Assembly: GCA_026414605.1 (NCBI GenBank)
Contig: JAOAIP010000035.1
Location: forward strand, 1-64,000
DNA: 64,000 nt
Reading direction: 5' to 3'
DNA from: Bacteroidia bacterium
GTDB lineage: Bacteria > Bacteroidota > Bacteroidia > B-17B0 > Aurantibacillaceae
In this document: piece after piece, positions 1-64,000 of the stretch
Layout of the letters: each line of letters starts with the position of its first letter
Numbering within the stretch: the stretch's first letter is position 1
The notes under the pieces: generated by a model
What the model was told of the DNA's origin: nothing
Seen by the model: the letters and a program-made list of their open reading frames with translations, nothing else
Database searches by the model: none
Made by a program: the position numbers and the translations under genes

Positions 1-690
1 AAAATATCTATCCAAGTCCTCTTCTTTGTAGCCACATATTGCCGAATACTTCTCACTAATTGTAAGATCTTTTAAGTTATTTAGTCCCGAAAAAATAGAT
101 ACTTTTGAAAACTTACTCACTCCTGTAAGTAAAACAAACTTCAAATAATTATCCATTGGCTTTAATATCCCATACACATCTCGCAAGGCATCTCTTACTT
201 CCAAAACATTGTCTTTATCAATATTGTCCAATATCGGCTTATCATACTCATCTACTAATACCACTACTTTGTTTTTATACTTCTCATTTAGTTGAATAAT
301 CAATTCACTTAATCTATAATCTAACGAAGTTCTATCTATTGATAATTGATATTCTTTGCAATGTCTATCAATAATTAAATGAATAAGATTATGTAGTTCT
401 TCTCTATTAGTGGATCTTCCAAGAGAAAAGTCAATACGAATCACAGGATATTTTTCTTCCCAATTCCATTTATCATAAATAAACAATCCTTCAAACAACT
501 CTTTCTTTCCTTCAAATAAACACTTTATTGTATCTACTAACAATGACTTTCCAAATCTTCTCGGACGCGAAATGAAAAAATATTTCCCACTATTCAATAA
601 ATCATAAATATAATTTGTCTTATCAACATAAATGTAGTTGTCTTTTCTAATGGTTTCAAAACTCTGTATGCCAATGGGTAATTTTTTCAT
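1..690 (-). CDS. AAA-ATPase-like protein of the DUF1703 (PD-(D/E)XK) family, C-terminus cut by window edge
   Basis: An open frame runs from an ATG at 688-690 to the left window edge (230 codons, no stop), so the C-terminal part is missing. It begins MKKLPIGIQSFETIRKDNYI and contains a P-loop-like stretch (ISRPRRFGKSLLVDT) and a Walker B-like stretch (VVVLVDEYDKPI). These are the signature of the PF09820 AAA-ATPase-like domain. In that family the ATPase is normally followed by a DUF1703 PD-(D/E)XK nuclease-like domain, which would lie outside the window. The role of these very common Bacteroidota proteins is unsettled; mobile-element or defence links are only suspected. The gene lies 19 bp downstream of the kdnB stop on the same strand but has no obvious functional link to it. 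Confidence 0.85.
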   Translation of the reverse strand, partial: MKKLPIGIQSFETIRKDNYIYVDKTNYIYDLLNSGKYFFISRPRRFGKSLLVDTIKCLFEGKKELFEGLFIYDKWNWEEKYPVIRIDFSLGRSTNREELHNLIHLIIDRHCKEYQLSIDRTSLDYRLSELIIQLNEKYKNKVVVLVDEYDKPILDNIDKDNVLEVRDALRDVYGILKPMDNYLKFVLLTGVSKFSKVSIFSGLNNLKDLTISEKYSAICGYKEEDLDRYF

Positions 691-709
691 AAATTTTATT
701 TATTCTTTC

Positions 710-1792
710 TCACAATCTTCTGAACAAATATTTTATGTAATCAAGAGTAGCGATTTCTTTATAGTTATCACCAAAAGCATGATGCCACATAAATGGTAAA
801 TTATAGGAAACATTTGCCATAGCCGTAATCGTTTCTTCATCCCAATCTTTACTTAACCCTTGTGGCAAATGAATATCGTTCTTTTTTAGCATTTCCTTAA
901 AATCTTTTACTCCATCTGGATAAATATCCTCTAAATGTTGAAATATCACACAGTTGGCATAGCAGTGTTTGTATCCTAAAACCTTGGATAATCCATAACT
1001 AAGAGCGTGACATACACCTACTTCGCTGTAAGTTAAACTTAACCCACCCATTAAAGAAGCCACCATCAGTTTGTCGTTATTTTCAGGCGTTTGACCGCTG
1101 TTTTTATCCAAATATACTTCTCTGCACAATTTCAAAGATGCTTGTGCGTAAGCCGTACTAAAAGCGTTTTTCTTAATACCGTTTTCACTTTCAATGCAAT
1201 GAATATACGTATCCATTCCTGTATAAAACCATTTATCTCTGGGCACAGTAGCAATGAGTTCAGGATCTAATATCACTTGATTGAACACTGTATAATCACA
1301 CTTTAAACCTAATTTTTTTTCTGGTCCAGTCAATACTGCTGTCATACTTACTTCTGCACCTGTACCAGATATAGTGGGAACACCCAAATGATACACTCCT
1401 GGTTTTTTGATAAGATTTAATCCTTGATATTGAGTAGATGATCCATCATTAGTGAGCATTAGCGAAAGTGCTTTGGCAATATCCATAATACTTCCACCTC
1501 CTATTCCTATTACTCCAGATGGTAATCCTTTTTTTTGAAGTATCTCATCTCTCAAAGCATCAACTTGTTCTGTTGTTGGTTCGTGTGGATCTACATCAAT
1601 AAAATAAACAAGATCTTCTGGTTTGTTTTGCAAACGATTTTCTAATTCCTTTCCTTTAAAATAATTGTCTACAATGTATACAAAGTAACGGTTGTTTTCC
1701 TTGCGGACAGGTTCAATTATTTCTCCTAACTGATTAAACGATCCTCTGCCAAATACTACTCTATCAATGTTTTTAAAATTTTTATGTACCAT
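710..1792 (-). CDS. kdnB: 3-deoxy-D-manno-octulosonate 8-oxidase (iron-containing alcohol dehydrogenase family)
   Basis: 360 residues starting MVHKNFKNIDRVVFGRGSF, an iron-type alcohol dehydrogenase fold. The nucleotide-binding segment IGGGSIMDIAKAL and the metal-site regions DTYIHCIESE and VCHALSYGLSKVLGYKH are present. KdnB oxidises C8 of Kdo so that KdnA can aminate it, giving Kdo8N for the LPS core. The assignment rests on this fold together with the aminotransferase gene immediately upstream, the known kdnAB pairing. I chose the ATG at 1790-1792 because the family motif starts right after it. An ATG at 1808-1810 is possible, and a longer reading from 1930 would overlap kdnA. Without the neighbour it would only be called an iron-containing alcohol dehydrogenase. 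Confidence 0.85.
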   Translation of the reverse strand: MVHKNFKNIDRVVFGRGSFNQLGEIIEPVRKENNRYFVYIVDNYFKGKELENRLQNKPEDLVYFIDVDPHEPTTEQVDALRDEILQKKGLPSGVIGIGGGSIMDIAKALSLMLTNDGSSTQYQGLNLIKKPGVYHLGVPTISGTGAEVSMTAVLTGPEKKLGLKCDYTVFNQVILDPELIATVPRDKWFYTGMDTYIHCIESENGIKKNAFSTAYAQASLKLCREVYLDKNSGQTPENNDKLMVASLMGGLSLTYSEVGVCHALSYGLSKVLGYKHCYANCVIFQHLEDIYPDGVKDFKEMLKKNDIHLPQGLSKDWDEETITAMANVSYNLPFMWHHAFGDNYKEIATLDYIKYLFRRL

Positions 1793-1842
1793 ACTTTTAA
1801 TTTTAATCATTTCAGTTTTACAACTAATTTTTTGAAAATAAA

Positions 1843-3060
1843 TTATTGTAAATGTTTGGCTGTATAAATGGCTTTCTTCAAGCAATCTATAATGCCTGAT
1901 GCAAGTTGTTGCATCTCTTGTTCCGTCCAATTCACTCTTATTCCAAAAGACACTAATCTACCGATTACTTCTTGTGATTTTGGTAAATAAAGATTATTAT
2001 AATCTTGTGAAATAGACAAATAATGAATAGCCATTTTGTTGGGGAATTTTAAGTTCTTTATATGATCCCATTGATTGATAAAATGATACATATTGGTGTA
2101 CCAATAATTAAATCCTCCAATACCTTTTTTGTTTAATTCTTCAACAAAAATTTTTGCTGTTTCAGTAGAAGGAAGCATTAAATTTAAAAACGTTGCTGAA
2201 TCGCCTGATTTATCTGGTAAACGAGAGAAACTAATTTCGTTTACAGAGTTTTTAATCAATGTTTGTAGATATTGTTTGTGTTTTCGATTGATAGATTTTA
2301 TTTCAGGAACTCTTCTGGTTTGGGCTAATCCCACAGCCGCGTGCAATTCACTGATTCTAAAATTAAAACCTACAACAGGATGTTGTTCCATACCTCTGTT
2401 AGTTCCTTCGTGGTTGTGTCCATGATCGCAAAAATATTCAGCCATTTTATAGGTGTGTTCGTCGTTTGTAACTAATACACCACCTTCACCAGCAGTAGCA
2501 ATTTTGAAAAAGTCAAAAGAATAACTACCTGCTTGTCCAAACAATCCTGTATAGGTGCCTTTGTAGGATGCTGCAAATGCTTGTCCCGCATCTTCCACTA
2601 AGATCAATTGATGTTTTTTAATAACCTCTAAAATACTACTCATATCTGCCATCCCGCCACACATATGGACAAGACAAACGGCTTTAGTTCTTGGTGTAAT
2701 GGCTTTTTCAATGCCTTCTGCACTCAAACAAAGCGTCTCATCAATTTCTGCAAATACAGGTACAGCCCCCAATAACATAACGGCTTCTATCGTGGCGGCA
2801 AAGGTAAAAGGAGGTACTATCACTTCATCGCCATAGCCAATCCCAGATGCAGCAAGTGCCGCAAAAATAGCCGCAGATCCACTACTTACGGCTAATGCAT
2901 ATTTTGCACCTGTAATTTTTTTTACTTCTTCTTCAAATTCTTTGGCTTTCCAAATGTTATTTCTTTGGGCTTCGTGATTGTAACGAAACAGAATGCCTGT
3001 TTGCATCACATCCATTACTTCTTTTAATTCTTCTTGACCAAATTTTTCAGTGCCTGGCAT
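1843..3060 (-). CDS. kdnA: 8-amino-3,8-dideoxy-D-manno-octulosonate transaminase (DegT/DnrJ/EryC1/StrS family)
   Basis: 405 residues, a PLP-dependent sugar aminotransferase of the DegT/StrS fold. The cofactor-phosphate region SSGSAAIFAAL is near residue 60, VEDAGQAFAASYKG near residue 155, and SYSFDFFKIATAGEGG carries the expected internal-aldimine lysine near residue 186. Together with KdnB it replaces the 8-hydroxyl of Kdo with an amino group, which changes the charge of the inner LPS core. The kdnB start lies about 50 bp downstream, so the two form an operon. The start MPGTEKFGQEELKEVMDVMQ aligns with the family. A short inverted repeat (CACTTG-AG-CAAGTG, 3098-3111) lies upstream and may be regulatory. 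Confidence 0.87.
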   Translation of the reverse strand: MPGTEKFGQEELKEVMDVMQTGILFRYNHEAQRNNIWKAKEFEEEVKKITGAKYALAVSSGSAAIFAALAASGIGYGDEVIVPPFTFAATIEAVMLLGAVPVFAEIDETLCLSAEGIEKAITPRTKAVCLVHMCGGMADMSSILEVIKKHQLILVEDAGQAFAASYKGTYTGLFGQAGSYSFDFFKIATAGEGGVLVTNDEHTYKMAEYFCDHGHNHEGTNRGMEQHPVVGFNFRISELHAAVGLAQTRRVPEIKSINRKHKQYLQTLIKNSVNEISFSRLPDKSGDSATFLNLMLPSTETAKIFVEELNKKGIGGFNYWYTNMYHFINQWDHIKNLKFPNKMAIHYLSISQDYNNLYLPKSQEVIGRLVSFGIRVNWTEQEMQQLASGIIDCLKKAIYTAKHLQ

Positions 3061-3097
3061 AGTTTTAATTTTTCAGGCAAAGTAGCAATTTTTTTTG

Positions 3098-3111
3098 CAC
3101 TTGAGCAAGTG
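3098..3111. promoter_or_regulatory. Short inverted repeat upstream of kdnA
   Basis: CACTTG and CAAGTG arms separated by AG, about 40 bp upstream of the kdnA start. A TACTTTG element, one base short of the phylum's -7 box, lies between them and the gene on the minus strand. The arms could be an operator, but only six base pairs support this. Confidence 0.25.
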
Positions 3112-3365
3112 TTTTGTTTTTGAGTATGTAGTGTTTTAGTTTTAATATCCATTAGAAAATAATCTGATACAATAATGTGTATTTTGAAAGACAAACGAAA
3201 TGTTTAAAAATGATGTTACTGATCAGGTATATTTTTAAGATCACAAAGAATTTTGTGATTATTAATTTAATCTGTAAAGTATTTACTTTGTGTGCATGGT
3301 GTGAATTTGTCTTTGTGTCCATTGGGGTTAATTTATGTTACCTGAGTAAAAACAAACAATCGATG

Positions 3366-3387
3366 AAATATGATTTAAATCATATTT
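3366..3387. promoter_or_regulatory. 22-bp perfect palindrome resembling a Crp/Fnr operator
   Basis: The core ATGATTTAAATCAT (3370-3383) is a perfect palindrome that extends with matching A/T flanks to 22 bp. It differs from the classical FNR box (TTGAT-N4-ATCAA) by only the outermost base of each half. It lies about 45 bp upstream of the histidine kinase start, in the leader of an operon that itself encodes a Crp/Fnr-type regulator, which suggests autoregulation. The same 14-bp core recurs at 51956-51969. Confidence 0.55.
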
Positions 3388-3431
3388 TAAACTTTACTTG
3401 TTGTTTTATTTTGCCCAATGATTTTAAAAAA

Positions 3432-4715
3432 ATGAATAGTATTTTTGTTCCAAAAAAAAGAATGCTCAATGAATTAAAATTAGTAGAAGCCATTTTTTAT
3501 TATTCTACCGAAGGAATTATTGTATGTAAAAATTATTCTGAAATTGTAATGGCTAATCCTCGTGCCTTGCAATTATTTGGCTATTCTGCTGAAGAAATGA
3601 TAGGTTTAGAAATTGATACATTAGTGCCTTATGAAAAAAGAGAAGAACACAAGCAGTTAAGAGAAAAGTATTCTCATCATCCTCATGCCCGCCCTATGGG
3701 AAAAAACATGGAATTATTTGGATGTAGAAAAGATGGTACAAAATTTCCTATTGAAGTAGGACTGAGTCCTTTTGAAATCAACGGATCAAAGTATGTGATT
3801 TGTTTTATTATTGATGTTACAGAACGTAGGCAAGCACAAGAAAAACTGAAAGAATATGCAGAATTATTAAAAAGAAAAAACGAAGAAATTTTATACTTAA
3901 ATCATGTACTTGAAAGTAAAGTGAAAGAAAGAACTCGTGAATTAGCAAGAGTTATATATGAACTTTCTCAAAGTAAAAACGAATTATCACAGGCATTAGA
4001 AAAAGAAAAAGCATTAAATGAAATTAAATCTCGATTTGTATCTACTGCCTCGCACGAATTTAGAACTCCTTTAAGCACTATCTTATCATCTGCTTCTTTA
4101 ATTCAACGTTACACTAAAACAGAAGAACAAGATAAACGAGAAAGACATATTCAAAAAATTAAAAATGCAGTTACTCATCTTACAGAAATGCTCAATGATT
4201 TTTTATCCTTAGATAAATTAGAAGAAGGTATTATTCGTTACAAACCAGAAGTCATTAATCTTTCAGATACCATTAAACAAATTATAGAAGAAATCAATCC
4301 CATCTTAAAAAAGGGACAACATATTATTTACAAACATTTATCCAATCATCAAGAGTGTATTGTTGATACGCAGATATTAAAAAACATTTTATTTAATCTT
4401 ATTTCTAATGCAAGCAAATACTCTGATGAAGATATGCCCATAATAGTAGAAAGCAAAATTGAAAATAATGTAGTGCATATTTCTGTAACAGATAAAGGAT
4501 ATGGTATTCCTGAAGAAGAACAGCCCTTTTTATTTACAAGATTTTTTAGGGCAAATAATGTCAGTAACATTCAAGGAACGGGCTTAGGACTTAATATCGT
4601 CAAAAAATATCTGGAATTAATGAATGGGCAAATTAGTTTTACAAGTAAATTAAATGAGGGAAGTACCTTTGTCATACAAATCCCTTTTCATAAAAATCAA
4701 CAACAAGAAAATTAA
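3432..4715 (+). CDS. PAS-domain sensor histidine kinase
   Basis: 427 residues from the ATG at 3432. A PAS domain (about 15-130) carries ANPRALQLFGYSAEEMIG and FGCRKDGTKFPIEVGLSP. A coiled-coil linker (about 133-200) follows. The HisKA domain has its phospho-acceptor His near residue 208 in STASHEFRTPLS, and the HATPase has an N-box (NILFNLISNASKY), a G1 box (VTDKGYGIPEEE) and a G2 box (GTGLGLNIVKKYLEL). No membrane segment is present from this start, so it is probably a cytoplasmic sensor. An upstream extension to 3177 is hydrophobic and unlike the family, so I rejected it. The stop lies 6 bp before the ATG of the receiver-Crp gene, its likely partner. The signal sensed is unknown. Confidence 0.88.
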   Translation: MNSIFVPKKRMLNELKLVEAIFYYSTEGIIVCKNYSEIVMANPRALQLFGYSAEEMIGLEIDTLVPYEKREEHKQLREKYSHHPHARPMGKNMELFGCRKDGTKFPIEVGLSPFEINGSKYVICFIIDVTERRQAQEKLKEYAELLKRKNEEILYLNHVLESKVKERTRELARVIYELSQSKNELSQALEKEKALNEIKSRFVSTASHEFRTPLSTILSSASLIQRYTKTEEQDKRERHIQKIKNAVTHLTEMLNDFLSLDKLEEGIIRYKPEVINLSDTIKQIIEEINPILKKGQHIIYKHLSNHQECIVDTQILKNILFNLISNASKYSDEDMPIIVESKIENNVVHISVTDKGYGIPEEEQPFLFTRFFRANNVSNIQGTGLGLNIVKKYLELMNGQISFTSKLNEGSTFVIQIPFHKNQQQEN

Positions 4716-4721
4716 TTGATT

Positions 4722-5801
4722 ATGAGTACTACTAAAAAAAAGATATTGGTAATAGAAGATAATAACGATATGCGTGATAATATCGTGGAGATATTAGAGT
4801 TGGCAAACTATGATGTGATGGCTGCTAAAAATGGCAAAGAAGGTATAAAATTGGCTCAAAACAACCTTCCTGATTTGATTATTTGTGATATAATGATGCC
4901 AGAAGTAGATGGTTATGGAGTGCTGTCTATTTTAAGCAAAAATCCTCAAACTGCCGATATTCCCTTTGTGTTTCTTACAGCAAAAGCCGAGAAACAAGAC
5001 ATTCGAAAAGGAATGGAAATGGGAGCAGATGATTATATTACAAAGCCCTTTACAGATGCTGACTTGTTGAATGCTATCAAAGCCCGATTTGAACGTCATC
5101 AAAAAATCAAAGCATCTGTGCAAGGGGGAGATCTTTCACTTGAAAATGTACAAAACTTTTTTGATGAAGCGGCTATGCAAATGTCTATTGATAAATTAAC
5201 CAAAGGACATAAAATAATAAATGTATCTAAAAAAGACGAAATTTTCAAAGAAGGTCGTTATCCAAATGCTTTGTATTTTGTTGTTTCCGGAAAAATAAAG
5301 GCCTATCGCATCAATGAATATGGCAAAGAATTCATCATAGATTTATACAAGCCCGGCGATTTTTTGGGCTATGAGGCATTATTAGAAGATACTACTTATC
5401 AATTTTCTGCAGCGGCTTTAGAAGATAGCGAAGTATGTGTCATTCCAAAAGATCAATTTTTTATTTTATTAAACAACAACAAAGACATATCCTACACTTT
5501 TATCAAATTATTATCCAATGGAATCAAAGAAAAAGAAGAACGGTTGATGAAAATGGCTTATAATTCTATACGCAAGAGAGTAGCAGAAGCACTGATTATG
5601 CTTATTGATAAATACAAGAAGCCCGAAGATAAAGTGTTTAGTATCAATATGTCTCGTAATGATTTAAGCAGTTTAGTAGGGACTGCTACTGAAACGCTTA
5701 TTCGCACATTGTCTGATTTCAAAGAAGAGGGACTTGTAGAAGTAAAAGGTTCTACTATTAAAGTAATTAACGAAGAAAAACTCAGAAAAATAAAGGGATA
5801 G
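4722..5801 (+). CDS. Response regulator with receiver domain fused to a Crp/Fnr-type regulator
   Basis: 359 residues. The receiver domain (about 6-122) has the acidic pair in VIEDNNDM, the phospho-acceptor Asp at about residue 56 (LIICDIMMPEVDG) and the conserved Lys in YITKPF. A cyclic-nucleotide-binding-like beta-roll follows (about 155-265: GRYPNALYFVVSGKIKAYR, YKPGDFLGYEALLED). The C-terminal winged helix (about 285-355) has its recognition region at SRNDLSSLVGTATETLIRTL. The order REC-cNMP-HTH couples phosphorylation to a Crp/Fnr output. I chose the ATG at 4722 over the TTG at 4716. The gene follows the PAS kinase directly. There is no FNR-type N-terminal Cys cluster, so direct Fe-S oxygen sensing is unlikely. 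Confidence 0.88.
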   Translation: MSTTKKKILVIEDNNDMRDNIVEILELANYDVMAAKNGKEGIKLAQNNLPDLIICDIMMPEVDGYGVLSILSKNPQTADIPFVFLTAKAEKQDIRKGMEMGADDYITKPFTDADLLNAIKARFERHQKIKASVQGGDLSLENVQNFFDEAAMQMSIDKLTKGHKIINVSKKDEIFKEGRYPNALYFVVSGKIKAYRINEYGKEFIIDLYKPGDFLGYEALLEDTTYQFSAAALEDSEVCVIPKDQFFILLNNNKDISYTFIKLLSNGIKEKEERLMKMAYNSIRKRVAEALIMLIDKYKKPEDKVFSINMSRNDLSSLVGTATETLIRTLSDFKEEGLVEVKGSTIKVINEEKLRKIKG

Positions 5802-5837
5802 AGAATGTAGATTCTGTTTTTTATTATCATTATATTC

Positions 5838-5880
5838 AAAAACAAAAAACCCACAACACTAATTTTAATGTTGTGGGTTT
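5838..5880 (-). terminator. Rho-independent terminator of the sulfur operon, possibly bidirectional
   Basis: A 12-bp perfect stem (5847-5858 with 5869-5880, containing ACCCACAAC/GTTGTGGGT) surrounds a 10-nt loop. Read on the minus strand it ends in TTTTTTGTTTTT, just beyond the thioredoxin stop at 5903. On the plus strand only three T follow the stem, so termination of the two-component operon would be weaker. Confidence 0.85.
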
Positions 5881-5902
5881 CAAATGTTAGGGGTGTTTTG
5901 AA

Positions 5903-6232
5903 TTAAGAATTCGTTTCGGCTTTATTGCCAACTAAAGATTGAATAGTTTGAATTAAATAAGGGGCAGGTACTACACCTGATTGACGCCATAAAATCATTC
6001 CGCTCTTAAATAAAATCAAAGTAGGAACACCTTGGATGTTGTAATAAGAAGCAGTCAATGGGTTTTTATCCACATCTACTTTTATTACTTTTACACTGTC
6101 TCCAAAGTGTTGAGCCACTTCTTTTAAGATAGGCGCCATCATTTTGCAAGGTCCGCACCATTCTGCTGAAAAATCTACCAATACTGGTGTTTCTCCATTA
6201 ATTAATTGATGAAAATTTGTATTATCATTCAT
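5903..6232 (-). CDS. trxA: Thioredoxin
   Basis: 109 residues with the active site FSAEWCGPCKMMAPIL (WCGPC near residue 31) and the cis-Pro loop GVPTLILFKSG. It has no signal peptide, so it is cytoplasmic. It is the last gene of the minus-strand operon of sulfurtransferases starting at 10632, followed by a strong terminator. In that setting it most plausibly reduces persulfides and disulfides produced by the rhodaneses. The name trxA reflects the family; the genome probably has other thioredoxins. Confidence 0.93.
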   Translation of the reverse strand: MNDNTNFHQLINGETPVLVDFSAEWCGPCKMMAPILKEVAQHFGDSVKVIKVDVDKNPLTASYYNIQGVPTLILFKSGMILWRQSGVVPAPYLIQTIQSLVGNKAETNS

Positions 6233-6243
6233 AGTTTGAGGTT

Positions 6244-6879
6244 TTAAGGGTTAGTTGTTGGATTGTTTATAGGTTTATAATTGGGTGGAAATAAAATACT
6301 CCAAACGCCCCGAATATCATATAATTCATAGTTTTTGGCCTGATCGTTTGGGTAAAGTTGGTTGAGTGCTATTAGTGTAACATCGGGTATATCTTGATTA
6401 GGAACGCCATGACAAGTTAAACAAAGTTCAGCAATATAAATCGGTGTAAAAAAACGTACTCCTTCTTTTGTTTTAAGAATCATAGGTTTTTTAGATAAAG
6501 TTTGTGCATACATTTGAAGCACTTGTTTTTCCAATGAGTCGGGCGCATTTTGAGGATTTCTTAGTTTTAAGGAAGTTCTTTTGGCTTTAATTCCGTAATG
6601 TTTAGATAGAGAATCTGTCAGTGGTAATGCTTTATGATTGCAATACTTAACGGCTTCATAAGGTCCTTGTTCATCAAGGGCTTTATTGAGGTGCGTAAGT
6701 ATTCCTGCATACATTTGCTTTGCTAATCTTGTCCCTTCGTTGATGTAGAAAATGCTATCTTGATACGAAAGTGGTTCTGAATACAAAGAACCTTTTTCGC
6801 CTTGTTTATCATTAGATTGACAAGAGGTTAATAAAATGATTATTGATGGTAGTATTAAAAATTTAAATACTTGTTTCAT
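6244..6879 (-). CDS. Single-haem c-type cytochrome lipoprotein, Tll0287-like (DUF3365)
   Basis: 211 residues. A lipoprotein signal with lipobox LLTSC ends near residue 19. The body matches the DUF3365/Tll0287-like fold, with one CxxCH haem motif (AELCLTCHGVP, near residue 155) and the family's C-terminal region RGVWSILFPP. It should be anchored in a membrane on the periplasmic side and carry one covalently bound haem c. It sits between a rhodanese lipoprotein and thioredoxin in the sulfur operon, with an 8-bp gap to the former. This suggests it accepts electrons from sulfur-compound oxidation. That role is inferred from position only. Confidence 0.85.
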   Translation of the reverse strand: MKQVFKFLILPSIIILLTSCQSNDKQGEKGSLYSEPLSYQDSIFYINEGTRLAKQMYAGILTHLNKALDEQGPYEAVKYCNHKALPLTDSLSKHYGIKAKRTSLKLRNPQNAPDSLEKQVLQMYAQTLSKKPMILKTKEGVRFFTPIYIAELCLTCHGVPNQDIPDVTLIALNQLYPNDQAKNYELYDIRGVWSILFPPNYKPINNPTTNP

Positions 6880-6887
6880 AGTAAAAT

Positions 6888-7280
6888 TTATTTACTAACG
6901 GGCAATCCTTGTGCTTGCCAATTTGTAATGCCACCGTCTAAGTTTATCACTTTATATCCTTTTTGGGCTAATACTTCTGCGGCACCAGCACTTCTTCTTC
7001 CACTTCTGCAATACACTAAGATAGTTTTGTTTTTGTCTAATTTGCTTGCTTGTTGTTCAAAGGTATTTGAGTAAAAGTCGATATTAATTGCATTAGGAAT
7101 TTTACCTTCACTTACTTCTTCTGCTGTTCTTACATCCAGCACGATGGTATTTTTATCTGCCATTAATTTTTGAAATTCTTGAGGACTTACTGTTTTAAAT
7201 CCTGCATTTTGAGCACATGCTACAAACATTAGTCCTGCTATAAAAGCACTTACTAATGTGCTGATTGTTTTAGTTTTCAT
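6888..7280 (-). CDS. Exported rhodanese-like lipoprotein
   Basis: 130 residues. An N-terminal signal (MKTKTISTLVSAFIAGLMF) is followed by a probable lipobox VAC, then one rhodanese domain (about 33-130) with the active loop YCRSGRRSAGAA. The catalytic Cys is therefore present. It would transfer sulfane sulfur on the periplasmic side. It is the only exported member of the four rhodanese-containing genes in this run and stands next to the cytochrome lipoprotein, so the two may act together outside the cytoplasm. Confidence 0.88.
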   Translation of the reverse strand: MKTKTISTLVSAFIAGLMFVACAQNAGFKTVSPQEFQKLMADKNTIVLDVRTAEEVSEGKIPNAINIDFYSNTFEQQASKLDKNKTILVYCRSGRRSAGAAEVLAQKGYKVINLDGGITNWQAQGLPVSK

Positions 7281-7359
7281 AAGATTGTTTTTTAGGGTTA
7301 ATTGTTTTTTGAAACTTCTGCCCGCTACTTAAAGATAACGGGCAGATAGTTTGGGTTTA

Positions 7360-7662
7360 TTAGAAATTCAAATTGTGCCAAGGTCCTGCATTGTGTGTTT
7401 CTATTCCGTGTTTTTCTAAAATTGCTTTTGCAGATGCACTGCGCATTCCGGAAGCACAACACACAATGATTGGTTGTTTCATTTTTTTGATGTCTTTAAT
7501 TTTGTTTTCAAGATTTTGTAATGGGATGTTAATTGATCCCTTTGGATGTCCTGATTGAAATTCTGCTGGTGTGCGTACATCAATAATTGTGCCACCTTCT
7601 TCAATCATTTTCTTGAAATCTTCTTTTGTTTTCATTCCAAACATTTTTTTTAAGAAATCCAT
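7360..7662 (-). CDS. Cytoplasmic single-domain rhodanese
   Basis: 100 residues with no signal peptide. It has the rhodanese signature IIDVRTPAEFQSGHPKGSIN and the active loop VCCASGMRSASAKAIL, where the second Cys is the catalytic one. The end is unusual (HNAGPWHNLNF), a form seen in small Bacteroidota rhodaneses. It is the second of three consecutive stand-alone rhodaneses in the sulfur operon. Substrates are probably low-molecular-weight persulfides or thiosulfate. Confidence 0.9.
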   Translation of the reverse strand: MDFLKKMFGMKTKEDFKKMIEEGGTIIDVRTPAEFQSGHPKGSINIPLQNLENKIKDIKKMKQPIIVCCASGMRSASAKAILEKHGIETHNAGPWHNLNF

Positions 7663-7703
7663 AATTGTTGTTTTTTAAAGGTTTATTTTTGATTTAATTG
7701 TTT

Positions 7704-8012
7704 TTATACGAGTTCGCCTTCATAAGATAGAATCCCGCCATACAAATTATTTACACTTTTGAATCCTAAACTTACCATATATTGACACGCTGTACTACTT
7801 CTACCACCGCTTCTACAATATACATAATAATCTTTGGTTCTGTCTAAGGCATTAATTTTGTCAGGAAATTCGGCAGACGAAATGTCAATGTTTAAGGCAT
7901 TTGGAATGTGTCCTGCCTGATATTCGCCGGGTGTTCTTACATCTATGACTACGGCATTTGGATTTTTTTTGATTTCATTTTCAAATTCATTGCTCATTAA
8001 TTCTTTGTACAT
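7704..8012 (-). CDS. Cytoplasmic single-domain rhodanese
   Basis: 102 residues. Rhodanese signature VIDVRTPGEYQAGHIPNALN and active loop VYCRSGGRSSTACQYM with catalytic Cys. It ends NLYGGILSYEGELV, the usual strand-helix ending of the fold. There is no signal peptide. It lies between the dioxygenase-rhodanese fusion and the other small rhodaneses. It differs clearly in sequence from its neighbour at 7360, so the two are not a recent duplication. Confidence 0.9.
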   Translation of the reverse strand: MYKELMSNEFENEIKKNPNAVVIDVRTPGEYQAGHIPNALNIDISSAEFPDKINALDRTKDYYVYCRSGGRSSTACQYMVSLGFKSVNNLYGGILSYEGELV

Positions 8013-8079
8013 AGTTTTAAATTTTTAGTTTTGTTAATGAATGGTTGGGTTGGTTATTGGTTTTTATTTTTTAATTATT

Positions 8080-9486
8080 TTATGAAGCACAACTTGTTTC
8101 TACGATATTGACATTTTCTTGCTGTGCAATAGCAGAAAATCCACCTTTGACATCTGTGATATTTTCTATGCCATTCTTTTTGAGAATACTGCAAGCAATC
8201 ATACTTCTGTAGCCACCTGCACAGTGAATGTAGTATTTTTCATTATTTGAAAAATCACTTAAATGTTTTTGAATAAAATCTAATGGGATATTTTTTGCTT
8301 TTTCAAGATGCGATCTTTCATATTCTGTGGGCTTGCGAACATCAATTACATTTATATCTTCTACATTGTATCTCTTTACAAACTCAGCAGCATCTATTTG
8401 ATGAATGTCGGCTAATTTTTCACCTGCATTTTTCCAAGAACTAATACCACCTTCTAAGTATCCAAGACAATTTTCATATCCTACTCTTGCTAAACGAATA
8501 ATTGTTTCTCTTTCTCTTCCTTCAGGTGTTACAATTAAGATAGGGGTATTTAAATCTTCAATCAATGCTCCTACCCATACTGCAAAAGGTCCGCCATCTA
8601 ACCCGATGTTTATAGAACCGGGAATATGACCCGCTGCGAACTCCTGGGAAGAACGTACATCTAAAACAAGGGCACCTGTTTTCATTTTTTCTTTGAACTC
8701 ACTTACAGATAATGGAATGTACTCTCTTTCTAAAACTACATCAATGCTTTCATATCCCAATTTGTTCAGTAAAGCGTTTTTTGGGAAATATTGTGGTGGT
8801 GGTAAAAGACCTGTAGTGGCTTCTTTTACAAATTCTTCTTTGGATATGTTTTGTAATGCCCAATTTTTTTTCTTTTGATTACCCAATGTATCAAAGGTTT
8901 CTTTTCCGATATTTTTTCCACAAGCAGATCCAGCACCGTGTCCGGGGTATACAATGATATCATCAGGGAGTGGCATAATTTTATTTCTCAACGAATCATA
9001 AAGTAAACTTGCTAATTCTTTTTCAGTAAGATTGCCTTTTACTGCAAGGTCAGGTCTTCCTACATCGCCAATGAATAAGGTGTCTCCTGTAAAAATATAA
9101 CGTGGTTTTCCTTCTTCATCAATCAAAAGATAAGTAGACGATTCTAATGTATGCCCAGGCGTGTGTAATACTTTAATAGTAATATCTCCGATTTTGAATT
9201 CTTCACCATCTTTGGCAATGTAAGCATCAAAATTGGGTTCAGCCATTGGGCCATATACAATTTGAGCACCTGTTTTTTTAGCCAAGTCCAAATGCCCACT
9301 CACAAAGTCAGCGTGAAAATGGGTTTCAAATACATACTTGATTTTAGCACCGCGTTCTTTGGCTTTTTGAATGTATGGATCCACTTCTCTTAATGGATCA
9401 ATGATGGCGGCTTCGCCATTGGATTCAATGTAATAAGCGGCTTCTGCTAAGCAGCCCGTGTACATTTGTTCTACATAGTGTTTCAT
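8080..9486 (-). CDS. CstB-like persulfide dioxygenase-sulfurtransferase (metallo-beta-lactamase + two rhodanese domains)
   Basis: 468 residues in three domains. The MBL-fold persulfide dioxygenase (about 1-240) has THFHADFVSGH at residues 55-65, HTPGHT, FTGDTLFIGDVGRPD and VYPGHGAGSACG. A first rhodanese domain (about 255-350) has VTPEGRE where the active-site Cys loop should be, so it is catalytically dead. The second rhodanese (about 365-460) has an intact loop, IHCAGGYRSM. This PDO/pseudo-rhodanese/rhodanese order is that of staphylococcal CstB, which oxidises persulfides and forms thiosulfate. The start is 17 bp downstream of the tauE stop. Context (ArsR repressor, TauE exporter, rhodaneses) supports sulfide/persulfide detoxification. 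Confidence 0.88.
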   Translation of the reverse strand: MKHYVEQMYTGCLAEAAYYIESNGEAAIIDPLREVDPYIQKAKERGAKIKYVFETHFHADFVSGHLDLAKKTGAQIVYGPMAEPNFDAYIAKDGEEFKIGDITIKVLHTPGHTLESSTYLLIDEEGKPRYIFTGDTLFIGDVGRPDLAVKGNLTEKELASLLYDSLRNKIMPLPDDIIVYPGHGAGSACGKNIGKETFDTLGNQKKKNWALQNISKEEFVKEATTGLLPPPQYFPKNALLNKLGYESIDVVLEREYIPLSVSEFKEKMKTGALVLDVRSSQEFAAGHIPGSINIGLDGGPFAVWVGALIEDLNTPILIVTPEGRERETIIRLARVGYENCLGYLEGGISSWKNAGEKLADIHQIDAAEFVKRYNVEDINVIDVRKPTEYERSHLEKAKNIPLDFIQKHLSDFSNNEKYYIHCAGGYRSMIACSILKKNGIENITDVKGGFSAIAQQENVNIVETSCAS

Positions 9487-9503
9487 AATTGTAGTTTTTA
9501 GGG

Positions 9504-10322
9504 TTAATTATTAATTGATTTGTATGTTTCTGTAATAATTGTGCTTAATAAGACAAAAATTAAAAAGTAAGAATAATAATGTTTTAATTGATTGGCTTGC
9601 AAAATTTTATTTAAGTAAGAACCAATAAAGATTCCAATAATTGCAAAAATGATAAAAAGAGTTATCATTAAAAAGTGTTCGCTTTGGATATTATTTCTAT
9701 TAATAATAGTTCCTACTAATGCATTAGCAGTAATAACAAATAATGATGTGCCTGTGGCGATTTTAATAGGCAACCGAAATAAGAGTACTAATGCAGGTAC
9801 AATGATAAAACCACCACCAGCACCAATACTTGCAGATAAAATACCGACTGCAAATGAATAAGAAAGGTATTTGATAATGTTATTCCCATTAAATTTATTT
9901 TCTTGAACAGTAGAAGAATTATCTGTTTTAGCGGATGAAATCATTTTGTAAATGGTATAAGAAAGAGTGATTACAAAAATGGTCATCAATAGACGATCGC
10001 GTGTATAAATAAAATTTCCGGCATTAAAAATTTGTTCGGGGATAGAAGGAATAATAATTTGCTTTGTGATATAAAATGCTAAAAGTACAGGTGGTGTAAA
10101 AATCAATGCTGTTTTAAAATCTACTTCTTTGTCTTTAAGGTATTTTAATACTCCTGAAAGTGCTGCTACACCTACTATTAAGAGTGAATATACACTGGCT
10201 TGTTGTGGAACAATACCCATAAAATAAACCAGTATAGGAAAAGATATAATGGCACCACCCGCACCAAATAGCCCTAAGACCACGCCTACGAACATTCCTA
10301 ATATGTATCCTATGATAAGCAT
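9504..10322 (-). CDS. TauE/SafE-family sulfite/anion exporter
   Basis: 272 residues with about eight hydrophobic segments arranged as two repeats. The family's glycine-rich signatures occur near each half's start (GLFGAGGAIISFPILVYFMG and SIGAGGGFIIVPALVL). The family exports sulfite, sulfoacetate and related anions. In cst-type operons it is co-transcribed with persulfide dioxygenases and probably removes sulfite or thiosulfate. The start lies 4 bp after the ArsR stop and the stop 17 bp before the dioxygenase, so it is operonic. Confidence 0.9.
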   Translation of the reverse strand: MLIIGYILGMFVGVVLGLFGAGGAIISFPILVYFMGIVPQQASVYSLLIVGVAALSGVLKYLKDKEVDFKTALIFTPPVLLAFYITKQIIIPSIPEQIFNAGNFIYTRDRLLMTIFVITLSYTIYKMISSAKTDNSSTVQENKFNGNNIIKYLSYSFAVGILSASIGAGGGFIIVPALVLLFRLPIKIATGTSLFVITANALVGTIINRNNIQSEHFLMITLFIIFAIIGIFIGSYLNKILQANQLKHYYSYFLIFVLLSTIITETYKSINN

Positions 10323-10326
10323 TTTA

Positions 10327-10632
10327 TTAATCTAAAGCAGTTTCAATACAAGTTAATACGCTTAGTACTTTTTTACTCTTTAATGAATAATACATATTTC
10401 TCCCATCTCTTCTGCATTCTAAGATATTTCTATCTTTTAATAAATTTAAATGATGTGACACAACGGCTTGTTCTAATTGTAATTCATTTTGAAAATCTGT
10501 AACGTTCATTTCTTTTTGTGTCTTTAGTAATGCAATAATGTACAAGCGGATAGGATGTGCTAATGCTTTGATTTTTTCTGATGCCTCTACCCATTCGGGG
10601 GCTAAATAAGGGGCTTGGGTTTTTGTAATCAT
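10327..10632 (-). CDS. ArsR-family transcriptional repressor, probable sulfide/persulfide-responsive
   Basis: 101 residues from the ATG at 10630-10632 (MITKTQAPYLAPEWVEASEK). A winged helix is clear: ALAHPIRLYIIALL, then the recognition helix LEQAVVSHHLNLLKDRNILE and the wing RRDGRNMYYSL. Upstream start codons to 10695 would translate promoter sequence and were rejected. Two Cys residues are visible, one just before the wing (ILECRRDG) and one in the last helix (LTCIETALD). The second matches the region used by SqrR/BigR-type persulfide sensors; the first is not in their usual helix. It is the first gene of the sulfur operon and has a perfect inverted repeat in its own promoter. Confidence 0.88.
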   Translation of the reverse strand: MITKTQAPYLAPEWVEASEKIKALAHPIRLYIIALLKTQKEMNVTDFQNELQLEQAVVSHHLNLLKDRNILECRRDGRNMYYSLKSKKVLSVLTCIETALD

Positions 10633-10663
10633 AATTTTTATTTTTAGTTTTAATTTGACGATG

Positions 10664-10695
10664 CAAATATACATATAAATATATGTATATGTCAA
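10664..10695 (-). promoter_or_regulatory. Promoter of the sulfur operon
   Basis: On the minus strand, TTG (10693-10695) is followed after 21 bp by TATATTTG (10664-10671). This matches the Bacteroidota TTG/TAnnTTTG pattern. The -7 box lies about 31 bp upstream of the ArsR start codon. Confidence 0.75.
10667..10690. promoter_or_regulatory. Perfect 10-bp inverted repeat, probable ArsR operator
   Basis: ATATACATAT (10667-10676) and ATATGTATAT (10681-10690) are exact reverse complements separated by AAAT. The repeat fills the spacer between the -33 and -7 elements and overlaps the -7 box. A bound dimer there would block RNA polymerase, as expected for an autoregulating ArsR-family repressor. Confidence 0.7.
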
Positions 10696-10846
10696 TATGT
10701 TTATGTGTTTTTTAATAATTTTTAAGAAGTACAGGGTTGTAAGGGCAAAAAATTAACAACTATCTAATTTCACTTATATACATCCATACTATCTTTTGCT
10801 TATATTTGTACGAAGTAATTTTACAAATGTAAAAAATAGATTGAAT

Positions 10847-11359
10847 ATGGATAAAGAAATTGTAAACAAAGTGGCACAAAGTCCTTTGGTGAGTATTGAT
10901 TTAAAAGAATTTTATCCTACTGATTCAGAATATGTATTGGTAGACATCGCAGATTATTTGTATGAACGATTGATATTAAAAGAAAAAGATTTTCGTCAAG
11001 CACTGAAAAATATAGATTATTCAAAATACAAAGACAAGTATGTGGGCATTTTTTGTTCTGAAGATGCAATTATTCCACAGTGGGCGTATTTACTTTTTGT
11101 GATACATCTGCATCCTTTTGCTAAAAAAGTTTTTTGGGCGAATGAAAATGAACTAATACAAAAAATTATTTTACACAAAATAGAATTTTTAGACCTTTCT
11201 AAGTATGAAGATAAACCCGTGGTAATAAAAGGATGTAGTGATGTCAAAATTTCAATAGAAGCGTATATGTTGTTAGTGGATAGATTGATAAATGTAGCCA
11301 AAAGTGTGATGTATGGAGAACCTTGCAGTACAGTGCCTTTGTATAAGAGAAAGGTATAA
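10847..11359 (+). CDS. DUF2480 family protein
   Basis: 170 residues from the ATG at 10847 (MDKEIVNKVAQSPLVSIDLK). It matches the Bacteroidota family DUF2480, a short soluble protein with conserved segments FYPTDSEYVLVDIADYL and VGIFCSEDAIIPQWAYLL, and a C-terminal CS..VPLYKRKV tail. The function is unknown. A -7-like TATATTTG (10801-10808) lies upstream. The stop codon is immediately followed by the stop of the convergent gene (11359/11360), so the two genes abut with no spacer and no terminator between them. Confidence 0.85.
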   Translation: MDKEIVNKVAQSPLVSIDLKEFYPTDSEYVLVDIADYLYERLILKEKDFRQALKNIDYSKYKDKYVGIFCSEDAIIPQWAYLLFVIHLHPFAKKVFWANENELIQKIILHKIEFLDLSKYEDKPVVIKGCSDVKISIEAYMLLVDRLINVAKSVMYGEPCSTVPLYKRKV

Positions 11360-12286
11360 TTAATATTTCTTTAAACCATTGCCATTAACTAATTCGTCTC
11401 TTTCGTAGATTTTATCATACTTTTCTTTTCTAATTTCTTTTGTCATTAAATCAGAATCAATTCTCTTTAAGAACTCTTTGAAGTTAGGATTTATCTGTGC
11501 AAGTTTGTTCATAGTATCTATGTCAACATTATCTTTTGATTTTGCAGGATAAATAATTTCAGAAGAATCAGGATCATCAACATCTAATTTCATAATGCCA
11601 ATTCCAAATGAATTTGATAATCGTTTAATTTCTTGCATAAATTCTTCGTCAGTTTCAATGTATGCGGTTACTAAATAACCTTCACTTGCCCAAGAAGAAT
11701 TAGATACTGCCTGAAAGAAAGATTCTCTAAGATTATTAAAATTTAATTCTCTCTTTATTTCATAAGAAAAAAGTTTTATACCTGTATTATTCACGTGTTT
11801 AGAAAATTCTATAATTTCTTCTTCCCAGTTTCCAATTGGAAAATAAACGCCAACCACATCTGGATGTTGCCATTGAGAAAATTTTGATTTAGATGATTCT
11901 TCGTGAGAAATAGTTTTAGTATGAATAAATCCATAATTATAAACATAATAGGAAAGATATTTATGCAAATCCTTTTCTTTAAATTTGAATGAATCAGATT
12001 CGGAAGTATTGAGATTGTTTATTAAAACATTTATGTCTTTTTTATTTAATAAATCTTTTAGAAAAAATCTTATGGGCTTGCTATCCTTTATTTTAATAAA
12101 TTTTGAAGAAGGATTTTCTCTAATATCAACATAAATTCTTGCAGCAATAGTATTAATTGGAGTTTTACCTATAGAGTTTAACTTTTTATGGTATCCTTTT
12201 GATTTTCCAATTTCCCAAATTTCACTTACTGTTAATGGTTTATTTACATCTCTAAGTACTCTTTCTGCAAGTTCAAGAAATGTCAT
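11360..12286 (-). CDS. HARE-HTH domain protein with PD-(D/E)XK-like C-terminal domain
   Basis: 308 residues from the ATG at 12284-12286. The N-terminus (about 1-75; FLELAERVLRDVNKPLTVSE, KTPINTIAARIYVDIRE) is a HARE/HB1-ASXL-type winged helix, a domain often attached to restriction and DNA-repair enzymes. Further on, HPDVVGVYFP (Asp143) and LFSYEIKREL (Glu176-x-Lys178) have the spacing of a PD-(D/E)XK nuclease core, with the helix LRESFFQAVSNSSWA after it. The reading is that of an uncharacterised COG2958-like nuclease or DNA-binding protein. No methyltransferase is adjacent. The nuclease assignment is inferred from motif spacing. Confidence 0.75.
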   Translation of the reverse strand: MTFLELAERVLRDVNKPLTVSEIWEIGKSKGYHKKLNSIGKTPINTIAARIYVDIRENPSSKFIKIKDSKPIRFFLKDLLNKKDINVLINNLNTSESDSFKFKEKDLHKYLSYYVYNYGFIHTKTISHEESSKSKFSQWQHPDVVGVYFPIGNWEEEIIEFSKHVNNTGIKLFSYEIKRELNFNNLRESFFQAVSNSSWASEGYLVTAYIETDEEFMQEIKRLSNSFGIGIMKLDVDDPDSSEIIYPAKSKDNVDIDTMNKLAQINPNFKEFLKRIDSDLMTKEIRKEKYDKIYERDELVNGNGLKKY

Positions 12287-12414
12287 AGATTTTGTTTTAT
12301 ATGCTGCTAATATAAGCAATAATAATGATTGTTGATTTCATCTATATAAAATTCTTATTTATCCCTCAATAAACGAAAAAACTTATGTATGTTTGCAATG
12401 TCAAAATAGTAATA

Positions 12415-13077
12415 ATGTTCAAAAAAGCATTGATAAATATCTTATTCATTTTTGCTGCTATTAATGTTTTTGCTCAAAAAAATTATTCTTTTCAAATAGC
12501 CCTATTAAAATACAATGGTGGCGGCGATTGGTATGCGAATCTTGAAACTTCTTTGCCTAACCTAATTCAATTTTGTAATAAAGAATTAAAAACCAACATT
12601 CATCCTGATCAAGCCATTGTGGATCCCTCTTCTCGGGATATTTTCAAATATCCCTTTGTTCACATTACAGGGCACGGAAATATCATTTTTTCAGAAGCCG
12701 AAGCACAAAATCTTCGTAAATACTTATTAGCAGGAGGTTTTTTGCACATCAGTGATAATTATGGCTTGGACAAATACATTCGCAGAGAAATGAAAAAAGT
12801 TTTTCCTGAACTGGAATTTGTGGAATTACCCTTTAATCATCCTATTTATCATCAAAAATTTAATTTTAATGGATTGCCAAAAATTCACGAACACGATAAT
12901 AAACCACCACAAGGATTTGGGCTTATTTATCAAGGAAGATTAGTATGTTTTTATGATTACGAATGTGATCTTGGCGATGGATGGGAAAATCCTGAGGTGC
13001 ATAACGATTCACCAGAAAAACATTTAGAAGCGTTGAAAATGGGTGCAAATATTATACAGTTTGTTTTTACTCAATAA
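12415..13077 (+). CDS. Secreted DUF4159 domain protein
   Basis: 220 residues. A signal peptide (MFKKALINILFIFAAINVFA, cut near AQ) precedes a DUF4159 domain. Landmarks are FQIALLKYNGGGDWYANLET, PFVHITGHGNIIF, LRKYLLAGGFLHISDNYG and the end EALKMGANIIQFVFTQ. The domain resembles a class I glutamine-amidotransferase-like fold and is often found near gliding or MoxR/VWA operons in Bacteroidota; its function is unknown. The start at 12415 was chosen for the signal peptide. A TATGTTTG -7-like box lies at 12389-12396, 19 nt ahead of it. Confidence 0.85.
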   Translation: MFKKALINILFIFAAINVFAQKNYSFQIALLKYNGGGDWYANLETSLPNLIQFCNKELKTNIHPDQAIVDPSSRDIFKYPFVHITGHGNIIFSEAEAQNLRKYLLAGGFLHISDNYGLDKYIRREMKKVFPELEFVELPFNHPIYHQKFNFNGLPKIHEHDNKPPQGFGLIYQGRLVCFYDYECDLGDGWENPEVHNDSPEKHLEALKMGANIIQFVFTQ

Positions 13078-13173
13078 ATAAAGAAAGTGCTGATGGGAAT
13101 GATTAAAATTGTAACAAATTTGTTTTAATAAAAATTATTTTGCAAGTTTGTGCTTCTTAAAAAAACAAAGTGT

Positions 13174-14658
13174 ATGGATATTTTTCGTAAAAAACCTTTA
13201 TGGGCGTATGAAGCAGATAGTAAAAAAAGCGATTTAAAAAGAGTATTAAACAAATGGGCTCTTACTTCTTTGGGAATTGGAGCCATTATAGGTGGAGGTA
13301 TATTTACACTTACAGGAATAGCCGCTAATATCTATGCGGGACCTGCCTTAGCCATTTCGTTTATTATTGCAGGAGTAGGGTGTTTGTTTGCTGCATTGAG
13401 TTATGCAGAGTTTGCTTCTGTATTGCCCGTAGAAGGGTCTGCTTATGCCTATGCCTATGGTACTATTGGCGAACTCTTTGCGTGGTTTATAGGATGGAAT
13501 TTGATATTAGAATATATGATGGGTGCTACAACGGTAGCAGTGGCGTGGAGTGGTTATTTTGATAAATTATTACATTTGTTTGGTATTAGTATTCCTTATT
13601 ATTTGGTGAATGATTATCCTACTGCCGTAAAAATCGCAGAGCAAATGCATCTGCCAGCCCCATCTTTTTCAGTAAATGTGCCTGCATTTCTTATCTCTTG
13701 GGTAGTTACATTAATTTTAGTAAAAGGTATCAAAGAAGCCGCTAATACCAATAATATCATAGTGATATTAAAAATAGCAGTGGTGTTGTTTGTTATTTTA
13801 GTAGGTGCATTTTATGTCAAAACAGAAAATTGGCATCCATTTATTCCCGAACCTATCAAAGACCCGACAAATGGGGATATTCGTTATGGTTGGCAAGGGA
13901 TATTGACGGCGGCTACCATTGTGTTTTTTGCCTATATTGGCTTTGATGCCGTGTCTACACAAGCAGGCGAAGCCGTTAATCCGAAAAAAGATGTACCCTT
14001 TGCTATTATTGCTTCTTTATTAATATGTACGGCTTTGTATGTGGGAGTATCGCTGGTGCTTACAGGAATGGCAAGGTATGATAAATTAGATTTAAAAGCC
14101 CCTGTAGCATCTGCCTTTGCCGAAGCAGGTATTCCTTGGGCAACGTATTTAATTACAATAGCCGCCACAGCCGGATTGATTTCTGTAATGTTAGTAATGA
14201 TGCTGGGACAAACAAGGATATTTTTAGGAATGGCAAAAGATAAATTGATTCCGCCTTCTCTTTTTGGGGCTATTCATCCTAAATTCAAAACACCTTACAA
14301 AAGTACTTTGTTAGTGGGTGGAATTATTTCAATAGTATCTGCTGTTACACCTATTCAAAATGTTTCTGAAATGACCAGTATGGGAACCTTATTAGCATTT
14401 ACAATGGTATCTATTGCTGTATTAGTTTTACGCTATAAAGAACCCCATTTAGAACGTCCATTCAAGGTAAAAGCATTGCCATTAGTGGCAGGAGGAGGGG
14501 CGTTATTCAATATCGTCTTAATGACACAAGTGCGTAATGAAACTTGGCACGCCTTTATTGTATGGGGGATATTGGGAATTATAGTTTACTTTTTATATGG
14601 CTATAAGCATTCTCGTTTAAACGAATTATCTAAAGAAAACAATCAAGCATCAGCGTAA
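13174..14658 (+). CDS. APC-family amino acid permease
   Basis: 494 residues with about 12 membrane segments. The APC signature GIGAIIGGGIFTLTG lies in TM1 near residue 30, and the conserved FFAYIGFDAVSTQAGEAVNP near TM6-8. It belongs to the cationic amino acid transporter-like subgroup (YfnA/CAT-like, long loop NWHPFIPEPIKDPTNG). It imports amino acids by proton symport; the specific substrate cannot be read from the sequence. The ATG at 13174 gives the usual MDIFRKKPL start of Bacteroidota homologues. Fifteen bp separate it from ccmB, which may be co-transcribed. Confidence 0.92.
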   Translation: MDIFRKKPLWAYEADSKKSDLKRVLNKWALTSLGIGAIIGGGIFTLTGIAANIYAGPALAISFIIAGVGCLFAALSYAEFASVLPVEGSAYAYAYGTIGELFAWFIGWNLILEYMMGATTVAVAWSGYFDKLLHLFGISIPYYLVNDYPTAVKIAEQMHLPAPSFSVNVPAFLISWVVTLILVKGIKEAANTNNIIVILKIAVVLFVILVGAFYVKTENWHPFIPEPIKDPTNGDIRYGWQGILTAATIVFFAYIGFDAVSTQAGEAVNPKKDVPFAIIASLLICTALYVGVSLVLTGMARYDKLDLKAPVASAFAEAGIPWATYLITIAATAGLISVMLVMMLGQTRIFLGMAKDKLIPPSLFGAIHPKFKTPYKSTLLVGGIISIVSAVTPIQNVSEMTSMGTLLAFTMVSIAVLVLRYKEPHLERPFKVKALPLVAGGGALFNIVLMTQVRNETWHAFIVWGILGIIVYFLYGYKHSRLNELSKENNQASA

Positions 14659-14673
14659 GTTCTGAATATTATT

Positions 14674-15327
14674 ATGCAAAGTTTGTGGGCACTCTTAAAA
14701 AAAGAATTTTTATTGGATTTTAGACAAAGTGCAGGTATTACAAGTATTGTAGTGTATTTAATATCTGTATTGTTTTCTACTTCTCTTTTATTTAAAAATA
14801 ATTTTACAGCAGTATCTTATTCTTCTGTGTATTTGATTATTTTCTTATTCAGTGGGTTAATTGCTTCGTATAGAAATTTTACAAAAGAAGAAAATGATAA
14901 TGGATTATTTAATTATATCTATTACTCGCCAGTTCTTTATGTTTTATCTAAAATGATTTATAGTGTTATATTAAATTTGGTATTAGCGTTTATTTTATTG
15001 TTTTTATTTGTTTTATTTAATGGGTCTTTAATTGCTAATTTAGGATTGTTTTGTATTAATCTTTTTGGATTATCAATTGGTATGGGATCATTATTATCTT
15101 TGATGGGTAGTATTTCCAGCAAATCACAAGGAAGTTTCGCATTGATGAGCATTATGAGTTTCCCATTATTATTACCTTTATTGATTATTTCTGCAAAATT
15201 AAGCATTGCGGCTATTCAAGATATACCTTTATCTATGAATTGGAAATACATTATTAGTTTATTTTCCCTTGATGCTATTATTGTGTTATTAGCCCTAGTC
15301 CTTTTCCCACAAATTTGGACAGAGTGA
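14674..15327 (+). CDS. ccmB: Haem exporter subunit CcmB
   Basis: 217 residues with six hydrophobic segments. It starts MQSLWALLKKEFLLDFRQ, the typical CcmB N-terminus, and contains the family stretch LSIGMGSLLSLMGSISSKSQ and FPLLLPLLI. CcmB is the membrane partner of the CcmA ATPase in cytochrome c maturation, exporting haem or releasing holo-CcmE. Other ccm genes are not in the window. The window does encode c-type cytochromes (6244-6879, 23787-25187) that would need this machinery. Confidence 0.92.
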   Translation: MQSLWALLKKEFLLDFRQSAGITSIVVYLISVLFSTSLLFKNNFTAVSYSSVYLIIFLFSGLIASYRNFTKEENDNGLFNYIYYSPVLYVLSKMIYSVILNLVLAFILLFLFVLFNGSLIANLGLFCINLFGLSIGMGSLLSLMGSISSKSQGSFALMSIMSFPLLLPLLIISAKLSIAAIQDIPLSMNWKYIISLFSLDAIIVLLALVLFPQIWTE

Positions 15328-15396
15328 TTTTTTAAAAGATTAAAAACATTCAATCATCAAAAAGTATGGTAGTATAATTTCAAACTAATAACTTCT

Positions 15397-16059
15397 TTAT
15401 TTTTTTGTAATAAGTGTAATGCCATCACGAATGGGCAACAGAGTATAAAAGAAAGCAGGATGTAGTGTAGTTAGATAATCATTAAACTCTTGTAATTTTT
15501 TTGTAACGGGTTCTTTGGCTTCTTCTGATACCAATCCTTTCCACAATGTGTTATCTACTAATAGCCAAGCATTTTCATTTAATAATGGCAAAAGTAAATC
15601 TACATATTCAATGTATCGTTCTTTATCTGCATCAAGATATATTAAATCAAACTTCTCTTGAAGTTGTTGCACACTTTCTATTCCATCGCCTTGAATGATG
15701 TGTATGTTAGAATAATTATATTGGTTAAAAAATTTTTGTGCAATTTGTACAAATTGAGATTGTTTTTCAATAGTAATTAACTTGCCGTTGCGTTGAAGCC
15801 CTTGGGCTAAACAAACAGCCGAATAACCTGTAAATGTGCCTATTTCAAGGATTTTTTGAGGGTGAATCATTTTTGAAATACTGATTAAAAAATGGGCTTG
15901 AATATGATTGCTCAACATTCTATGGGCGAGGATGTTTTCTTGAGTATATTTTTCAATTTCGTATAGTTCTGGTGGTAATGCAGAAGAATGGTTTAGGCAA
16001 TATCCTTCAATCACAGGATTGGTTATAGGAATTGGGAATATTCGTGGATTTTTAGCCAT
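15397..16059 (-). CDS. Class I SAM-dependent O-methyltransferase (COMT/CCoAOMT-like)
   Basis: 220 residues of the methyltransferase_3 family. The SAM site ILEIGTFTGYSAVCLAQGL is near residue 70 and LITIEKQ follows. The metal/catalytic region FDLIYLDADKERYIEYVDLL and the motif LLVDNTLWKG are present. Such enzymes methylate catechol-like or tRNA hydroxyuridine (TrmR-like) oxygens with Mg2+; the substrate here is unknown. The family-length start MAKNPRIFPIPITNP was kept. It converges with ccmB and diverges from the small gene at 16176. Confidence 0.88.
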   Translation of the reverse strand: MAKNPRIFPIPITNPVIEGYCLNHSSALPPELYEIEKYTQENILAHRMLSNHIQAHFLISISKMIHPQKILEIGTFTGYSAVCLAQGLQRNGKLITIEKQSQFVQIAQKFFNQYNYSNIHIIQGDGIESVQQLQEKFDLIYLDADKERYIEYVDLLLPLLNENAWLLVDNTLWKGLVSEEAKEPVTKKLQEFNDYLTTLHPAFFYTLLPIRDGITLITKK

Positions 16060-16175
16060 TAAATGATGTATTAGTGCTTGTAAAAGTACTAAAAATACTA
16101 CCTTAAAAATGAGGACTTAAAACAGTAATCATTTCTATGGTAAAAAAAACACTATATTTACTACCCAAAAAGAAT

Positions 16176-16565
16176 ATGTACAATAGAAAATTTTATGAAG
16201 CCATTGGGCACGCATTTTATGCAGTAGCACACGCTGACAACAAAGTAAGTAAAGAAGAATTTCAAACACTCATTAAAATTGTTCGTGACGAGTGGGCACC
16301 ATTAGAAAATGAAACGGATGAGTTTGGAGAAGATATTGCTTTTCAAATAGTGGCTGTTTTTGATTGGCTTTCAGAGAATGATGTGAAAGACAAAGAAGCC
16401 ATTCATCACTTCAAAAATTATGTAGAAGAACATCCGAAGTTATTTCATAATGAAAAGATTCAAAAGAAAATTCTATCTACTTGTGAAAAAATTGCAGAAG
16501 CCACACACGGAATAAACAAAAAGGAAAATAAGGTGCTGAAAGAAATTAAATCGTTGATTAAATAA
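16176..16565 (+). CDS. TerB-like small protein
   Basis: 129 residues (from MYNRKFYEAIGHAFYAVAHA; an upstream ATG at 16137 is possible). The helical pattern YAVAHADNKVSKEEFQTLIK resembles the TerB/tellurite-resistance-like fold (small all-helical, DxxxxxEE acidic motif). The end EATHGINKKENKVLKEIKSL repeats that pattern. No ter genes are nearby and the function is unknown. Confidence 0.65.
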   Translation: MYNRKFYEAIGHAFYAVAHADNKVSKEEFQTLIKIVRDEWAPLENETDEFGEDIAFQIVAVFDWLSENDVKDKEAIHHFKNYVEEHPKLFHNEKIQKKILSTCEKIAEATHGINKKENKVLKEIKSLIK

Positions 16566-16645
16566 ACTAACGCATCTTTCGCAAAAATAAACTTATTAGT
16601 CAATTAAATTGATTGTCTCTAAGGGTTATATTGTCTAAAAAAGCC

Positions 16646-16924
16646 CTATTTTTTTTGAACATTTGAAGCGTTGGATCCGTTTGCGTTTTGTTGAGTAACA
16701 GTGGTAGGAGGTGGAGGTACATACGCCCCCGACTTAATAGCACTATCCACGGCTAATTCAGCATCTTTTAATTGTCCATCTACGCTTTTTAAGAGCGTAT
16801 CACTCATTATAATTCCTTTTTGAATAAACTCTTCTTTTGTTTCAGCGGGCTTGCTACAAGATGTAAGCACTATAGATATAACACTGATAAAAAAAATGTT
16901 TTTGAAACCCTTACCTTTATTCAT
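16646..16924 (-). CDS. Small lipoprotein, proline-rich tail
   Basis: 92 residues. The lipoprotein signal MNKGKGFKNIFFISVISIV ends in the lipobox LTSC. A short helical stretch (SDTLLKSVDGQLKDAELAV) follows, then a PPPPTT low-complexity C-terminus with Asn/Gln/Ser. An alternative ATG at 16957 would lengthen the n-region. No family is recognised. Confidence 0.65.
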   Translation of the reverse strand: MNKGKGFKNIFFISVISIVLTSCSKPAETKEEFIQKGIIMSDTLLKSVDGQLKDAELAVDSAIKSGAYVPPPPTTVTQQNANGSNASNVQKK

Positions 16925-17047
16925 TAAAAAAATTGTTTTTTTTGCATTCTCTTTCATAAACTAAAATATTGATTGTGCAAACCTACCAAATTTTTTAACC
17001 ACATCAAAATACACAACCTCTTATATTGCTTGGACAAATAATAAACT

Positions 17048-18643
17048 TTATTTCTCTTTATTTCTTTCTTTTGCTAATCTATAAGGCATAGGTCTTTCTT
17101 TATCTTTCATAAACACATAATCTTCAAATTTTGTTCTATCTTTTCCGTACGCTTCGGGATGTAAGTAAGTTCCCTTAAACTCTGCGGGCTTTTCAACTTC
17201 AGGGATAATTCTATACTTTTGAGCATAAGGATCGTTTCTTACCCCCGTAACTTGCCAACTAACTTTTACATTGGGCTTATCCGTTTTAATAACGAATTGA
17301 TTGTTTTCAATTTCCTTGAATACAATGCATTGAGCAAATTGCCCAATAGGTGTTAATTGATAACGATAATCTTTGTTTAATGCTTGAAAATATTCAGGTA
17401 ATTTGACTACTGCTTCACCATTAGCATCAGTAGTTACAATTCCATTATAGATATTCATCATATCAGGACTTTCTACACAACTGTGATATAAGTATTTATT
17501 TTCTGGATCCAAAGGATGGTCAATTTTGAACGATTTTGTTCCAGCACTCATATTTCCAACAATAGAAATATCATTTAAAACTCTCACATATCCTGCTGGG
17601 TTTGGGGATGTTGCTAAACCAAAATAACCTGCATACCCATTGGTATTGGTATATCCTAAAGAATTTGGGTTTCCTCTTTCACTAGCGCCCCAAATACCCA
17701 AAGGAAAAGCAGTTCCTCTAGAACATTCTGCATACATTCCATTACCTGAACTTCCATCAGAATAACCAAGAACTCCTGCTGATTTTTGTCCTCCTGAAGG
17801 AGACCATTGATATCCTTCAACCCCATTGTTTCCAGGCCCTGCAGCGTTTGTTTCTCCACTTACGCCAGCACCAGATGGTACATGTGCATAAATACCTATT
17901 GTTGTTCCTTCTACATGAACACGAGTACCTGCCATTATTGGCGTTGTAGTTCCAATGAGTACTGCACCACCAAGAGTCGTTTGCAAAATCAAATCCGCTG
18001 CATTTCCTGTACTTGCATTTTTGGCTTGAATAGAACCTACGGTATTAAAAGGAGCATTAGAAAGTCCCCCTATACCTACTTCTATATTGGTGGTAGTATT
18101 TCTAAAAATGGCAGTATGAGTATTATTTCCACCTCCCGTTACATCAAGCCCTCTGATACCCACAATAGGGTTTGCTACTCCAATTTCAACAGCACCGCTG
18201 GTTTTTACTCTTACTCTTTCTGCATTATTTGTTCGTATTACTAAATCTTGATTATCAATGGTTCCTAAAAAATTGGCTGCGGGATTAGTACCCACATTCC
18301 CATTAGTAAGCCAAGCCATAGAACTTCCACCGCCTGAACCAGGTGAAGTTAAAAAACATACCCATTGAGTACCATTCCAATAATAATATCCTACTCCACA
18401 TCCACCGGTGATGGCAGCATTCGTGTTATAAACGAGTAGCGAGTTGGCTGCACCTGGTATAGTTACCACATCGTTAATACTTGTCAAATTCACTCTTGGA
18501 ATTAAAACTCCCTTATTGGGATAACTTACATCCAGTCCTGCAGATGCATGAGGCAAAGCACCGGTAGCATTAATGGCGACATTTTGTGATTGGGCATTAA
18601 ATAAAAACGCAAAAACATTGACTAATAAAACTAATTTTTTCAT
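17048..18643 (-). CDS. Secreted repetitive surface/tail-fibre-like protein
   Basis: 531 residues with signal peptide MKKLVLLVNVFAFLFNAQSQ. The body is rich in Gly, Asn, Thr and Ala with short beta repeats (AERVRVKTSGAVEIG, ADLILQTTLGGAVLIGTT, GYAGYFGLATSPNPAGYVRV). The conserved C-terminal module (about 375-531) has the signature KSFKIDHPLDPENKYLYHSC and VVKLPEYFQALNKDYRYQLT, seen in many tail-fibre-like or cell-surface proteins. No T9SS sorting domain is evident at the end (ends RNKEK). The function is probably surface adhesion or structural. A good promoter lies at 18662-18693. Confidence 0.75.
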   Translation of the reverse strand: MKKLVLLVNVFAFLFNAQSQNVAINATGALPHASAGLDVSYPNKGVLIPRVNLTSINDVVTIPGAANSLLVYNTNAAITGGCGVGYYYWNGTQWVCFLTSPGSGGGSSMAWLTNGNVGTNPAANFLGTIDNQDLVIRTNNAERVRVKTSGAVEIGVANPIVGIRGLDVTGGGNNTHTAIFRNTTTNIEVGIGGLSNAPFNTVGSIQAKNASTGNAADLILQTTLGGAVLIGTTTPIMAGTRVHVEGTTIGIYAHVPSGAGVSGETNAAGPGNNGVEGYQWSPSGGQKSAGVLGYSDGSSGNGMYAECSRGTAFPLGIWGASERGNPNSLGYTNTNGYAGYFGLATSPNPAGYVRVLNDISIVGNMSAGTKSFKIDHPLDPENKYLYHSCVESPDMMNIYNGIVTTDANGEAVVKLPEYFQALNKDYRYQLTPIGQFAQCIVFKEIENNQFVIKTDKPNVKVSWQVTGVRNDPYAQKYRIIPEVEKPAEFKGTYLHPEAYGKDRTKFEDYVFMKDKERPMPYRLAKERNKEK

Positions 18644-18661
18644 ATACTTTGTTTTAGGTTG

Positions 18662-18693
18662 CAAATATAAAAAACATTTTACAAAATTTCCAA
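18662..18693 (-). promoter_or_regulatory. Promoter for the secreted repetitive protein
   Basis: Minus-strand TTG (18691-18693), a 21-bp spacer and TATATTTG (18662-18669), with the ATG 19 nt further on. It matches the phylum consensus. Confidence 0.65.
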
Positions 18694-18741
18694 ATAATTT
18701 TCATTGAGATATTTTTGGTACTTTTGCAGAAATTTTTAATT

Positions 18742-19452
18742 ATGTCTATAAAATTTGGAGTAGTAGTATTTCCTGGATCAAACTGCGATGATGATGCAGT
18801 GTATGTATTGTCCAAAAAATTAAATCAAAAAGTAGTTAAACTTTGGCACAAACAATCTGATTTAGAAAACTGCACACATATTATTTTACCTGGTGGTTTT
18901 TCGTATGGTGATTATTTAAGAAGTGGGGCGATTGCTCGTTTTTCGCCTATAATGAACGCCGTCATTGATCATGCCCAAAAAGGTGGATTTGTATTAGGAA
19001 TATGCAATGGTTTTCAGATATTATGCGAAGCACAATTAGTACCTGGTGTGTTATTACACAATACAAATAGAAAATTTATTTGTAAAAACGTTTATATCAC
19101 TCCTTCCAATTATTCTACTGCTATTACACAACATTTACCCAAAAACAAAAAAGCATTTAAAATCCCTATTGCACACGGTGAAGGAAATTATTACATTGAT
19201 AATGATGGATTGAAAAAGTTGCAAGATAATGATCAAATCATTTTTCAATATTGTGATGAAAATGGTTTAATTTCTGAATCATCTAATCCTAATGGATCTT
19301 TACTTAATATCGCAGGAGTATGCAATAAAGAAAAAAATGTTTTTGGAATGATGCCGCACCCTGAACGTGCAGCAGATGAAGAGTTAAGAAATACAGATGG
19401 TTTGTATGTATTTCAAAGTATTATAGAATCTGCATTAGTAAATGCTTTTTAA
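18742..19452 (+). CDS. purQ: Phosphoribosylformylglycinamidine synthase, glutaminase subunit PurQ
   Basis: 236 residues, a class I glutamine amidotransferase. FGVVVFPGSNCDDDAVYVL is the PurQ-type start. The oxyanion region LPGGFSYGDYLRSGAIAR, the nucleophile Cys in GICNGFQILCEA, and the catalytic His-Glu in MMPHPERA are all present. It releases ammonia from glutamine for FGAM synthesis (purine step 4), working with PurL and PurS, which are not in the window. A -7-like TACTTTTG lies at 18719-18726. metH follows 39 bp downstream on the same strand. Confidence 0.95.
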   Translation: MSIKFGVVVFPGSNCDDDAVYVLSKKLNQKVVKLWHKQSDLENCTHIILPGGFSYGDYLRSGAIARFSPIMNAVIDHAQKGGFVLGICNGFQILCEAQLVPGVLLHNTNRKFICKNVYITPSNYSTAITQHLPKNKKAFKIPIAHGEGNYYIDNDGLKKLQDNDQIIFQYCDENGLISESSNPNGSLLNIAGVCNKEKNVFGMMPHPERAADEELRNTDGLYVFQSIIESALVNAF

Positions 19453-19491
19453 TAATAATGTTAATAGTTTCGTTTGAAGTCGATACCCTTT

Positions 19492-22400
19492 ATGCAAACA
19501 ACACAGCATCGTTCTCTTATAATAAACAGAATAAAACAAGAACTGGATAAGCGTATTTTAGTCATTGATGGAGCAATGGGGACGATGATTCAAAAACATC
19601 GTCTATCCGAAGAAGATTATCGTGGTGAAAGGTTTAAACACTGGCACAAAGAAATTAAAGGTAATAACGATATTCTCGTTCTTACACAACCACATATTAT
19701 TCAAGATATCCATTTGCAATATTTAAATGCAGGGGCGGATATTATTGAGACAAATACTTTTAATGCACAAAAAATTTCTTTGGCGGATTATGAGATGGAA
19801 GAATTCGCTTATGAAATTAATTTTAATGCTGCCCAATTGGCGAGAAAAGCCATAGAACAGTATTATTTGCATACTAATTTGTCTTTTGAAACTTCCCCAA
19901 AATTTGTAGCAGGTGCTATAGGTCCAACAAATAGAACATTATCTATATCTCCCGATGTCAATCGTCCTGAATATAGGGCTATCACTTTTGAGGAATTAGC
20001 AGATGCTTATGCTGAACAAATCAAAGGTCTAATTGATGGTGGTGCAGATATTCTTTTAATTGAAACGATATTTGATACCTTGAATGCCAAAGCCGCTATT
20101 TACGCTGCACTCAATATATTTGAAGAAAGACAAACGGAGTTACCAATAATGATTTCTGGTACAATTACGGACGCCAGTGGTCGTACTTTGTCGGGGCAAA
20201 CAGTAGAAGCGTTTTTAATTTCAGTATCACACGCACCGTTATTAAGTATTGGATTAAACTGTGCTCTTGGTGCTAAAGAAATGCGTCCTTATATTGAAGA
20301 ATTGGCCGAAAAGTCAGAAGTATACATCAGTGCATATCCCAATGCGGGGCTGCCTAATCAATTTGGAGAATACGATGAGACGCCCGAGACAATGTCGCAT
20401 TACATTTGTGATTTTATTGAAAGTGGTTTAGTTAATATAGTAGGTGGTTGTTGTGGAACTACACCAGATCATATTAAACATATTGCCGAACATGCCCAAA
20501 AAGGCATTCCAAGAAAAATTAAAAAGCAACCGCCGTACCTGCGTATATCTGGTTTAGAAGCAACAGTACTCCGCCCCGATAGTAATTTTATGAACATTGG
20601 GGAGCGTACGAATGTTACAGGATCAAGAAAGTTTTTGCGATTAATAAAAGAAAAAAATTATGCCGAAGCATTGTCCATAGCAAGAGATCAAGTAGAAAAT
20701 GGAGCACAAGCCATTGATATTTGCATGGATGAAGCCATGATAGATGGCGTTGAAGCCATGATCACCTTTTTAAATTACATTGCTTCTGAACCAGATATTG
20801 CAAGAGTTCCCATAATGATTGATTCTTCAAAATTTGAAATCATAGAAGCAGGACTGAGACATACTCAAGGTAAATGCATTGTTAATTCTATTTCATTAAA
20901 AAATGGAGAAGAAGAGTTTATTAAACAAGCACAAACGATTAAAAAATACGGGGCTGCCGTTATAGTGATGGCTTTTGATGAAAAAGGACAAGCAGATACA
21001 CTTTCACGTAGAATTGAAATTTGTCAAAGGGCTTATGATTTATTAGTCAATAAAGTAAAGTTTCCACCACAAGATATCATTTTTGATCCCAACATTTTCC
21101 CTGTGGCAACAGGAATGGAAGAACATCGTCGGAATGCTCTTGATTTTTTTGAGGCAACAAAATGGATTAAAGAAAACTTGCCTTACGCTAAAGTAAGTGG
21201 TGGAGTAAGTAATGTATCCTTTTCATTTCGTGGAAATGATACTGTAAGAGAAGCCATTCACGCTGCATTTTTATATCATGGCATTCGCTACGGAATGGAT
21301 ATGGGCATTGTAAATCCTGCACAATTAGTTGTTTACGAGGAAATTGACAAAGAACTTTTACAACTCATAGAAGATGTTTTGTTTGATAGAAGCGATGATG
21401 CCGCAGAAAAATTAATTGCCAAAGCCGAAGAGATAAAAGAAAAAGAAAGTGGAGACCCACAAGCTAAAAAGGCCAAAGGCAAAGACAATGAATGGCGACA
21501 ACTACCTGTAGAAGAACGATTGAAACATGCTTTGGTAAAAGGAATAGATGAATTTATAGAAATAGACATTGAAGAAGCCCGACAAAAGATAGGAGATCCT
21601 TTGAAAGTCATTGAAGGACCATTGATGGATGGAATGAATGTAGTAGGCGATTTGTTTGGAAGTGGAAAGATGTTTTTGCCGCAAGTGGTAAAAAGTGCTC
21701 GCGTAATGAAAAAAGCAGTTGCTTATCTTCAACCTTTCTTATTAGCCCAACAACAAGCAGGCGAGAAAAAAGGAAAAGTATTATTGGCCACTGTAAAAGG
21801 CGATGTACACGATATAGGTAAAAATATAGTAGGTGTAGTATTGGCGTGTAATAATTATGGAATCATTGATTTAGGCGTGATGGTGCCTGCCGAAAAAATT
21901 ATTCAAAGATCAATAGAAGAAGATGCTGATATCATTGGCTTGAGTGGATTGATTACCCCATCTCTTGATGAAATGATACACGTGGCAAAAGAAATGGAAC
22001 GGATAGGTTTAAATAAACCCTTGTTAATAGGCGGTGCTACGACTTCTAAAATACACACTGCAGTGAAAATTGCTCCTCATTATTCCCATCCTGTCATTCA
22101 TGTGAATGATGCTTCCAAATCTGTGCCCGTTGTGTCTTCTCTTTTATCCAAAGAACAAAGAAAAGAATTTATTGAAAAAATTCAAGAGGAATATAATCAA
22201 TTAAGAAATACGCTTAACAAAAAAAATAATACAGACATTTTTATACCTCTTGAAGAAGCCCGAAAAAACAAGTATTTTATTGATTGGGAAAATTATCTAA
22301 TTCCTGTTCCAAAACATCAAGGTGTGTTTACATTAAAAAACATTAATCTTGAAACACTTTCTGAATTTATAGATTGGACGCCCTTTTTTCATGCTTGGGA

Positions 22401-23196
22401 AATGAAAGGCACTTATCCAAAAATTTTAGAAGATCCTGTAAAATCAGAAGAAGCCAAAAAATTGTTTAACGATGCTCAAAAGGTGTTGGAAGAAATTATT
22501 AAAAAACAATGGTTGCACGCCAATGCAGTGTTTGGAATTTTTCCTGCTCGTGTGAAAAATGCTGATGATATAGAAGTGAATTATTTGAATCAAACTTATA
22601 CTTTTCACACATTACGACAACAAACTAAAAAGCCCGAAGGACATTACAATATCGCTCTTGCAGATTTTATTCATCCTCACAAAACTGATTATATTGGGGC
22701 TTTTGCAGTAACAGCAGGTATTGGACAAGAAGACATTGTAAAACACTTTGAAAAAAAGCATGATGACTACAAAGCCATTATGATTAAAGTATTAGCCGAT
22801 CGTCTCGCAGAAGCATTAGCAGAATACCTTCATCTTCAAGTAAGAAAAAGATATTGGGGATATAGCCCCGATGAACATTTTACGAACGATGAACTTGTTC
22901 AAGAAAAATACAGAGGCATTCGCCCTGCACCTGGCTATCCTGCTCAACCTGACCACACTGAAAAAGAAACAATTTGGCAAATTCTTCAGGTTGAAAAAAA
23001 TGCCAATATCCATCTTACAGAAAATATGGCGATGTATCCAACGGCTTCTGTGTCAGGATTGTATTTCGCACATCCACAAGCCCACTACTTTAGTATTGGA
23101 AAAATTAACAAAGACCAAGTAGAAGATTATGCTCAAAGAAAAGGCAAAAGTATTGAAGAAATGGAACGTTGGCTAAGTCCTATTTTGGGATATTAA
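19492..23196 (+). CDS. metH: Cobalamin-dependent methionine synthase
   Basis: 1234 residues, full length with all four modules. The homocysteine domain (about 10-335) has DGAMGTMIQ and zinc cysteines in GLNCALG and [11 protein letters not shown]. The methyltetrahydrofolate domain (about 360-620) has [18 protein letters not shown]. The B12 domain (about 655-890) has the cobalt-ligand motif [14 protein letters not shown] and [13 protein letters not shown]. The reactivation domain (about 905-1230) has [12 protein letters not shown] and MYPTASVSG. It makes methionine and recycles THF. The demethylated product of SAM use is handled by AhcY, encoded at 56523. The start at 19492 was chosen over 19474 by family fit. 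Confidence 0.97.
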
Positions 23197-23221
23197 ATAT
23201 TCATACTTAAAAACAAAATTT

Positions 23222-23797
23222 ATGCTATCAGAAAAAAACATCAAACTTGTTGTATCTACACTTACAGTAGTTGTACTTTTAGTAGTAGTCATTTTAAATC
23301 GCAAAGTACTATCACCTCCATCGGAAATACCTTATTTCATCTATTATTTACCACTAACGAATGCACTACTTAATGGGACTTCATTTGTTTTATTATTATT
23401 GTCTTTTGGGGCTATTAAAAACAAAAATATCCAACTTCATAAAAAATTAAATCTCGCTGCATTTACTTTAAGTGCTTTGTTTTTGATTTCTTATGTAACG
23501 GCTCATTTTTTCTTGCCTGAAACAATTTATGGCGATGCTAATCACAATGGCATTTTAGAAGCAAATGAATTAACGCAAGTTGCATCTACAAGAACGCTTT
23601 ACTTATTTATTTTAATTTCTCACATACTTTTAGCCGCCATTACATTCCCATTAATATTATTGGCATTTTATTATGGTTTAAGTAATAAAATTACTCAACA
23701 TAAAAAAATAGTGAAATGGGCTTATCCACTTTGGTTGTATGTATGTTTTACAGGTCCAATCATCTATGTCTTTTTAAGACCATATTATGGGTTTTAA
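23222..23797 (+). CDS. DUF420 (CtaM/YozB-like) membrane protein with an EF-hand-like loop
   Basis: 191 residues with five hydrophobic segments and the family histidines (LHKKLN, TAHFFL, ISHILLAA, QHKKIVKWAYPLWLYV). DUF420/CtaM proteins support assembly or haem insertion in haem-copper oxidases. Between two membrane segments is DANHNGILEANE, which fits a canonical 12-residue EF-hand calcium loop (D-x-N-x-N-G-x-L-x-x-x-E). The last 11 bp overlap the next gene, so the two are translationally linked. Confidence 0.88.
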   Translation: MLSEKNIKLVVSTLTVVVLLVVVILNRKVLSPPSEIPYFIYYLPLTNALLNGTSFVLLLLSFGAIKNKNIQLHKKLNLAAFTLSALFLISYVTAHFFLPETIYGDANHNGILEANELTQVASTRTLYLFILISHILLAAITFPLILLAFYYGLSNKITQHKKIVKWAYPLWLYVCFTGPIIYVFLRPYYGF

Positions 23798-25187
23798 TGA
23801 AATAATTGATTGTTTTAATCATCATAGAATTAATGTTGTTTTATTTATTTTAATAACTTTGTTGCATTATAGTTGTTTTAAAAAATCAAATGATATTGTA
23901 TTCAAAGATATTGCTCCTATTATTCATCAAAAGTGTGCAGTATGTCATTTTAAGGGTGGTGCAGGACCTTTTGAATTGATTACTTACACAGATATTAAAA
24001 AACACGCTAATAAAATTCGCTTTAGTATTACATCTGACTTTATGCCGCCTTGGCCAGCAGATACAAGTTATACAAGATTTGCTGATGAATTGATTTTGAC
24101 ACTGTCAGAAAAAGAAAAGTTATTACAATGGATAGAAAAAAATTGTCCCGCAGGCGACACAACTGATGTTGAATTACCTATAACATATTCAACTACTCAT
24201 TTTAGAAAACCTGATTTAATTGTTCCATTTCTTAAACCTATTTATTTACAAGGCAATGGGAATGAGCATTTTTTTATTGTAAAAATGCCTTATCATCTTG
24301 ATAAAGATACTTTTGTGCAATATGTGGAATTTGTGCCTCATCAAAAAAAATTAGTTCATCACGTAAATGGGCATTTATTGAAATACGATGACAATAGAAA
24401 ATTTAACTACGATACAGGAATAACGCACGTTTTAGAACCTGTTGATAATTTTATAGAGACCTACAAAAAAATGGGCTTAACTTATTTAGGTTCAAGAGAC
24501 AATAATCCTAAAAACGTATTGCCTGCACTTATTCCAAATACAGTATACTATTTGCCTGGTTTTTTGCCCTTGTATTACAAAGAAAATATAGGTGGCTTTT
24601 ATTTACCTAAAAACGGTGTTTTCTTTTTGAATGATATTCACTATGGACCTACACATCAATCGTGCGTAGATAGTAGTTATTTGCGAGTATATTTTGCTCC
24701 TCATCGTCCAAAACGCTTTGTGTATGAAGGACAATTGGGAACACACGGAATGTCTAAAGTAGTCCCACCATTGGTGATACCGCCTAATACGATTAAAACA
24801 TTTACAACCTCCTTACTCATTCCTGCAGATATTAGTGTTTTAGCCGTCAATCCGCATATGCATTTATTAGGGCAATCTTTTTGGGCTTTTGCAATAACGC
24901 CAAGTCGTGATACCATTCCACTTATTCGGATCAAGAAATGGAATTTTAATTGGCAATATTATTATGTATTCAAACATCCTGTTGTAGTTCCAAAAGGTTC
25001 TGTAATAGTGGCAATAGGCACTTACAATAACACTGCTTCCAATCCTTTTAATCCTAATTATCCTCCTATTGAAGTCAAAGAAGGCGATGGTTTTCATTCT
25101 ATGAAGACCACCGATGAGATGTTTCAATTCTTTTTTCAATATATGTTGTATCAGCCCGGTGATGATACAATTTCTTTGCGTAAATAG
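23787..25187 (+). CDS. Cytochrome c lipoprotein with copper type II monooxygenase-like domain
   Basis: 466 residues. A hydrophobic N-terminus ends in a probable lipobox (LLHYSC near residue 30). One haem c motif QKCAVCHFKGGAGPFEL and the distal MPPWPAD region form a cytochrome-c-like domain (about 40-125). The rest (about 140-460) resembles the ascorbate-dependent copper type II monooxygenase fold: VPHQKKLVHHVNGH, VNPHMHLLGQSFWAF and TTDEMFQFFFQY supply the expected His/Met copper ligands. It should be periplasmic and redox-active; the substrate is unknown. It overlaps the DUF420 gene by 11 bp. Confidence 0.82.
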   Translation: MGFNEIIDCFNHHRINVVLFILITLLHYSCFKKSNDIVFKDIAPIIHQKCAVCHFKGGAGPFELITYTDIKKHANKIRFSITSDFMPPWPADTSYTRFADELILTLSEKEKLLQWIEKNCPAGDTTDVELPITYSTTHFRKPDLIVPFLKPIYLQGNGNEHFFIVKMPYHLDKDTFVQYVEFVPHQKKLVHHVNGHLLKYDDNRKFNYDTGITHVLEPVDNFIETYKKMGLTYLGSRDNNPKNVLPALIPNTVYYLPGFLPLYYKENIGGFYLPKNGVFFLNDIHYGPTHQSCVDSSYLRVYFAPHRPKRFVYEGQLGTHGMSKVVPPLVIPPNTIKTFTTSLLIPADISVLAVNPHMHLLGQSFWAFAITPSRDTIPLIRIKKWNFNWQYYYVFKHPVVVPKGSVIVAIGTYNNTASNPFNPNYPPIEVKEGDGFHSMKTTDEMFQFFFQYMLYQPGDDTISLRK

Positions 25188-25233
25188 CAGATAAAAATGT
25201 ATTATTGCGGCTCTATTTAATAATTGTAGCACA

Positions 25234-26151
25234 ATGATTTCTCGCAGGGCACTTAGAATTAGAACGTTTCAAATTTTGTTTTCTTATTTCAAACAATCTC
25301 CTCCTCCTTCTGTTGAAATTGTCAAACGTCAGTGCTTTCAAAGTTTAGACAAGACCTATTATTTTTATTTAATGATGTTGTCTCTCTTAGATGAATTCCG
25401 TGTTTTAGAAGTAAATGATATAGAAAAACAAAAAAGCAAATTCATAAAAACAAATGATTCAACCCCTTCTGTTTTTACGAAACATCCGTTTTTTTTAGCC
25501 CTTAAAAATAGCCGAGAATTTTATCAAAAATTGAGTGAATACAAAGTTAATTTTGGTGCGGATAAAGATTGGGTGATCACTATCTATAAAAATCTTAAAC
25601 AGCAAGAGTTTTATCAAAGATATGATCAATTGAATCATCCATCAAAAGAAGATTCTGCGTATTTTATTGAAGAATTGCTTGTAGAGTATTTGTATAATCA
25701 TCCATTGGTAGAACACTACTTTGAAGAAAATAGCCAATTTGATCTTGATGATTTATACTTGTCCTTAAATTTAGTATTAAAAACCTTTGAAGAATTTGAA
25801 CGTTCAGGTTATTTGAAAATTTTTCCTCCATTTAAAGATGAATTATCAGATAAGCAATTTGTTGAAAATTTAATCCATTTTACTATACAAAACTATTCTA
25901 CTTTTGATGATATTATTGCAAAATATTCTAAAAATTGGGAATTAGAAAGAATCAATTACACTGATTTATTACTCCTTAAAATGTGTTTGGTAGAAATTAT
26001 GTATATGCCTGAAATACCGCTTAAAACAAGTGTTGATGAATACATTGAGATTTCAAAAGAATACAGCACTCCACAAAGTTATGTTTTTATAAATGGTATA
26101 TTGGCGTATATTATCAAAGAACTTAAAGAAAAAGGTCTGATTAAAAAGTAG
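25234..26151 (+). CDS. nusB: Transcription antitermination factor NusB, long Bacteroidota form
   Basis: 305 residues. It starts MISRRALRIRTFQILFSYF, the NusB N-terminal RNA-binding helix, and ends with the conserved NusB core (ERINYTDLLLLKMCLVEIMY, KTSVDEYIEISKEYSTPQS, INGILAYI). The long central insertion is usual in this phylum. NusB binds boxA with NusE/S10 to promote rRNA antitermination. Confidence 0.93.
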   Translation: MISRRALRIRTFQILFSYFKQSPPPSVEIVKRQCFQSLDKTYYFYLMMLSLLDEFRVLEVNDIEKQKSKFIKTNDSTPSVFTKHPFFLALKNSREFYQKLSEYKVNFGADKDWVITIYKNLKQQEFYQRYDQLNHPSKEDSAYFIEELLVEYLYNHPLVEHYFEENSQFDLDDLYLSLNLVLKTFEEFERSGYLKIFPPFKDELSDKQFVENLIHFTIQNYSTFDDIIAKYSKNWELERINYTDLLLLKMCLVEIMYMPEIPLKTSVDEYIEISKEYSTPQSYVFINGILAYIIKELKEKGLIKK

Positions 26152-26183
26152 GTTTTTCTATTTAAACTGTTAGTTGCAATAAT

Positions 26184-26212
26184 AAACTCTTTTACAATTG
26201 ATGAGTTTTTTG
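26184..26212 (+). terminator. Weak hairpin after nusB
   Basis: AAACTC (26184-26189) pairs with GAGTTT (26203-26208) around a 13-nt loop, with further T residues after it. It lies between nusB and a convergent gene. The short stem makes it a weak candidate. Confidence 0.3.
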
Positions 26213-26226
26213 TATAATAATGAATT

Positions 26227-26646
26227 TTACTCTTTACTATCTTTTATTTGTGTTTTTTTCTGAGAAAACCATCTGCCTGTTATAAAAATTGCTGCAATGC
26301 TTGCAATTACAGTTATTGCAATATCTTTGGCTTCTTTTGCATATCCAAGAGTGAAAGCATAAACACAAAGTCCGACAACAAGCAAGACAGAAATGAGTGC
26401 AAAAATTTGCCCTCTTTTATAGTTATTAAGTTCTATTATATTCAATTCTTTTTCAGTATCAATGATTTTGTTATGAGTAGATATTCTTTCGTGTTGTTCT
26501 TTCTCTGCCATTTTAAGAAGGCGGTCAGCAAAACCAGGACTGATGCTTTCATATTTTGCTAATGACTCAGGGTCAGGAACAGGCCCACTATAAAATTGTC
26601 CTTGTGCTATAGTAATTTGTGGATTATTAGATTTAGATGGCTTCAT
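26227..26646 (-). CDS. DUF2335 membrane protein
   Basis: 139 residues. The highly conserved DUF2335 signature (FYSGPVPDPESLAKYESISP, then FADRLLKMAEKEQHER) occupies residues about 18-54, followed by two membrane segments (FALISVLLVVGLCVYAFTL; IAITVIASIAAIFITGRW) and a short Lys-rich tail. The function is unknown; homologues are scattered, often on accessory DNA. It overlaps the small upstream gene by 14 bp. Confidence 0.88.
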   Translation of the reverse strand: MKPSKSNNPQITIAQGQFYSGPVPDPESLAKYESISPGFADRLLKMAEKEQHERISTHNKIIDTEKELNIIELNNYKRGQIFALISVLLVVGLCVYAFTLGYAKEAKDIAITVIASIAAIFITGRWFSQKKTQIKDSKE

Positions 26647-26884
26647 AGTGGCTATCTCTCTTCATTTTTTGAAATGATTTATCTATATCAAAATATATAT
26701 TTTGCCAATCGTGATTGAGATTTTCTTTATCAATAGCAAAACCTCGGTTTAAATCTTCTTTAATTTTATTGAACTTATTAACTCGTCTTTCACGGTTTTT
26801 ATTCATAACAGAGAAAAAAAAGATACCTGTCAAAAAACCTAAAATAAACATTGATAACAAATTTTCTTTATTATCTTTAATCAT
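26633..26884 (-). CDS. Small single-membrane-segment protein paired with DUF2335
   Basis: 83 residues with one N-terminal membrane helix (LLSMFILGFLTGIFFFSVM) and a charged helical tail (RERRVNKFNKIKEDLNRGF). No family is recognised. It starts before, and overlaps by 14 bp, the DUF2335 gene, so the two are probably translated together. A possible promoter (CAAATATA at 26985-26992 read on the minus strand) lies about 100 bp upstream. Confidence 0.65.
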   Translation of the reverse strand: MIKDNKENLLSMFILGFLTGIFFFSVMNKNRERRVNKFNKIKEDLNRGFAIDKENLNHDWQNIYFDIDKSFQKMKRDSHYEAI

Positions 26885-26984
26885 AAATTTAAGAAGTTTT
26901 CCTTATAAATAATTATAGTGTTTTGTGAAAACTAAACACTACAACGAATACAGAACTTAAAAAAGTAAGTTGTCAAATATGATG

Positions 26985-27012
26985 CAAATATACAACTTTT
27001 TTAGGTATCCAA
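26985..27012 (-). promoter_or_regulatory. Possible promoter for the DUF2335 gene pair
   Basis: Minus-strand TTG (27010-27012), a 17-bp spacer and TATATTTG (26985-26992). The spacer is a little short for the consensus. Confidence 0.4.
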
Positions 27013-27141
27013 TTTTTCTTTTTAATTTTATAATTATTGATAACCATTTTAAGCAAGTTTTGAAGATTTAAAATTCCTTCATCTTTTTTGGTATTTTCTT
27101 TTAAATCTTTTGTTTTGTCTATATTCTGTATTTTTGTGGCA

Positions 27142-28686
27142 ATGAGAAAGTTTTTTATTATTTTACTTCTTAATTTAATTTATTTTGTAAATGCTCAAAT
27201 TCCTAATGTGTTTTGGGAAACCTATGTTTATTTTATCCCAAATAATACCACAACAACCTCTTGTTATGTAGAAGTAGCAATGAGTATTAATCCGTATTCA
27301 TTGCATATTCAAAGAAATAAAGACAGTAGTTTTTTTGCTGCTGTAAAAGGAATTATTGAAATTTTTGATAATGATAAAATGATTAAAAAAGATAGTTTTG
27401 TTGTCAAAAGTCCAACGGCTAAAAAACTGGATTCTCTTTCGTATTTTGGATACCTTCGTAGATATTGGATTGATAATAATAAATCTTATTGGATACAACT
27501 GACTATTCAAGATATTTTTGATAATAAGGATTCTACTCAAACAAACATTCAAAAACCTCAAACAGTATCTTCTACAAAATTTAGCAACAACAATATCTTT
27601 ATTCAAAAAAAACAAATTCAAACTGCATTTACAAATAATTCTTTATGTTTTTCTTCTATTCAGTTTATTGATTATATTGAAAAAACTCAAAAACAAGATA
27701 TGTATTTTAAACACGGCTATACCATTGTTCCTTACAATGATAATTATTTTCCTGAATATATGGACAACTTAAAATTTTTAGTGGAAATATACAATGCAGA
27801 TACAATTTTTGGAAAACAAGAACCTTTTGTGGTTTATTATAAAATTTTAGATAAAGACAACAATAATAAAGTGTTAGAAAATTTTGGTGGCTTCAAAAAA
27901 ATGAATGCGAATAAAACAAATGTCCTAATTGGTCAATTATCTATAAAGGACTTACCATCAGGAAATTATTATCTATCTATTGAAATAAAAGATAAATTCA
28001 ATAAAGCAATAAAAGATCAACTTATTTATTTTCAACGAAAAAATAAAACGCTTGCCAAACAAAGTTCTTTTGTAGAAGAACAATTTTTTGGACAACAAAA
28101 TCATCCTGATACTTTGAAAATGTGGCTGGAAGCACTTTGGCCTATTGCTAATAATATTGAAAAAGATTGGATCATCAATCAAACTATAAATAAAGACCCT
28201 CAAATGATGAAAAACTTTATGATTGACTTTTGGGAAAAACGTGCGTCTGATACAGCATCACCTGTGGTATTAGCAAAGAGATATTATTCCAAACTCAATT
28301 ATGTAATGAAAAATTTTAAGTGTGGAAAAATCGCTCCTTATTACACAGATAGAGGAAGAGTATATTTGCAATATGGTGAGCCCAATCAAAGAACTATTCA
28401 ACTCAATGAGCCCGGCGCTTATCCTTATGAAATATGGCAATACTATCGTATTTATGATGCTGCCACAAATCAGTTTTTTACGAATAGACGATTTGTATTT
28501 GTCAACAAAGGCATTGCAGATGAATGTTATACACTTATTCACAGTGATATGAAAGGGGAATTTAATAATCCTAATTGGCAGAGAGAAATCATTAAACACG
28601 ATTTGTATGATATAAACAATCCTTATCAACAGCAGAAAAAAAATTATGGTAATAACTTTGACAAACTGTATCAAAACCCACAATAA
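27142..28686 (+). CDS. GWxTD domain-containing secreted protein
   Basis: 514 residues with signal peptide MRKFFIILLLNLIYFVNA. The C-terminal GWxTD domain (about 335-485) is recognisable from MIDFWEKRASDTASP, the core YYTDRGRVYLQYGEPNQ and YPYEIWQYYRI. The eponymous GW is replaced (APYYTD). The family is common and mostly uncharacterised in Bacteroidota. A TATTTTTG box lies at 27129-27136, just before the ATG chosen for its signal peptide. The stop is directly followed by the ATG of the glycosyltransferase (28686/28687). Confidence 0.87.
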   Translation: MRKFFIILLLNLIYFVNAQIPNVFWETYVYFIPNNTTTTSCYVEVAMSINPYSLHIQRNKDSSFFAAVKGIIEIFDNDKMIKKDSFVVKSPTAKKLDSLSYFGYLRRYWIDNNKSYWIQLTIQDIFDNKDSTQTNIQKPQTVSSTKFSNNNIFIQKKQIQTAFTNNSLCFSSIQFIDYIEKTQKQDMYFKHGYTIVPYNDNYFPEYMDNLKFLVEIYNADTIFGKQEPFVVYYKILDKDNNNKVLENFGGFKKMNANKTNVLIGQLSIKDLPSGNYYLSIEIKDKFNKAIKDQLIYFQRKNKTLAKQSSFVEEQFFGQQNHPDTLKMWLEALWPIANNIEKDWIINQTINKDPQMMKNFMIDFWEKRASDTASPVVLAKRYYSKLNYVMKNFKCGKIAPYYTDRGRVYLQYGEPNQRTIQLNEPGAYPYEIWQYYRIYDAATNQFFTNRRFVFVNKGIADECYTLIHSDMKGEFNNPNWQREIIKHDLYDINNPYQQQKKNYGNNFDKLYQNPQ

Positions 28687-29709
28687 ATGTCTCGTGTAGC
28701 CGTCGTTCTCTTAAATTATAATGGATTTCATCTTTTGCAAAAGTATCTCCCTATTGTTGCACAGCATCACGCACAGCAAGATATTTACATTGTAGACAAT
28801 GCTTCTACGGATGAAAGTATCCAATGGGTAAAACAACATTTTCCGCACGTTCATATTATTCAAAATGCCTTCAATTACGGCTTTGCAAAAGGTTATAACG
28901 AAGGATTAAAACACATACAAGCAGAATACTATGTCTTAATGAATAATGATGTGAGAACAACACAGGGTTGGCTGGATAACATCATTGAATTTATGGACAA
29001 GCATTCTGATGCGACTGTGTGTATGCCTAAATTATTAGATGATAAAAATCCCGAAATGTTTGAATATGCAGGGGCAAGTGGTGGTTTTGTAGATGTATTA
29101 GGATATCCACTGTGTAGAGGCAGAGTGTTTTTAGCATTAGAAAAAGATGAACATCAATATGATGATATTCAAGAGATATTTTGGGCAACCGGAGCGTGTA
29201 TGGTGGTTCGTTCATCTGTATTTTGGGAAGTAGGCGGTTTTGATGATGATTTTTTTGCACATATGGAAGAAATTGATTTGTGTTGGAGAATAAAAAACAT
29301 TGGTAAAAAAGTATATGTCATTCCATCATCGGTGGTGTATCATTTAGGTGGCGGTACATTAAATAAGATTAATCCTCATAAAACCTATTTGAATTTTAGG
29401 AATAGTTTATTAACCCTTATCAAAAATCATCCTTACAATTATTTATTTCTCAAAATTATTTTACGATTGATATTAGATGGCGTGGCAGGAATTAAATTTC
29501 TATTAGAGGGCAATGGGAAACATACAATTGCCGTAATTCAAGCCCATTTTTATGTGTATAGATATTTTAGGAAGTTTTGGATAAAGCGTAAAAACTTTGA
29601 AAAACAACACAAAGTAAAATACACATTTCATCCTATTGTCAAACAAAGCATAGTGATACAGCATTATTTATTGGGTAAGAAAAGGTTTTTGGAATTAAGT
29701 TTGAAGTAA
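28687..29709 (+). CDS. Family 2 glycosyltransferase
   Basis: 340 residues, GT-A fold. VAVVLLNYNGFHLLQKYLP, VDNASTDES, the DxD-like MNNDVRT and the acceptor-site region WATGACMVVRSSVFWEVGGF with EEIDLCWRIK are all visible. The family includes rhamnosyl- and other sugar transferases of LPS and exopolysaccharides; donor and acceptor are unknown. A C-terminal hydrophobic stretch (YLFLKIILRLILDGVAGI) suggests membrane association. Translation is coupled to the preceding GWxTD gene with zero spacing. Confidence 0.92.
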   Translation: MSRVAVVLLNYNGFHLLQKYLPIVAQHHAQQDIYIVDNASTDESIQWVKQHFPHVHIIQNAFNYGFAKGYNEGLKHIQAEYYVLMNNDVRTTQGWLDNIIEFMDKHSDATVCMPKLLDDKNPEMFEYAGASGGFVDVLGYPLCRGRVFLALEKDEHQYDDIQEIFWATGACMVVRSSVFWEVGGFDDDFFAHMEEIDLCWRIKNIGKKVYVIPSSVVYHLGGGTLNKINPHKTYLNFRNSLLTLIKNHPYNYLFLKIILRLILDGVAGIKFLLEGNGKHTIAVIQAHFYVYRYFRKFWIKRKNFEKQHKVKYTFHPIVKQSIVIQHYLLGKKRFLELSLK

Positions 29710-29813
29710 AAAGATGATTTTAAGAGAGGATTATATTTAAATATTGTTGATGAAAAAATTTTTCTCATAAAAATTTTTGTAAATATAAAGTTTGCCGTGC
29801 TTCATCAATTTTT

Positions 29814-29844
29814 TTGAAAAATACAAAGATTGCTCTTAAATTTG
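29814..29844 (+). promoter_or_regulatory. Promoter of the His-rich small membrane protein
   Basis: TTG (29814-29816), a 20-bp spacer and TAAATTTG (29837-29844), 18 bp before the ATG. This is an exact fit to the Bacteroidota consensus. Confidence 0.75.
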
Positions 29845-29862
29845 CAGCAAAAATATACTCTT

Positions 29863-30039
29863 ATGGCACACCACGAACATACTCACTCTGAAGAAAAAAA
29901 ATCCGTTAATTTTTGGGGACCAGTAATTGGTGGATTAGTAGTATGGCTAATTGTTTTAATTATTGAAACCAATCTGGATGAAAAGCCCACTGCCCACCAA
30001 GATGCACAAACAACCCATACTGAACAAAGTCATCATTAA
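29863..30039 (+). CDS. Small His-rich single-pass membrane protein
   Basis: 58 residues: a His-rich N-terminus (MAHHEHTHSEEKKS), one membrane helix (WGPVIGGLVVWLIVLIIE) and a hydrophilic tail ending in SHH. The strong promoter just upstream supports expression. No family is recognised. The clustered His at both ends suggests metal binding, which is inference. Confidence 0.75.
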   Translation: MAHHEHTHSEEKKSVNFWGPVIGGLVVWLIVLIIETNLDEKPTAHQDAQTTHTEQSHH

Positions 30040-30196
30040 TTGACGACCCATTATTCACTTCCTTTTTGTAGGACTAAAAACAAAGTTCATCCTTGTTTGT
30101 ATAATATCTAACTTCTTTTCCATTTTATATTTTCTTGTTTAAATTTAGTTGGGGGTAAGATTATTTTTACGAAGAAAGAAATTATTAATCTTATTT

Positions 30197-30718
30197 ATGA
30201 ATTCAGGTCAAATTACAATTTATACAGATGGTGCTTGTTCAGGAAATCCTGGAAAAGGGGGATGGGCGGCGATTCTTTTATACAAAGGACATCGTAAAGA
30301 TTTATCAAAAGGGTATCGCTTGACTACCAATAATAGAATGGAATTGATAGCCGTCATAGAAGCCCTCAAATCCATTAAAAATAAAGACATTCCGGTAGTT
30401 GTATATTCGGACTCACAATATGTAGTAGATAGCATTAACAAAGGATATATTTATAATTGGATGAAAAAAAAATTTAAGAACGTCAAAAATGCTGATTTGT
30501 GGAGGGAATTGATTTATCTTATACATTCATTCAAACATATAAAATTTATTTGGGTAAAAGGACATTCTACTAATGCTTTGAATAATGAATGCGATGCAAT
30601 GGCTGTAAATGCTTATCTATCTGGTGATAAAGGCGGTACTCTGAATATAGATGAATATTATGAAAATCATATTAATGAAGAAACAGATGATACATCCAAT
30701 TTGTTTTCTAATGAATAA
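30197..30718 (+). CDS. rnhA: Ribonuclease HI
   Basis: 173 residues. All four catalytic acidic positions are present: Asp in YTDGACSGNPG, Glu in NRMELIAVIEAL, Asp in YSDSQYVV and Asp in NNECDAMA. The handle region and the WVKGHS loop match RNase HI. It removes RNA from RNA-DNA hybrids in the cytoplasm. The acidic C-terminal tail (about 20 residues) is an extension beyond the E. coli length. ATG 30197 was chosen because it places TDGACSGNPG at its usual distance. Confidence 0.96.
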   Translation: MNSGQITIYTDGACSGNPGKGGWAAILLYKGHRKDLSKGYRLTTNNRMELIAVIEALKSIKNKDIPVVVYSDSQYVVDSINKGYIYNWMKKKFKNVKNADLWRELIYLIHSFKHIKFIWVKGHSTNALNNECDAMAVNAYLSGDKGGTLNIDEYYENHINEETDDTSNLFSNE

Positions 30719-30830
30719 AATTTAATCACATCAAATATATTTTTACTAAATGAATATAATTTAATTAGTTTCAATACAAACTTTTTAAGCAAATAAATTT
30801 ACTCTCACTTCTAACCATTAACTATTCAAA

Positions 30831-32153
30831 ATGTCTGTCATTGTATCCATAATAGGGCGCCCAAATGTTGGAAAATCTACTCTTTTTAACCGCTTAACAA
30901 AAACAAACGATGCTATTGTAGATGAACAACCCGGTGTAACTCGTGATCGCCACTATGGAAAAGTAGAATGGGAAGATATTCATTTTACTCTGATTGATAC
31001 AGGCGGTTATATGCGAAATAGCGATGATGCTTTTGAAAAATACATTAATCAACAAATACATTTAGCCATTGAAGAAAGTCATATTCTACTACTTACCGTT
31101 GATGCCAAAGATGGGCTTACCGATTGGGATAAAGAAATTACAAAAGTGGCTCGCAAATACCAAAAGCCCATTTTATTAGTAGTAAATAAAGTAGATAATT
31201 CCGAACTTCAAAACACTATCTATGATTTTTATGCATTGGGCTTTGATACTCTTTATCCGATTTCTGCAATTAGTGGAAGTGGTACAGGTGATTTATTAGA
31301 CGCCATTGCTCGTATTATTAAAGATAAATACAAAAGTGCATTATTAGAAGAAATACCTCAAGATGAATATCCAAAAATTGCTATTGTTGGACGACCAAAT
31401 GTTGGAAAATCTTCTTTGGTAAATGCTTTATTAGGTGAAGAAAAACACATTGTATCAGATATTCCAGGCACTACTCGTGATGCTATTCATACATTTTACA
31501 ATAAGTTTAATCTTAAATGTTGGATCATAGATACTGCAGGATTGAGAAAAAAAAGCAAAGTAAAAGAAGATTTAGAATTTTATAGTACTTTACGAACAGT
31601 GCGATCAATTGAACAAAGCGATGTTTGTATATTGATGTTGGACGCTACTCAAGGTATAGAAGCACAGGATTTGCATATTTTTCAAAATATCATTGAAAAT
31701 AAAAAAGGTGTTGTAATTGCTGTAAATAAATGGGATTTAATTAAGGATAAAGAAACAAATACTGCCAAAGATTATGAAGAGTTTATTAAAAATCGCATAG
31801 CACCGTTTAAAGATGTTCCTATTATTTTCACATCTACTGTTGATAAAACACGACTTATAAAATTGTTAGAAACGGCTATACAGGTGTATCACAAAAAAAA
31901 GTTTCATATTCCAACACACGAATTAAACGAATTTTTTCAAGATATAATGGCGGTTACTCCTCCACCATCTCTAAAAGGAAAATTTGTCAAAATAAAATAT
32001 GTAACACAAGTAGAAGGATCGCCTATTTTTTTATTGTTTTGTAATTTGCCGCAATATCTTCCCGAATCATACAAACGATTTTTAGAAAACAAACTTCGTG
32101 AAAAGTATGATTTTACAGGTGTTCCTATTAGTTTAGTCCTAAAGAAAAAGTAA
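30831..32153 (+). CDS. der: Ribosome assembly GTPase Der (EngA)
   Basis: 440 residues with two tandem GTPase domains, the mark of Der. G1 is GRPNVGKSTLFNR, then DTGG and NKVDN. G2 is GRPNVGKSSLVNALLG, then DTAG and NKWDL. A C-terminal KH-like domain follows (about 350-440: MAVTPPPSLKGKFVKIKYVT). It acts in 50S subunit maturation. The start has a normal family length. Confidence 0.97.
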   Translation: MSVIVSIIGRPNVGKSTLFNRLTKTNDAIVDEQPGVTRDRHYGKVEWEDIHFTLIDTGGYMRNSDDAFEKYINQQIHLAIEESHILLLTVDAKDGLTDWDKEITKVARKYQKPILLVVNKVDNSELQNTIYDFYALGFDTLYPISAISGSGTGDLLDAIARIIKDKYKSALLEEIPQDEYPKIAIVGRPNVGKSSLVNALLGEEKHIVSDIPGTTRDAIHTFYNKFNLKCWIIDTAGLRKKSKVKEDLEFYSTLRTVRSIEQSDVCILMLDATQGIEAQDLHIFQNIIENKKGVVIAVNKWDLIKDKETNTAKDYEEFIKNRIAPFKDVPIIFTSTVDKTRLIKLLETAIQVYHKKKFHIPTHELNEFFQDIMAVTPPPSLKGKFVKIKYVTQVEGSPIFLLFCNLPQYLPESYKRFLENKLREKYDFTGVPISLVLKKK

Positions 32154-32217
32154 GGTATTATTGAATTGTAAGAAGAAAATAAGAGTGAGATTGGTGATGA
32201 TGAACAAACATTGGTAT

Positions 32218-34629
32218 TTATTTTTTCAAAAATCCATATTCATATACTTTTGGTTCAATTTTTTCAGCAAGTATTTGAAGTTTGTCTTTAAGATTATTGA
32301 GTAATTTCATATACTTTTCATCATTACTTTTTGAATTCATTTTTCCTTTTTCATTTCTGCCTTGAAAATATTCTTTAATATCATAAAGCGAAGCATTGAC
32401 ATTTACATTAGGTTGTTGGTGATAGTATTTCCACAGTTCACGCCCTGCATCAAAAACGGCTTGTGCTTCTGGTGAAAATTTTAATGGACCTGTTTCATAA
32501 CTTATTTCTGGCTCAAATACCAAATTAATCATAAATGTAGATTTCTTGGGCGGATTTTGTTTGCCTTTAATAAAGTTAGACATAAAATTACTATCAAATT
32601 TTTCTCTTGCATCTACTTCCTTTTCTGTAAAAGGTATCCAGTGATTTATGCCATCTTTACAAGATATTTTATTTTGTCCGTGAAAGAGTGTAAATGCTAA
32701 ACAATCGTTCTTAAACTCGGTATCTAATTTCCATCCGTCGTTAGGATATAAAAATTGGTCACGGTCATTGATCCAAGTGGCTTCTATGCAGTGGCGGACG
32801 GAGAAATAAATGGAAGAAACTAAAAGATTTGATTTTGTTATTGGGAACTTACCGTCACCTCCTAAAACAACAGTTTCAAAATTTGTTATGCGAATTCTAT
32901 TTTGATGTTGAAAATCATTGCTATTAAATATGAGTTTGCCGATTGGGTTGGTTTTGTCTTTGTATGAAGCAATCCACTCATTTAGAAATACTGAATTGTC
33001 GTAAGTAGAAAATTCTTTTGTTCCAATTAATGTTCCTTTCTCATCATAAACATCAGCAATGATAGAAGTGAAACTCACATTTATTGAAGTATCATAAATT
33101 TGGAAACCAATTGGGAATTTGCCCTTGACATTGTCAAAGGTATATGCAGGTACAACAAAAAGTTTTAAAAGTTTTGCTTTGAAAAAATTTCTCATTTTTA
33201 CAAAATCAGGAGCATTTAATAATTTAAGTGTTGAAAATACACCAATTTTACAACCATTTATTTCTTTATAAATTCTATATAGAAACTGAATATACAATTC
33301 GTCTTTGGCTTCACCAATTTCATCATTATGCATTTTTGTATATGCAACACCTAAGCCTCTTTTATACGGCGGATTGATATAAATAACTAATTTCTTTCGT
33401 TTTTCTGTATCATTGATAATATCGTATAATTTGTCTGGCAATTTTCCTCCTTTTGATTTCGGCAAAAATTCATCATTCAAAAAATCAAATTGAAAGACGT
33501 GGTCGTGCAATAAATTTGCTCCGTTATTTATTCGGTCGTGCATAACATTTACATCTTGTTGATCTAATGTAGATGCCCATATATTGTATTTGTTTGTCAA
33601 TCCTGCAAGCAAATTGCCTGTACCAGCGGCACAATCCCACACATAATACTCATCTTGCCAATCTTCGCCTAATGTATCTGCAAGGTATTTTTGTGAAAGT
33701 TCTACCCATATTTCTGGTGTAAAAAAACTTCCTTTTCGTTCTCTAATATCTTGTGGCACTAACAAATCTCTTCTTTCAACAATATAATCCCAATACTCTT
33801 CTTTGGGTGGACGTTCGTATTTATTCCAAAATTGTGTATGTGCTACTTGATTGTCTGTAAAATAAACAGTTAAAATTGTTTTTAAGCCCATTTCATCTTC
33901 CCCTCTATCCATTTCATAATGGTCTTTTTTTAGAAGAACAAACAATTTGTCTTTGAGCGTCATATTATCGGCAGAAAGCAAATCTGCTAAATAAAAATCA
34001 CCATCAATAAGTCCAATCTTTTTAGCATTTTCCCACTTTACGGCAATGGTTGGTTTTACATATTTCAACCACTTATTATAGATTACCATAAAGTTATTCT
34101 TATCTATTTTGATTTTATTTAAACCCAATTTACCTACTACAAAATTCTTTTTGATGAATTTTTTTAATTCTCTATCATCGTTAATAAAATCAAAGAGAAG
34201 GGCTTTACTCTCAATAATTTTCTTTACTTTGTTATAAACAAGTTTGAATTCTTTTGTAGAATGATTAGAAGGGGCTACATTCCAATTAAAATCATTAATG
34301 TAAAATATCTCGTGAATATCATTGTAAGGAATAAATGCAATTTTTTCTCCATCAAATGCTCCTAAAAAAGTAGGCGGCAAGTATTTATCAAATGTTCTTT
34401 CTTTACCAATGGTCAATATAAGTTGAACAATAGATTTGTAAATATCGGATGAACCTCTTTTGGCTTCTGCCCATAAAATAGATTCTATATCTGATGCTTG
34501 CTTTTGTTCTTGATGCATACATACACAAAAATCTACATTCCCAATTATTTTGGTACAATCATATAACCAAAAATAATCTTGGGCAACCTTGTGCTTTAAT
34601 TCTTCTTCTCTTATGTTTTTATATTTCAT
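32218..34629 (-). CDS. Single-chain type IIG-like restriction-modification protein (N6-adenine methyltransferase)
   Basis: 803 residues. The N-terminus has a PD-(D/E)XK-like arrangement (Asp33 in NVDFCV; Glu55-x-Lys57 in ILWAEAKRG). A linker region follows, then the methyltransferase motifs: FFTPEIWVELSQ, motif I WDCAAGTGNLLAGL and motif IV YINPPYKRG, the N6-adenine type. The C-terminal part, with little conservation, would hold target recognition. Nuclease, methylase and recognition in one chain is the type IIG layout. No partner subunits flank it (der upstream, tdk divergent). A -7-like TACTTTTG lies at 34662-34669 on the minus strand. Confidence 0.8.
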   Translation of the reverse strand: MKYKNIREEELKHKVAQDYFWLYDCTKIIGNVDFCVCMHQEQKQASDIESILWAEAKRGSSDIYKSIVQLILTIGKERTFDKYLPPTFLGAFDGEKIAFIPYNDIHEIFYINDFNWNVAPSNHSTKEFKLVYNKVKKIIESKALLFDFINDDRELKKFIKKNFVVGKLGLNKIKIDKNNFMVIYNKWLKYVKPTIAVKWENAKKIGLIDGDFYLADLLSADNMTLKDKLFVLLKKDHYEMDRGEDEMGLKTILTVYFTDNQVAHTQFWNKYERPPKEEYWDYIVERRDLLVPQDIRERKGSFFTPEIWVELSQKYLADTLGEDWQDEYYVWDCAAGTGNLLAGLTNKYNIWASTLDQQDVNVMHDRINNGANLLHDHVFQFDFLNDEFLPKSKGGKLPDKLYDIINDTEKRKKLVIYINPPYKRGLGVAYTKMHNDEIGEAKDELYIQFLYRIYKEINGCKIGVFSTLKLLNAPDFVKMRNFFKAKLLKLFVVPAYTFDNVKGKFPIGFQIYDTSINVSFTSIIADVYDEKGTLIGTKEFSTYDNSVFLNEWIASYKDKTNPIGKLIFNSNDFQHQNRIRITNFETVVLGGDGKFPITKSNLLVSSIYFSVRHCIEATWINDRDQFLYPNDGWKLDTEFKNDCLAFTLFHGQNKISCKDGINHWIPFTEKEVDAREKFDSNFMSNFIKGKQNPPKKSTFMINLVFEPEISYETGPLKFSPEAQAVFDAGRELWKYYHQQPNVNVNASLYDIKEYFQGRNEKGKMNSKSNDEKYMKLLNNLKDKLQILAEKIEPKVYEYGFLKK

Positions 34630-34792
34630 TGTTCTCTTTTTTTATTATCAAATAATGAATGCAAAAGTACATAATCTAAAAAAATTAGTGCGTTTTTTCT
34701 AATCATTATTTTGCATAATTTATTTTTCTTTCAAAAAATTTCTCTGTTTAAGATTTGAAAAATTTAATGGATATTTGTAGCAAGATAATTTT

Positions 34793-35377
34793 ATGTTTTT
34801 AGAAGTCAAACACGAAAATAAAAAAGGTTGGATTGAAGTGATATGCGGAAGTATGTTTTCTGGTAAAACCGAAGAACTTATTCGCCGCCTCAAAAGAGCC
34901 GAATTTGCAAAGCAACAAATTCAGATATTCAAACCACAACTTGATACGCGTTATGACGCTTTAAAAATTGTATCTCACGAAGGGCGAGAAATTATCAGTA
35001 TGCCTGTGCAAAATAGCCAAGCCATTCAACTTTTAGTAAATGTTGAAACAACCGATGTAGTAGGTATTGATGAAGCACAATTTTTTGATGAAGGTTTAGT
35101 AGATGTTGCTACCTATTTGGCAAATAATGGCATTCGTGTGATTATTGCGGGCTTGGATATGGATTATAGAGGTATGCCCTTTGGCGTGATGCCCCAACTT
35201 TTATCCATAGCAGAATATGTAACAAAAGTGCACGCTATCTGTGTCAAATGTGGTAACTTGGCGTATGTATCACACCGTATCAAAGATTCCAAAAACCTCA
35301 TTTTACTCGGTGAAACCGATGCTTACGAGCCGCTTTGTAGACAATGTTTTAATGATGTTACTAAAAACGAACGATGA
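34793..35377 (+). CDS. tdk: Thymidine kinase (type II)
   Basis: 194 residues. P-loop [24 protein letters not shown] and the lasso region [12 protein letters not shown] are present. Four zinc-type Cys occur as CVKCG and CRQCF. It phosphorylates thymidine for dTTP salvage. The last 4 bp (ATGA) overlap the start of the murF-alr fusion gene. Confidence 0.96.
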
Positions 35378-37830
35378 ATTACACCATTTCTCAAATTGAT
35401 CAAATAGTTAATGCCCTTTCTGTTCAAGGACATTCGGAAAGTAGCATACAATCTGTTTATATTGACACACGACAAATTACAATCCCTGACAATGCTCTAT
35501 TTGTAGCCATTGAAACCGCCAAAAACGATGGACACAAATTTATTGGTGATGCTTACAACAAAGGCATTCGGCATTTTTTAGTGCATTCTATCTCTGATGA
35601 ATGGAATTATCCTGATGCTTGCTTTATACTTGTTCAAAACACCTTAAAAGCCCTTCAGCAATTAGCCCACTATCATAGACGGCAGTTCTCTATTCCTGTG
35701 ATTGGCATTACAGGTAGTAATGGCAAGACCATTGTCAAAGAATGGTTGTACGATTTATTAAAAGACAATTATTCTATTTGCCGAAGTCCCAAAAGTTTTA
35801 ATTCTCAAATTGGCGTTCCCTTGTCAGTATTGCATTTACAAGCACATCACAATTTAGCCATTTTTGAAGCAGGCATTTCACAGCCCAATGAGATGGAACA
35901 TTTAGAATCAATTATTCAACCTACTATTGCTGTATTGACTTATTTTGGCACAGCCCATTCTGAAAATTTTCATTCTGATGAAGAAAAATTAAAAGAAAAA
36001 CTAAAATTATTTACAAATGCTTCCATTAAAATCATTCAAAAGTATCAACATTCTTTTTTGCAAAACTATCCTTTTTCGCCTGATTTTATTGGCATTTCAG
36101 AACAATCTAATGATACCATTGTAGTTACAAAAGTAGATAAACAAAAATTTTCCACTCAAATAAATCTATTAGTAAATGGACAATCTTATTCATTTACCAT
36201 TCCTTTTGTAGATGATGCATCTATTAAAAATGCCATTACGTGTTTTGCTTGTATTTATTATTTAAATCCAAATGAGATTACAAACTATCTGCCTAAATTC
36301 TCAAAGTTATCAATGATTTCCTTAAGAATGGAAATCAAAAAAGGCAAGTATCAATCGGTGATTATTAGTGATTATTACAATTCTGATATTGATTCTTTTG
36401 AAATAGCAATGAGTTATTTTTATCACTATAAATCCACTCAAAAAGTCCTTATTATTTCTGATTTTGAGCAAATTAAAAACGAACAAGAAATTTATCATAA
36501 AGCATTACAAATTATTCATCAATATCCTTTGTCAAAAGTTTTTTTTATTGGAAAAGATTGGCAACATTATCATACTCAATGTTCTTTATCTCATCAACAT
36601 TTTCTTACAACTACAGATTTTCTTGAACACATCAATGCGTATTCAACAGATTTTTTTAATGCTGTAATATTGATTAAAGGTGCACGTGTATTTGAGTTTG
36701 AAAAAATTGATCAACAATTAGAATTAAAAACACACGATACTATTTTAGAAATCAATATCCCCGCATTGTGGCACAATTTGAAGTATTATAAAAACAAAAT
36801 AGGAAAGCATACTCAAATGATGTGTATGCTCAAAGCAGCGGGCTATGGCTCGGGAAGTATTGAAATGGCGTATGCGTTGCAAAAATTTGGAATTAATTAC
36901 ATTGCTGTGGCGTATACCGATGAAGGCGTTGAACTTCGTCAAGCCAATATACAATTACCAATAATGGTGATGTTGCCCGAACGACACTCTTTCAAAGACA
37001 TTATTCAATATCAATTAGAACCTGAAATTTATTCTTTTGAAATCCTAAATGCTTTTACAGAAGAACTGCAAAAACAAGGAATAGATCAATATCCCGTGCA
37101 CATTAAGTTAGATACAGGAATGCATCGCTTGGGCTTTTTACCTGATGAAGTGCCTTTGTTGATAGAAACACTTAAAAATAATTTTTCTATAAAAGTCAAA
37201 AGTGTGTTTTCTCATTTAGCCGCATCTGAGAGCGATCTGCATAGAGAATATACGCTGCATCAAATTAATTTATTTAATCAATTAGCCGATGAAATAGAAC
37301 AACAATTAAATTACAAATTCATAAAGCATATTTGCAATTCTGCCGCCATTGCTCGTTATCCCGAAGCCCACTTGGATATGGTAAGAATCGGTATTGGAAT
37401 GTATGGTATTAGCGATGATGCAAATGAACAACGACAATTACAAAATGTATTGACCTTAAAGACCATCATTTCACAAATTAAACATTTGAAAAAAGGCGAT
37501 TCTGTAGGTTACAATAGAAATGCAGTATTAGAAAAAGATAGCACCATTGCTGTAATTCCTATTGGTTATGCCGATGGTTTTTGGCGGAAATTCGGCAATC
37601 AACAATTTCAAGTGAAGTATAAAGATTCTTTAATTCCCACCATTGGTAATGTTTGTATGGATATGACGATGATAGATATAAGTGGTGTAAATGCCCAAGT
37701 AGGGGATGAAATTATTATCTTTAATAGTGCAGAAGACATCAAGCGAATGGCTTCTATTGCGGGCACTATTCCTTATGAGATCCTGACTTCCATTTCCCAA
37801 AGAGTAAAAAGAGTGTATGTGTATGAGTAA
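35374..37830 (+). CDS. murF-alr: Fused MurF ligase and alanine racemase
   Basis: 818 residues. The MurF half (about 1-455) has the ATP site [28 protein letters not shown] and the ligase C-terminal domain [11 protein letters not shown]. The racemase half (about 456-818) has the PLP-Lys in [24 protein letters not shown] and IGIGMYGI. Alr makes D-Ala; MurF adds D-Ala-D-Ala to UDP-MurNAc-tripeptide. The fusion is characteristic of Bacteroidota and places D-Ala supply and use in one chain. It overlaps tdk by 4 bp. Confidence 0.95.
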
Positions 37831-37926
37831 ATTTTATTAGCAACACTATTCAAACATCTATCATTCTTTAAGTCACTTATTGCCTTTTTTTATACTTATA
37901 TTTGCGTTTCATTTCAATAATTTATT

Positions 37927-38694
37927 ATGTTTCATTTTTTATTAAAACATATTCCTCGTCCTATTCTTATTAGATTGAGTTACATTGTAAAATTTTTTGC
38001 TCCTGTTATCTATTATGGTAAAAAATATAAAGATCCTATTGATGGAAAAACGTACAGAAAATTTTTGCCTTATGGATATTCTGAAAAAAGCAAGCGAAAA
38101 AATGTTTTATCTCCTGGCACTTTGTCTTTAGAGAGACATCGTTTGCTTTGGTTGTTTTTGAAAAACAAAACGAATTTTTTTAATGATCATCTTAAAGTGT
38201 TACACATTGCACCTGAACAATGTTTTTTGCCTATTTTCAAGAAAATGCCGAATTTGGAATATATTACTGCGGACATTGAGTCGCCTATTGCGGACTTGCA
38301 TTTTGATTTGCATCATTCCCCATTGCCTGACAATTCTTTTGATGTGATATTGGCCAATCACGTATTAGAACACGTAGAAGATGATATTCAATGTATGCGA
38401 GAATTGTATCGTATGATGAAGCCCGGTGGATGGGGCATTTTTCAAGTTCCACAAGATACTACTCGTCTTACTACTTATGAAGATAAAAATATCAAAACGC
38501 CCGAAGAAAGAGAAAAACATTTTTGGCAAAAAGACCACGTTCGTTTATATGGTTTAGATTATCCCGAACGGCTCAAAAGTGTTGGTTTTATTGTAGAAGA
38601 ATACGATTATACAAAAGAATTTTCAGATCAAGAAATAGATTATTACCGTTTACCAAAAGGGGAAAAAATATACTTGTGTAAGAAACCAATTTAG
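37927..38694 (+). CDS. Class I SAM-dependent methyltransferase
   Basis: 255 residues with a methyltransferase_11-type core: HIAPEQCFLP in place of the usual motif I, LPDNSFDVILANHVLEHVED and MKPGGWGIFQVP. The N-terminal region (about 1-75) is basic and hydrophobic (LLKHIPRPILIRLSYIVKFF), which suggests membrane proximity. The substrate is unknown; similar proteins occur in lipid or glycan pathways. Confidence 0.82.
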   Translation: MFHFLLKHIPRPILIRLSYIVKFFAPVIYYGKKYKDPIDGKTYRKFLPYGYSEKSKRKNVLSPGTLSLERHRLLWLFLKNKTNFFNDHLKVLHIAPEQCFLPIFKKMPNLEYITADIESPIADLHFDLHHSPLPDNSFDVILANHVLEHVEDDIQCMRELYRMMKPGGWGIFQVPQDTTRLTTYEDKNIKTPEEREKHFWQKDHVRLYGLDYPERLKSVGFIVEEYDYTKEFSDQEIDYYRLPKGEKIYLCKKPI

Positions 38695-38706
38695 AAAATA
38701 ATTGTT

Positions 38707-39603
38707 TTATGCTTCTTTTAATTTTTGGGCAATGGATTTATAGCGTGAATACATTGTAACATTGCCTTGTTGTGCATACGATGAAGCAATACTTAATAAT
38801 AATTTTTCAACCACTTCGGAATGTGTGCAGGGAACAAAATAATTTGTTTTTTCTTGTTTATTTATTTGGGCTAAAAATTCTTTGATATCTTGTTCTTGTA
38901 ATAAAGTCCCTTTACTAAATGGATTGATGTAAAATAATGTGGCTTCTTGTAGAGAATGGAATTTTGCATCGTAAATATTGTAATCATCATTAATGTAACT
39001 TAAAATTAAATAATCAGGGATATTCACAGCAAATATCGGCAATTCTAATTTTTGTGCAATAAGTAAATAGAGTATTCCTAATGTAATGTTATTGCCTTTT
39101 TTAGTTTCTAATACGTGATGTAGATAATTGTTTTGAACGGCATAATAATGAGCAATGTTGGGATTAAACTGATGAACTTCGTATAAAATATGATTGATGA
39201 TTAAAACTTCTTCAAGAGCAGTAAGATCTTCGGCAAATTCTATCCAAATGTCTTTTTTGATTTGTTCTATTTTAGTATTAAGATGTTCTAAACTAATTTC
39301 GGGATATTGAAAATGATTGACTAACCAAACGCCATATAATAAATCATCTTGATTATGATTTTTCCAGTGAATAAGTTCTTTGGTAAATTCGTTTAACTTA
39401 ATGTCTTCAATGATTTCTTCTACCCTTTGAACAATGGCACTATTTAATGCTTCGTTCCAAATTTGTTCTAAATAAGGCAAAGCCACAGGTCCTAATAATA
39501 ATAACTGTTGTTTTACTTCCGAATAAACAATTTCATCGGGGTCGTCTATCAATTGCAGCAGGGCTTTAATCTTTTTGGGGGTATTTTTTTTGAGTGGCAA
39601 CAT
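38707..39603 (-). CDS. SirB1/transglutaminase-like family protein
   Basis: 298 residues. The signature of the transglutaminase-like core 2 (SirB1) family is present: NNYLHHVLETKKGNNITLGI and AQKLELPIFAVNIPDYLIL. A HEAT-like N-terminus precedes it (DPDEIVYSEVKQQLLLLGP). The catalytic Cys expected of active transglutaminases is not seen at the usual place, which is common in this family. The function is unknown. Confidence 0.85.
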   Translation of the reverse strand: MLPLKKNTPKKIKALLQLIDDPDEIVYSEVKQQLLLLGPVALPYLEQIWNEALNSAIVQRVEEIIEDIKLNEFTKELIHWKNHNQDDLLYGVWLVNHFQYPEISLEHLNTKIEQIKKDIWIEFAEDLTALEEVLIINHILYEVHQFNPNIAHYYAVQNNYLHHVLETKKGNNITLGILYLLIAQKLELPIFAVNIPDYLILSYINDDYNIYDAKFHSLQEATLFYINPFSKGTLLQEQDIKEFLAQINKQEKTNYFVPCTHSEVVEKLLLSIASSYAQQGNVTMYSRYKSIAQKLKEA

Positions 39604-39670
39604 ATTCGCCCCAAAGGTATAGCATAAGTTCTTCTATAAAAAGGGGATTCAAAACTTTTTACTAACAAAC

Positions 39671-40546
39671 TTATGTTAGTTTTTCTAAACTCAATTGTAT
39701 CAATTTTTCTACACTTTCATTATAGTTTTTGGTAAATTGACGAATAATTCTATTGGCGATAATGACGCACGCTGTTACACAGTTATGACCTAATGCTTTT
39801 CCAAGCCCATACAGGGCAGAGGTCTCCATTTCAAAATTGGTAATGCGATGTCCATTAAATTGAAAATTAGTGAGTTTTTCATTTAAATCGGGCATTGTAG
39901 CGGCTAATCTCAATTGACGCCCTTGTGGTCCATAAAAGCCAGGTGCTGTTGCTGTTATTCCAAAATGGATATTGTCTAATCCTTTGAATTTATTAATTAA
40001 TGCATCTGAACCACTGACACAATAAGGATAGGGTAGAGTAGGTAACCAACCCGTATGTTCTATAAATGCTTTACTAATGTCGTGATGGTATAATGAATCG
40101 TCTACTTTGTAAAAGTTTAATAACCCATCAATGCCCAATCCGTGCGTGCTTATTACAATATCATTGACGGCAATATCAGGTTGTAATGCCCCACTGGTGC
40201 CAAGGCGAATGATATTGAGTTGTCGTTTTTTATCTTTGATGGTACGAGTAATGGGGTCTATATTTACTGCGGCATCCAGTTCTGTAAGTACAATATCGAT
40301 ATTGTCTGTTCCGATGCCTGTAGATAATACGGTGATTCTTTTATTATTAAAATAGCCCGTATGAGCCACAAATTCACGGTGTTCGGATTTTACTTCTATT
40401 TTTGAAAAATACTTACTAATGTGGGCTACTCTATTTTGATCACCAACTACAATGACGGTATCGGCTATTTCATTATTGTTTAAATTGATATGATACAGGC
40501 GGTGATTGGTTGATAAAATAAGTTCTGATTCTTCAATAGGTTTCAT
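39671..40546 (-). CDS. Nucleoside phosphorylase (uridine phosphorylase-like)
   Basis: 291 residues of the PNP/UDP phosphorylase family. The phosphate-site region VVGDQNRVAHI, the glycine-rich STGIGTDNIDIVLTEL and GTSGALQPDI, and the nucleoside-site NFEMETSALYGLG are present. It splits uridine or a related nucleoside with phosphate. ATG 40546 (MKPIEESELILSTNHRLYHI) was preferred to the longer start at 40600. It fits with cdd (53952) and tdk (34793) as nucleoside salvage. Confidence 0.88.
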   Translation of the reverse strand: MKPIEESELILSTNHRLYHINLNNNEIADTVIVVGDQNRVAHISKYFSKIEVKSEHREFVAHTGYFNNKRITVLSTGIGTDNIDIVLTELDAAVNIDPITRTIKDKKRQLNIIRLGTSGALQPDIAVNDIVISTHGLGIDGLLNFYKVDDSLYHHDISKAFIEHTGWLPTLPYPYCVSGSDALINKFKGLDNIHFGITATAPGFYGPQGRQLRLAATMPDLNEKLTNFQFNGHRITNFEMETSALYGLGKALGHNCVTACVIIANRIIRQFTKNYNESVEKLIQLSLEKLT

Positions 40547-40649
40547 AATAGGAACGTTTATATTTTGGCGAAAAATAAGAAAATAATGTTTAAGGTTCAA
40601 GTATAGATTTTAAAGGTGATATCTGAAAAATTAAATTTTTAAAGTAACA

Positions 40650-42065
40650 CTAATACATTTTTACTAAAAAGGATTGATGAGGTTTTATTTCAATATCTTT
40701 TTGAATGGTATAAATACTTGAACGCAGTGATTTTGAACGCCATACGATTTTATATTTTCCAGGTAATAGATAGAAAGTTTGTTGTGTATCTTTTGTTAGA
40801 TTGGTTACCCATTCTAATTGTCCATTGTCTTTTGTTATTAAGATAGATCCATCGCCGGGTTCTAAAGTTTGTATTTTCAATTCGCCTGCTGATGGTATAG
40901 AAATAGTTTGTGTTTTAGCAGGTTCAATCAAAATATCTTTTATAATTTTTGGTAAAGTCAAAATATCCAGTTCATATTCTCCAATAAGGTATTTTTCAAT
41001 AGAATTGATGTTTTGAACATTGACTATTTGTTTTGTTTTTTTATCTCTTACGGCCACTCGCACTTTTTCATTAAAATTAAAAACACCTTTTTCTCTTTGG
41101 ATATTCAATGCCCCTTGTGGTGTATTTATGGGGATGATATTATGATGCCCTTCATTAAGTTCTATGGTATTACTTTCAGAAGCAGGAATAGTATGTGCAA
41201 TTACTTTGTAACTAATATGCGATGGTAAAGTCAGTGTATCGGGATTATTGAGTTCATTCAAAGAATGAATATAATTATACAAGTAAGTGTTTTTTTTAGC
41301 ATCATAAAAAGTAAGGGCTACATTTGTTTCTATGGGACGCCCCGCAATGTCTAATAAATTTACTTGAACGGTTGTTTTGTTGAGTTTTTGTTGGATTAAA
41401 ACATCGGATATGTTTTTAAATACGTCCGATTGTTGAGCATCTATGTATTTTCCAACGCAATTAAAACTTTGTGCTTGTTGTGTATTAAGTCCAATGCCAA
41501 TAATGAAGGGTTTGAATATTATACCTTTTGATTCCAAGTATTGACGGGCTTTACAAGGGTCTCCTTTGCATTCTTCTATTCCATCGGTTATGATAATGAT
41601 GTTATTTAATGAAGTATTATCCGGAAAATCTTCAGCAGATTGGATGAGTGAGTATTCTATGGGGGTAATTCCTGTAGGTTTTAAGGAAGTGATAAGGTTT
41701 TTTATTTCTTTGATGTTATTCGTTTTGAAGGGAATCACTAATTTAGAATCCTTGCAGTCGCCTGGTGGATACTTGACAGTAGATCCATATACACGAAGGG
41801 CTAATTGGACATTAGGGATTTTAATAAGTGAATCTATTAATTGAAAAGCAAGGTCTTTGGCAATGCTTATTTTTTCTTTGCCTTGCCATTTGCCCGACAT
41901 ACTGTTACTGGCATCAAAGATAAGAAGCACCCTTGTAATAGGTGCTTTTTGTAGCAACTTTTTCTTTTTTTCTTCACAGGGTTTACAAGTATTTTGAGAA
42001 AAAAGCAAAAAAGATTGTAATAATAATACAACAAATAATAAGAAATTCTTGTTATGAAAAACCAT
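40650..42065 (-). CDS. Secreted von Willebrand factor A domain protein
   Basis: 471 residues with a signal peptide (FLLFVVLLLQSFLLFS). A VWA domain (about 40-225) has a complete MIDAS: DASNSMSG, Thr in TGITPIEYS and Asp in ITDGIEE. Extra Cys pairs (CKPCEEK, CKGDPC) suggest disulfides. The C-terminal half contains beta-rich repeats ending in LLPGKYKIVWRSKSLRSSIY. It probably binds ligand through a metal ion outside the inner membrane. The start at 42065 puts the signal peptide at the N-terminus. Confidence 0.82.
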   Translation of the reverse strand: MVFHNKNFLLFVVLLLQSFLLFSQNTCKPCEEKKKKLLQKAPITRVLLIFDASNSMSGKWQGKEKISIAKDLAFQLIDSLIKIPNVQLALRVYGSTVKYPPGDCKDSKLVIPFKTNNIKEIKNLITSLKPTGITPIEYSLIQSAEDFPDNTSLNNIIIITDGIEECKGDPCKARQYLESKGIIFKPFIIGIGLNTQQAQSFNCVGKYIDAQQSDVFKNISDVLIQQKLNKTTVQVNLLDIAGRPIETNVALTFYDAKKNTYLYNYIHSLNELNNPDTLTLPSHISYKVIAHTIPASESNTIELNEGHHNIIPINTPQGALNIQREKGVFNFNEKVRVAVRDKKTKQIVNVQNINSIEKYLIGEYELDILTLPKIIKDILIEPAKTQTISIPSAGELKIQTLEPGDGSILITKDNGQLEWVTNLTKDTQQTFYLLPGKYKIVWRSKSLRSSIYTIQKDIEIKPHQSFLVKMY

Positions 42066-42090
42066 TTTACTTGATACTATCAAGAGTTAA

Positions 42091-42618
42091 TTACTCTTCT
42101 TTTTTAGGAACGGGTTTTATATTTCTACAGGATTCAAGCATTTTTTCAATATTTGACTTTGAAAATGGAGCAGCATCAGAATTTTTATTATCTTCAAAAG
42201 TATAAGTATAATTACCAATTTTTTGAACCGTTAAAAAATGAAACTCTGATGGCATATCAGGAATACCCCATTCCCACGCAATAGTAGTCGGTTCATCTAC
42301 AAGAAATTGTTTAACTTTATACAAATCATCATTTCCTAAATCGGCTTTTTTGAATGCAATATCTTCTTCCCCTTCTTTAATGATAATGTCAAATACTTTT
42401 CCAACTTTTACTTCTAATAATCCACCGGGTTGTTCTGATATTTCAAGTTTTCCAAAGGTGCTATCAGGAACAAATAATAAAAATTGTTTCCCATACTTAG
42501 ACATATCTATTACCATCATTCCTTCAGGGGCTTTAATCTCTTCTTCTTTTTTGCTATTGCAAGAGATCAGTGAAATTAGTGTAATGCCTGTCATTAAAAT
42601 TGCAGCGATTTTTTTCAT
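42091..42618 (-). CDS. Lipoprotein of unknown function
   Basis: 175 residues. Lipoprotein signal MKKIAAILMTGITLISLISC, then a soluble body with MVIDMSKYGKQFLLFVPDST and IAWEWGIPDMPSEFHFLTVQ. The conserved style suggests a small beta-rich domain. No family is named. It is on the same strand as the VWA gene, 25 bp upstream of it, so the two are likely co-transcribed. Confidence 0.8.
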   Translation of the reverse strand: MKKIAAILMTGITLISLISCNSKKEEEIKAPEGMMVIDMSKYGKQFLLFVPDSTFGKLEISEQPGGLLEVKVGKVFDIIIKEGEEDIAFKKADLGNDDLYKVKQFLVDEPTTIAWEWGIPDMPSEFHFLTVQKIGNYTYTFEDNKNSDAAPFSKSNIEKMLESCRNIKPVPKKEE

Positions 42619-42654
42619 AGAATTTAATTTTAGGCAAAATTGCGAAAAAATATA

Positions 42655-43815
42655 CTATTCAAAAAATTTTTCTTGTTTATTGATTTTCTTTTTCAGCAAT
42701 ACAGAAGGTCTATATCTGTCTTCTTGATAATATTCATATAATGATTGAAGTTCATTGTAAATGGTATTCAATCCTAATTCATCTGCCCAATGTAAAAGTC
42801 CTTTTGGGTAATTGACACCTTTTTGCATAGCGATTTCTATATCTTCTTTGGATGCGATATTGTAGTATAAAGCATCAGCGGCTTCGTTTATCAGCATAGA
42901 TAAAATACGGATAAATATCTTGTGATGTAAAGAATTATCTTTTATAGTAGGTTCTGTGGGCAATGGTTTAGAATAGTCATAAAAACCACGACCTGTTTTT
43001 TTTCCTAATAATCCAGCATCTAATAATATCTTTTGAGAGTGTGAAGGTTTGTATTTGGGGTCGTAATACATTTGTTTCCATACAGTTTCTGTAACTACAT
43101 AATTAACATCGTGTCCGATTAAATCCATTAGTTCAAATGGACCCATTTTAAAACCGCCAATGTTTTTCATTACCCAATCAATGGTTGGAATATCAGCAAC
43201 GCCTTCATCATAGATGCGCAGTGCTTCACTATAAAATGGTCGTGCAATTCTATTCACAATAAATCCTGGTGTGTCTTTGGCAATCACAGTAGTTTTGCCC
43301 CAATTGTGCAGTAAATCAAGCGATTGTTGAACAATAGAAGTGTCAGTTAAGAGAGTAGGTATCACTTCTACTAATGGCATTAGTGGGGCAGGATTGAAAA
43401 AATGAATACCTAAAAAACGTTGTGGATATTTAAGTTCTCTAATCATTGAATGCACAGATAATGAGGATGTATTAGTAGCGATAATACATTCAGAAGATAC
43501 TCTATTTTCTATTTCTTTAAATGTTTGTTTTTTAATACTTAAATTTTCAACAATGGCTTCAATAACTAAATCAGCAGTTTTAATGTCTTCTAATGTTGTT
43601 ATATAAAAAATGTTTTGCAAATAGGTGTTTTTTTGTTGTTCAGTAATTTTGTTTTTTTCAACTAATTTAAAAAGAGTTTGTTCTAATAGATTTTTTGCTT
43701 TTTGAAGAGCATTTTCAGAAATATCGTAAAGAAATACTTTACATTGGTGCATTAAAGCCACTTGAGCAATTCCACTGCCCATTGTTCCAGAACCTATAAC
43801 TGCTATTGTTTTCAT
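42655..43815 (-). CDS. 3-hydroxyacyl-CoA dehydrogenase (3-hydroxybutyryl-CoA type)
   Basis: 386 residues. Rossmann motif IAVIGSGTMGSGIAQVAL, the catalytic-His region LGIHFFNPAPLMPLVEVI, and DTPGFIVNRIARPFYSEAL. A second C-terminal helical domain copy (about 290-380) makes it longer than the 280-residue minimal enzyme. It oxidises 3-hydroxyacyl-CoA with NAD in beta-oxidation or butanoate metabolism. A -7-like TATATTTG lies at 43834-43841 on the minus strand. Confidence 0.9.
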   Translation of the reverse strand: MKTIAVIGSGTMGSGIAQVALMHQCKVFLYDISENALQKAKNLLEQTLFKLVEKNKITEQQKNTYLQNIFYITTLEDIKTADLVIEAIVENLSIKKQTFKEIENRVSSECIIATNTSSLSVHSMIRELKYPQRFLGIHFFNPAPLMPLVEVIPTLLTDTSIVQQSLDLLHNWGKTTVIAKDTPGFIVNRIARPFYSEALRIYDEGVADIPTIDWVMKNIGGFKMGPFELMDLIGHDVNYVVTETVWKQMYYDPKYKPSHSQKILLDAGLLGKKTGRGFYDYSKPLPTEPTIKDNSLHHKIFIRILSMLINEAADALYYNIASKEDIEIAMQKGVNYPKGLLHWADELGLNTIYNELQSLYEYYQEDRYRPSVLLKKKINKQEKFFE

Positions 43816-44136
43816 TCAATCAATTTTGATCGCAAATATATCTAATAAAAAAGAATTTGGCATTGGGAATTATTCCTAATGTCCAGTATGAAAATTTATT
43901 TCCTAAAAATTTTTGAAAGCCCTAATATAAATCCCCTAAATCCATTGTCATAAGGGACAAAATAGAATGAATTAAAAATGCTTTTGAGAACTTTATGCAA
44001 AACCTTTTTGTTTTTTGTGGTAAAACATAACATAGACATGTAATAATTATTTTTTTTATTTTATTAACTTATTTTGCAAGTTTATATTCAGTAGTTCAAT
44101 CATTATTTCTGTATATTGCTGCCTTAAAAAATTTTT
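43816..44136. other. Intergenic stretch between divergent genes
   Basis: A+T-rich spacer of about 320 bp between the dehydrogenase and rseP. It holds the dehydrogenase -7-like box (43834-43841) and nothing else I can support. Confidence 0.5.
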
Positions 44137-45462
44137 ATGCAGATACTTCAATTGATTTTAGCCCTATCTATTTTAGTTACAATACATGAGTTTGGACACT
44201 TCTTTTTTGCCAAACTATTTAAGACAAAAGTTGAAAAGTTCTATCTCTTTTTTGATTTTTTATTTCCGTTTGCTAATGTGGCAAATTTTTCTTTGTTTAA
44301 AAAGAAAATAGGAGAAACAGAATATGGGATTGGTTGGTTTCCACTTGGTGGATATGTTCAAATTTCAGGTATGATAGATGAACAAATGGATACTTCTGTA
44401 TTAAAAACAGAACCACAACCTTGGGAATTTCGTAGTAAACCCGCATGGCAAAGATTATTAATAATGTTAGGGGGGATTTTAATGAATGTGATATTAGGGA
44501 TATTTATTTATTGGATGATTTTATTGGTGTGGGGAAAAGATTCTATTCCTGTCAGTGAATTAAAATATGGCGTTCAATGCGATTCTGTAGCCCTTTCAAT
44601 GGGTTTAAAGAATGGGGATCAAATTATTTCATTAGATCATCAGCCGATATCTTCATTAGAAAAATTGAGTTTGAAGATAATTATGGATCAGCCCAAAACA
44701 ATGCAAGTTAAAAGAAATGGTCAAATTATTGATATTCCTATTACCGAACAAGCAATAAGTGATTTGTTAGCCAATGCTAAAACCTCTTTTTTTGTAATAC
44801 CAAGGACGCCTGTAGAAGTAGATAGCGTTTTACCTCATTCTTATGCAGACGATGCAGGGTTTAAAAAGGGCGATGTGATTATAAAAGTAGATAGTATTCC
44901 TGTGTTTTTCTTTGATGAATATCAAGCTGCTGTGATGAATTACAAAGGTAAAGAAAAAGTACCATTTACGGTGTTAAGAGGAAAAGATACTGTAGTACTG
45001 TATAGCAATGTTACTACGCAAGGAACTCTTGGTTTTATTCGCAATATGGAAAAATATTTACCAATAAAGCATGAAAGGTATGGTGTTATTGATGCGATAA
45101 AACAAGGCACACAAAATGCTATAGATGCTCTTGTGATGCAAGTTAAACAATTCAAGATATTATTTACTGTAAAAGACGCACATAAACAAGTAGGTGGTTT
45201 TTATACAATGTACAAAGCCATGCCTCAAACTTGGGATTGGCGGGCGTTTTGGTCGTTCACAGGATTTTTGTCTTTAGTATTAGCATTTATGAACTTCTTG
45301 CCTATTCCTATGTTGGATGGGGGATATATTTTGTTTACACTATTTGAAATGATTACAGGTATAAAAGTATCAGAAAAAGTTATTTACTATGCCAATCAAG
45401 TCGGTTTGTTTTTATTGTTAGCACTTATGATATGGGCAAACACAGATTGGTTGAGAAATTAG
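44137..45462 (+). CDS. rseP: Site-2 intramembrane protease RseP
   Basis: 441 residues. Zinc-metalloprotease motif IHEFGHFFFAKLF near residue 18, two PDZ-type regions (about 150-300; LKNGDQIISLDHQPI, KKGDVIIKVDSIPVFFFDE), and the third metal-ligand motif NFLPIPMLDGGYILF near residue 390. It cleaves anti-sigma factors and signal-peptide remnants in the membrane. The Bacteroidota form is typically this length. In other bacteria it releases envelope-stress sigma factors. Confidence 0.95.
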   Translation: MQILQLILALSILVTIHEFGHFFFAKLFKTKVEKFYLFFDFLFPFANVANFSLFKKKIGETEYGIGWFPLGGYVQISGMIDEQMDTSVLKTEPQPWEFRSKPAWQRLLIMLGGILMNVILGIFIYWMILLVWGKDSIPVSELKYGVQCDSVALSMGLKNGDQIISLDHQPISSLEKLSLKIIMDQPKTMQVKRNGQIIDIPITEQAISDLLANAKTSFFVIPRTPVEVDSVLPHSYADDAGFKKGDVIIKVDSIPVFFFDEYQAAVMNYKGKEKVPFTVLRGKDTVVLYSNVTTQGTLGFIRNMEKYLPIKHERYGVIDAIKQGTQNAIDALVMQVKQFKILFTVKDAHKQVGGFYTMYKAMPQTWDWRAFWSFTGFLSLVLAFMNFLPIPMLDGGYILFTLFEMITGIKVSEKVIYYANQVGLFLLLALMIWANTDWLRN

Positions 45463-45528
45463 TTTATTTAAAATAATTGGTCACTATTCAGCACTTCAAA
45501 CGTAACCACAATAATTAGTTGATTAGTT

Positions 45529-45602
45529 GAAAGTTCAAAGTAAAAAGTATTAAAATGCTACATCATTATATTGAAAAATATCTCCTTTTACTTTCAACTT
45601 TC
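45529..45602. repeat. Imperfect inverted repeat after rseP
   Basis: GAAAGTTCAAAGTAAAAAG (45529-45547) pairs with CTTTTACTTTCAACTTTC (45585-45602), with one mismatch and one bulge, around a 37-nt loop. Its low-complexity CTTT/AAAG content makes chance similarity possible. It may serve as an rseP 3' hairpin. Confidence 0.4.
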
Positions 45603-45731
45603 TACTTTCCACTTTGTACTAATGTGTTCTTTGCAGTAAAATATAACCTGATCAATAACGAAAAGTTTTTTCTTTTCTATGAAATATTTTCCTTATACTT
45701 ACACGCAATGAAATCCAAATAATGCATAATA

Positions 45732-45925
45732 TCACTATTGCCTAAAATGTTTTTTGATACCTTATGAAAAATATCAATAATAGCAATGAAAAGCGATGAT
45801 AAAAAGAGAGAAGGAGCGCTTTTTCAAATCCTTAAAATCAAAGACAAAAAGCATTGAAAATTAATAGTTTTTTATTCTTTTAATACATATTTTGGACAAT
45901 AGTGCAAGAGTATATTATTTTTGAT
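45732..45925 (-). repeat. Dispersed repeat, copy 1 (left of the cassette array)
   Basis: Starts TCACTATTGCCTAAAATG and continues through GAAAAATATCAATAATAGCA. It is a diverged version of the sequence at 50290 and 51175. It holds only the non-coding part of that repeat; the gene fragment next to copies 2 and 3 is absent here. It lies just upstream of the first cassette edge at 45975. Confidence 0.75.
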
Positions 45926-45974
45926 GGTTTAACGCAGTTATTACAATAATTTTTATAACTTCGTATAAATATTT

Positions 45975-45982
45975 GTTATCGG
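45975..45982 (+). repeat. Left edge of cassette 1 (attC R'-like GTTATCGG)
   Basis: GTTATCGG opens the first cassette. It corresponds in position and form to the GTT cores at 47100, 47801 and 50204. Its counterpart at the cassette end is CTGCTAAC (46974-46981), complementary at six of eight positions. A GTTTAAC (45927-45933) could be a matching R'' box, but the resulting ~56-bp site is A+T-rich and unconvincing. Confidence 0.5.
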
Positions 45983-46013
45983 TCAGGCTAAAAACGACAC
46001 TACAAGACAATAA

Positions 46014-46955
46014 ATGAAGTTAAAAAACAAAATAACGGACGTAACAAGACGACATATCGCAGACGAGATGACGATAGGGAATATTCGGTATCACGGAAAC
46101 CAAACTGAACCTGACTTTTTAGATCGACTGTTTGACCTTAAAAAATTACCCTCAAGAGACGGCAGGTATAATAATGCTTATGATGACATTTACCAGCATA
46201 TGGTAAACAATAATGATTGGGACACAGATTGGATTTACAGTGACCCAAGAATAAATCTTTTGTACATTGATGATGAAATGTATTTAAAGTTTCTATCAAT
46301 GACAGTTCACCCAAGAGTAAGAACAAATCAAGATGAAATTTCAAAACTCATAGAAATTTATAACAAGCATTTGAATGCGGACGGATTTGAAATTGCACAG
46401 ACAGATGAAATTTCAGGTAAGCCAGTATTTTCAGGACGACAAAAAGCAATTGGACAAGCCCATTTGGTTGATAAGAAAGTTGAAATAAAAAAATACTTGA
46501 ACACAGCTTACGTTAACAGCAAGATTAACACAATGATTGATGCTATTCACAAAGACACTGACTTAGCAATTGGGACAGCAAAAGAACTTCTTGAAACAAC
46601 TTGTAAATCAATTTTAAGACAAAAAGGAGAAACAATAAATCCAGATTGGACTTTGCCTCAATTACTTAAAGCAACGACAAACTGTTTAGACTTTACTCCA
46701 AAAGAAGCAAGCGACCCAGACAAAGCAGAAAAAGCTATAAAGCAAATACTTGGTGGAATTGCTTCAATTGTTCAAGGTGTTGGAGAATTAAGAAATGGCT
46801 ATGGGACAGGACACGGAAAAGATGCAGACTTCAAAGGCTTAGAAATTAAATATGCTAAATTATTAGTTGGTGTAGTTTCTGAAATAGCAATATTGTATTT
46901 GGCGACAAATGGAGAGACCGCAGAATTAATAGAAAATGAAACCGTAACAATATGA
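46014..46955 (+). CDS. Abortive-infection protein, AbiJ-like with C-terminal Abi_C domain (cassette 1)
   Basis: 313 residues. The C-terminal half (about 180-305) matches the Abi_C family: LAIGTAKELLETTCKSILRQ, LPQLLKATTNCLDF and the hallmark LRNGYGTGHGKD. The N-terminal part (IADEMTIGNIRYHGNQTEPD, LFDLKKLPSRDGRYNNAYDD) resembles the AbiJ N-terminal type. Such proteins protect populations against phage by growth arrest after infection. Its Asp codons are mostly GAC, unlike the host's GAT preference, supporting transfer. It is the sole gene of the first integron-like cassette (45976-47100). Confidence 0.82.
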   Translation: MKLKNKITDVTRRHIADEMTIGNIRYHGNQTEPDFLDRLFDLKKLPSRDGRYNNAYDDIYQHMVNNNDWDTDWIYSDPRINLLYIDDEMYLKFLSMTVHPRVRTNQDEISKLIEIYNKHLNADGFEIAQTDEISGKPVFSGRQKAIGQAHLVDKKVEIKKYLNTAYVNSKINTMIDAIHKDTDLAIGTAKELLETTCKSILRQKGETINPDWTLPQLLKATTNCLDFTPKEASDPDKAEKAIKQILGGIASIVQGVGELRNGYGTGHGKDADFKGLEIKYAKLLVGVVSEIAILYLATNGETAELIENETVTI

Positions 46956-46975
46956 CAGAAAGAGAAGCCCGAACT

Positions 46976-47105
46976 GCTAACAGTCGTTTTGCAAAAGCGT
47001 GGGTTTCGTGCTTCTATGACAGTGAAATGCTAAATTCAAGCTTTGTGCATCTAATGAAGTTTAGTGCTAAAAATCCCCGCCTTCGCAAAGCGGCAAACCG
47101 TTAGC
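46976..47105 (+). repeat. attC-like recombination site 1
   Basis: Outer boxes GCTAAC (46976-46981) and GTTAGC (47100-47105) are exact complements 130 bp apart. Inner arms (46987-47006, TTTTGCAAAAGCGTGGGTTT, and 47071-47090, AAATCCCCGCCTTCGCAAAG) pair imperfectly, leaving unpaired bases. AAC and GTT at the ends are the integron attC cores; the cut would fall between G47100 and T47101. Confidence 0.75.
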
Positions 47106-47170
47106 GGTCATTGTAAAAGACGACAGTGCAACCATCAACCGACAGATAATAATTTAATAACTAAACAAAA

Positions 47171-47602
47171 ATGGCAACAGACAAAATCTTAAACAAGACA
47201 ATCAGCATCAACGCATCAACTTCAAAAGTTTGGAACACTTTGACAACCCCCGACTTGATTAAAGAATGGTTATTCGGAACAAAAGTTATCTCTGACTGGA
47301 AAGTTGGAACTTCAATTCTCTTTACTGGCAATTGGCAAGGGACTGACTACGCAGACAAAGGGACAATCCTAAAGTTTGACATTGAAAAGGTTTTTCAATA
47401 CAATTATTGGAGTGGCTTTTCAGGTTTGCCAGACAGCCCCGAAAATTATTCAATGATAACATTTGAGTTGACATCAAAAGACAACGGAACAATGTTGACT
47501 TTAACACAAAGCAATTTTGCAACTGAAACAATGTATGAGCATTCAGACAAAAATTGGGACGCAGCACTTGACATTGTGAAGAACTTAGCAGAGAAACAAT
47601 GA
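47171..47602 (+). CDS. SRPBCC/AHSA1-type protein (cassette 2)
   Basis: 143 residues, START-like SRPBCC fold. NKTISINASTSKVWNTLTTP, the helix LIKEWLFGTKV and the C-terminal helix HSDKNWDAALDIVKNLAEKQ are typical of the AHSA1/Hsp90-activator-like group. These bind hydrophobic ligands or act in stress responses; the role here is unknown. It is the only gene of cassette 2 (47101-47801). Codon style (GAC for Asp) matches cassette 1 rather than the chromosome. Confidence 0.82.
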   Translation: MATDKILNKTISINASTSKVWNTLTTPDLIKEWLFGTKVISDWKVGTSILFTGNWQGTDYADKGTILKFDIEKVFQYNYWSGFSGLPDSPENYSMITFELTSKDNGTMLTLTQSNFATETMYEHSDKNWDAALDIVKNLAEKQ

Positions 47603-47676
47603 TAACAGGACAGCGAGCGGACAATTATGCGTTTAATCAGTGGACAATAACGGACGACAAAAAAGAACAACGAACC

Positions 47677-47807
47677 GCTAACAGCACCTACAAGAAATTG
47701 GCGGTTCAGTGGTTAAATAAACATTTGTGCTTCTATCAAAGTTTATGCTTGTTTGACACTGAATTGTTTCGAAATCGCCACCTTCGGGTAGCTGCAAAAC
47801 GTTGTGC
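47677..47807 (+). repeat. attC-like recombination site 2
   Basis: Outer boxes GCTAAC (47677-47682) and GTTGTGC (47801-47807), 131 bp. The inner arms (CTACAAGAAATTGGCGGTT on the left, CGCCACCTTCGGGTAG on the right) pair imperfectly. The left box extends to CCGCTAAC, complementary to GTTAGCGG at 47100, the opposite end of the same cassette. The inner motif GTGCTTCTAT is shared with site 1. Confidence 0.75.
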
Positions 47808-47841
47808 GTCATGCTAAAATAGACATTGCTAAAACAAAATT

Positions 47842-50064
47842 ATGACAGAAGAAAGACAACCTCTAAGTGATGACGGATTCAAATACGCCTTGAATCAAAT
47901 AAATGATGGATTCGTATTTGAGAATTTTGCTTTGCGTTTTTTGCCTTTAATTCTTGGCTATGAATTTATGCCAGTTGGTGGTGTAAAAGACAAAGGTATT
48001 GACGGACTGAATTACATTTACTCCAGAGCTGGTTTTGAAAAAAATATATTTCAATTATCGACAGAAACAAATACTGAAGGCAAAATTGAAAACTCATTGC
48101 AAAAACTGATTGACAATGAAATTCCTTTCGACTCATTTGTCTATGTAACAAATCGAGCAGTAAACAATAAAGACACAGTAATCGACAAGTTTGTAGATAA
48201 ATTCAAAAAGCCAATTAGGATATTTGACCAAGGTTGGTTTGTAACTCATGCAAATCATTCAGACGCAACAATTAATTGCTATTACACATTCATTGACAGT
48301 TATCTTCATGAGTTTAACAAGCCTGGAAAGTCTTATGTTATAAGTAACTTAGCAGGAAAATCCGAATTATTTGTATTTCTAAGGCAACAACTTGAACACC
48401 ACCGTGACGACTTAAAAATTGACGACCTTCTAGCAGACACGCTTATTTTGTTTGGACTCGAAGGAACTGACCCTGATAAGGATATTTTAAAAACAAAAGA
48501 AGAACTTATCGTAAGTATTAAAGAGTTTGTAAAATTTGACCCTCGAATATTAAGCGAAACCATTGATAGAAGACTAAAAGCACTTTCAACAAAACCACGT
48601 AGAATTAAATTTCATTCAGCTAAGCAAGGATATTGTCTGCCATACGAAACTAGGGTTGAAATTCAGAATCGAAATTTAGCAGACGCTCAACTTCTTGAAA
48701 CATTTTACGAACAGACAAGTGAAATAATAAAAAAATATCTTAAAGAAGAGTCTGTTGCTGTCAGAGACTTAACCAAACTTATAGATGAAGTAATTCATAG
48801 TATTTTTTATCAGCAAGGACTTGAATTTTCAAATTACATTCTTCATGGCAAAAGTCAGCAAGTAATTGAAAAAGATCTTCAAGATATAATTAATTCGGTC
48901 GTTGACAGTAGTTCGGTTGTTGACAAGAATAAAGAAAAGGTAAAGACAGCCATGCTTATGGCAATTAGAGATATTGTTTATAATGGAACAATTGAACAAA
49001 AAAAGTATTTCAAAAGCCTTTCAAATACTTATATGATGATGTTTTTGTTGCAATGGAATCCTCAAATTGCAACATACTTTGAAGCAATGGCTTCGAAACT
49101 TGTAATCTATGTATGCACTTCGATACTCGTTCCTGCCTTATCAGAATATTATCTAACAAATGAGAATAAAAGACATTGGAATTTGCTTAAAGGAGCAAGC
49201 CAAGCTGGTATTAGACTTTATATCAGCGATGCAATAATTGACGAATTGATGCACCATTTCTACATGCTTCGAAATAAATATGAAACATTCTTTCGGAACA
49301 ACGAACAGGTTTATTTAAACAGCGAAGCAGAGACGATGTATATAGACGAAATCATGCTTCGGGCATACTTCTATGCTAAATCACAAGGCAAAGTATTTAA
49401 CTTTGAAGATTTCTTAAGCAATTTTGTTGACCCAGATTTAAAGACCGTAAAAGACGACCTTATTTCTTACCTAAAATGCGAATTTGGTATTGTTTATTTC
49501 AATGATGAATCACTTAAAATAAAGATTTCAGAAGAAGAGCAAGTTAAATTGACCAACAGACTTATTGAAAATAAAAGTCAAAAGAAAGCGGAGACAGACT
49601 CCAAAATTATTCTTTCTATTTATAAACTCAGAGAAAAAAATAATGAAACTGCAACGTCTGGTATTTTCGGTTACAAGACATGGTGGCTATCAAAAGATTC
49701 AACAACATTCAAAGCAGTGACCGATGTTTTTGGAGACAAATATCCAGTGAGTTGTTACATACGTCCTGACTTTCTATATAACTATATAACTCTTGCTCCA
49801 AAGAAACATGAAGTTGATGAAATGTATAAAGAAGTATTCCCGAGTTTATTAGGAGTTAATTTAAGTTTCCATTTACCTTCTGAAGTAACTGACTTTGTCC
49901 AAGAAAGAATTGTTGAACATGGAACCAAACATCCTGCTCGATTGACAGCAATTCTTGCCCGACTTTCTGAAAAACTAAAATCTGACCCGAATCTAAGAAA
50001 TAGAAAATCTGTGAAATCATTTTGGGATGAAGAACAAAAACGACTTGAAGAATCTGGTATGTAA
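47842..50064 (+). CDS. Large protein with Mrr-like N-terminal domain, candidate defence protein (cassette 3)
   Basis: 740 residues, not a family I can name. The N-terminus (about 20-150) follows the Mrr-type restriction-endonuclease layout: Glu27 in FVFENFALRFLPLILGY, GGVKDKGIDG with Asp54, FQLSTE at the next strand, then FVYVTNRAV and IRIFDQGWF. The usual catalytic Lys after the Gln is replaced by Ser (QLS), so cleavage is doubtful. Around residue 410-480, LVIYVCTSILVPALSE with GIRLYISDAIIDELMHHFY looks like a PIN-type nuclease core, except that the first Asp is Cys. The rest is helical. The gene fills cassette 3 (47802-50204); its company with an Abi gene suggests phage defence. Function is inferred. 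Confidence 0.7.
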   Translation: MTEERQPLSDDGFKYALNQINDGFVFENFALRFLPLILGYEFMPVGGVKDKGIDGLNYIYSRAGFEKNIFQLSTETNTEGKIENSLQKLIDNEIPFDSFVYVTNRAVNNKDTVIDKFVDKFKKPIRIFDQGWFVTHANHSDATINCYYTFIDSYLHEFNKPGKSYVISNLAGKSELFVFLRQQLEHHRDDLKIDDLLADTLILFGLEGTDPDKDILKTKEELIVSIKEFVKFDPRILSETIDRRLKALSTKPRRIKFHSAKQGYCLPYETRVEIQNRNLADAQLLETFYEQTSEIIKKYLKEESVAVRDLTKLIDEVIHSIFYQQGLEFSNYILHGKSQQVIEKDLQDIINSVVDSSSVVDKNKEKVKTAMLMAIRDIVYNGTIEQKKYFKSLSNTYMMMFLLQWNPQIATYFEAMASKLVIYVCTSILVPALSEYYLTNENKRHWNLLKGASQAGIRLYISDAIIDELMHHFYMLRNKYETFFRNNEQVYLNSEAETMYIDEIMLRAYFYAKSQGKVFNFEDFLSNFVDPDLKTVKDDLISYLKCEFGIVYFNDESLKIKISEEEQVKLTNRLIENKSQKKAETDSKIILSIYKLREKNNETATSGIFGYKTWWLSKDSTTFKAVTDVFGDKYPVSCYIRPDFLYNYITLAPKKHEVDEMYKEVFPSLLGVNLSFHLPSEVTDFVQERIVEHGTKHPARLTAILARLSEKLKSDPNLRNRKSVKSFWDEEQKRLEESGM

Positions 50065-50076
50065 AGAAGTACGTAC

Positions 50077-50209
50077 GCACAACGGCCGTTTGGCGTCATG
50101 CGGGGTGACGTGCTTAAATTCAAGTGCAGTGCTACTATTGAGATTTAGTGGTAGGTTCACAGTTTTGTGCTCCGAAACCCGTCCGAACGCAAAGCCCGAA
50201 ACCGTTAGC
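50077..50209 (+). repeat. attC-like recombination site 3
   Basis: Outer boxes GCACAAC (50077-50083) and GTTAGC (50204-50209), 133 bp. GCACAAC is the exact complement of GTTGTGC at 47801, the left edge of the same cassette. Inner arms around TTTGGCGTCATGCGGGG and CCCGTCCGAACGCAAAG pair imperfectly. It is the last site of the array. Confidence 0.75.
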
Positions 50210-50289
50210 GGAAACCCTAAAAAAACCGACTACCTAGCTATTTTGACAATAAAAGTAACTTTTTAGAGTTGATATAGATTGATATTTTT

Positions 50290-50789
50290 TCACTATTGCC
50301 TAAAATGTTTTTTTGATACCATTGAAAAATATCAATAATAGCAACCAAAAGCGGAGATGAAAAAAAGAGGGAGAGTGTCTTTTCAAAAACTTAAAATTTA
50401 ATTCACTGATAATCAATGTTGTAATTTTTATTAACAGTTATTTTGGATAGTAGTGGAAAAAAGTATCCGTGATTTTTTAAGAGGATGATTTAGTGTAATG
50501 TTTTTCTAATAAGACGGATAGTTTATCAATATCTATTTCTTCCATTTTTTCTATTTCACTCAAAATATCAGGATTATCAATATATTCAGTAAGTTGCTTT
50601 TTAAGTTTTTTAGATTTTAATTCCACAAACTTTTCTCCTTTTTGCAAATAATATTCTTTTGCAGTAAAAAATTCTCCCATTTTCATATCTTCAAATTGAT
50701 ATTCAAAAATTTTAACGGGATAACTTATAGCCACTTTGTAAAACTTTGGTTCATCATCTGTAATGCTTATAAATTGATGCCATTTCTTT
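50290..50789 (-). repeat. 500-bp direct repeat, copy 2 (truncated)
   Basis: Starts TCACTATTGCC like copy 1 and stays very close to copy 3 (51175-51674) for about 500 bp, through a non-coding part and the 3' half of a gene. Similarity ends at CATTTCTTT (to 50789). The left end lies about 80 bp from the last attC-like site. Confidence 0.88.
50477..50789 (-). pseudogene. 5'-truncated copy of the gene at 51362-51922
   Basis: The frame from KKWHQFISITDDEPKFYKV to the C-terminal LLEKHYTKSSS matches the last ~100 residues of the downstream intact copy almost residue for residue (Val for Phe in AISYPVKI, Ile for Val in NPDILSE, Thr for Ser near the end). At 50789 homology stops abruptly and the signal peptide and N-terminal half are missing. 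An ATG in unrelated sequence at 50816-50818 could start a short product, but it lacks the export signal. Confidence 0.85.
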
Positions 50790-50911
50790 AAAAGGAGAGG
50801 AGGATGAGCACCACACATAGATATCTATTGAGTGTCACTTTTTTCTTTTTATCGTATTTTCCTTTTTCCTTATTCTTCTATTCCCGTTTTTTCCATCTTC
50901 ATCTTCATCTT

Positions 50912-51178
50912 TCAAAGATCCCCTTCATCTTCTAGATATTCTTCATACATACTTTCTTCTTCCAGTTGCTTTTCATACATAGCCGCTTCAGCTTCTAATT
51001 GCTCTTCATACATAGCTTCTTCTTCCAGTTGCTCTTCGTATATATCTGCTTCATCTCTTTCGTTTACGGCATTTTTCACATCTGCCCTTAAAAATATTTT
51101 GGGAATGTCTATACTTAAACCTACCATTAGGTTATTATTTTTTATATTTAATTCGTCCAAAGATAAATAAAAAATCAC
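50912..51178 (-). pseudogene. Remnant of a gene ending in acidic 10-11-residue repeats
   Basis: The reading frame (88 codons) starts only at a GTG inside repeat copy 3, with a stop just upstream, so the original 5' part seems to have been cut off. The readable part contains NNLMVGLSIDIPKIFLRADV, then four acidic units of the type YEEQLEEEAM (last unit YEEYLEDEGDL). No family is recognised. It may be the tail of a surface or cytoskeletal-like protein, or a chance open frame kept by the repeat. Confidence 0.45.
50941..51043. repeat. Tandem repeat, 30-33-bp units
   Basis: Units built on CTTCATACATAGC plus a CTTCTTCCAGTTGCT-like part repeat about three to four times. On the minus strand they encode the acidic YEEQLEEE units. 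Unit lengths of 30 and 33 bp keep the frame. Confidence 0.7.
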
Positions 51179-51674
51179 TATTGCCTAAAATGTTTTTTGA
51201 TACCATTGAAAAATATCAATAATAGCAACCAAAAGCGGTGATAAAAAAGTAGGGAGAGTGTCTTTTCAAAAACTCAAAATTTAATTCACTGATAATCAAT
51301 GTTATAATTTTTTATTAACAGTGATTTTGGAAAATAGTGGAAAAGAGTTGTCCGTTATTTTTTAAGAGGATGATTTAGAGTAATGTTTTTCTAATAAGAC
51401 CGATAGTTTGTCAATATCTATTTCTTCCATTTTTTCTATTTCACTCAAAACATCAGGATTATCAATATATTCAGTAAGTTGCTTTTTAAGTTTTTTAGAT
51501 TTTAATTCTACAAACTTTTCTCCTTTTTGCAAATAATATTCTTTTGCAGTAAAAAATTCTCCCATTTTCATATCTTCAAATTGATATTCAAAAATTTTAA
51601 AGGGATAACTTATAGCCACTTTGTAAAATTTGGGTTCATCATCTGTAATGCTTATAAATTGATGCCATTTCTTT
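51175..51674 (-). repeat. 500-bp direct repeat, copy 3 (with intact gene)
   Basis: Near-identical to 50290-50789 from TCACTATTGCC to CATTTCTTT. It contains the 3' flank and 3' half of the gene at 51362-51922. This is the probable source copy because the gene continues intact beyond it. Confidence 0.88.
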
Positions 51675-51922
51675 TTTTCTATATTAAAATATGAAAATGC
51701 TTTGATTTTGTCTGCTTTATAGGTTTTGGTAGAACCGTCTTTATCTCTAAACATCACTTTTGCAAACAACGATAATTCTTTTTTAGGATTGGCTTTAATT
51801 TCCCCTCTTAATGTATCTCCATTTATTGTAACAATATATCCCTCATAAAAATTTAATTGTGCCCAAAAGAATGAGGGAATGATGAAGATAGAACTTAAAT
51901 AAACCAAGAACCTCTTTTTCAT
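51362..51922 (-). CDS. Secreted protein of unknown function (intact paralog)
   Basis: 186 residues with signal peptide MKKRFLVYLSSIFIIPSFFW cut near AQ. The body has LNFYEGYIVTINGDTLRGEI and MFRDKDGSTKTYKADKIKAF, the style of Bacteroidota exported beta-sandwich proteins, then a Lys-rich helical tail (FVELKSKKLKKQLTEYIDNP). No named family. The start at 51922 was preferred to 51982 for its signal peptide. A second, truncated copy lies at 50477-50789. A Crp/Fnr-like palindrome lies 34 bp upstream. Confidence 0.78.
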   Translation of the reverse strand: MKKRFLVYLSSIFIIPSFFWAQLNFYEGYIVTINGDTLRGEIKANPKKELSLFAKVMFRDKDGSTKTYKADKIKAFSYFNIEKKKWHQFISITDDEPKFYKVAISYPFKIFEYQFEDMKMGEFFTAKEYYLQKGEKFVELKSKKLKKQLTEYIDNPDVLSEIEKMEEIDIDKLSVLLEKHYSKSSS

Positions 51923-52289
51923 TATTTTAATTTTTTTGGCAAAATAAAAGAAAAAATGATTTAAATCATATACTTTGTTCAAAAAAAATTAATATTGTTG
52001 ATAATTTTACGATGTGAATTTTACAATCGGTTTTAAATTTAAGTAAATGGAGTTTTTAACCTATTAGATTACATTTTACTACAAAGAACAAATTTTGTAA
52101 AAAGTAGGAAATTGCAAGTTTTAAAATAGAAAGAAATGTTTTTTGTGATTGAGTGATTTAAGGTGTTAATGTGGTAAATAGTTACCTTTAAATGTCCATT
52201 ATCTTTTTGTTATTAGTGGTTCAAATTTAAGATATATGAGTAATCGCAATTTATTTTTTTATCATAAATATTCTGCATATTTGCAATCT
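51923..52289. other. Intergenic stretch between divergent genes
   Basis: A+T-rich spacer of about 370 bp. Apart from the palindrome at 51956-51969 and a weak CATATTTG box before the epimerase start, I see nothing that can be supported. Confidence 0.5.
51956..51969. promoter_or_regulatory. ATGATTTAAATCAT palindrome, second Crp/Fnr-like site
   Basis: Perfect 14-bp palindrome identical to the core of the site at 3370-3383. It lies 34 bp upstream of the secreted protein start, close enough to its promoter to control it. Two identical copies in 64 kb, both in front of genes, favour a shared regulator. Confidence 0.5.
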
Positions 52290-53207
52290 ATGAAAACAGT
52301 TCTAATAACAGGGGGTAGTGGAATGCTGGGAACTTATCTCACTTCTATTCTTCAACAAAATAATTATCGGGTGCATTGGTTGAGTAGAAAAAAAGTAAAA
52401 CCGTCTCATCATCAATTAAAAGTTTTTCAATGGGATGTTGAAAAGCAATTTATTGATATATCGGCGTTTGAAAATGTAGAATATGTTATTCATTTAGCAG
52501 GTGCTGGTATTGCTGATAAACACTGGACAGAAGAGTATAAAAAAATAATTATTCAATCTCGTGTAGATGCAGCAAAACTTCTTATTAAATACATTATTGA
52601 AAATGCTTTGCCTATCAAAAAATTTATTGGTGCAAGTGCTGTTGGTATTTATGGAATGAAAATAGATGAACAAGAATATACAGAAGAAAGTCCTTATGGA
52701 AATGATTTCTTAGCCGATGTATGCAAACAATGGGAACATAGTTATTCACCCTTGATACATCAAAACTATTCTTATGCTGTTTTACGAATTGGGCTTATTT
52801 TAAGCCATACAGGGGGACTTTATAAACGATTGGTTCCCATTTTCAAATGGGGATTAGGAAGTGCATTAGGAAGTGGCAAACAATATATGCCTTGGATACA
52901 CATTGAGGACTTGTGTAGAATGCTTGTTTATTTGATAGAACATTCTGAAATTGTGGGAACTTTTAATGCTACCAGTGGCGAGTACATTACTAATTATAAC
53001 TTTAGTAAAAAATTGGCTCAATCTTTAAATGCTCCGTTTTTGTTACCAAACATACCAGAGTTTATATTGCATATTATGTTTGGGGATCAGTATAAAATGC
53101 TTACAACAGGATTAAAAATCAGTAATCAAAAAATAAAACAAAAAGGATTTCAATTCAAGTTTCAAAAATTAGAAGATGCCTTAGATGATTTAAAGACAAA
53201 GATATGA
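52290..53207 (+). CDS. TIGR01777-family NAD-dependent epimerase/dehydratase (SDR39U1-like)
   Basis: 305 residues, extended SDR fold. MKTVLITGGSGMLGTYLTSI, then HLAGAGIADKHWTEEYKK, the SASAVGIYG-like stretch IGASAVGIYGMKIDEQEY, and the C-terminal DUF1731-like end KGFQFKFQKLEDALDDL. This Bacteroidota/proteobacterial family (yfcH-like) has no settled substrate. It overlaps aroE by 4 bp (ATGA). Confidence 0.9.
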   Translation: MKTVLITGGSGMLGTYLTSILQQNNYRVHWLSRKKVKPSHHQLKVFQWDVEKQFIDISAFENVEYVIHLAGAGIADKHWTEEYKKIIIQSRVDAAKLLIKYIIENALPIKKFIGASAVGIYGMKIDEQEYTEESPYGNDFLADVCKQWEHSYSPLIHQNYSYAVLRIGLILSHTGGLYKRLVPIFKWGLGSALGSGKQYMPWIHIEDLCRMLVYLIEHSEIVGTFNATSGEYITNYNFSKKLAQSLNAPFLLPNIPEFILHIMFGDQYKMLTTGLKISNQKIKQKGFQFKFQKLEDALDDLKTKI

Positions 53208-53944
53208 ATTTAAAGTTCGGATTAATTGGAAAAAAATTATCACACTCATTTTCTCAAAGATATTTTACAGAAAAATTTAAGCAACTAAATCTTAATCATT
53301 ATTCTTACGAATTATGGGAATTAGAAGATATTAAAAACATTCGATCGTTTATTGACCAACAGGGAAATGTAAGAGGATTTAATGTAACTATTCCTTACAA
53401 AAAAGAAATTATATCTCATCTTGATAGTATCACTGATGAAGTTAAACAAATAGGTGCTTGTAATTGTGTACTCATTGAAAATAATCAATGGATCGGATAC
53501 AATACAGATTGGTGGGGCTTTTATGAAATGATTAAAGACGAATTAGAACCCCATCATACTTCGGCTATGATTTTAGGAACAGGCGGTGCTGCCAATGCTG
53601 TGGCTTATGCTTTTCAGCAATTTAAAATGCCTTATGTTTTTGTTTCTCGTAATAAATTTCATTCGCAATGCATTACTTATGATGATTTGAATAAGATGCA
53701 CTTTGAAAAGTATCCTATTATTGTAAATACTACACCATTGGGAATGTATCCGGATATTGCTTCAATGCCTGCTATTCCTATTCATTATCTTTCAAATAAA
53801 AATTTTGTTATTGATTTAATTTATAATCCTGAAAAAACTTTATTACTTCAAGAGTCAGAAAAACAAAAAGCCAAAATTTTAAATGGCTTAAAAATGCTTT
53901 ATTTACAAGCAGAAAAATCTTGGTATATTTGGCAAAAAATTTAA
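53204..53944 (+). CDS. aroE: Shikimate dehydrogenase
   Basis: 246 residues. N-terminal substrate site KLSHSFSQRYF, catalytic Lys in VTIPYKKEII, the NADP site ILGTGGAANAVAYAF and NTTPLGMYPD are all present. It reduces 3-dehydroshikimate in aromatic amino acid synthesis. The length is at the short end of the family. The start overlaps the preceding gene by 4 bp; cdd follows after 7 bp, so four genes (52290-55505) look co-transcribed. Confidence 0.95.
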   Translation: MNLKFGLIGKKLSHSFSQRYFTEKFKQLNLNHYSYELWELEDIKNIRSFIDQQGNVRGFNVTIPYKKEIISHLDSITDEVKQIGACNCVLIENNQWIGYNTDWWGFYEMIKDELEPHHTSAMILGTGGAANAVAYAFQQFKMPYVFVSRNKFHSQCITYDDLNKMHFEKYPIIVNTTPLGMYPDIASMPAIPIHYLSNKNFVIDLIYNPEKTLLLQESEKQKAKILNGLKMLYLQAEKSWYIWQKI

Positions 53945-53951
53945 TTCAAAA

Positions 53952-54428
53952 ATGATTGAAAAAGATACTATTAAAAAAACAATAGAGTTAAAAGTTTTTA
54001 CTTTTGAATCGCTTACGGATGAGTTTAAAAAATTGTGCAATGAAGCCCAAAAGGCGGCATTGAATGCTTATGCTGTATATTCACAATTTAAAGTAGGTGC
54101 AGCGGTATTATTAGAAGATAATACTATCATTACAGGGAATAATCAAGAAAATATCGCATACCCAAGTGGTCTTTGTGCAGAGCGTACAGCGTTGTTTTAT
54201 ACACATTCTCAATTTCCTAATAAAAAAATTAAAGCCATTGCTATTTATTCTCCCGATGCTACTTCTTTACTCACGCCTTGTGGGGCGTGCAGACAAGTAA
54301 TGATAGAATATGAAACCTTGCAAGAGACGCCTATTGCTACACTTTTAATACATAGTAATGATGTTTATATTCTTTCTTCAACCAAAGATTGGCTTCCTTT
54401 TGAATTCAATGAAAAGAAGTTGAAATAA
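53952..54428 (+). CDS. cdd: Cytidine deaminase
   Basis: 158 residues. The zinc site is complete: SGLCAERTALFYTHS (His/Cys-Ala-Glu type; here Cys-Ala-Glu) and TPCGACRQVMIEY. The substrate region YSQFKVGAAVLLEDNTIITG is typical of the homotetrameric enzyme. It converts cytidine to uridine in pyrimidine salvage, feeding the nucleoside phosphorylase at 39671. The N-terminal ~25 residues extend beyond the minimal enzyme. Confidence 0.94.
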   Translation: MIEKDTIKKTIELKVFTFESLTDEFKKLCNEAQKAALNAYAVYSQFKVGAAVLLEDNTIITGNNQENIAYPSGLCAERTALFYTHSQFPNKKIKAIAIYSPDATSLLTPCGACRQVMIEYETLQETPIATLLIHSNDVYILSSTKDWLPFEFNEKKLK

Positions 54429-54470
54429 AAAACATTTAAATTCTAACCAATTTCAATAAAAATTAAAAAT

Positions 54471-55505
54471 ATGTTATCTGTAACGGTTCAACAAATTGCT
54501 CAATTATTAAATGCAGAAATAGAAGGCGACGGCAATGTATCTATCAATAAAATATGTAAGATTGAAGAAGGTGTTCCACAAGGTATTTCGTTTTTAGCAA
54601 ATCCTCAATATGAGCCCTACATTTATGAAACTAAAGCATCTGCTGTAATTGTTTCAAAAGATTTTAAACCTCAAAGAGAATTAAAATACAAACCTACACT
54701 TATTCGTGTAGAACAACCCTATCAAGCATTTGCTCAATTATTGCAATTTTATCAAGAGTATATTAAACAAACTAAAAAAGGTATTGATCAACCTATATTT
54801 ATTTCTGATTCAGCAAAGTATGGCGAAGATTGTTATATTGGTGCATTTGTGTATATTGGGAAAAATGTAATTATTGGTAATCGTTGTAAAATATATCCTC
54901 ATACTTATATTGGAGACAATGTAGAAATTGGCGATGATACTGTCATTTATGCAGGTGTAAAAATTTACAATGATTGTAAAATAAAAAATCGTGTTACAAT
55001 ACACGCAGGAACGGTGATAGGAAGTGATGGCTTTGGTTTTGCTCCCAGCCAGCAAGGATATTCCAAAGTTCCACAATTGGGCAATGTTATTATTGAAGAC
55101 GATGTTGAAATAGGGGCCAATTGCACCATAGATAGAGCCACCATTGGTTCTACCATTATTCGTAAAGGTGTGAAATTGGATAATCTAATTCAAGTAGCCC
55201 ACAATGTTGAAATAGGCGAAAATACGGTCATTGCCTCACAGAGCGGTATTGCTGGATCTACAAAAATTGGCAAGAATTGTATGATTGGCGGGCAAGTAGG
55301 TATTATTGGTCATTTAAAAATTGCAGATGGTACTAAAATAGCCGCTCAATCAGGCATTGGAAATAATATAGAAGAACCCAATAGTATTGTTCAAGGTTCT
55401 CCTGCCTTTAATGTGGGGGATTACAAAAGAAGTTATGTGTTGTTCAAAAAATTACCTGAACTTTACCAAAAAATTCAAGAACTCACTAAAAAAAATAATC
55501 AATGA
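54471..55505 (+). CDS. lpxD: UDP-3-O-(3-hydroxyacyl)glucosamine N-acyltransferase
   Basis: 344 residues. The N-terminal uridine-binding domain (about 1-95; [20 protein letters not shown]) is followed by left-handed parallel-beta-helix hexapeptide repeats ([20 protein letters not shown]), the catalytic His in [15 protein letters not shown], and a C-terminal helix. It performs the third step of lipid A synthesis. The stop overlaps the next small gene by 4 bp. Confidence 0.96.
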
Positions 55506-55687
55506 TAACACAAGGAAGGTGGTTGTTTGTTTTATTTTTTATCCTTGCTTTTACAATTGGGATGATCTATGCCTACCGAAAAGATCTTAAAACTATTCGT
55601 GAACATTATTCAGGAATTTATTTTGTATTCATTGCTTTATTACTCTTTTTACTTATCCTTTATTTACTTGTAAAGTTATGGCATTAA
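55502..55687 (+). CDS. Small two-segment membrane protein
   Basis: 61 residues with two membrane helices ([19 protein letters not shown] and [19 protein letters not shown]) joined by a polar loop [14 protein letters not shown]. It overlaps the lpxD stop by 4 bp (ATGA), a strong sign of real translation. The YRKDLK loop recalls small proteins seen in related genomes, but I cannot name a family. Confidence 0.72.
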
Positions 55688-55779
55688 ACAAATTTTTAAG
55701 AAATTCATTTTACCCAAAAAAAATTAAATAAGTATTCCATTAAAAATATAAGCACGATATTTGCCAAAATTTATCAGAA

Positions 55780-56427
55780 ATGAAAAAAGACATTTTTTTA
55801 ATAAGTTTGTTTTTATCCTTTGCGATAAATGTAATGTTTGCACAACAAACACACAAAGAAGAAAAGTTTATTCAAATATCTGGTGTTGTTGTAGATGCAG
55901 ATAGTTTGAAGCCCGTACCTTTTGTATCCATTCTTATTAAAGGAACTAAACGTGGTACTATTACTGATTATTATGGTTTTTTTACTTTAGTGGCTTCTCC
56001 TGGTGATGAATTACAGTTTTTTTCATTAAATCATAAAAACGGTGTGTATAAATTAGACGATACTTTACAACAAACACATTATTACATTATTCATTCATTA
56101 GTTAAAGACACCATTCAATTGCCTTCTGTTTCAGTATATCCATGGCCTACCAAAGAAGAATTTAAAAAAGCATTTTTGAACCTGGATTTATCGGACACCG
56201 ACTATGACCGAGCCGCTAAAAATTTGGACAGAAAAGAATTGAGTTACAACGAAAGAAATTATACCATGGATGCTCAAGCCAATTATCAATATGCAATGCA
56301 ACAACAACTTACAAAAATGTATTCTTTAGGACAATATCCTACTATTAATTTATTAAATCCTATTGCATGGGCACAATTTATTGAAGCATGGCGAAAAGGA
56401 AAATTTAAAAACAATAACAAGAAGTGA
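55780..56427 (+). CDS. Secreted CarboxypepD_reg-like domain protein
   Basis: 215 residues with signal peptide MKKDIFLISLFLSFAINVMF. A CarboxypepD_reg-like (DUF4480-type) domain (about 30-110) is visible in ISGVVVDADSLKPVPFVSIL, GTITDYYGFFTLVASPGDEL. The C-terminal part is helical and Gln-rich (QANYQYAMQQQLTKMY). No TonB plug or barrel follows, so it is a stand-alone surface or periplasmic protein. It is not operonic with neighbours by spacing. Confidence 0.83.
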   Translation: MKKDIFLISLFLSFAINVMFAQQTHKEEKFIQISGVVVDADSLKPVPFVSILIKGTKRGTITDYYGFFTLVASPGDELQFFSLNHKNGVYKLDDTLQQTHYYIIHSLVKDTIQLPSVSVYPWPTKEEFKKAFLNLDLSDTDYDRAAKNLDRKELSYNERNYTMDAQANYQYAMQQQLTKMYSLGQYPTINLLNPIAWAQFIEAWRKGKFKNNNKK

Positions 56428-56488
56428 AATAGATATTAAACGTATTAAACAAAACACACCTCCTTTTATCAAACAAAAAGGAATTCCT

Positions 56489-56496
56489 TATATTTG
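56489..56496 (+). promoter_or_regulatory. -7-type promoter box for ahcY
   Basis: TATATTTG, 26 bp before the ATG, matches the phylum -7 consensus. No TTG lies at a suitable distance upstream. Confidence 0.45.
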
Positions 56497-56522
56497 CAAG
56501 CACAAAATAAAAACCTCATATT

Positions 56523-57845
56523 ATGTCAACAACCACATCACAACAATTTATCCCTTACAAAGTAAAAGATATTTCACTTGCTGAATGGGGAAGAAAAGAA
56601 ATCAAATTAGCCGAGTATGAAATGCCTGGCTTGATGGAAATTAGAAGAATTTATGGTCCGCAAAAACCATTGAAAGGTGCAAGAATAGCAGGATGCTTAC
56701 ACATGACTATTCAAACAGCAGTGCTGATTGAAACACTTATAGAATTAGGTGCAGAAGTTACTTGGAGTTCTTGTAATATCTTTTCAACACAAGACCATGC
56801 TGCTGCGGCAATTGCTGCTCGTGGCGATGTTCAAGTATATGCGTGGAAAGGAATGACCGAAGAAGAATTCTATTGGTGCATTGAACAAACCTTGTTCTTT
56901 GGACCAGATAGAAAACCCTTAAATATGATTTTGGATGATGGGGGCGATCTTACTAATATGGTATTAGATAAATATCCTGAATTAGTACCAGGTATTCGTG
57001 GTATCAGTGAAGAAACAACTACAGGTGTACATCGTTTATATGAAAGAATGCGTAAAGGTAAATTGCCATTACCCGCCATTAATGTTAATGACTCTGTTAC
57101 AAAATCAAAATTTGATAACAAATATGGCTGCCGTGAATCATTAGTAGATGCTATTCGCAGAGCCACAGATGTGATGTTGGCTGGAAAAGTAGCAGTAGTA
57201 GCGGGCTATGGCGATGTAGGAAAAGGTTCTGCTCAATCTTTAAGTTCTCAAGGCGTAAGAGTCATCGTTACAGAAATAGATCCTATTTGTGCTCTTCAAG
57301 CATGTATGGATGGTTATCAAGTAATGAAAATGGATAACGCTGTTCCATTAGCAGATATTATTGTTACGGCTACCGGAAATAGAGATATTGTAGTAGATAG
57401 ACATTTCAAAAAAATGAAACACAACGCCATTGTTTGTAATATCGGACACTTTGATACCGAAATTGATATGGCTTGGTTAAACAAAAATTATGGACATACC
57501 AAAGAAACTATTAAACCACAAGTAGATAAATATACTATAGATGGAAAAGATATTATTGTATTGGCTGAAGGAAGATTAGTAAATTTAGGTTGTGCAACAG
57601 GACACCCTTCATTTGTGATGAGTAATTCATTTACCAATCAAGTTTTAGCACAAATTGAACTTTGGACAAATAGAGAAAAATACGAAAACAAAGTTTATAC
57701 ATTGCCTAAACATTTGGATGAAATGGTGGCACGTCTTCACCTTAGCAAATTAGGTGCAGAATTAGATGAACTTACTGATGTACAAGCCGAATACATTGGC
57801 GTTCCTAAAAATGGTCCATTCAAAAGCGAATGGTACAGATATTAA
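56523..57845 (+). CDS. ahcY: S-adenosylhomocysteinase
   Basis: 440 residues. [20 protein letters not shown], the substrate region [17 protein letters not shown], the NAD site [18 protein letters not shown], and the C-terminal Lys-Tyr signature in SEWYRY are present. It splits SAH to adenosine and homocysteine, supplying homocysteine to MetH (19492). Followed by a strong terminator. Confidence 0.96.
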
Positions 57846-57880
57846 TCCCCTTTGCTTCATTATCATAATCACTCAAACTT

Positions 57881-57926
57881 TCAAAACCGCTGTAAAACTT
57901 TTAGTAGTTTTATGGCGGTTTTTTTA
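57881..57926 (+). terminator. Rho-independent terminator after ahcY
   Basis: AAAACCGC (57883-57890) pairs with GCGGTTTT (57915-57922), the stem continuing as GTAAAACT with AGTTTTAT around a short loop, then a run of T to 57926. Confidence 0.9.
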
Positions 57927-57943
57927 TTATCAAATTTTTTATC

Positions 57944-58924
57944 ATGAATTTAATTCAAAAGTATCAAGAATCATTTAAAAAACATCTTCAAAAATACATT
58001 GTCTCTCTTAATCATAGACATCCCAAAGAATTGTATCAACCCAATCAATACATTCTTCAATCGGATGCAAAACACATTCGTCCTATTTTATCTTTATTGG
58101 CGTGTAACTTGTATGGCGAAAAACATAGTAAAGCATTATCTGCAGCCCTTGCTGTAGAATTATTTCATACTTTCTCTCTCATTCACGATGATATTTTAGA
58201 CAACGCTACTTTGCGAAGAGGGAAAAAAACCATTCATACAAAATGGAATACCAATATCGCTATATTAGCAGGAGATGTCTTATTAGTAGAAGCATTCAAG
58301 CAACTCAATACATATCCACCACACATTCATCATTCTTTACATAAAGTTTTTACATTGGCATCAGTAGAAATTTGCGAAGGACAACAAGAGGATATGAATT
58401 TTGAAAAACAAAATATTGTATCTTCAAATGATTATCTTGAAATGATTCGCAAAAAAACGGCTGTTCTTATTGGCACGTCCTTAAAAATGGGATCCATTGT
58501 AGCACAAGCCGATTCAAAAGAACAAAATAAAATTTACAAAGTAGGCGAAAACATTGGTATTGCCTTTCAAATAATGGATGACTATTTGGATACTTTTGGA
58601 GATCCAAAGGTATTTGGAAAAAAAATCGGCAATGATATTTTGTCAAACAAAAAAACTTATCTCATTACAAAAGCATACGAATTAGCCAATACATCACAAA
58701 AAAAACAATTAAAATACTTACTTCATTTACCCGCAAACGAAGACAAAATACATCAAATGAAACAATTTTTAGCCGAACTTGGCATAGATATTCTTGCACT
58801 CAAGACCGCCCAAGATATTCATCATAAAAACTTAAAGTTAATTCATTCTTTGAAAACAAAGCATCTTCCTGCCAAAGAAACATTAGCACAATTATCCGAA
58901 CAATTAATAAATAGAACAAAATAA
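57944..58924 (+). CDS. Polyprenyl synthetase (trans-isoprenyl diphosphate synthase)
   Basis: 326 residues. First Asp-rich motif LIHDDILDNATLRRGKKTIH, the second MDDYLDTFGDPKVFGKKIGN, and the Arg/Lys site DAKHIRPILSLLA are present. The residues before the first motif are those of longer-chain synthases (quinone side chain), but the product length cannot be read with certainty. It makes polyprenyl diphosphate for menaquinone or related lipids. Sixteen bp separate it from the thioesterase. Confidence 0.9.
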   Translation: MNLIQKYQESFKKHLQKYIVSLNHRHPKELYQPNQYILQSDAKHIRPILSLLACNLYGEKHSKALSAALAVELFHTFSLIHDDILDNATLRRGKKTIHTKWNTNIAILAGDVLLVEAFKQLNTYPPHIHHSLHKVFTLASVEICEGQQEDMNFEKQNIVSSNDYLEMIRKKTAVLIGTSLKMGSIVAQADSKEQNKIYKVGENIGIAFQIMDDYLDTFGDPKVFGKKIGNDILSNKKTYLITKAYELANTSQKKQLKYLLHLPANEDKIHQMKQFLAELGIDILALKTAQDIHHKNLKLIHSLKTKHLPAKETLAQLSEQLINRTK

Positions 58925-58940
58925 TTTTTTATTTTAATTT

Positions 58941-59372
58941 ATGAAAAAAGAAGATATTAATATCTCTGCATTTCGGCATTTTACACCCATTCAAGTAAGA
59001 TACATAGATATTGATTTACAAGGGCACGTCAACAATGCTATTTTTTTATCTTATATTGAGCAAGGCAGAGTAGTGTATTTGAATACATTATTTCCCGACA
59101 ATGATTTTAAAAAACAAGGACTAATTATTGCTCGCACAGAAATAGATTATTTTGAACCTATTTTTTTAAGCGATGAAATCCTTTGTGGTACAAGAGTTTC
59201 AGAATTTGGGAATAAAAGTTTTGTTTTTGAAAATATACTCATAGATAAAAATAAACAATTAAAATGCTTTGCAAAAAGCGTAATGGTTTGTTTTGATTAT
59301 ATTGAAAATAGTACTATTTTGGTTCCTGATGATTGGAAATTAAAAATTAAGAGTTTTGAAGAGAGGAGATAG
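58941..59372 (+). CDS. Hotdog-fold acyl-CoA thioesterase (4-hydroxybenzoyl-CoA/YbgC type)
   Basis: 143 residues. The motif IQVRYIDIDLQGHVNNAIFL (Asp followed by GHVNN) is the catalytic loop of the 4HBT family. The remainder follows the single hotdog pattern, ending SVMVCFDYIENSTIL. It hydrolyses short acyl-CoA or acyl-ACP; the substrate is unknown. The gene follows the polyprenyl synthase in the same direction. Confidence 0.87.
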   Translation: MKKEDINISAFRHFTPIQVRYIDIDLQGHVNNAIFLSYIEQGRVVYLNTLFPDNDFKKQGLIIARTEIDYFEPIFLSDEILCGTRVSEFGNKSFVFENILIDKNKQLKCFAKSVMVCFDYIENSTILVPDDWKLKIKSFEERR

Positions 59373-59488
59373 TTGGCAATTTTTTTTGAGGTGCTAAATG
59401 GGATTTAATAGAGTACTATCTAAGAGTCAATTGGTTTTAGTTTTTTAGAGAATGATTAGTAATTGTTTTTGTTATCCACATAATTTTA

Positions 59489-59572
59489 GTTCCGTAGGAA
59501 CAAAAGATATTGTAGCAATGGACTTTAGTCCATTGAACAAAAGATAGAAACAAAAAGGAGTTCCGTAGGAAC
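59489..59572. repeat. REP-like palindrome pair (left part of cluster)
   Basis: Two copies of the palindrome GTTCCGTAGGAAC (59489-59501 and 59560-59572) flank a perfect 18-bp palindrome, AATGGACTTTAGTCCATT (59517-59534). Such GTTCCGTAGGAAC/TGGACTTTAGTCC units are dispersed in many Bacteroidota intergenic regions. Confidence 0.75.
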
Positions 59573-59641
59573 GATACATTTTAAAATTAAAATTAATTTG
59601 ACATGAGTCGAGCCGACGGATCTTTGCTTATTTGGATTTAT

Positions 59642-59797
59642 TTTGAATGGACTAAAGTCCATCCTTACAATACAAAGGGGAATCGTGCCTACGGCACTTT
59701 CTTTATTATAGATACTAACTTTGAATGGACTAAAGTCCATCCTTACAATACAAAGGGGAACTGTGCCTACGGGCACTTTTTTCTTTTATAGATACCC
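59642..59797. repeat. Two 78-bp direct repeats with internal palindromes
   Basis: Period 78 bp (second copy begins at 59720). Each unit has ATGGACTAAAGTCCAT and GTGCCTACGGCAC-type palindromes (the latter GTGCCTACGGGCAC in copy 2) and ends TATAGATAC. Open frames across it are by-products of the repeats. Confidence 0.82.
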
Positions 59798-59863
59798 ATA
59801 TAACTAACATATAGCAAACTAATGAATTTAATTAACACCTCAAAAAAGGAGTTAACAAGATAA

Positions 59864-59896
59864 TTGATATTGGTTGTATATTATTTATTATTTTTG
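59864..59896 (+). promoter_or_regulatory. Promoter for the LecA-like protein gene
   Basis: TTG (59864-59866), a 22-bp spacer and TATTTTTG (59889-59896), 13 bp before the ATG. An alternative TTG at 59870 gives a 16-bp spacer. Confidence 0.5.
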
Positions 59897-59909
59897 TAAA
59901 AAATTTTTT

Positions 59910-60881
59910 ATGAAAAAAATCATTCATTTAGCCGTAGCATTGCAGGTTACAACATCTTTATTGGCTCAAAAAATAGCAGATGTTACACTGAATTTTTATG
60001 ATGGAAGCATTTTATATGGCACAGCCAAATTGCAAGACATTAAATTTAAAACCTCTTATGGAAATTTAAACATACCATTAAAAGATGTTGCACAAATTCA
60101 GTTTGGATTAGAAAAAGATGAAAGTATTGCGAATGATATTAATAAATCCATACAGATAGTAGCCAACGCTAATGATGAGAATACGATTGCCTCTGTAAAA
60201 GAAAATATTTTAAAACACGGATTGAAAGCCATCTATTATCTTGAAAATTATTTAAATAAAAACACTGCTACTTATCCCGAAAACTTACAAGATATCATTA
60301 ATGATATACTTTCTACAAACAATATCAATGATTATAGTTTTGAAGATGCTATTATTTTGAATAATGGAGATAAAATTTCTGGAACTGTTGATTTCAAAAG
60401 CATTGAATTTGCTAATGGTTTTTTGAAAACCAATATCCCTACTAATGTAATAAAATCAATGGATATATCGTATTATGATAATTCATCGGGCATCTCACAA
60501 TTTATTTTGAAAGCCAACAAACACATTATGGCTAATCCTAATGGGGGATGGTTAAACACAGGTATTAAAGTCAAAAAAGGTCAAACTGTAGAAATATCTG
60601 CACGTGGAGAAATTATATTAGCAAGTTTAGATAACAAAAAATATACCCCTGACGGAAATATAGTTGGTCAAGAATCAGTATCAGGAGAGATAAATGACCC
60701 GACTTATTTTAACTACGGCACACTTATTTTTAAGATAGGAACAAATGGTAAAAATTTAAAAGCAGGCACTAATGCTCGTTACATTGCAGATGAAAGTGGA
60801 GTACTTTATTTAAGTATTTACGAAACTGTTTACAGTGAAAAAAATACAGGAAATTATCAGGTTAAAGTTTCTATTAAATAA
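59910..60881 (+). CDS. Secreted protein with a LecA (PA-IL)-like C-terminal domain
   Basis: 323 residues from ATG 59910, with signal peptide MKKIIHLAVALQVTTSLLA. The N-terminal part holds two copies of a small beta motif (LNFYDGSILYGTAKLQDIKF; AIILNNGDKISGTVDFKSIE), typical of secreted Bacteroidota proteins. The C-terminal ~115 residues resemble the galactose-binding LecA/PA-IL fold: GGWLNTGIKVKKGQTVEISA, TPDGNIVG and ADESGVLYLSIYE with NTGNYQVKVSI. The calcium/sugar-ligand residues were not confirmed. It probably binds glycans at the cell surface. Confidence 0.75.
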   Translation: MKKIIHLAVALQVTTSLLAQKIADVTLNFYDGSILYGTAKLQDIKFKTSYGNLNIPLKDVAQIQFGLEKDESIANDINKSIQIVANANDENTIASVKENILKHGLKAIYYLENYLNKNTATYPENLQDIINDILSTNNINDYSFEDAIILNNGDKISGTVDFKSIEFANGFLKTNIPTNVIKSMDISYYDNSSGISQFILKANKHIMANPNGGWLNTGIKVKKGQTVEISARGEIILASLDNKKYTPDGNIVGQESVSGEINDPTYFNYGTLIFKIGTNGKNLKAGTNARYIADESGVLYLSIYETVYSEKNTGNYQVKVSIK

Positions 60882-60912
60882 TTTCTTCTAATTTTACTAA
60901 AAAACTCTTTAA

Positions 60913-60942
60913 AACAAAAAGCCCCGTAATAAACGGGGCTTT
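60913..60942 (-). terminator. Terminator of the RRM gene, possibly bidirectional
   Basis: AAAGCCCCGT (60918-60927) and ACGGGGCTTT (60933-60942) form a perfect 10-bp stem with a 5-nt loop. Read on the minus strand it is followed by TTTTTGTTTT. On the plus strand it ends the secreted LecA-like gene, with a shorter T run. Confidence 0.9.
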
Positions 60943-60979
60943 GGCATTTTCTTTTGATATAATCAGATTCAATATCTGA

Positions 60980-61249
60980 TTATTCAGCAGAAGAGTTCGC
61001 GTTTTCTTGACGACCTCTTGCTTCGGATACAATTAGAGGTCTCTCGAAGTGCACATATCCATTAAGTGCTTCTATGGCTCTGCGGGCTTCGTCATCGTTT
61101 GGCATTTCTACAAAGCCATACCCTTTACTTCTTTGAGTTTCTCGGTCTTTCACGATTTTTACTCTTTCTACTGTCCCGTATTGAGAAAATAATTCTCTCA
61201 GGGAGTTTTCTCTTACTTTAAAGCTAATGTTGCTTACAAAAATGTTCAT
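60980..61249 (-). CDS. RRM-domain RNA-binding protein
   Basis: 89 residues: one RNA-recognition motif with RNP2 (NIFVSNISF) and RNP1 (SKGYGFVEM), plus a short acidic-polar tail. Bacteroidota and cyanobacteria use such single-RRM proteins, often cold-induced, as RNA chaperones or regulators. It has a well-formed promoter and terminator, hence is monocistronic. The target RNAs are unknown. Confidence 0.95.
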   Translation of the reverse strand: MNIFVSNISFKVRENSLRELFSQYGTVERVKIVKDRETQRSKGYGFVEMPNDDEARRAIEALNGYVHFERPLIVSEARGRQENANSSAE

Positions 61250-61265
61250 AGTGTTCTATTTTTTG

Positions 61266-61296
61266 CAAAAATACAACATATAATTTAATCTAACAA
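61266..61296 (-). promoter_or_regulatory. Promoter of the RRM gene
   Basis: Minus-strand TTG (61294-61296), a 20-bp spacer and TATTTTTG (61266-61273), then 16 bp to the ATG. It is an exact consensus fit. Confidence 0.78.
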
Positions 61297-61360
61297 AATT
61301 ATTTTTTTATTTGTTAAAAAACAAAATTTGTCGGAAATGGATTTGTAGTGATATTTTAAC

Positions 61361-62533
61361 TCAGAAATAGGCAACAGCAAACACTGCTTTTCCACTTATA
61401 TCCTTAAAAACATTAGGATTAGCAGGAGAATAAACACGCACTTTTAAATTGGCAACAATCATTTTTGTTTTTTGATTTTTTTCATTGAGTTTATATTCAC
61501 TTATAGATTGTATTTGAAAAAATGAAGTGGGAGGTTGTTGGTTGATATCTGAACGATAAAGTACTTTATTTTCATCTATATAAGTTATGATGATTTTAGA
61601 AAATGGAGTCATAAGCCCTACTGAATTTGGTGAGAATTGATAATAATAATTGCCCGAGCAATTGGGTTGTAATAATGACAAATATAAGTTGTTTTGAAAC
61701 GTCCATATTTTACCATTATTACTTTGGGCTGTAAGAACAGGTGTATACCAGTTGTAGAACGAATAGGAATGAACTAAATAAGTATTGGATGTTACTGTTT
61801 GCGACCCATCGCCAAAGTTAAAAGTATAAGTATAGGGCGTAGGTATATTAGTATAAATACTGTAGGTTACAGTAGGCAATGTTGAATTTGTATAAATGGC
61901 ATATCTATAATAAGCATAGAAAGAATCGGTAGGGCTCAAATAAAATGTATTGGTTAATATACTATAACAACTATCTTGGTAATTGTAGAAATATTGAGAA
62001 AGGGTATAATTACCAGGGTTTAAGATATAAGTAAAGTTAGGAGCATTGGATATAAAATTACTATTAATAGAATATTGATATGAAGCCGTTATGGGAGAGG
62101 ATGAGGGAACAGCAAATACTTTCATTCTATATGAGTTAATTGAAATATCTGTAGTATTGTAATAATTATAATATCCTGCAATATAGGAATTTATATGAGA
62201 TGGATAACCATTAACTGTAGTATCAGCATCTATTAAACTAATTTTAATTGAATTTGGTGAACTTGAAGAAGTTTCTTTTGCAAACATTCCGCTAAAAATA
62301 TAAGTGGAAAAAGGTTTATCATAATTGACATCTGAATACATATAATAATTATTTTTCCCTGCTTCTATTATCAAAAGCGTGTCATCTACTCTTCCATTAA
62401 AATAAAAGGTAACATTACCTTGTTGGACATCAGGAGTTACTTCTTTCTTTTTACAAGAAAAAAATTGAGTGAGAATAAGTGCACTTATCGTTAAAAGTAA
62501 AAGTGCTTTATTTTTCAAAGTGTTGTTCATCAT
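61361..62533 (-). CDS. Lipoprotein with PKD-like region
   Basis: 390 residues. Lipoprotein signal with lipobox FFSC near residue 27 (TQFFSCKKKEV). The body is Tyr/Asn/Ser-rich. Around residues 240-275 YTYTFNFGDGSQTVTSNTYL with VHSYSFYNWYTPVLTAQSN reads as a PKD-type beta-sandwich (FGDG...TYT pattern). Likely surface-exposed or periplasmic; function unknown. It directly follows the membrane-barrel gene (3-bp spacing), so the two are co-transcribed and possibly act together. Confidence 0.75.
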   Translation of the reverse strand: MMNNTLKNKALLLLTISALILTQFFSCKKKEVTPDVQQGNVTFYFNGRVDDTLLIIEAGKNNYYMYSDVNYDKPFSTYIFSGMFAKETSSSSPNSIKISLIDADTTVNGYPSHINSYIAGYYNYYNTTDISINSYRMKVFAVPSSSPITASYQYSINSNFISNAPNFTYILNPGNYTLSQYFYNYQDSCYSILTNTFYLSPTDSFYAYYRYAIYTNSTLPTVTYSIYTNIPTPYTYTFNFGDGSQTVTSNTYLVHSYSFYNWYTPVLTAQSNNGKIWTFQNNLYLSLLQPNCSGNYYYQFSPNSVGLMTPFSKIIITYIDENKVLYRSDINQQPPTSFFQIQSISEYKLNEKNQKTKMIVANLKVRVYSPANPNVFKDISGKAVFAVAYF

Positions 62534-62535
62534 TT

Positions 62536-64000
62536 TTAATATCTAATAAGATTATAGGATATACCTATAATTATGCCACTGCCTTTTTGTAGAGAGTTAA
62601 TAATATAAGATTCGTTTTTGCCGAATGTCTTTAAATTTGAATATACTTCAATGTTTGCAGAAAGTTTATTTGTGAATGGATAAGAATAACCTACTACAAT
62701 GGATTGATTAAATAAATTTAAGCCATTTGCATAATTATAGGTTGTAGATGTGTTTTGAGAAATAATAGATGTATTCTTTATTTGATATTGATACAATTTA
62801 CTTTGTGTTGATAAAATATAATCTAATGCAATACCAAATTTAATGCTTCCATATTTATTTATCCAAACAAAATTAAACGGAACTCGGATAATATCAAGGC
62901 GAGTATATCGCATAATAGAAGAATCTTTTTGTAATCCAAAATCATACTCACTTTTTACTCTTACTAAAAATTGTGTTTTGATGTTTTGGATATTAAAGTA
63001 AGCAACACTGATATTAAAGCCGATATGTTTATTAAAAGTATAAGTGTAGTTTAATCCTGCATAGGGTGAGATATTGTAGGTATTATTGTTATATCTGATA
63101 TTCCAAGCACCGCCGATAATGGCATCAATATAGTGATAATATTTTTTGATTGGCAAGTAAGAATAGGTGGGCGTTGAAAGGATATTAATATCGTCATCTG
63201 CATTATTGGGTACAAGAAAATAAGGTGATAAAGACGATAACATTTCATCGCTATTGTGAATGTTACTTTCAGAAGATATAATGTTTGTATTAGTGGGATT
63301 ATTTACTAAAATATTCTTATTAAAGTTATTTTCATTTTGTGTGTTCAAGGTGTTAGTTGTAATTGCTGATGTATTGTTATTTATAGAATTATCTTCTGTG
63401 TTTTTATTAAGAACATTTGTAACTTTGTTTTTCAAGATATTATTAGGGGATGTAGATGTAAGTTTCTTTGAATTGGATTTGCTTGTATTTGATGCAGAAA
63501 TTTTTACGTTGTTTTCAAATTGATTGTTATTTTGATTGGATAATCTATTATTTATAGTATCAAAAGATTTAAATTTTGAAGAAACAATTTGATTGGATGA
63601 GTGTGTATTTTTATTAATGTTGTTTTTTTGTTCGGTATTTGGTTTGTCTTTTTCAATAGATGAGGCATTGATTAAATATGATTGAGATGTATCGTGCAAT
63701 TTATGGAAATAATAGTATCCGATTAAACCACCTAATATGGATACTACAAAGAAAACATAAAGGGCTATTCTCTTATAATTCCAATAACTTGGCAAATAAT
63801 TTTTTTCAAAAAGTCGCCATTCTTTTTTACTTACTTTAAATGATTGAATGTATTGTTCGGAGAAAAATTTTTCTTTTAATGATTTTTTAATTTCTTGTTC
63901 TTCATAAAATTCAAAAAAACGATTCTTTTCTTCATTATTAGGAATGAAGTTTTTGAGATATTCTTCGCTTTCAAATTTGTTTCTTATGTTTTTATTATCG
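62536..64000 (-). CDS. Cytoplasmic region-membrane helix-linker-beta-barrel fusion protein, N-terminus cut by window edge
   Basis: The frame is open from the stop at 62536 to the right edge, about 487 codons; the true start lies outside. The order is a charged cytoplasmic-type N-terminal part (EEYLKNFIPNNEEKNRFFEF; SKKEWRLFEKNY), one membrane helix (IALYVFFVVSILGGLIGYYY), a long Asn/Ser/Thr-rich linker of about 140 residues, and a C-terminal region with amphipathic strands (YAGLNYTYTFNKHIGFNISV; SGIIIGISYNLI) like an outer-membrane barrel. Bacteroidota have anti-sigma-like proteins that pair such a cytoplasmic part with an outer-membrane domain; that reading is an inference. It is followed by the PKD-like lipoprotein. 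Confidence 0.72.
   Translation of the reverse strand, partial: DNKNIRNKFESEEYLKNFIPNNEEKNRFFEFYEEQEIKKSLKEKFFSEQYIQSFKVSKKEWRLFEKNYLPSYWNYKRIALYVFFVVSILGGLIGYYYFHKLHDTSQSYLINASSIEKDKPNTEQKNNINKNTHSSNQIVSSKFKSFDTINNRLSNQNNNQFENNVKISASNTSKSNSKKLTSTSPNNILKNKVTNVLNKNTEDNSINNNTSAITTNTLNTQNENNFNKNILVNNPTNTNIISSESNIHNSDEMLSSLSPYFLVPNNADDDINILSTPTYSYLPIKKYYHYIDAIIGGAWNIRYNNNTYNISPYAGLNYTYTFNKHIGFNISVAYFNIQNIKTQFLVRVKSEYDFGLQKDSSIMRYTRLDIIRVPFNFVWINKYGSIKFGIALDYILSTQSKLYQYQIKNTSIISQNTSTTYNYANGLNLFNQSIVVGYSYPFTNKLSANIEVYSNLKTFGKNESYIINSLQKGSGIIIGISYNLIRY

Follow-up and report, generated by a model that had tools for sequence, protein, structure and literature searches.

IntegronFinder, in its definition of an integrase, requires a profile specific to IntI. 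Earlier, only integrase-only elements (In0) had been known from Bacteroidetes, to which a survey added one complete integron, that of Salinibacter ruber (PMC9024848). Two further sets of observations come close to integrons. In Riemerella anatipestifer, segments made of a gene, 27 bp on its 5' side and a 140-bp attC-like segment on its 3' side are inserted free of homology, as was noted for lnu(H) too; the mechanism was left unexplained and the recombinase was not named (PMC13148043). In Flavobacteria, a 'XerD' stands beside tet(X), catB and aadS, where the authors found no integron (PMC7473080, PMC11194056); in the report of tet(X14), xerD lies upstream, in the opposite direction (PMC7473080/PMC11194056), and a call was made for a test of XerD (PMC7473080).

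We analysed a 64-kb stretch of a Bacteroidia genome, hereafter the window. Its sequence makes it very probable that the window holds a Bacteroidia-type integron array, composed of a probable degenerate attI, three cassettes and the remnant of another, while the genome itself lacks the integrase. The array would belong to an apparently undescribed family of integrons, common among Bacteroidia: no earlier report of such integrons was met in the literature searched, preprints and most subscription papers lying outside its scope.

The cassette array

Three cassettes, coding for an abortive-infection protein of the AbiJ type, an AHSA1/SRPBCC protein and a 740-aa protein without assigned function, are each followed by an attC-like site of 134-136 nt. 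The scores of model R1 listed here are those of sites in its training set.

45948..45977, + strand: attI-like site (..ATAACTTCGTATAAATATTT/GTT) at the left edge of the array, located by attI matrix score
45976..47100, + strand: cassette 1, G/TT boundaries at 45975 and 47100, own ends complementary at 6/8
46014..46955, + strand: 313-aa AbiJ-type abortive-infection protein (PF18860, E 8e-54; PF14355, E 2e-19; PADLOC AbiJ, 1.5e-10)
46974..47107, + strand: attC 1 (R' CTGCTAAC ... R'' GTTAGCGG), R1 132.5 bits (training-set site), bottom-strand z -2.4
47101..47801, + strand: cassette 2, own ends GTTAGCGG / CCGCTAAC, full complementarity
47171..47602, + strand: 143-aa AHSA1/SRPBCC-domain protein (PF08327, E 3e-21)
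47675..47808, + strand: attC 2 (R' CCGCTAAC ... R'' GTTGTGCG), R1 107.1 bits (training-set site), bottom-strand z -2.6
47802..50204, + strand: cassette 3, own ends GTTGTGCG / CGCACAAC, full complementarity
47842..50064, + strand: 740-aa protein without assigned function, no family match, distant plasmid relatives
50076..50211, + strand: attC 3 (R' CGCACAAC ... R'' GTTAGCGG), R1 92.4 bits (training-set site), weakest fold, z -0.3
50205..50235, + strand: truncated fourth cassette, of which the leader TTAGCGGAAACCCTAAAA is left; the leaders of cassettes 1-3 align with it (repeat family D2)

The cassettes start with GTTATCGG at 45975, GTTAGCGG at 47100 and GTTGTGCG at 47801, and end with CTGCTAAC at 46981, CCGCTAAC at 47682 and CGCACAAC at 50083. 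After the third site a truncated cassette start, GTTAGCGGAAACCCTAAAA, runs from 50204; neither a gene nor an attC comes behind this leader, and model R1 detects no additional site in the window. The first-pass annotation had proposed an array of three cassettes devoid of integrase, and this is borne out: every base it had cited is present, R1 matches at the three sites, and with at least two attC (three by R1) and zero integrase the array is a CALIN. Its remark that the choice of aspartate codons departs from that of the host is likewise confirmed, GAC making up 66% in the cassettes of the window vs 18% in neighbouring genes.

The 740-aa protein has zero matches in Pfam, PADLOC, NCBIfam and PHROG, and shares about 22% identity with hypothetical proteins of enterobacterial plasmids. 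The AHSA1/SRPBCC protein of cassette 2 has a relative in the array of another genome (G347), and on a Chryseobacterium plasmid an SRPBCC gene stands immediately 5' of an attC. Around the array, rseP is kept in congeners, and nothing corresponding to the genes on the far side of the array occurs in the congener loci compared. The array is flanked by a repeat of 75% identity (45732-45908 and 50290-50458), which might have been the footprint of an insertion; since it has a third copy, at 51171, a dispersed or gene-linked repeat is favoured instead.

Structure and distribution of the sites

An exact-pattern search with CGTTAGCGGTCAT gave only mild enrichment over the reversed control, and it was dropped for this reason in favour of a covariance model, R1, built from ten sites, the three of the window among them. 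Of 395 Bacteroidia genomes, 256 (65%) contain sites according to this model, and the sites stand in same-strand arrays beside a tyrosine recombinase; in Bacteroidota they are not rare, a correction to the first-pass annotation. Their architecture is that of attC: the R box measures 8 bp and the L box about 12 bp, the spacers are 1 and 5 nt long, and there is an inner stem. The covariation score of the stem was reached by none of 500 shuffles, and it is lost on a slide of 1-3 nt. Paired R and L boxes lie downstream of every gene of the array, for site 3 by alignment only. The attC-type folding anticipated at first is seen in part: on the bottom strand sites 1 and 2 fold better than shuffled sequences (z -2.4 and -2.6), whereas site 3, taken alone, stays at chance (z -0.3).

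In an integron array the two ends of one cassette, rather than those of one site, should be complementary. This had been noticed in the window, where it holds, and it extends to 90 cassettes from 27 arrays: complementarity is perfect between own ends in 76 of the 90 and between ends of the same site in 6, with 4.57 of 5 variable positions matched in the former vs 2.71 in the latter. Shuffled end pairs match at 2.62 +/- 0.10 of 5, and none of 5,000 shuffles attains the value of own ends. The six of eight positions reported for cassette 1 were found again, and correspond to 3 of 5 variable positions. The longest open reading frame is sense-oriented in 104 of the 108 cassettes that carry one.

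The recombinase family and its attachment site

The recombinase family linked to these arrays was found in 199 of the 395 genomes and occurs together with the sites in 174 (odds ratio 9.7, genomes being counted individually and phylogeny left uncorrected). In 82 genomes sites are present and the recombinase is undetected, part of which could be explained by E-value limits and incomplete genomes. At the named loci (counted as 80 or as 38), 92 of 93 sites are directed away from the recombinase. A common attI, TTKCGTATATTTGWGWG/TT, with a spacing of 7 nt, is shared by 33 of these loci, after which the first cassettes vary, and in relatives the integrase gene adjoins it; congeners of the host have their sites beside recombinases of the same group.

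These proteins, of some 355-415 aa, lack the IntI-specific insert and carry an extra N-terminal domain. Profile TIGR02249 matches the recombinase of the relatives in two pieces, with 187-228 bits for a cut-off of 265. In the tree they group with IntI and apart from Xer, and canonical IntI clusters with the insert-less clade C (support 100/98); the closest PDB structure is 4a8e, an archaeal Xer, and the second 2a3v, which is IntI4.

It could be argued that cassettes are moved by XerC and XerD of the host and not by the array-linked recombinase, all the more as the only two tyrosine recombinases of the host genome are both Xer-like and as the 82 genomes just mentioned have sites with the recombinase undetected. 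Yet it is a family phylogenetically distinct from Xer that occupies the head of the arrays, with near-perfect polarity and an attI of its own, and we hold the involvement of Xer to be quite improbable. Another view would have canonical IntI, acting in trans or since lost, as the mover, the linked recombinase being incidental. Canonical IntI is indeed present in the same class, in genome G142, but IntI exceeds the cut-off in 1 genome of 395, against 256 with sites; R1 has zero matches in the canonical-IntI locus and in two class 1 integrons; and the core GTTRRRY is fitted by only 10 of 95 sites (11%). This view is very improbable indeed.

The boundary site and the missing integrase

Profile searches detect no integrase gene in the window, as the first-pass annotation had said, nor anywhere in the host genome. 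The search it proposed for a tyrosine integron integrase elsewhere in the genome is negative for the host; the recombinase beside the arrays of relatives is of the insert-less family and not canonical IntI. The partial matches that TIGR02249 gives in the host are accounted for by its two Xer-like proteins. No relic of an integrase lies beside the left boundary of the array (45463-45990); a 19-aa tblastn match near the attI-like site (E 0.007, 80 queries) was rejected because the profile of the recombinase family found nothing there.

An attI matrix built from the 33 other loci was run over the approximately 128,000 positions of the window. Its top score falls at 45948..45977, exactly at the left boundary of the array. 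This score, 11.4, is below those of all confirmed attI (15.7-34.5), and is reached somewhere in 13 of 60 shuffled windows. Judged by its sequence, the site is either a degenerate attI or an attI-like secondary site. Under the latter option an integrase located elsewhere would have inserted the cassettes at an attG-like site, and 45975 would never have been an attI: the place is AT-rich with a GTT, its score is low, no integrase relic accompanies it, and a lone fourth attC-like site exists elsewhere in the host genome (G000:C27:7232-7365). Against this stand the CGTATA-GTT spacing of exactly 7 nt, as in the 33 loci, the top rank in the window and the truncated fourth cassette, suggestive of a formerly longer array. 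We deem a secondary site unlikely, while giving it appreciable weight, and retain a degenerate attI as the preferred reading.

Mobility of the cassettes

Identical cassettes recur in hosts of different families and different orders. One that carries tet(X2), exactly 1,327 nt long, occurs in six hosts with differing flanks, and sequence identity between hosts stops exactly at the cores. The variation at the GTT cut that had been proposed as a decisive check was found outside the window, in these tet(X2) contexts as in the differing first cassettes behind a shared attI. Other resistance genes carried by the Bacteroidia-type system are aadS, blaOXA-347 and lnu(H), the last followed by an attC-like site of the same type. 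That the palindromes are simply terminators or repeats placed after unrelated genes would account for their position downstream of genes and for their capacity to form hairpins; as complementarity goes with the cassette and not with the site, and as identity between hosts breaks at the cores, this explanation is scarcely credible.

Discussion

Comparison of sequences establishes the structure of the sites, their G/TT boundaries, their polarity, the attI, the linkage to a recombinase and the presence of identical cassettes in differing contexts. We may take this as a starting point to understand how the system would work. Cassettes would be circular DNA units with one attC each, which presumably folds, in single-stranded form, to make a long hairpin; the recombinase, devoid of the IntI-specific insert, would cut at G/TT and insert the cassettes at the attI adjoining its own gene. 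The array of the window may have been left after loss of the integrase, or filled by an integrase acting in trans.

It is tempting to go further and to propose, tentatively, for we find it slightly easier to doubt than to accept, that integron recombination has no need of the IntI insert, that insert-less recombinases form the older and wider group of which canonical IntI is one branch, and that Bacteroidia integrons recognise folded attC otherwise, through asymmetric 1/5-nt spacers and an extra N-terminal domain, and that tet(X), aadS, lnu(H) and blaOXA-347 natively stem from these integrons and are moved by them.

The Bacteroidia-type system would add an integron lineage common across Bacteroidia, which seems to have escaped notice since integron searches rely on an integrase feature that is absent here. 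It offers a testable mechanism both for the movement of tet(X) and its neighbours in Bacteroidota (PMC7473080) and for the homology-free insertion of resistance genes in R. anatipestifer (PMC13148043). Natural insert-less recombinases would provide a means to probe the role of the IntI insert, and defence-gene cassettes would be extended to another phylum.

Comparison with known systems

With the sedentary chromosomal (Vibrio-type) and class 1 integrons of IntI, the Bacteroidia arrays share an attI, cassettes that follow one another head to tail with the same orientation, attC that form hairpins, the G/TT cut point, complementarity of cassette ends and a tyrosine recombinase beside attI. They differ in a recombinase with another N-terminal domain and without the IntI-specific insert, in cores that are rarely GTTRRRY, in spacers of 1 and 5 nt, and in a site model, R1, that is blind to class 1 attC. 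The window array, for its part, resembles the CALIN elements of IntegronFinder, with at least two attC and zero integrase (PMC9024848). The inserts of R. anatipestifer have in common with the present system lnu(H) accompanied by an attC-like site (PMC13148043), the genes beside the 'XerD' of Flavobacteria are found here too, and the placement of xerD in the tet(X14) report matches that of the array-linked integrase, a likeness of gene context. As for XerA, XerC and XerD, the array-linked recombinase has the same catalytic fold, but unlike them it is tied to attI and attC arrays, and stands separate in the tree.

An integrase-less array in the window

The first-pass annotation had proposed that the window holds a cassette array without an integrase, and this is indeed how we must understand it, the source being an integron of a Bacteroidia type. 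All the bases it cited for the array are present in the window sequence, and three attC-like sites are matched by R1, a covariance model of such sites:

46974-47107, plus strand, attC-like site 1 (R1 match)
47675-47808, plus strand, attC-like site 2 (R1 match)
50076-50211, plus strand, attC-like site 3 (R1 match)

The two ends of a cassette are complementary as claimed, fully in cassettes 2 and 3 and at six of eight positions in cassette 1, and the suspected bias in Asp codons is real, with GAC accounting for 66% in cassette genes versus 18% in their neighbours. Folding of the bottom strand, put forward as a check, held against shuffled sequence for sites 1 and 2 (z -2.4 and -2.6), while site 3 alone did not stand out (z -0.3). 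Cassette 1 encodes an AbiJ-type abortive-infection protein (PF18860, PF14355) and cassette 2 an AHSA1 protein; family searches with the 740-aa protein of cassette 3 gave no match.

A leader of about 30 nt, of the form GTTRNNGGTCATNNTAAAANNACGACA, precedes the gene in cassettes of many hosts, as at 45975-46000, 47100-47125 and 47801-47825. A repeat of about 175 bp is found at 45732-45908, 50290-50458 and 51171-51345, the copies left and right of the array being 75% identical, and 50290-50520 is a 93% copy of the stretch starting at 51175, including the 3' part of a 206-aa gene. A lone fourth attC-like site (65.7 bits) lies elsewhere in the host genome (G000:C27:7232-7365, locus L211).

Sites and cassettes in Bacteroidia

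R1 was trained on 10 sites, three from the window and seven from other Bacteroidia. A 26-pair structure tested on this alignment had 83% of its cells paired, with covariation that exceeded all 500 shuffles and was lost on sliding by 1-3 columns. Two class 1 integrons and a canonical-IntI locus, taken as controls, gave no R1 site. Of the 395 Bacteroidia genomes searched, 256 have at least one (E <= 1e-5, at most eight candidates scored per genome). The best arm pairing across 95 full-length sites leaves a 1-nt spacer behind AAC and a 5-nt one ahead of GTT, a geometry biased towards R1 because these sites came from R1 searches; 11% of their cores fit GTTRRRY. A longer second form, of about 165-198 nt and with low R1 scores, is mixed into arrays of R1 sites (loci L035 9882-10078, L046 362-535, L162, L156). 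Many contigs end less than about 130-500 bp from R1-type sites or beside the recombinase (contigs G374:C122, G314:C319, G204:C70, G298:C50; loci L106, L111, L122), so that attC repeats probably cause breaks in short-read assemblies and an undercount of arrays.

The cassettes behave as units. Across 90 cassettes from 27 arrays, 4.57 of the 5 variable positions agree between the two ends of one cassette, a value reached in none of 5,000 shuffles, as against 2.71 for the two ends of one site and 2.62 +/- 0.10 for shuffled pairs; complementarity is perfect in 76/90 versus 6/90. The longest ORF is sense-oriented in 104 of 108 ORF-bearing cassettes, and identity between cassettes of different hosts stops at the cores. 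An activated-sludge MAG from the host's family and Chryseobacterium lacus contain identical copies of a 1,328-nt cassette, and a 1,436-nt mercury-transport cassette has counterparts of 97-98% identity in two Flavobacterium genomes.

The recombinase and its attI

The canonical IntI profile, TIGR02249, reached its cut-off in just one of the 395 genomes. Searching array-bearing genomes for tyrosine recombinases led to a 360-415-aa protein at array heads, with PF13495 and PF00589 domains, devoid of the IntI-specific insert and endowed with an extra N-terminal region; its TIGR02249 match is split in two and reaches 187-228 bits, short of the cut-off of 265. Its family profile (E <= 1e-65) has matches in 199/395 genomes and none in the host, where an integrase had been suggested for search outside the window. 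Sites and recombinase occur together in 174 genomes, sites only in 82, recombinase only in 25 and neither in 114, an odds ratio of 9.7 on raw genome counts uncorrected for phylogeny. In a tree with long branches, Xer falls separately, clades A and B both have support, and IntI joins the insert-less clade C (support 100/98). The structure predicted for a Kaistella member (pLDDT 84, pTM 0.52) is nearest to the archaeal Xer 4a8e and to IntI4 2a3v. Three MAG contigs labelled Phycisphaerales, Limnohabitans and Lachnospiraceae (L139, L159, L163) contain the Bacteroidota recombinase and are probably mis-binned.

Among named genomes, 80 loci with the recombinase came to light (Chryseobacterium, Kaistella, Epilithonimonas, Flavobacterium, Winogradskyella, Pedobacter, Sphingobacterium and others), and in 38 of these R1 detects a total of 93 sites. 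Of the sites, 47 are minus-strand ones left of the recombinase and 45 are plus-strand ones right of it, so that 92 of the 93 point away from it. In congeners, attC-like sites adjoin recombinases of the array-linked group; one of these, heading a 15-kb array, has an in-frame TAA (G395:C2:254452-254937; L063, L207). A plasmid of Chryseobacterium sp. SNU WT5 (L213) carries a complete integron of this type, with recombinase and six outward sites.

Between recombinase and first cassette we collected 33 sites with a conserved TTKCGTATATTTGWGWG|TT, in all of which CGTATA stands 7 nt from GTT. Sequences of relatives differ right after this attI, which is the constant flank with variable cassettes that had been predicted. 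Over about 128,000 positions of the window the top match falls at 45975, the boundary predicted independently. At 11.4 it scores lower than any confirmed attI (15.7-34.5), and 13 of 60 shuffled windows scored at least as high somewhere; we read it as a degenerate attI or an attI-like secondary site. A search for an integrase relic beside it found none.

Cargo, and relation to known integrons

The cassette identical in the sludge MAG and C. lacus encodes Tet(X2). At exactly 1,327 nt it is also present on plasmids of Sphingobacterium, Bacteroides, Empedobacter and Myroides, in flanks that differ among hosts and with every junction at GTT. R1 sites lie immediately 3' of aadS, lnu(H) and blaOXA-347 on plasmids carrying it. 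Family searches of 106 cassette proteins yielded Tet(X), AadS, Lnu(H)-like proteins, rifampin ADP-ribosyltransferase and MerTP, together with DNA methylases and defence-linked proteins. One study places xerD upstream of tet(X14), in the opposite direction and with no integron (PMC7473080), and another reports tetX-catB11-IS91-XerD clusters (PMC11194056); the XerD of these studies may belong to the array-linked family. In R. anatipestifer, a gene with a 140-bp attC-like segment was inserted homology-free (PMC13148043).

Sequence comparison shows the architecture of a Bacteroidia-type integron. The insert-less recombinase would catalyse cassette recombination, with the folded single strand of attC as its likely substrate. 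The system is an integron, but one that we place outside the IntI family, because the Bacteroidia recombinase lacks the defining insert and scores below the TIGR02249 cut-off.
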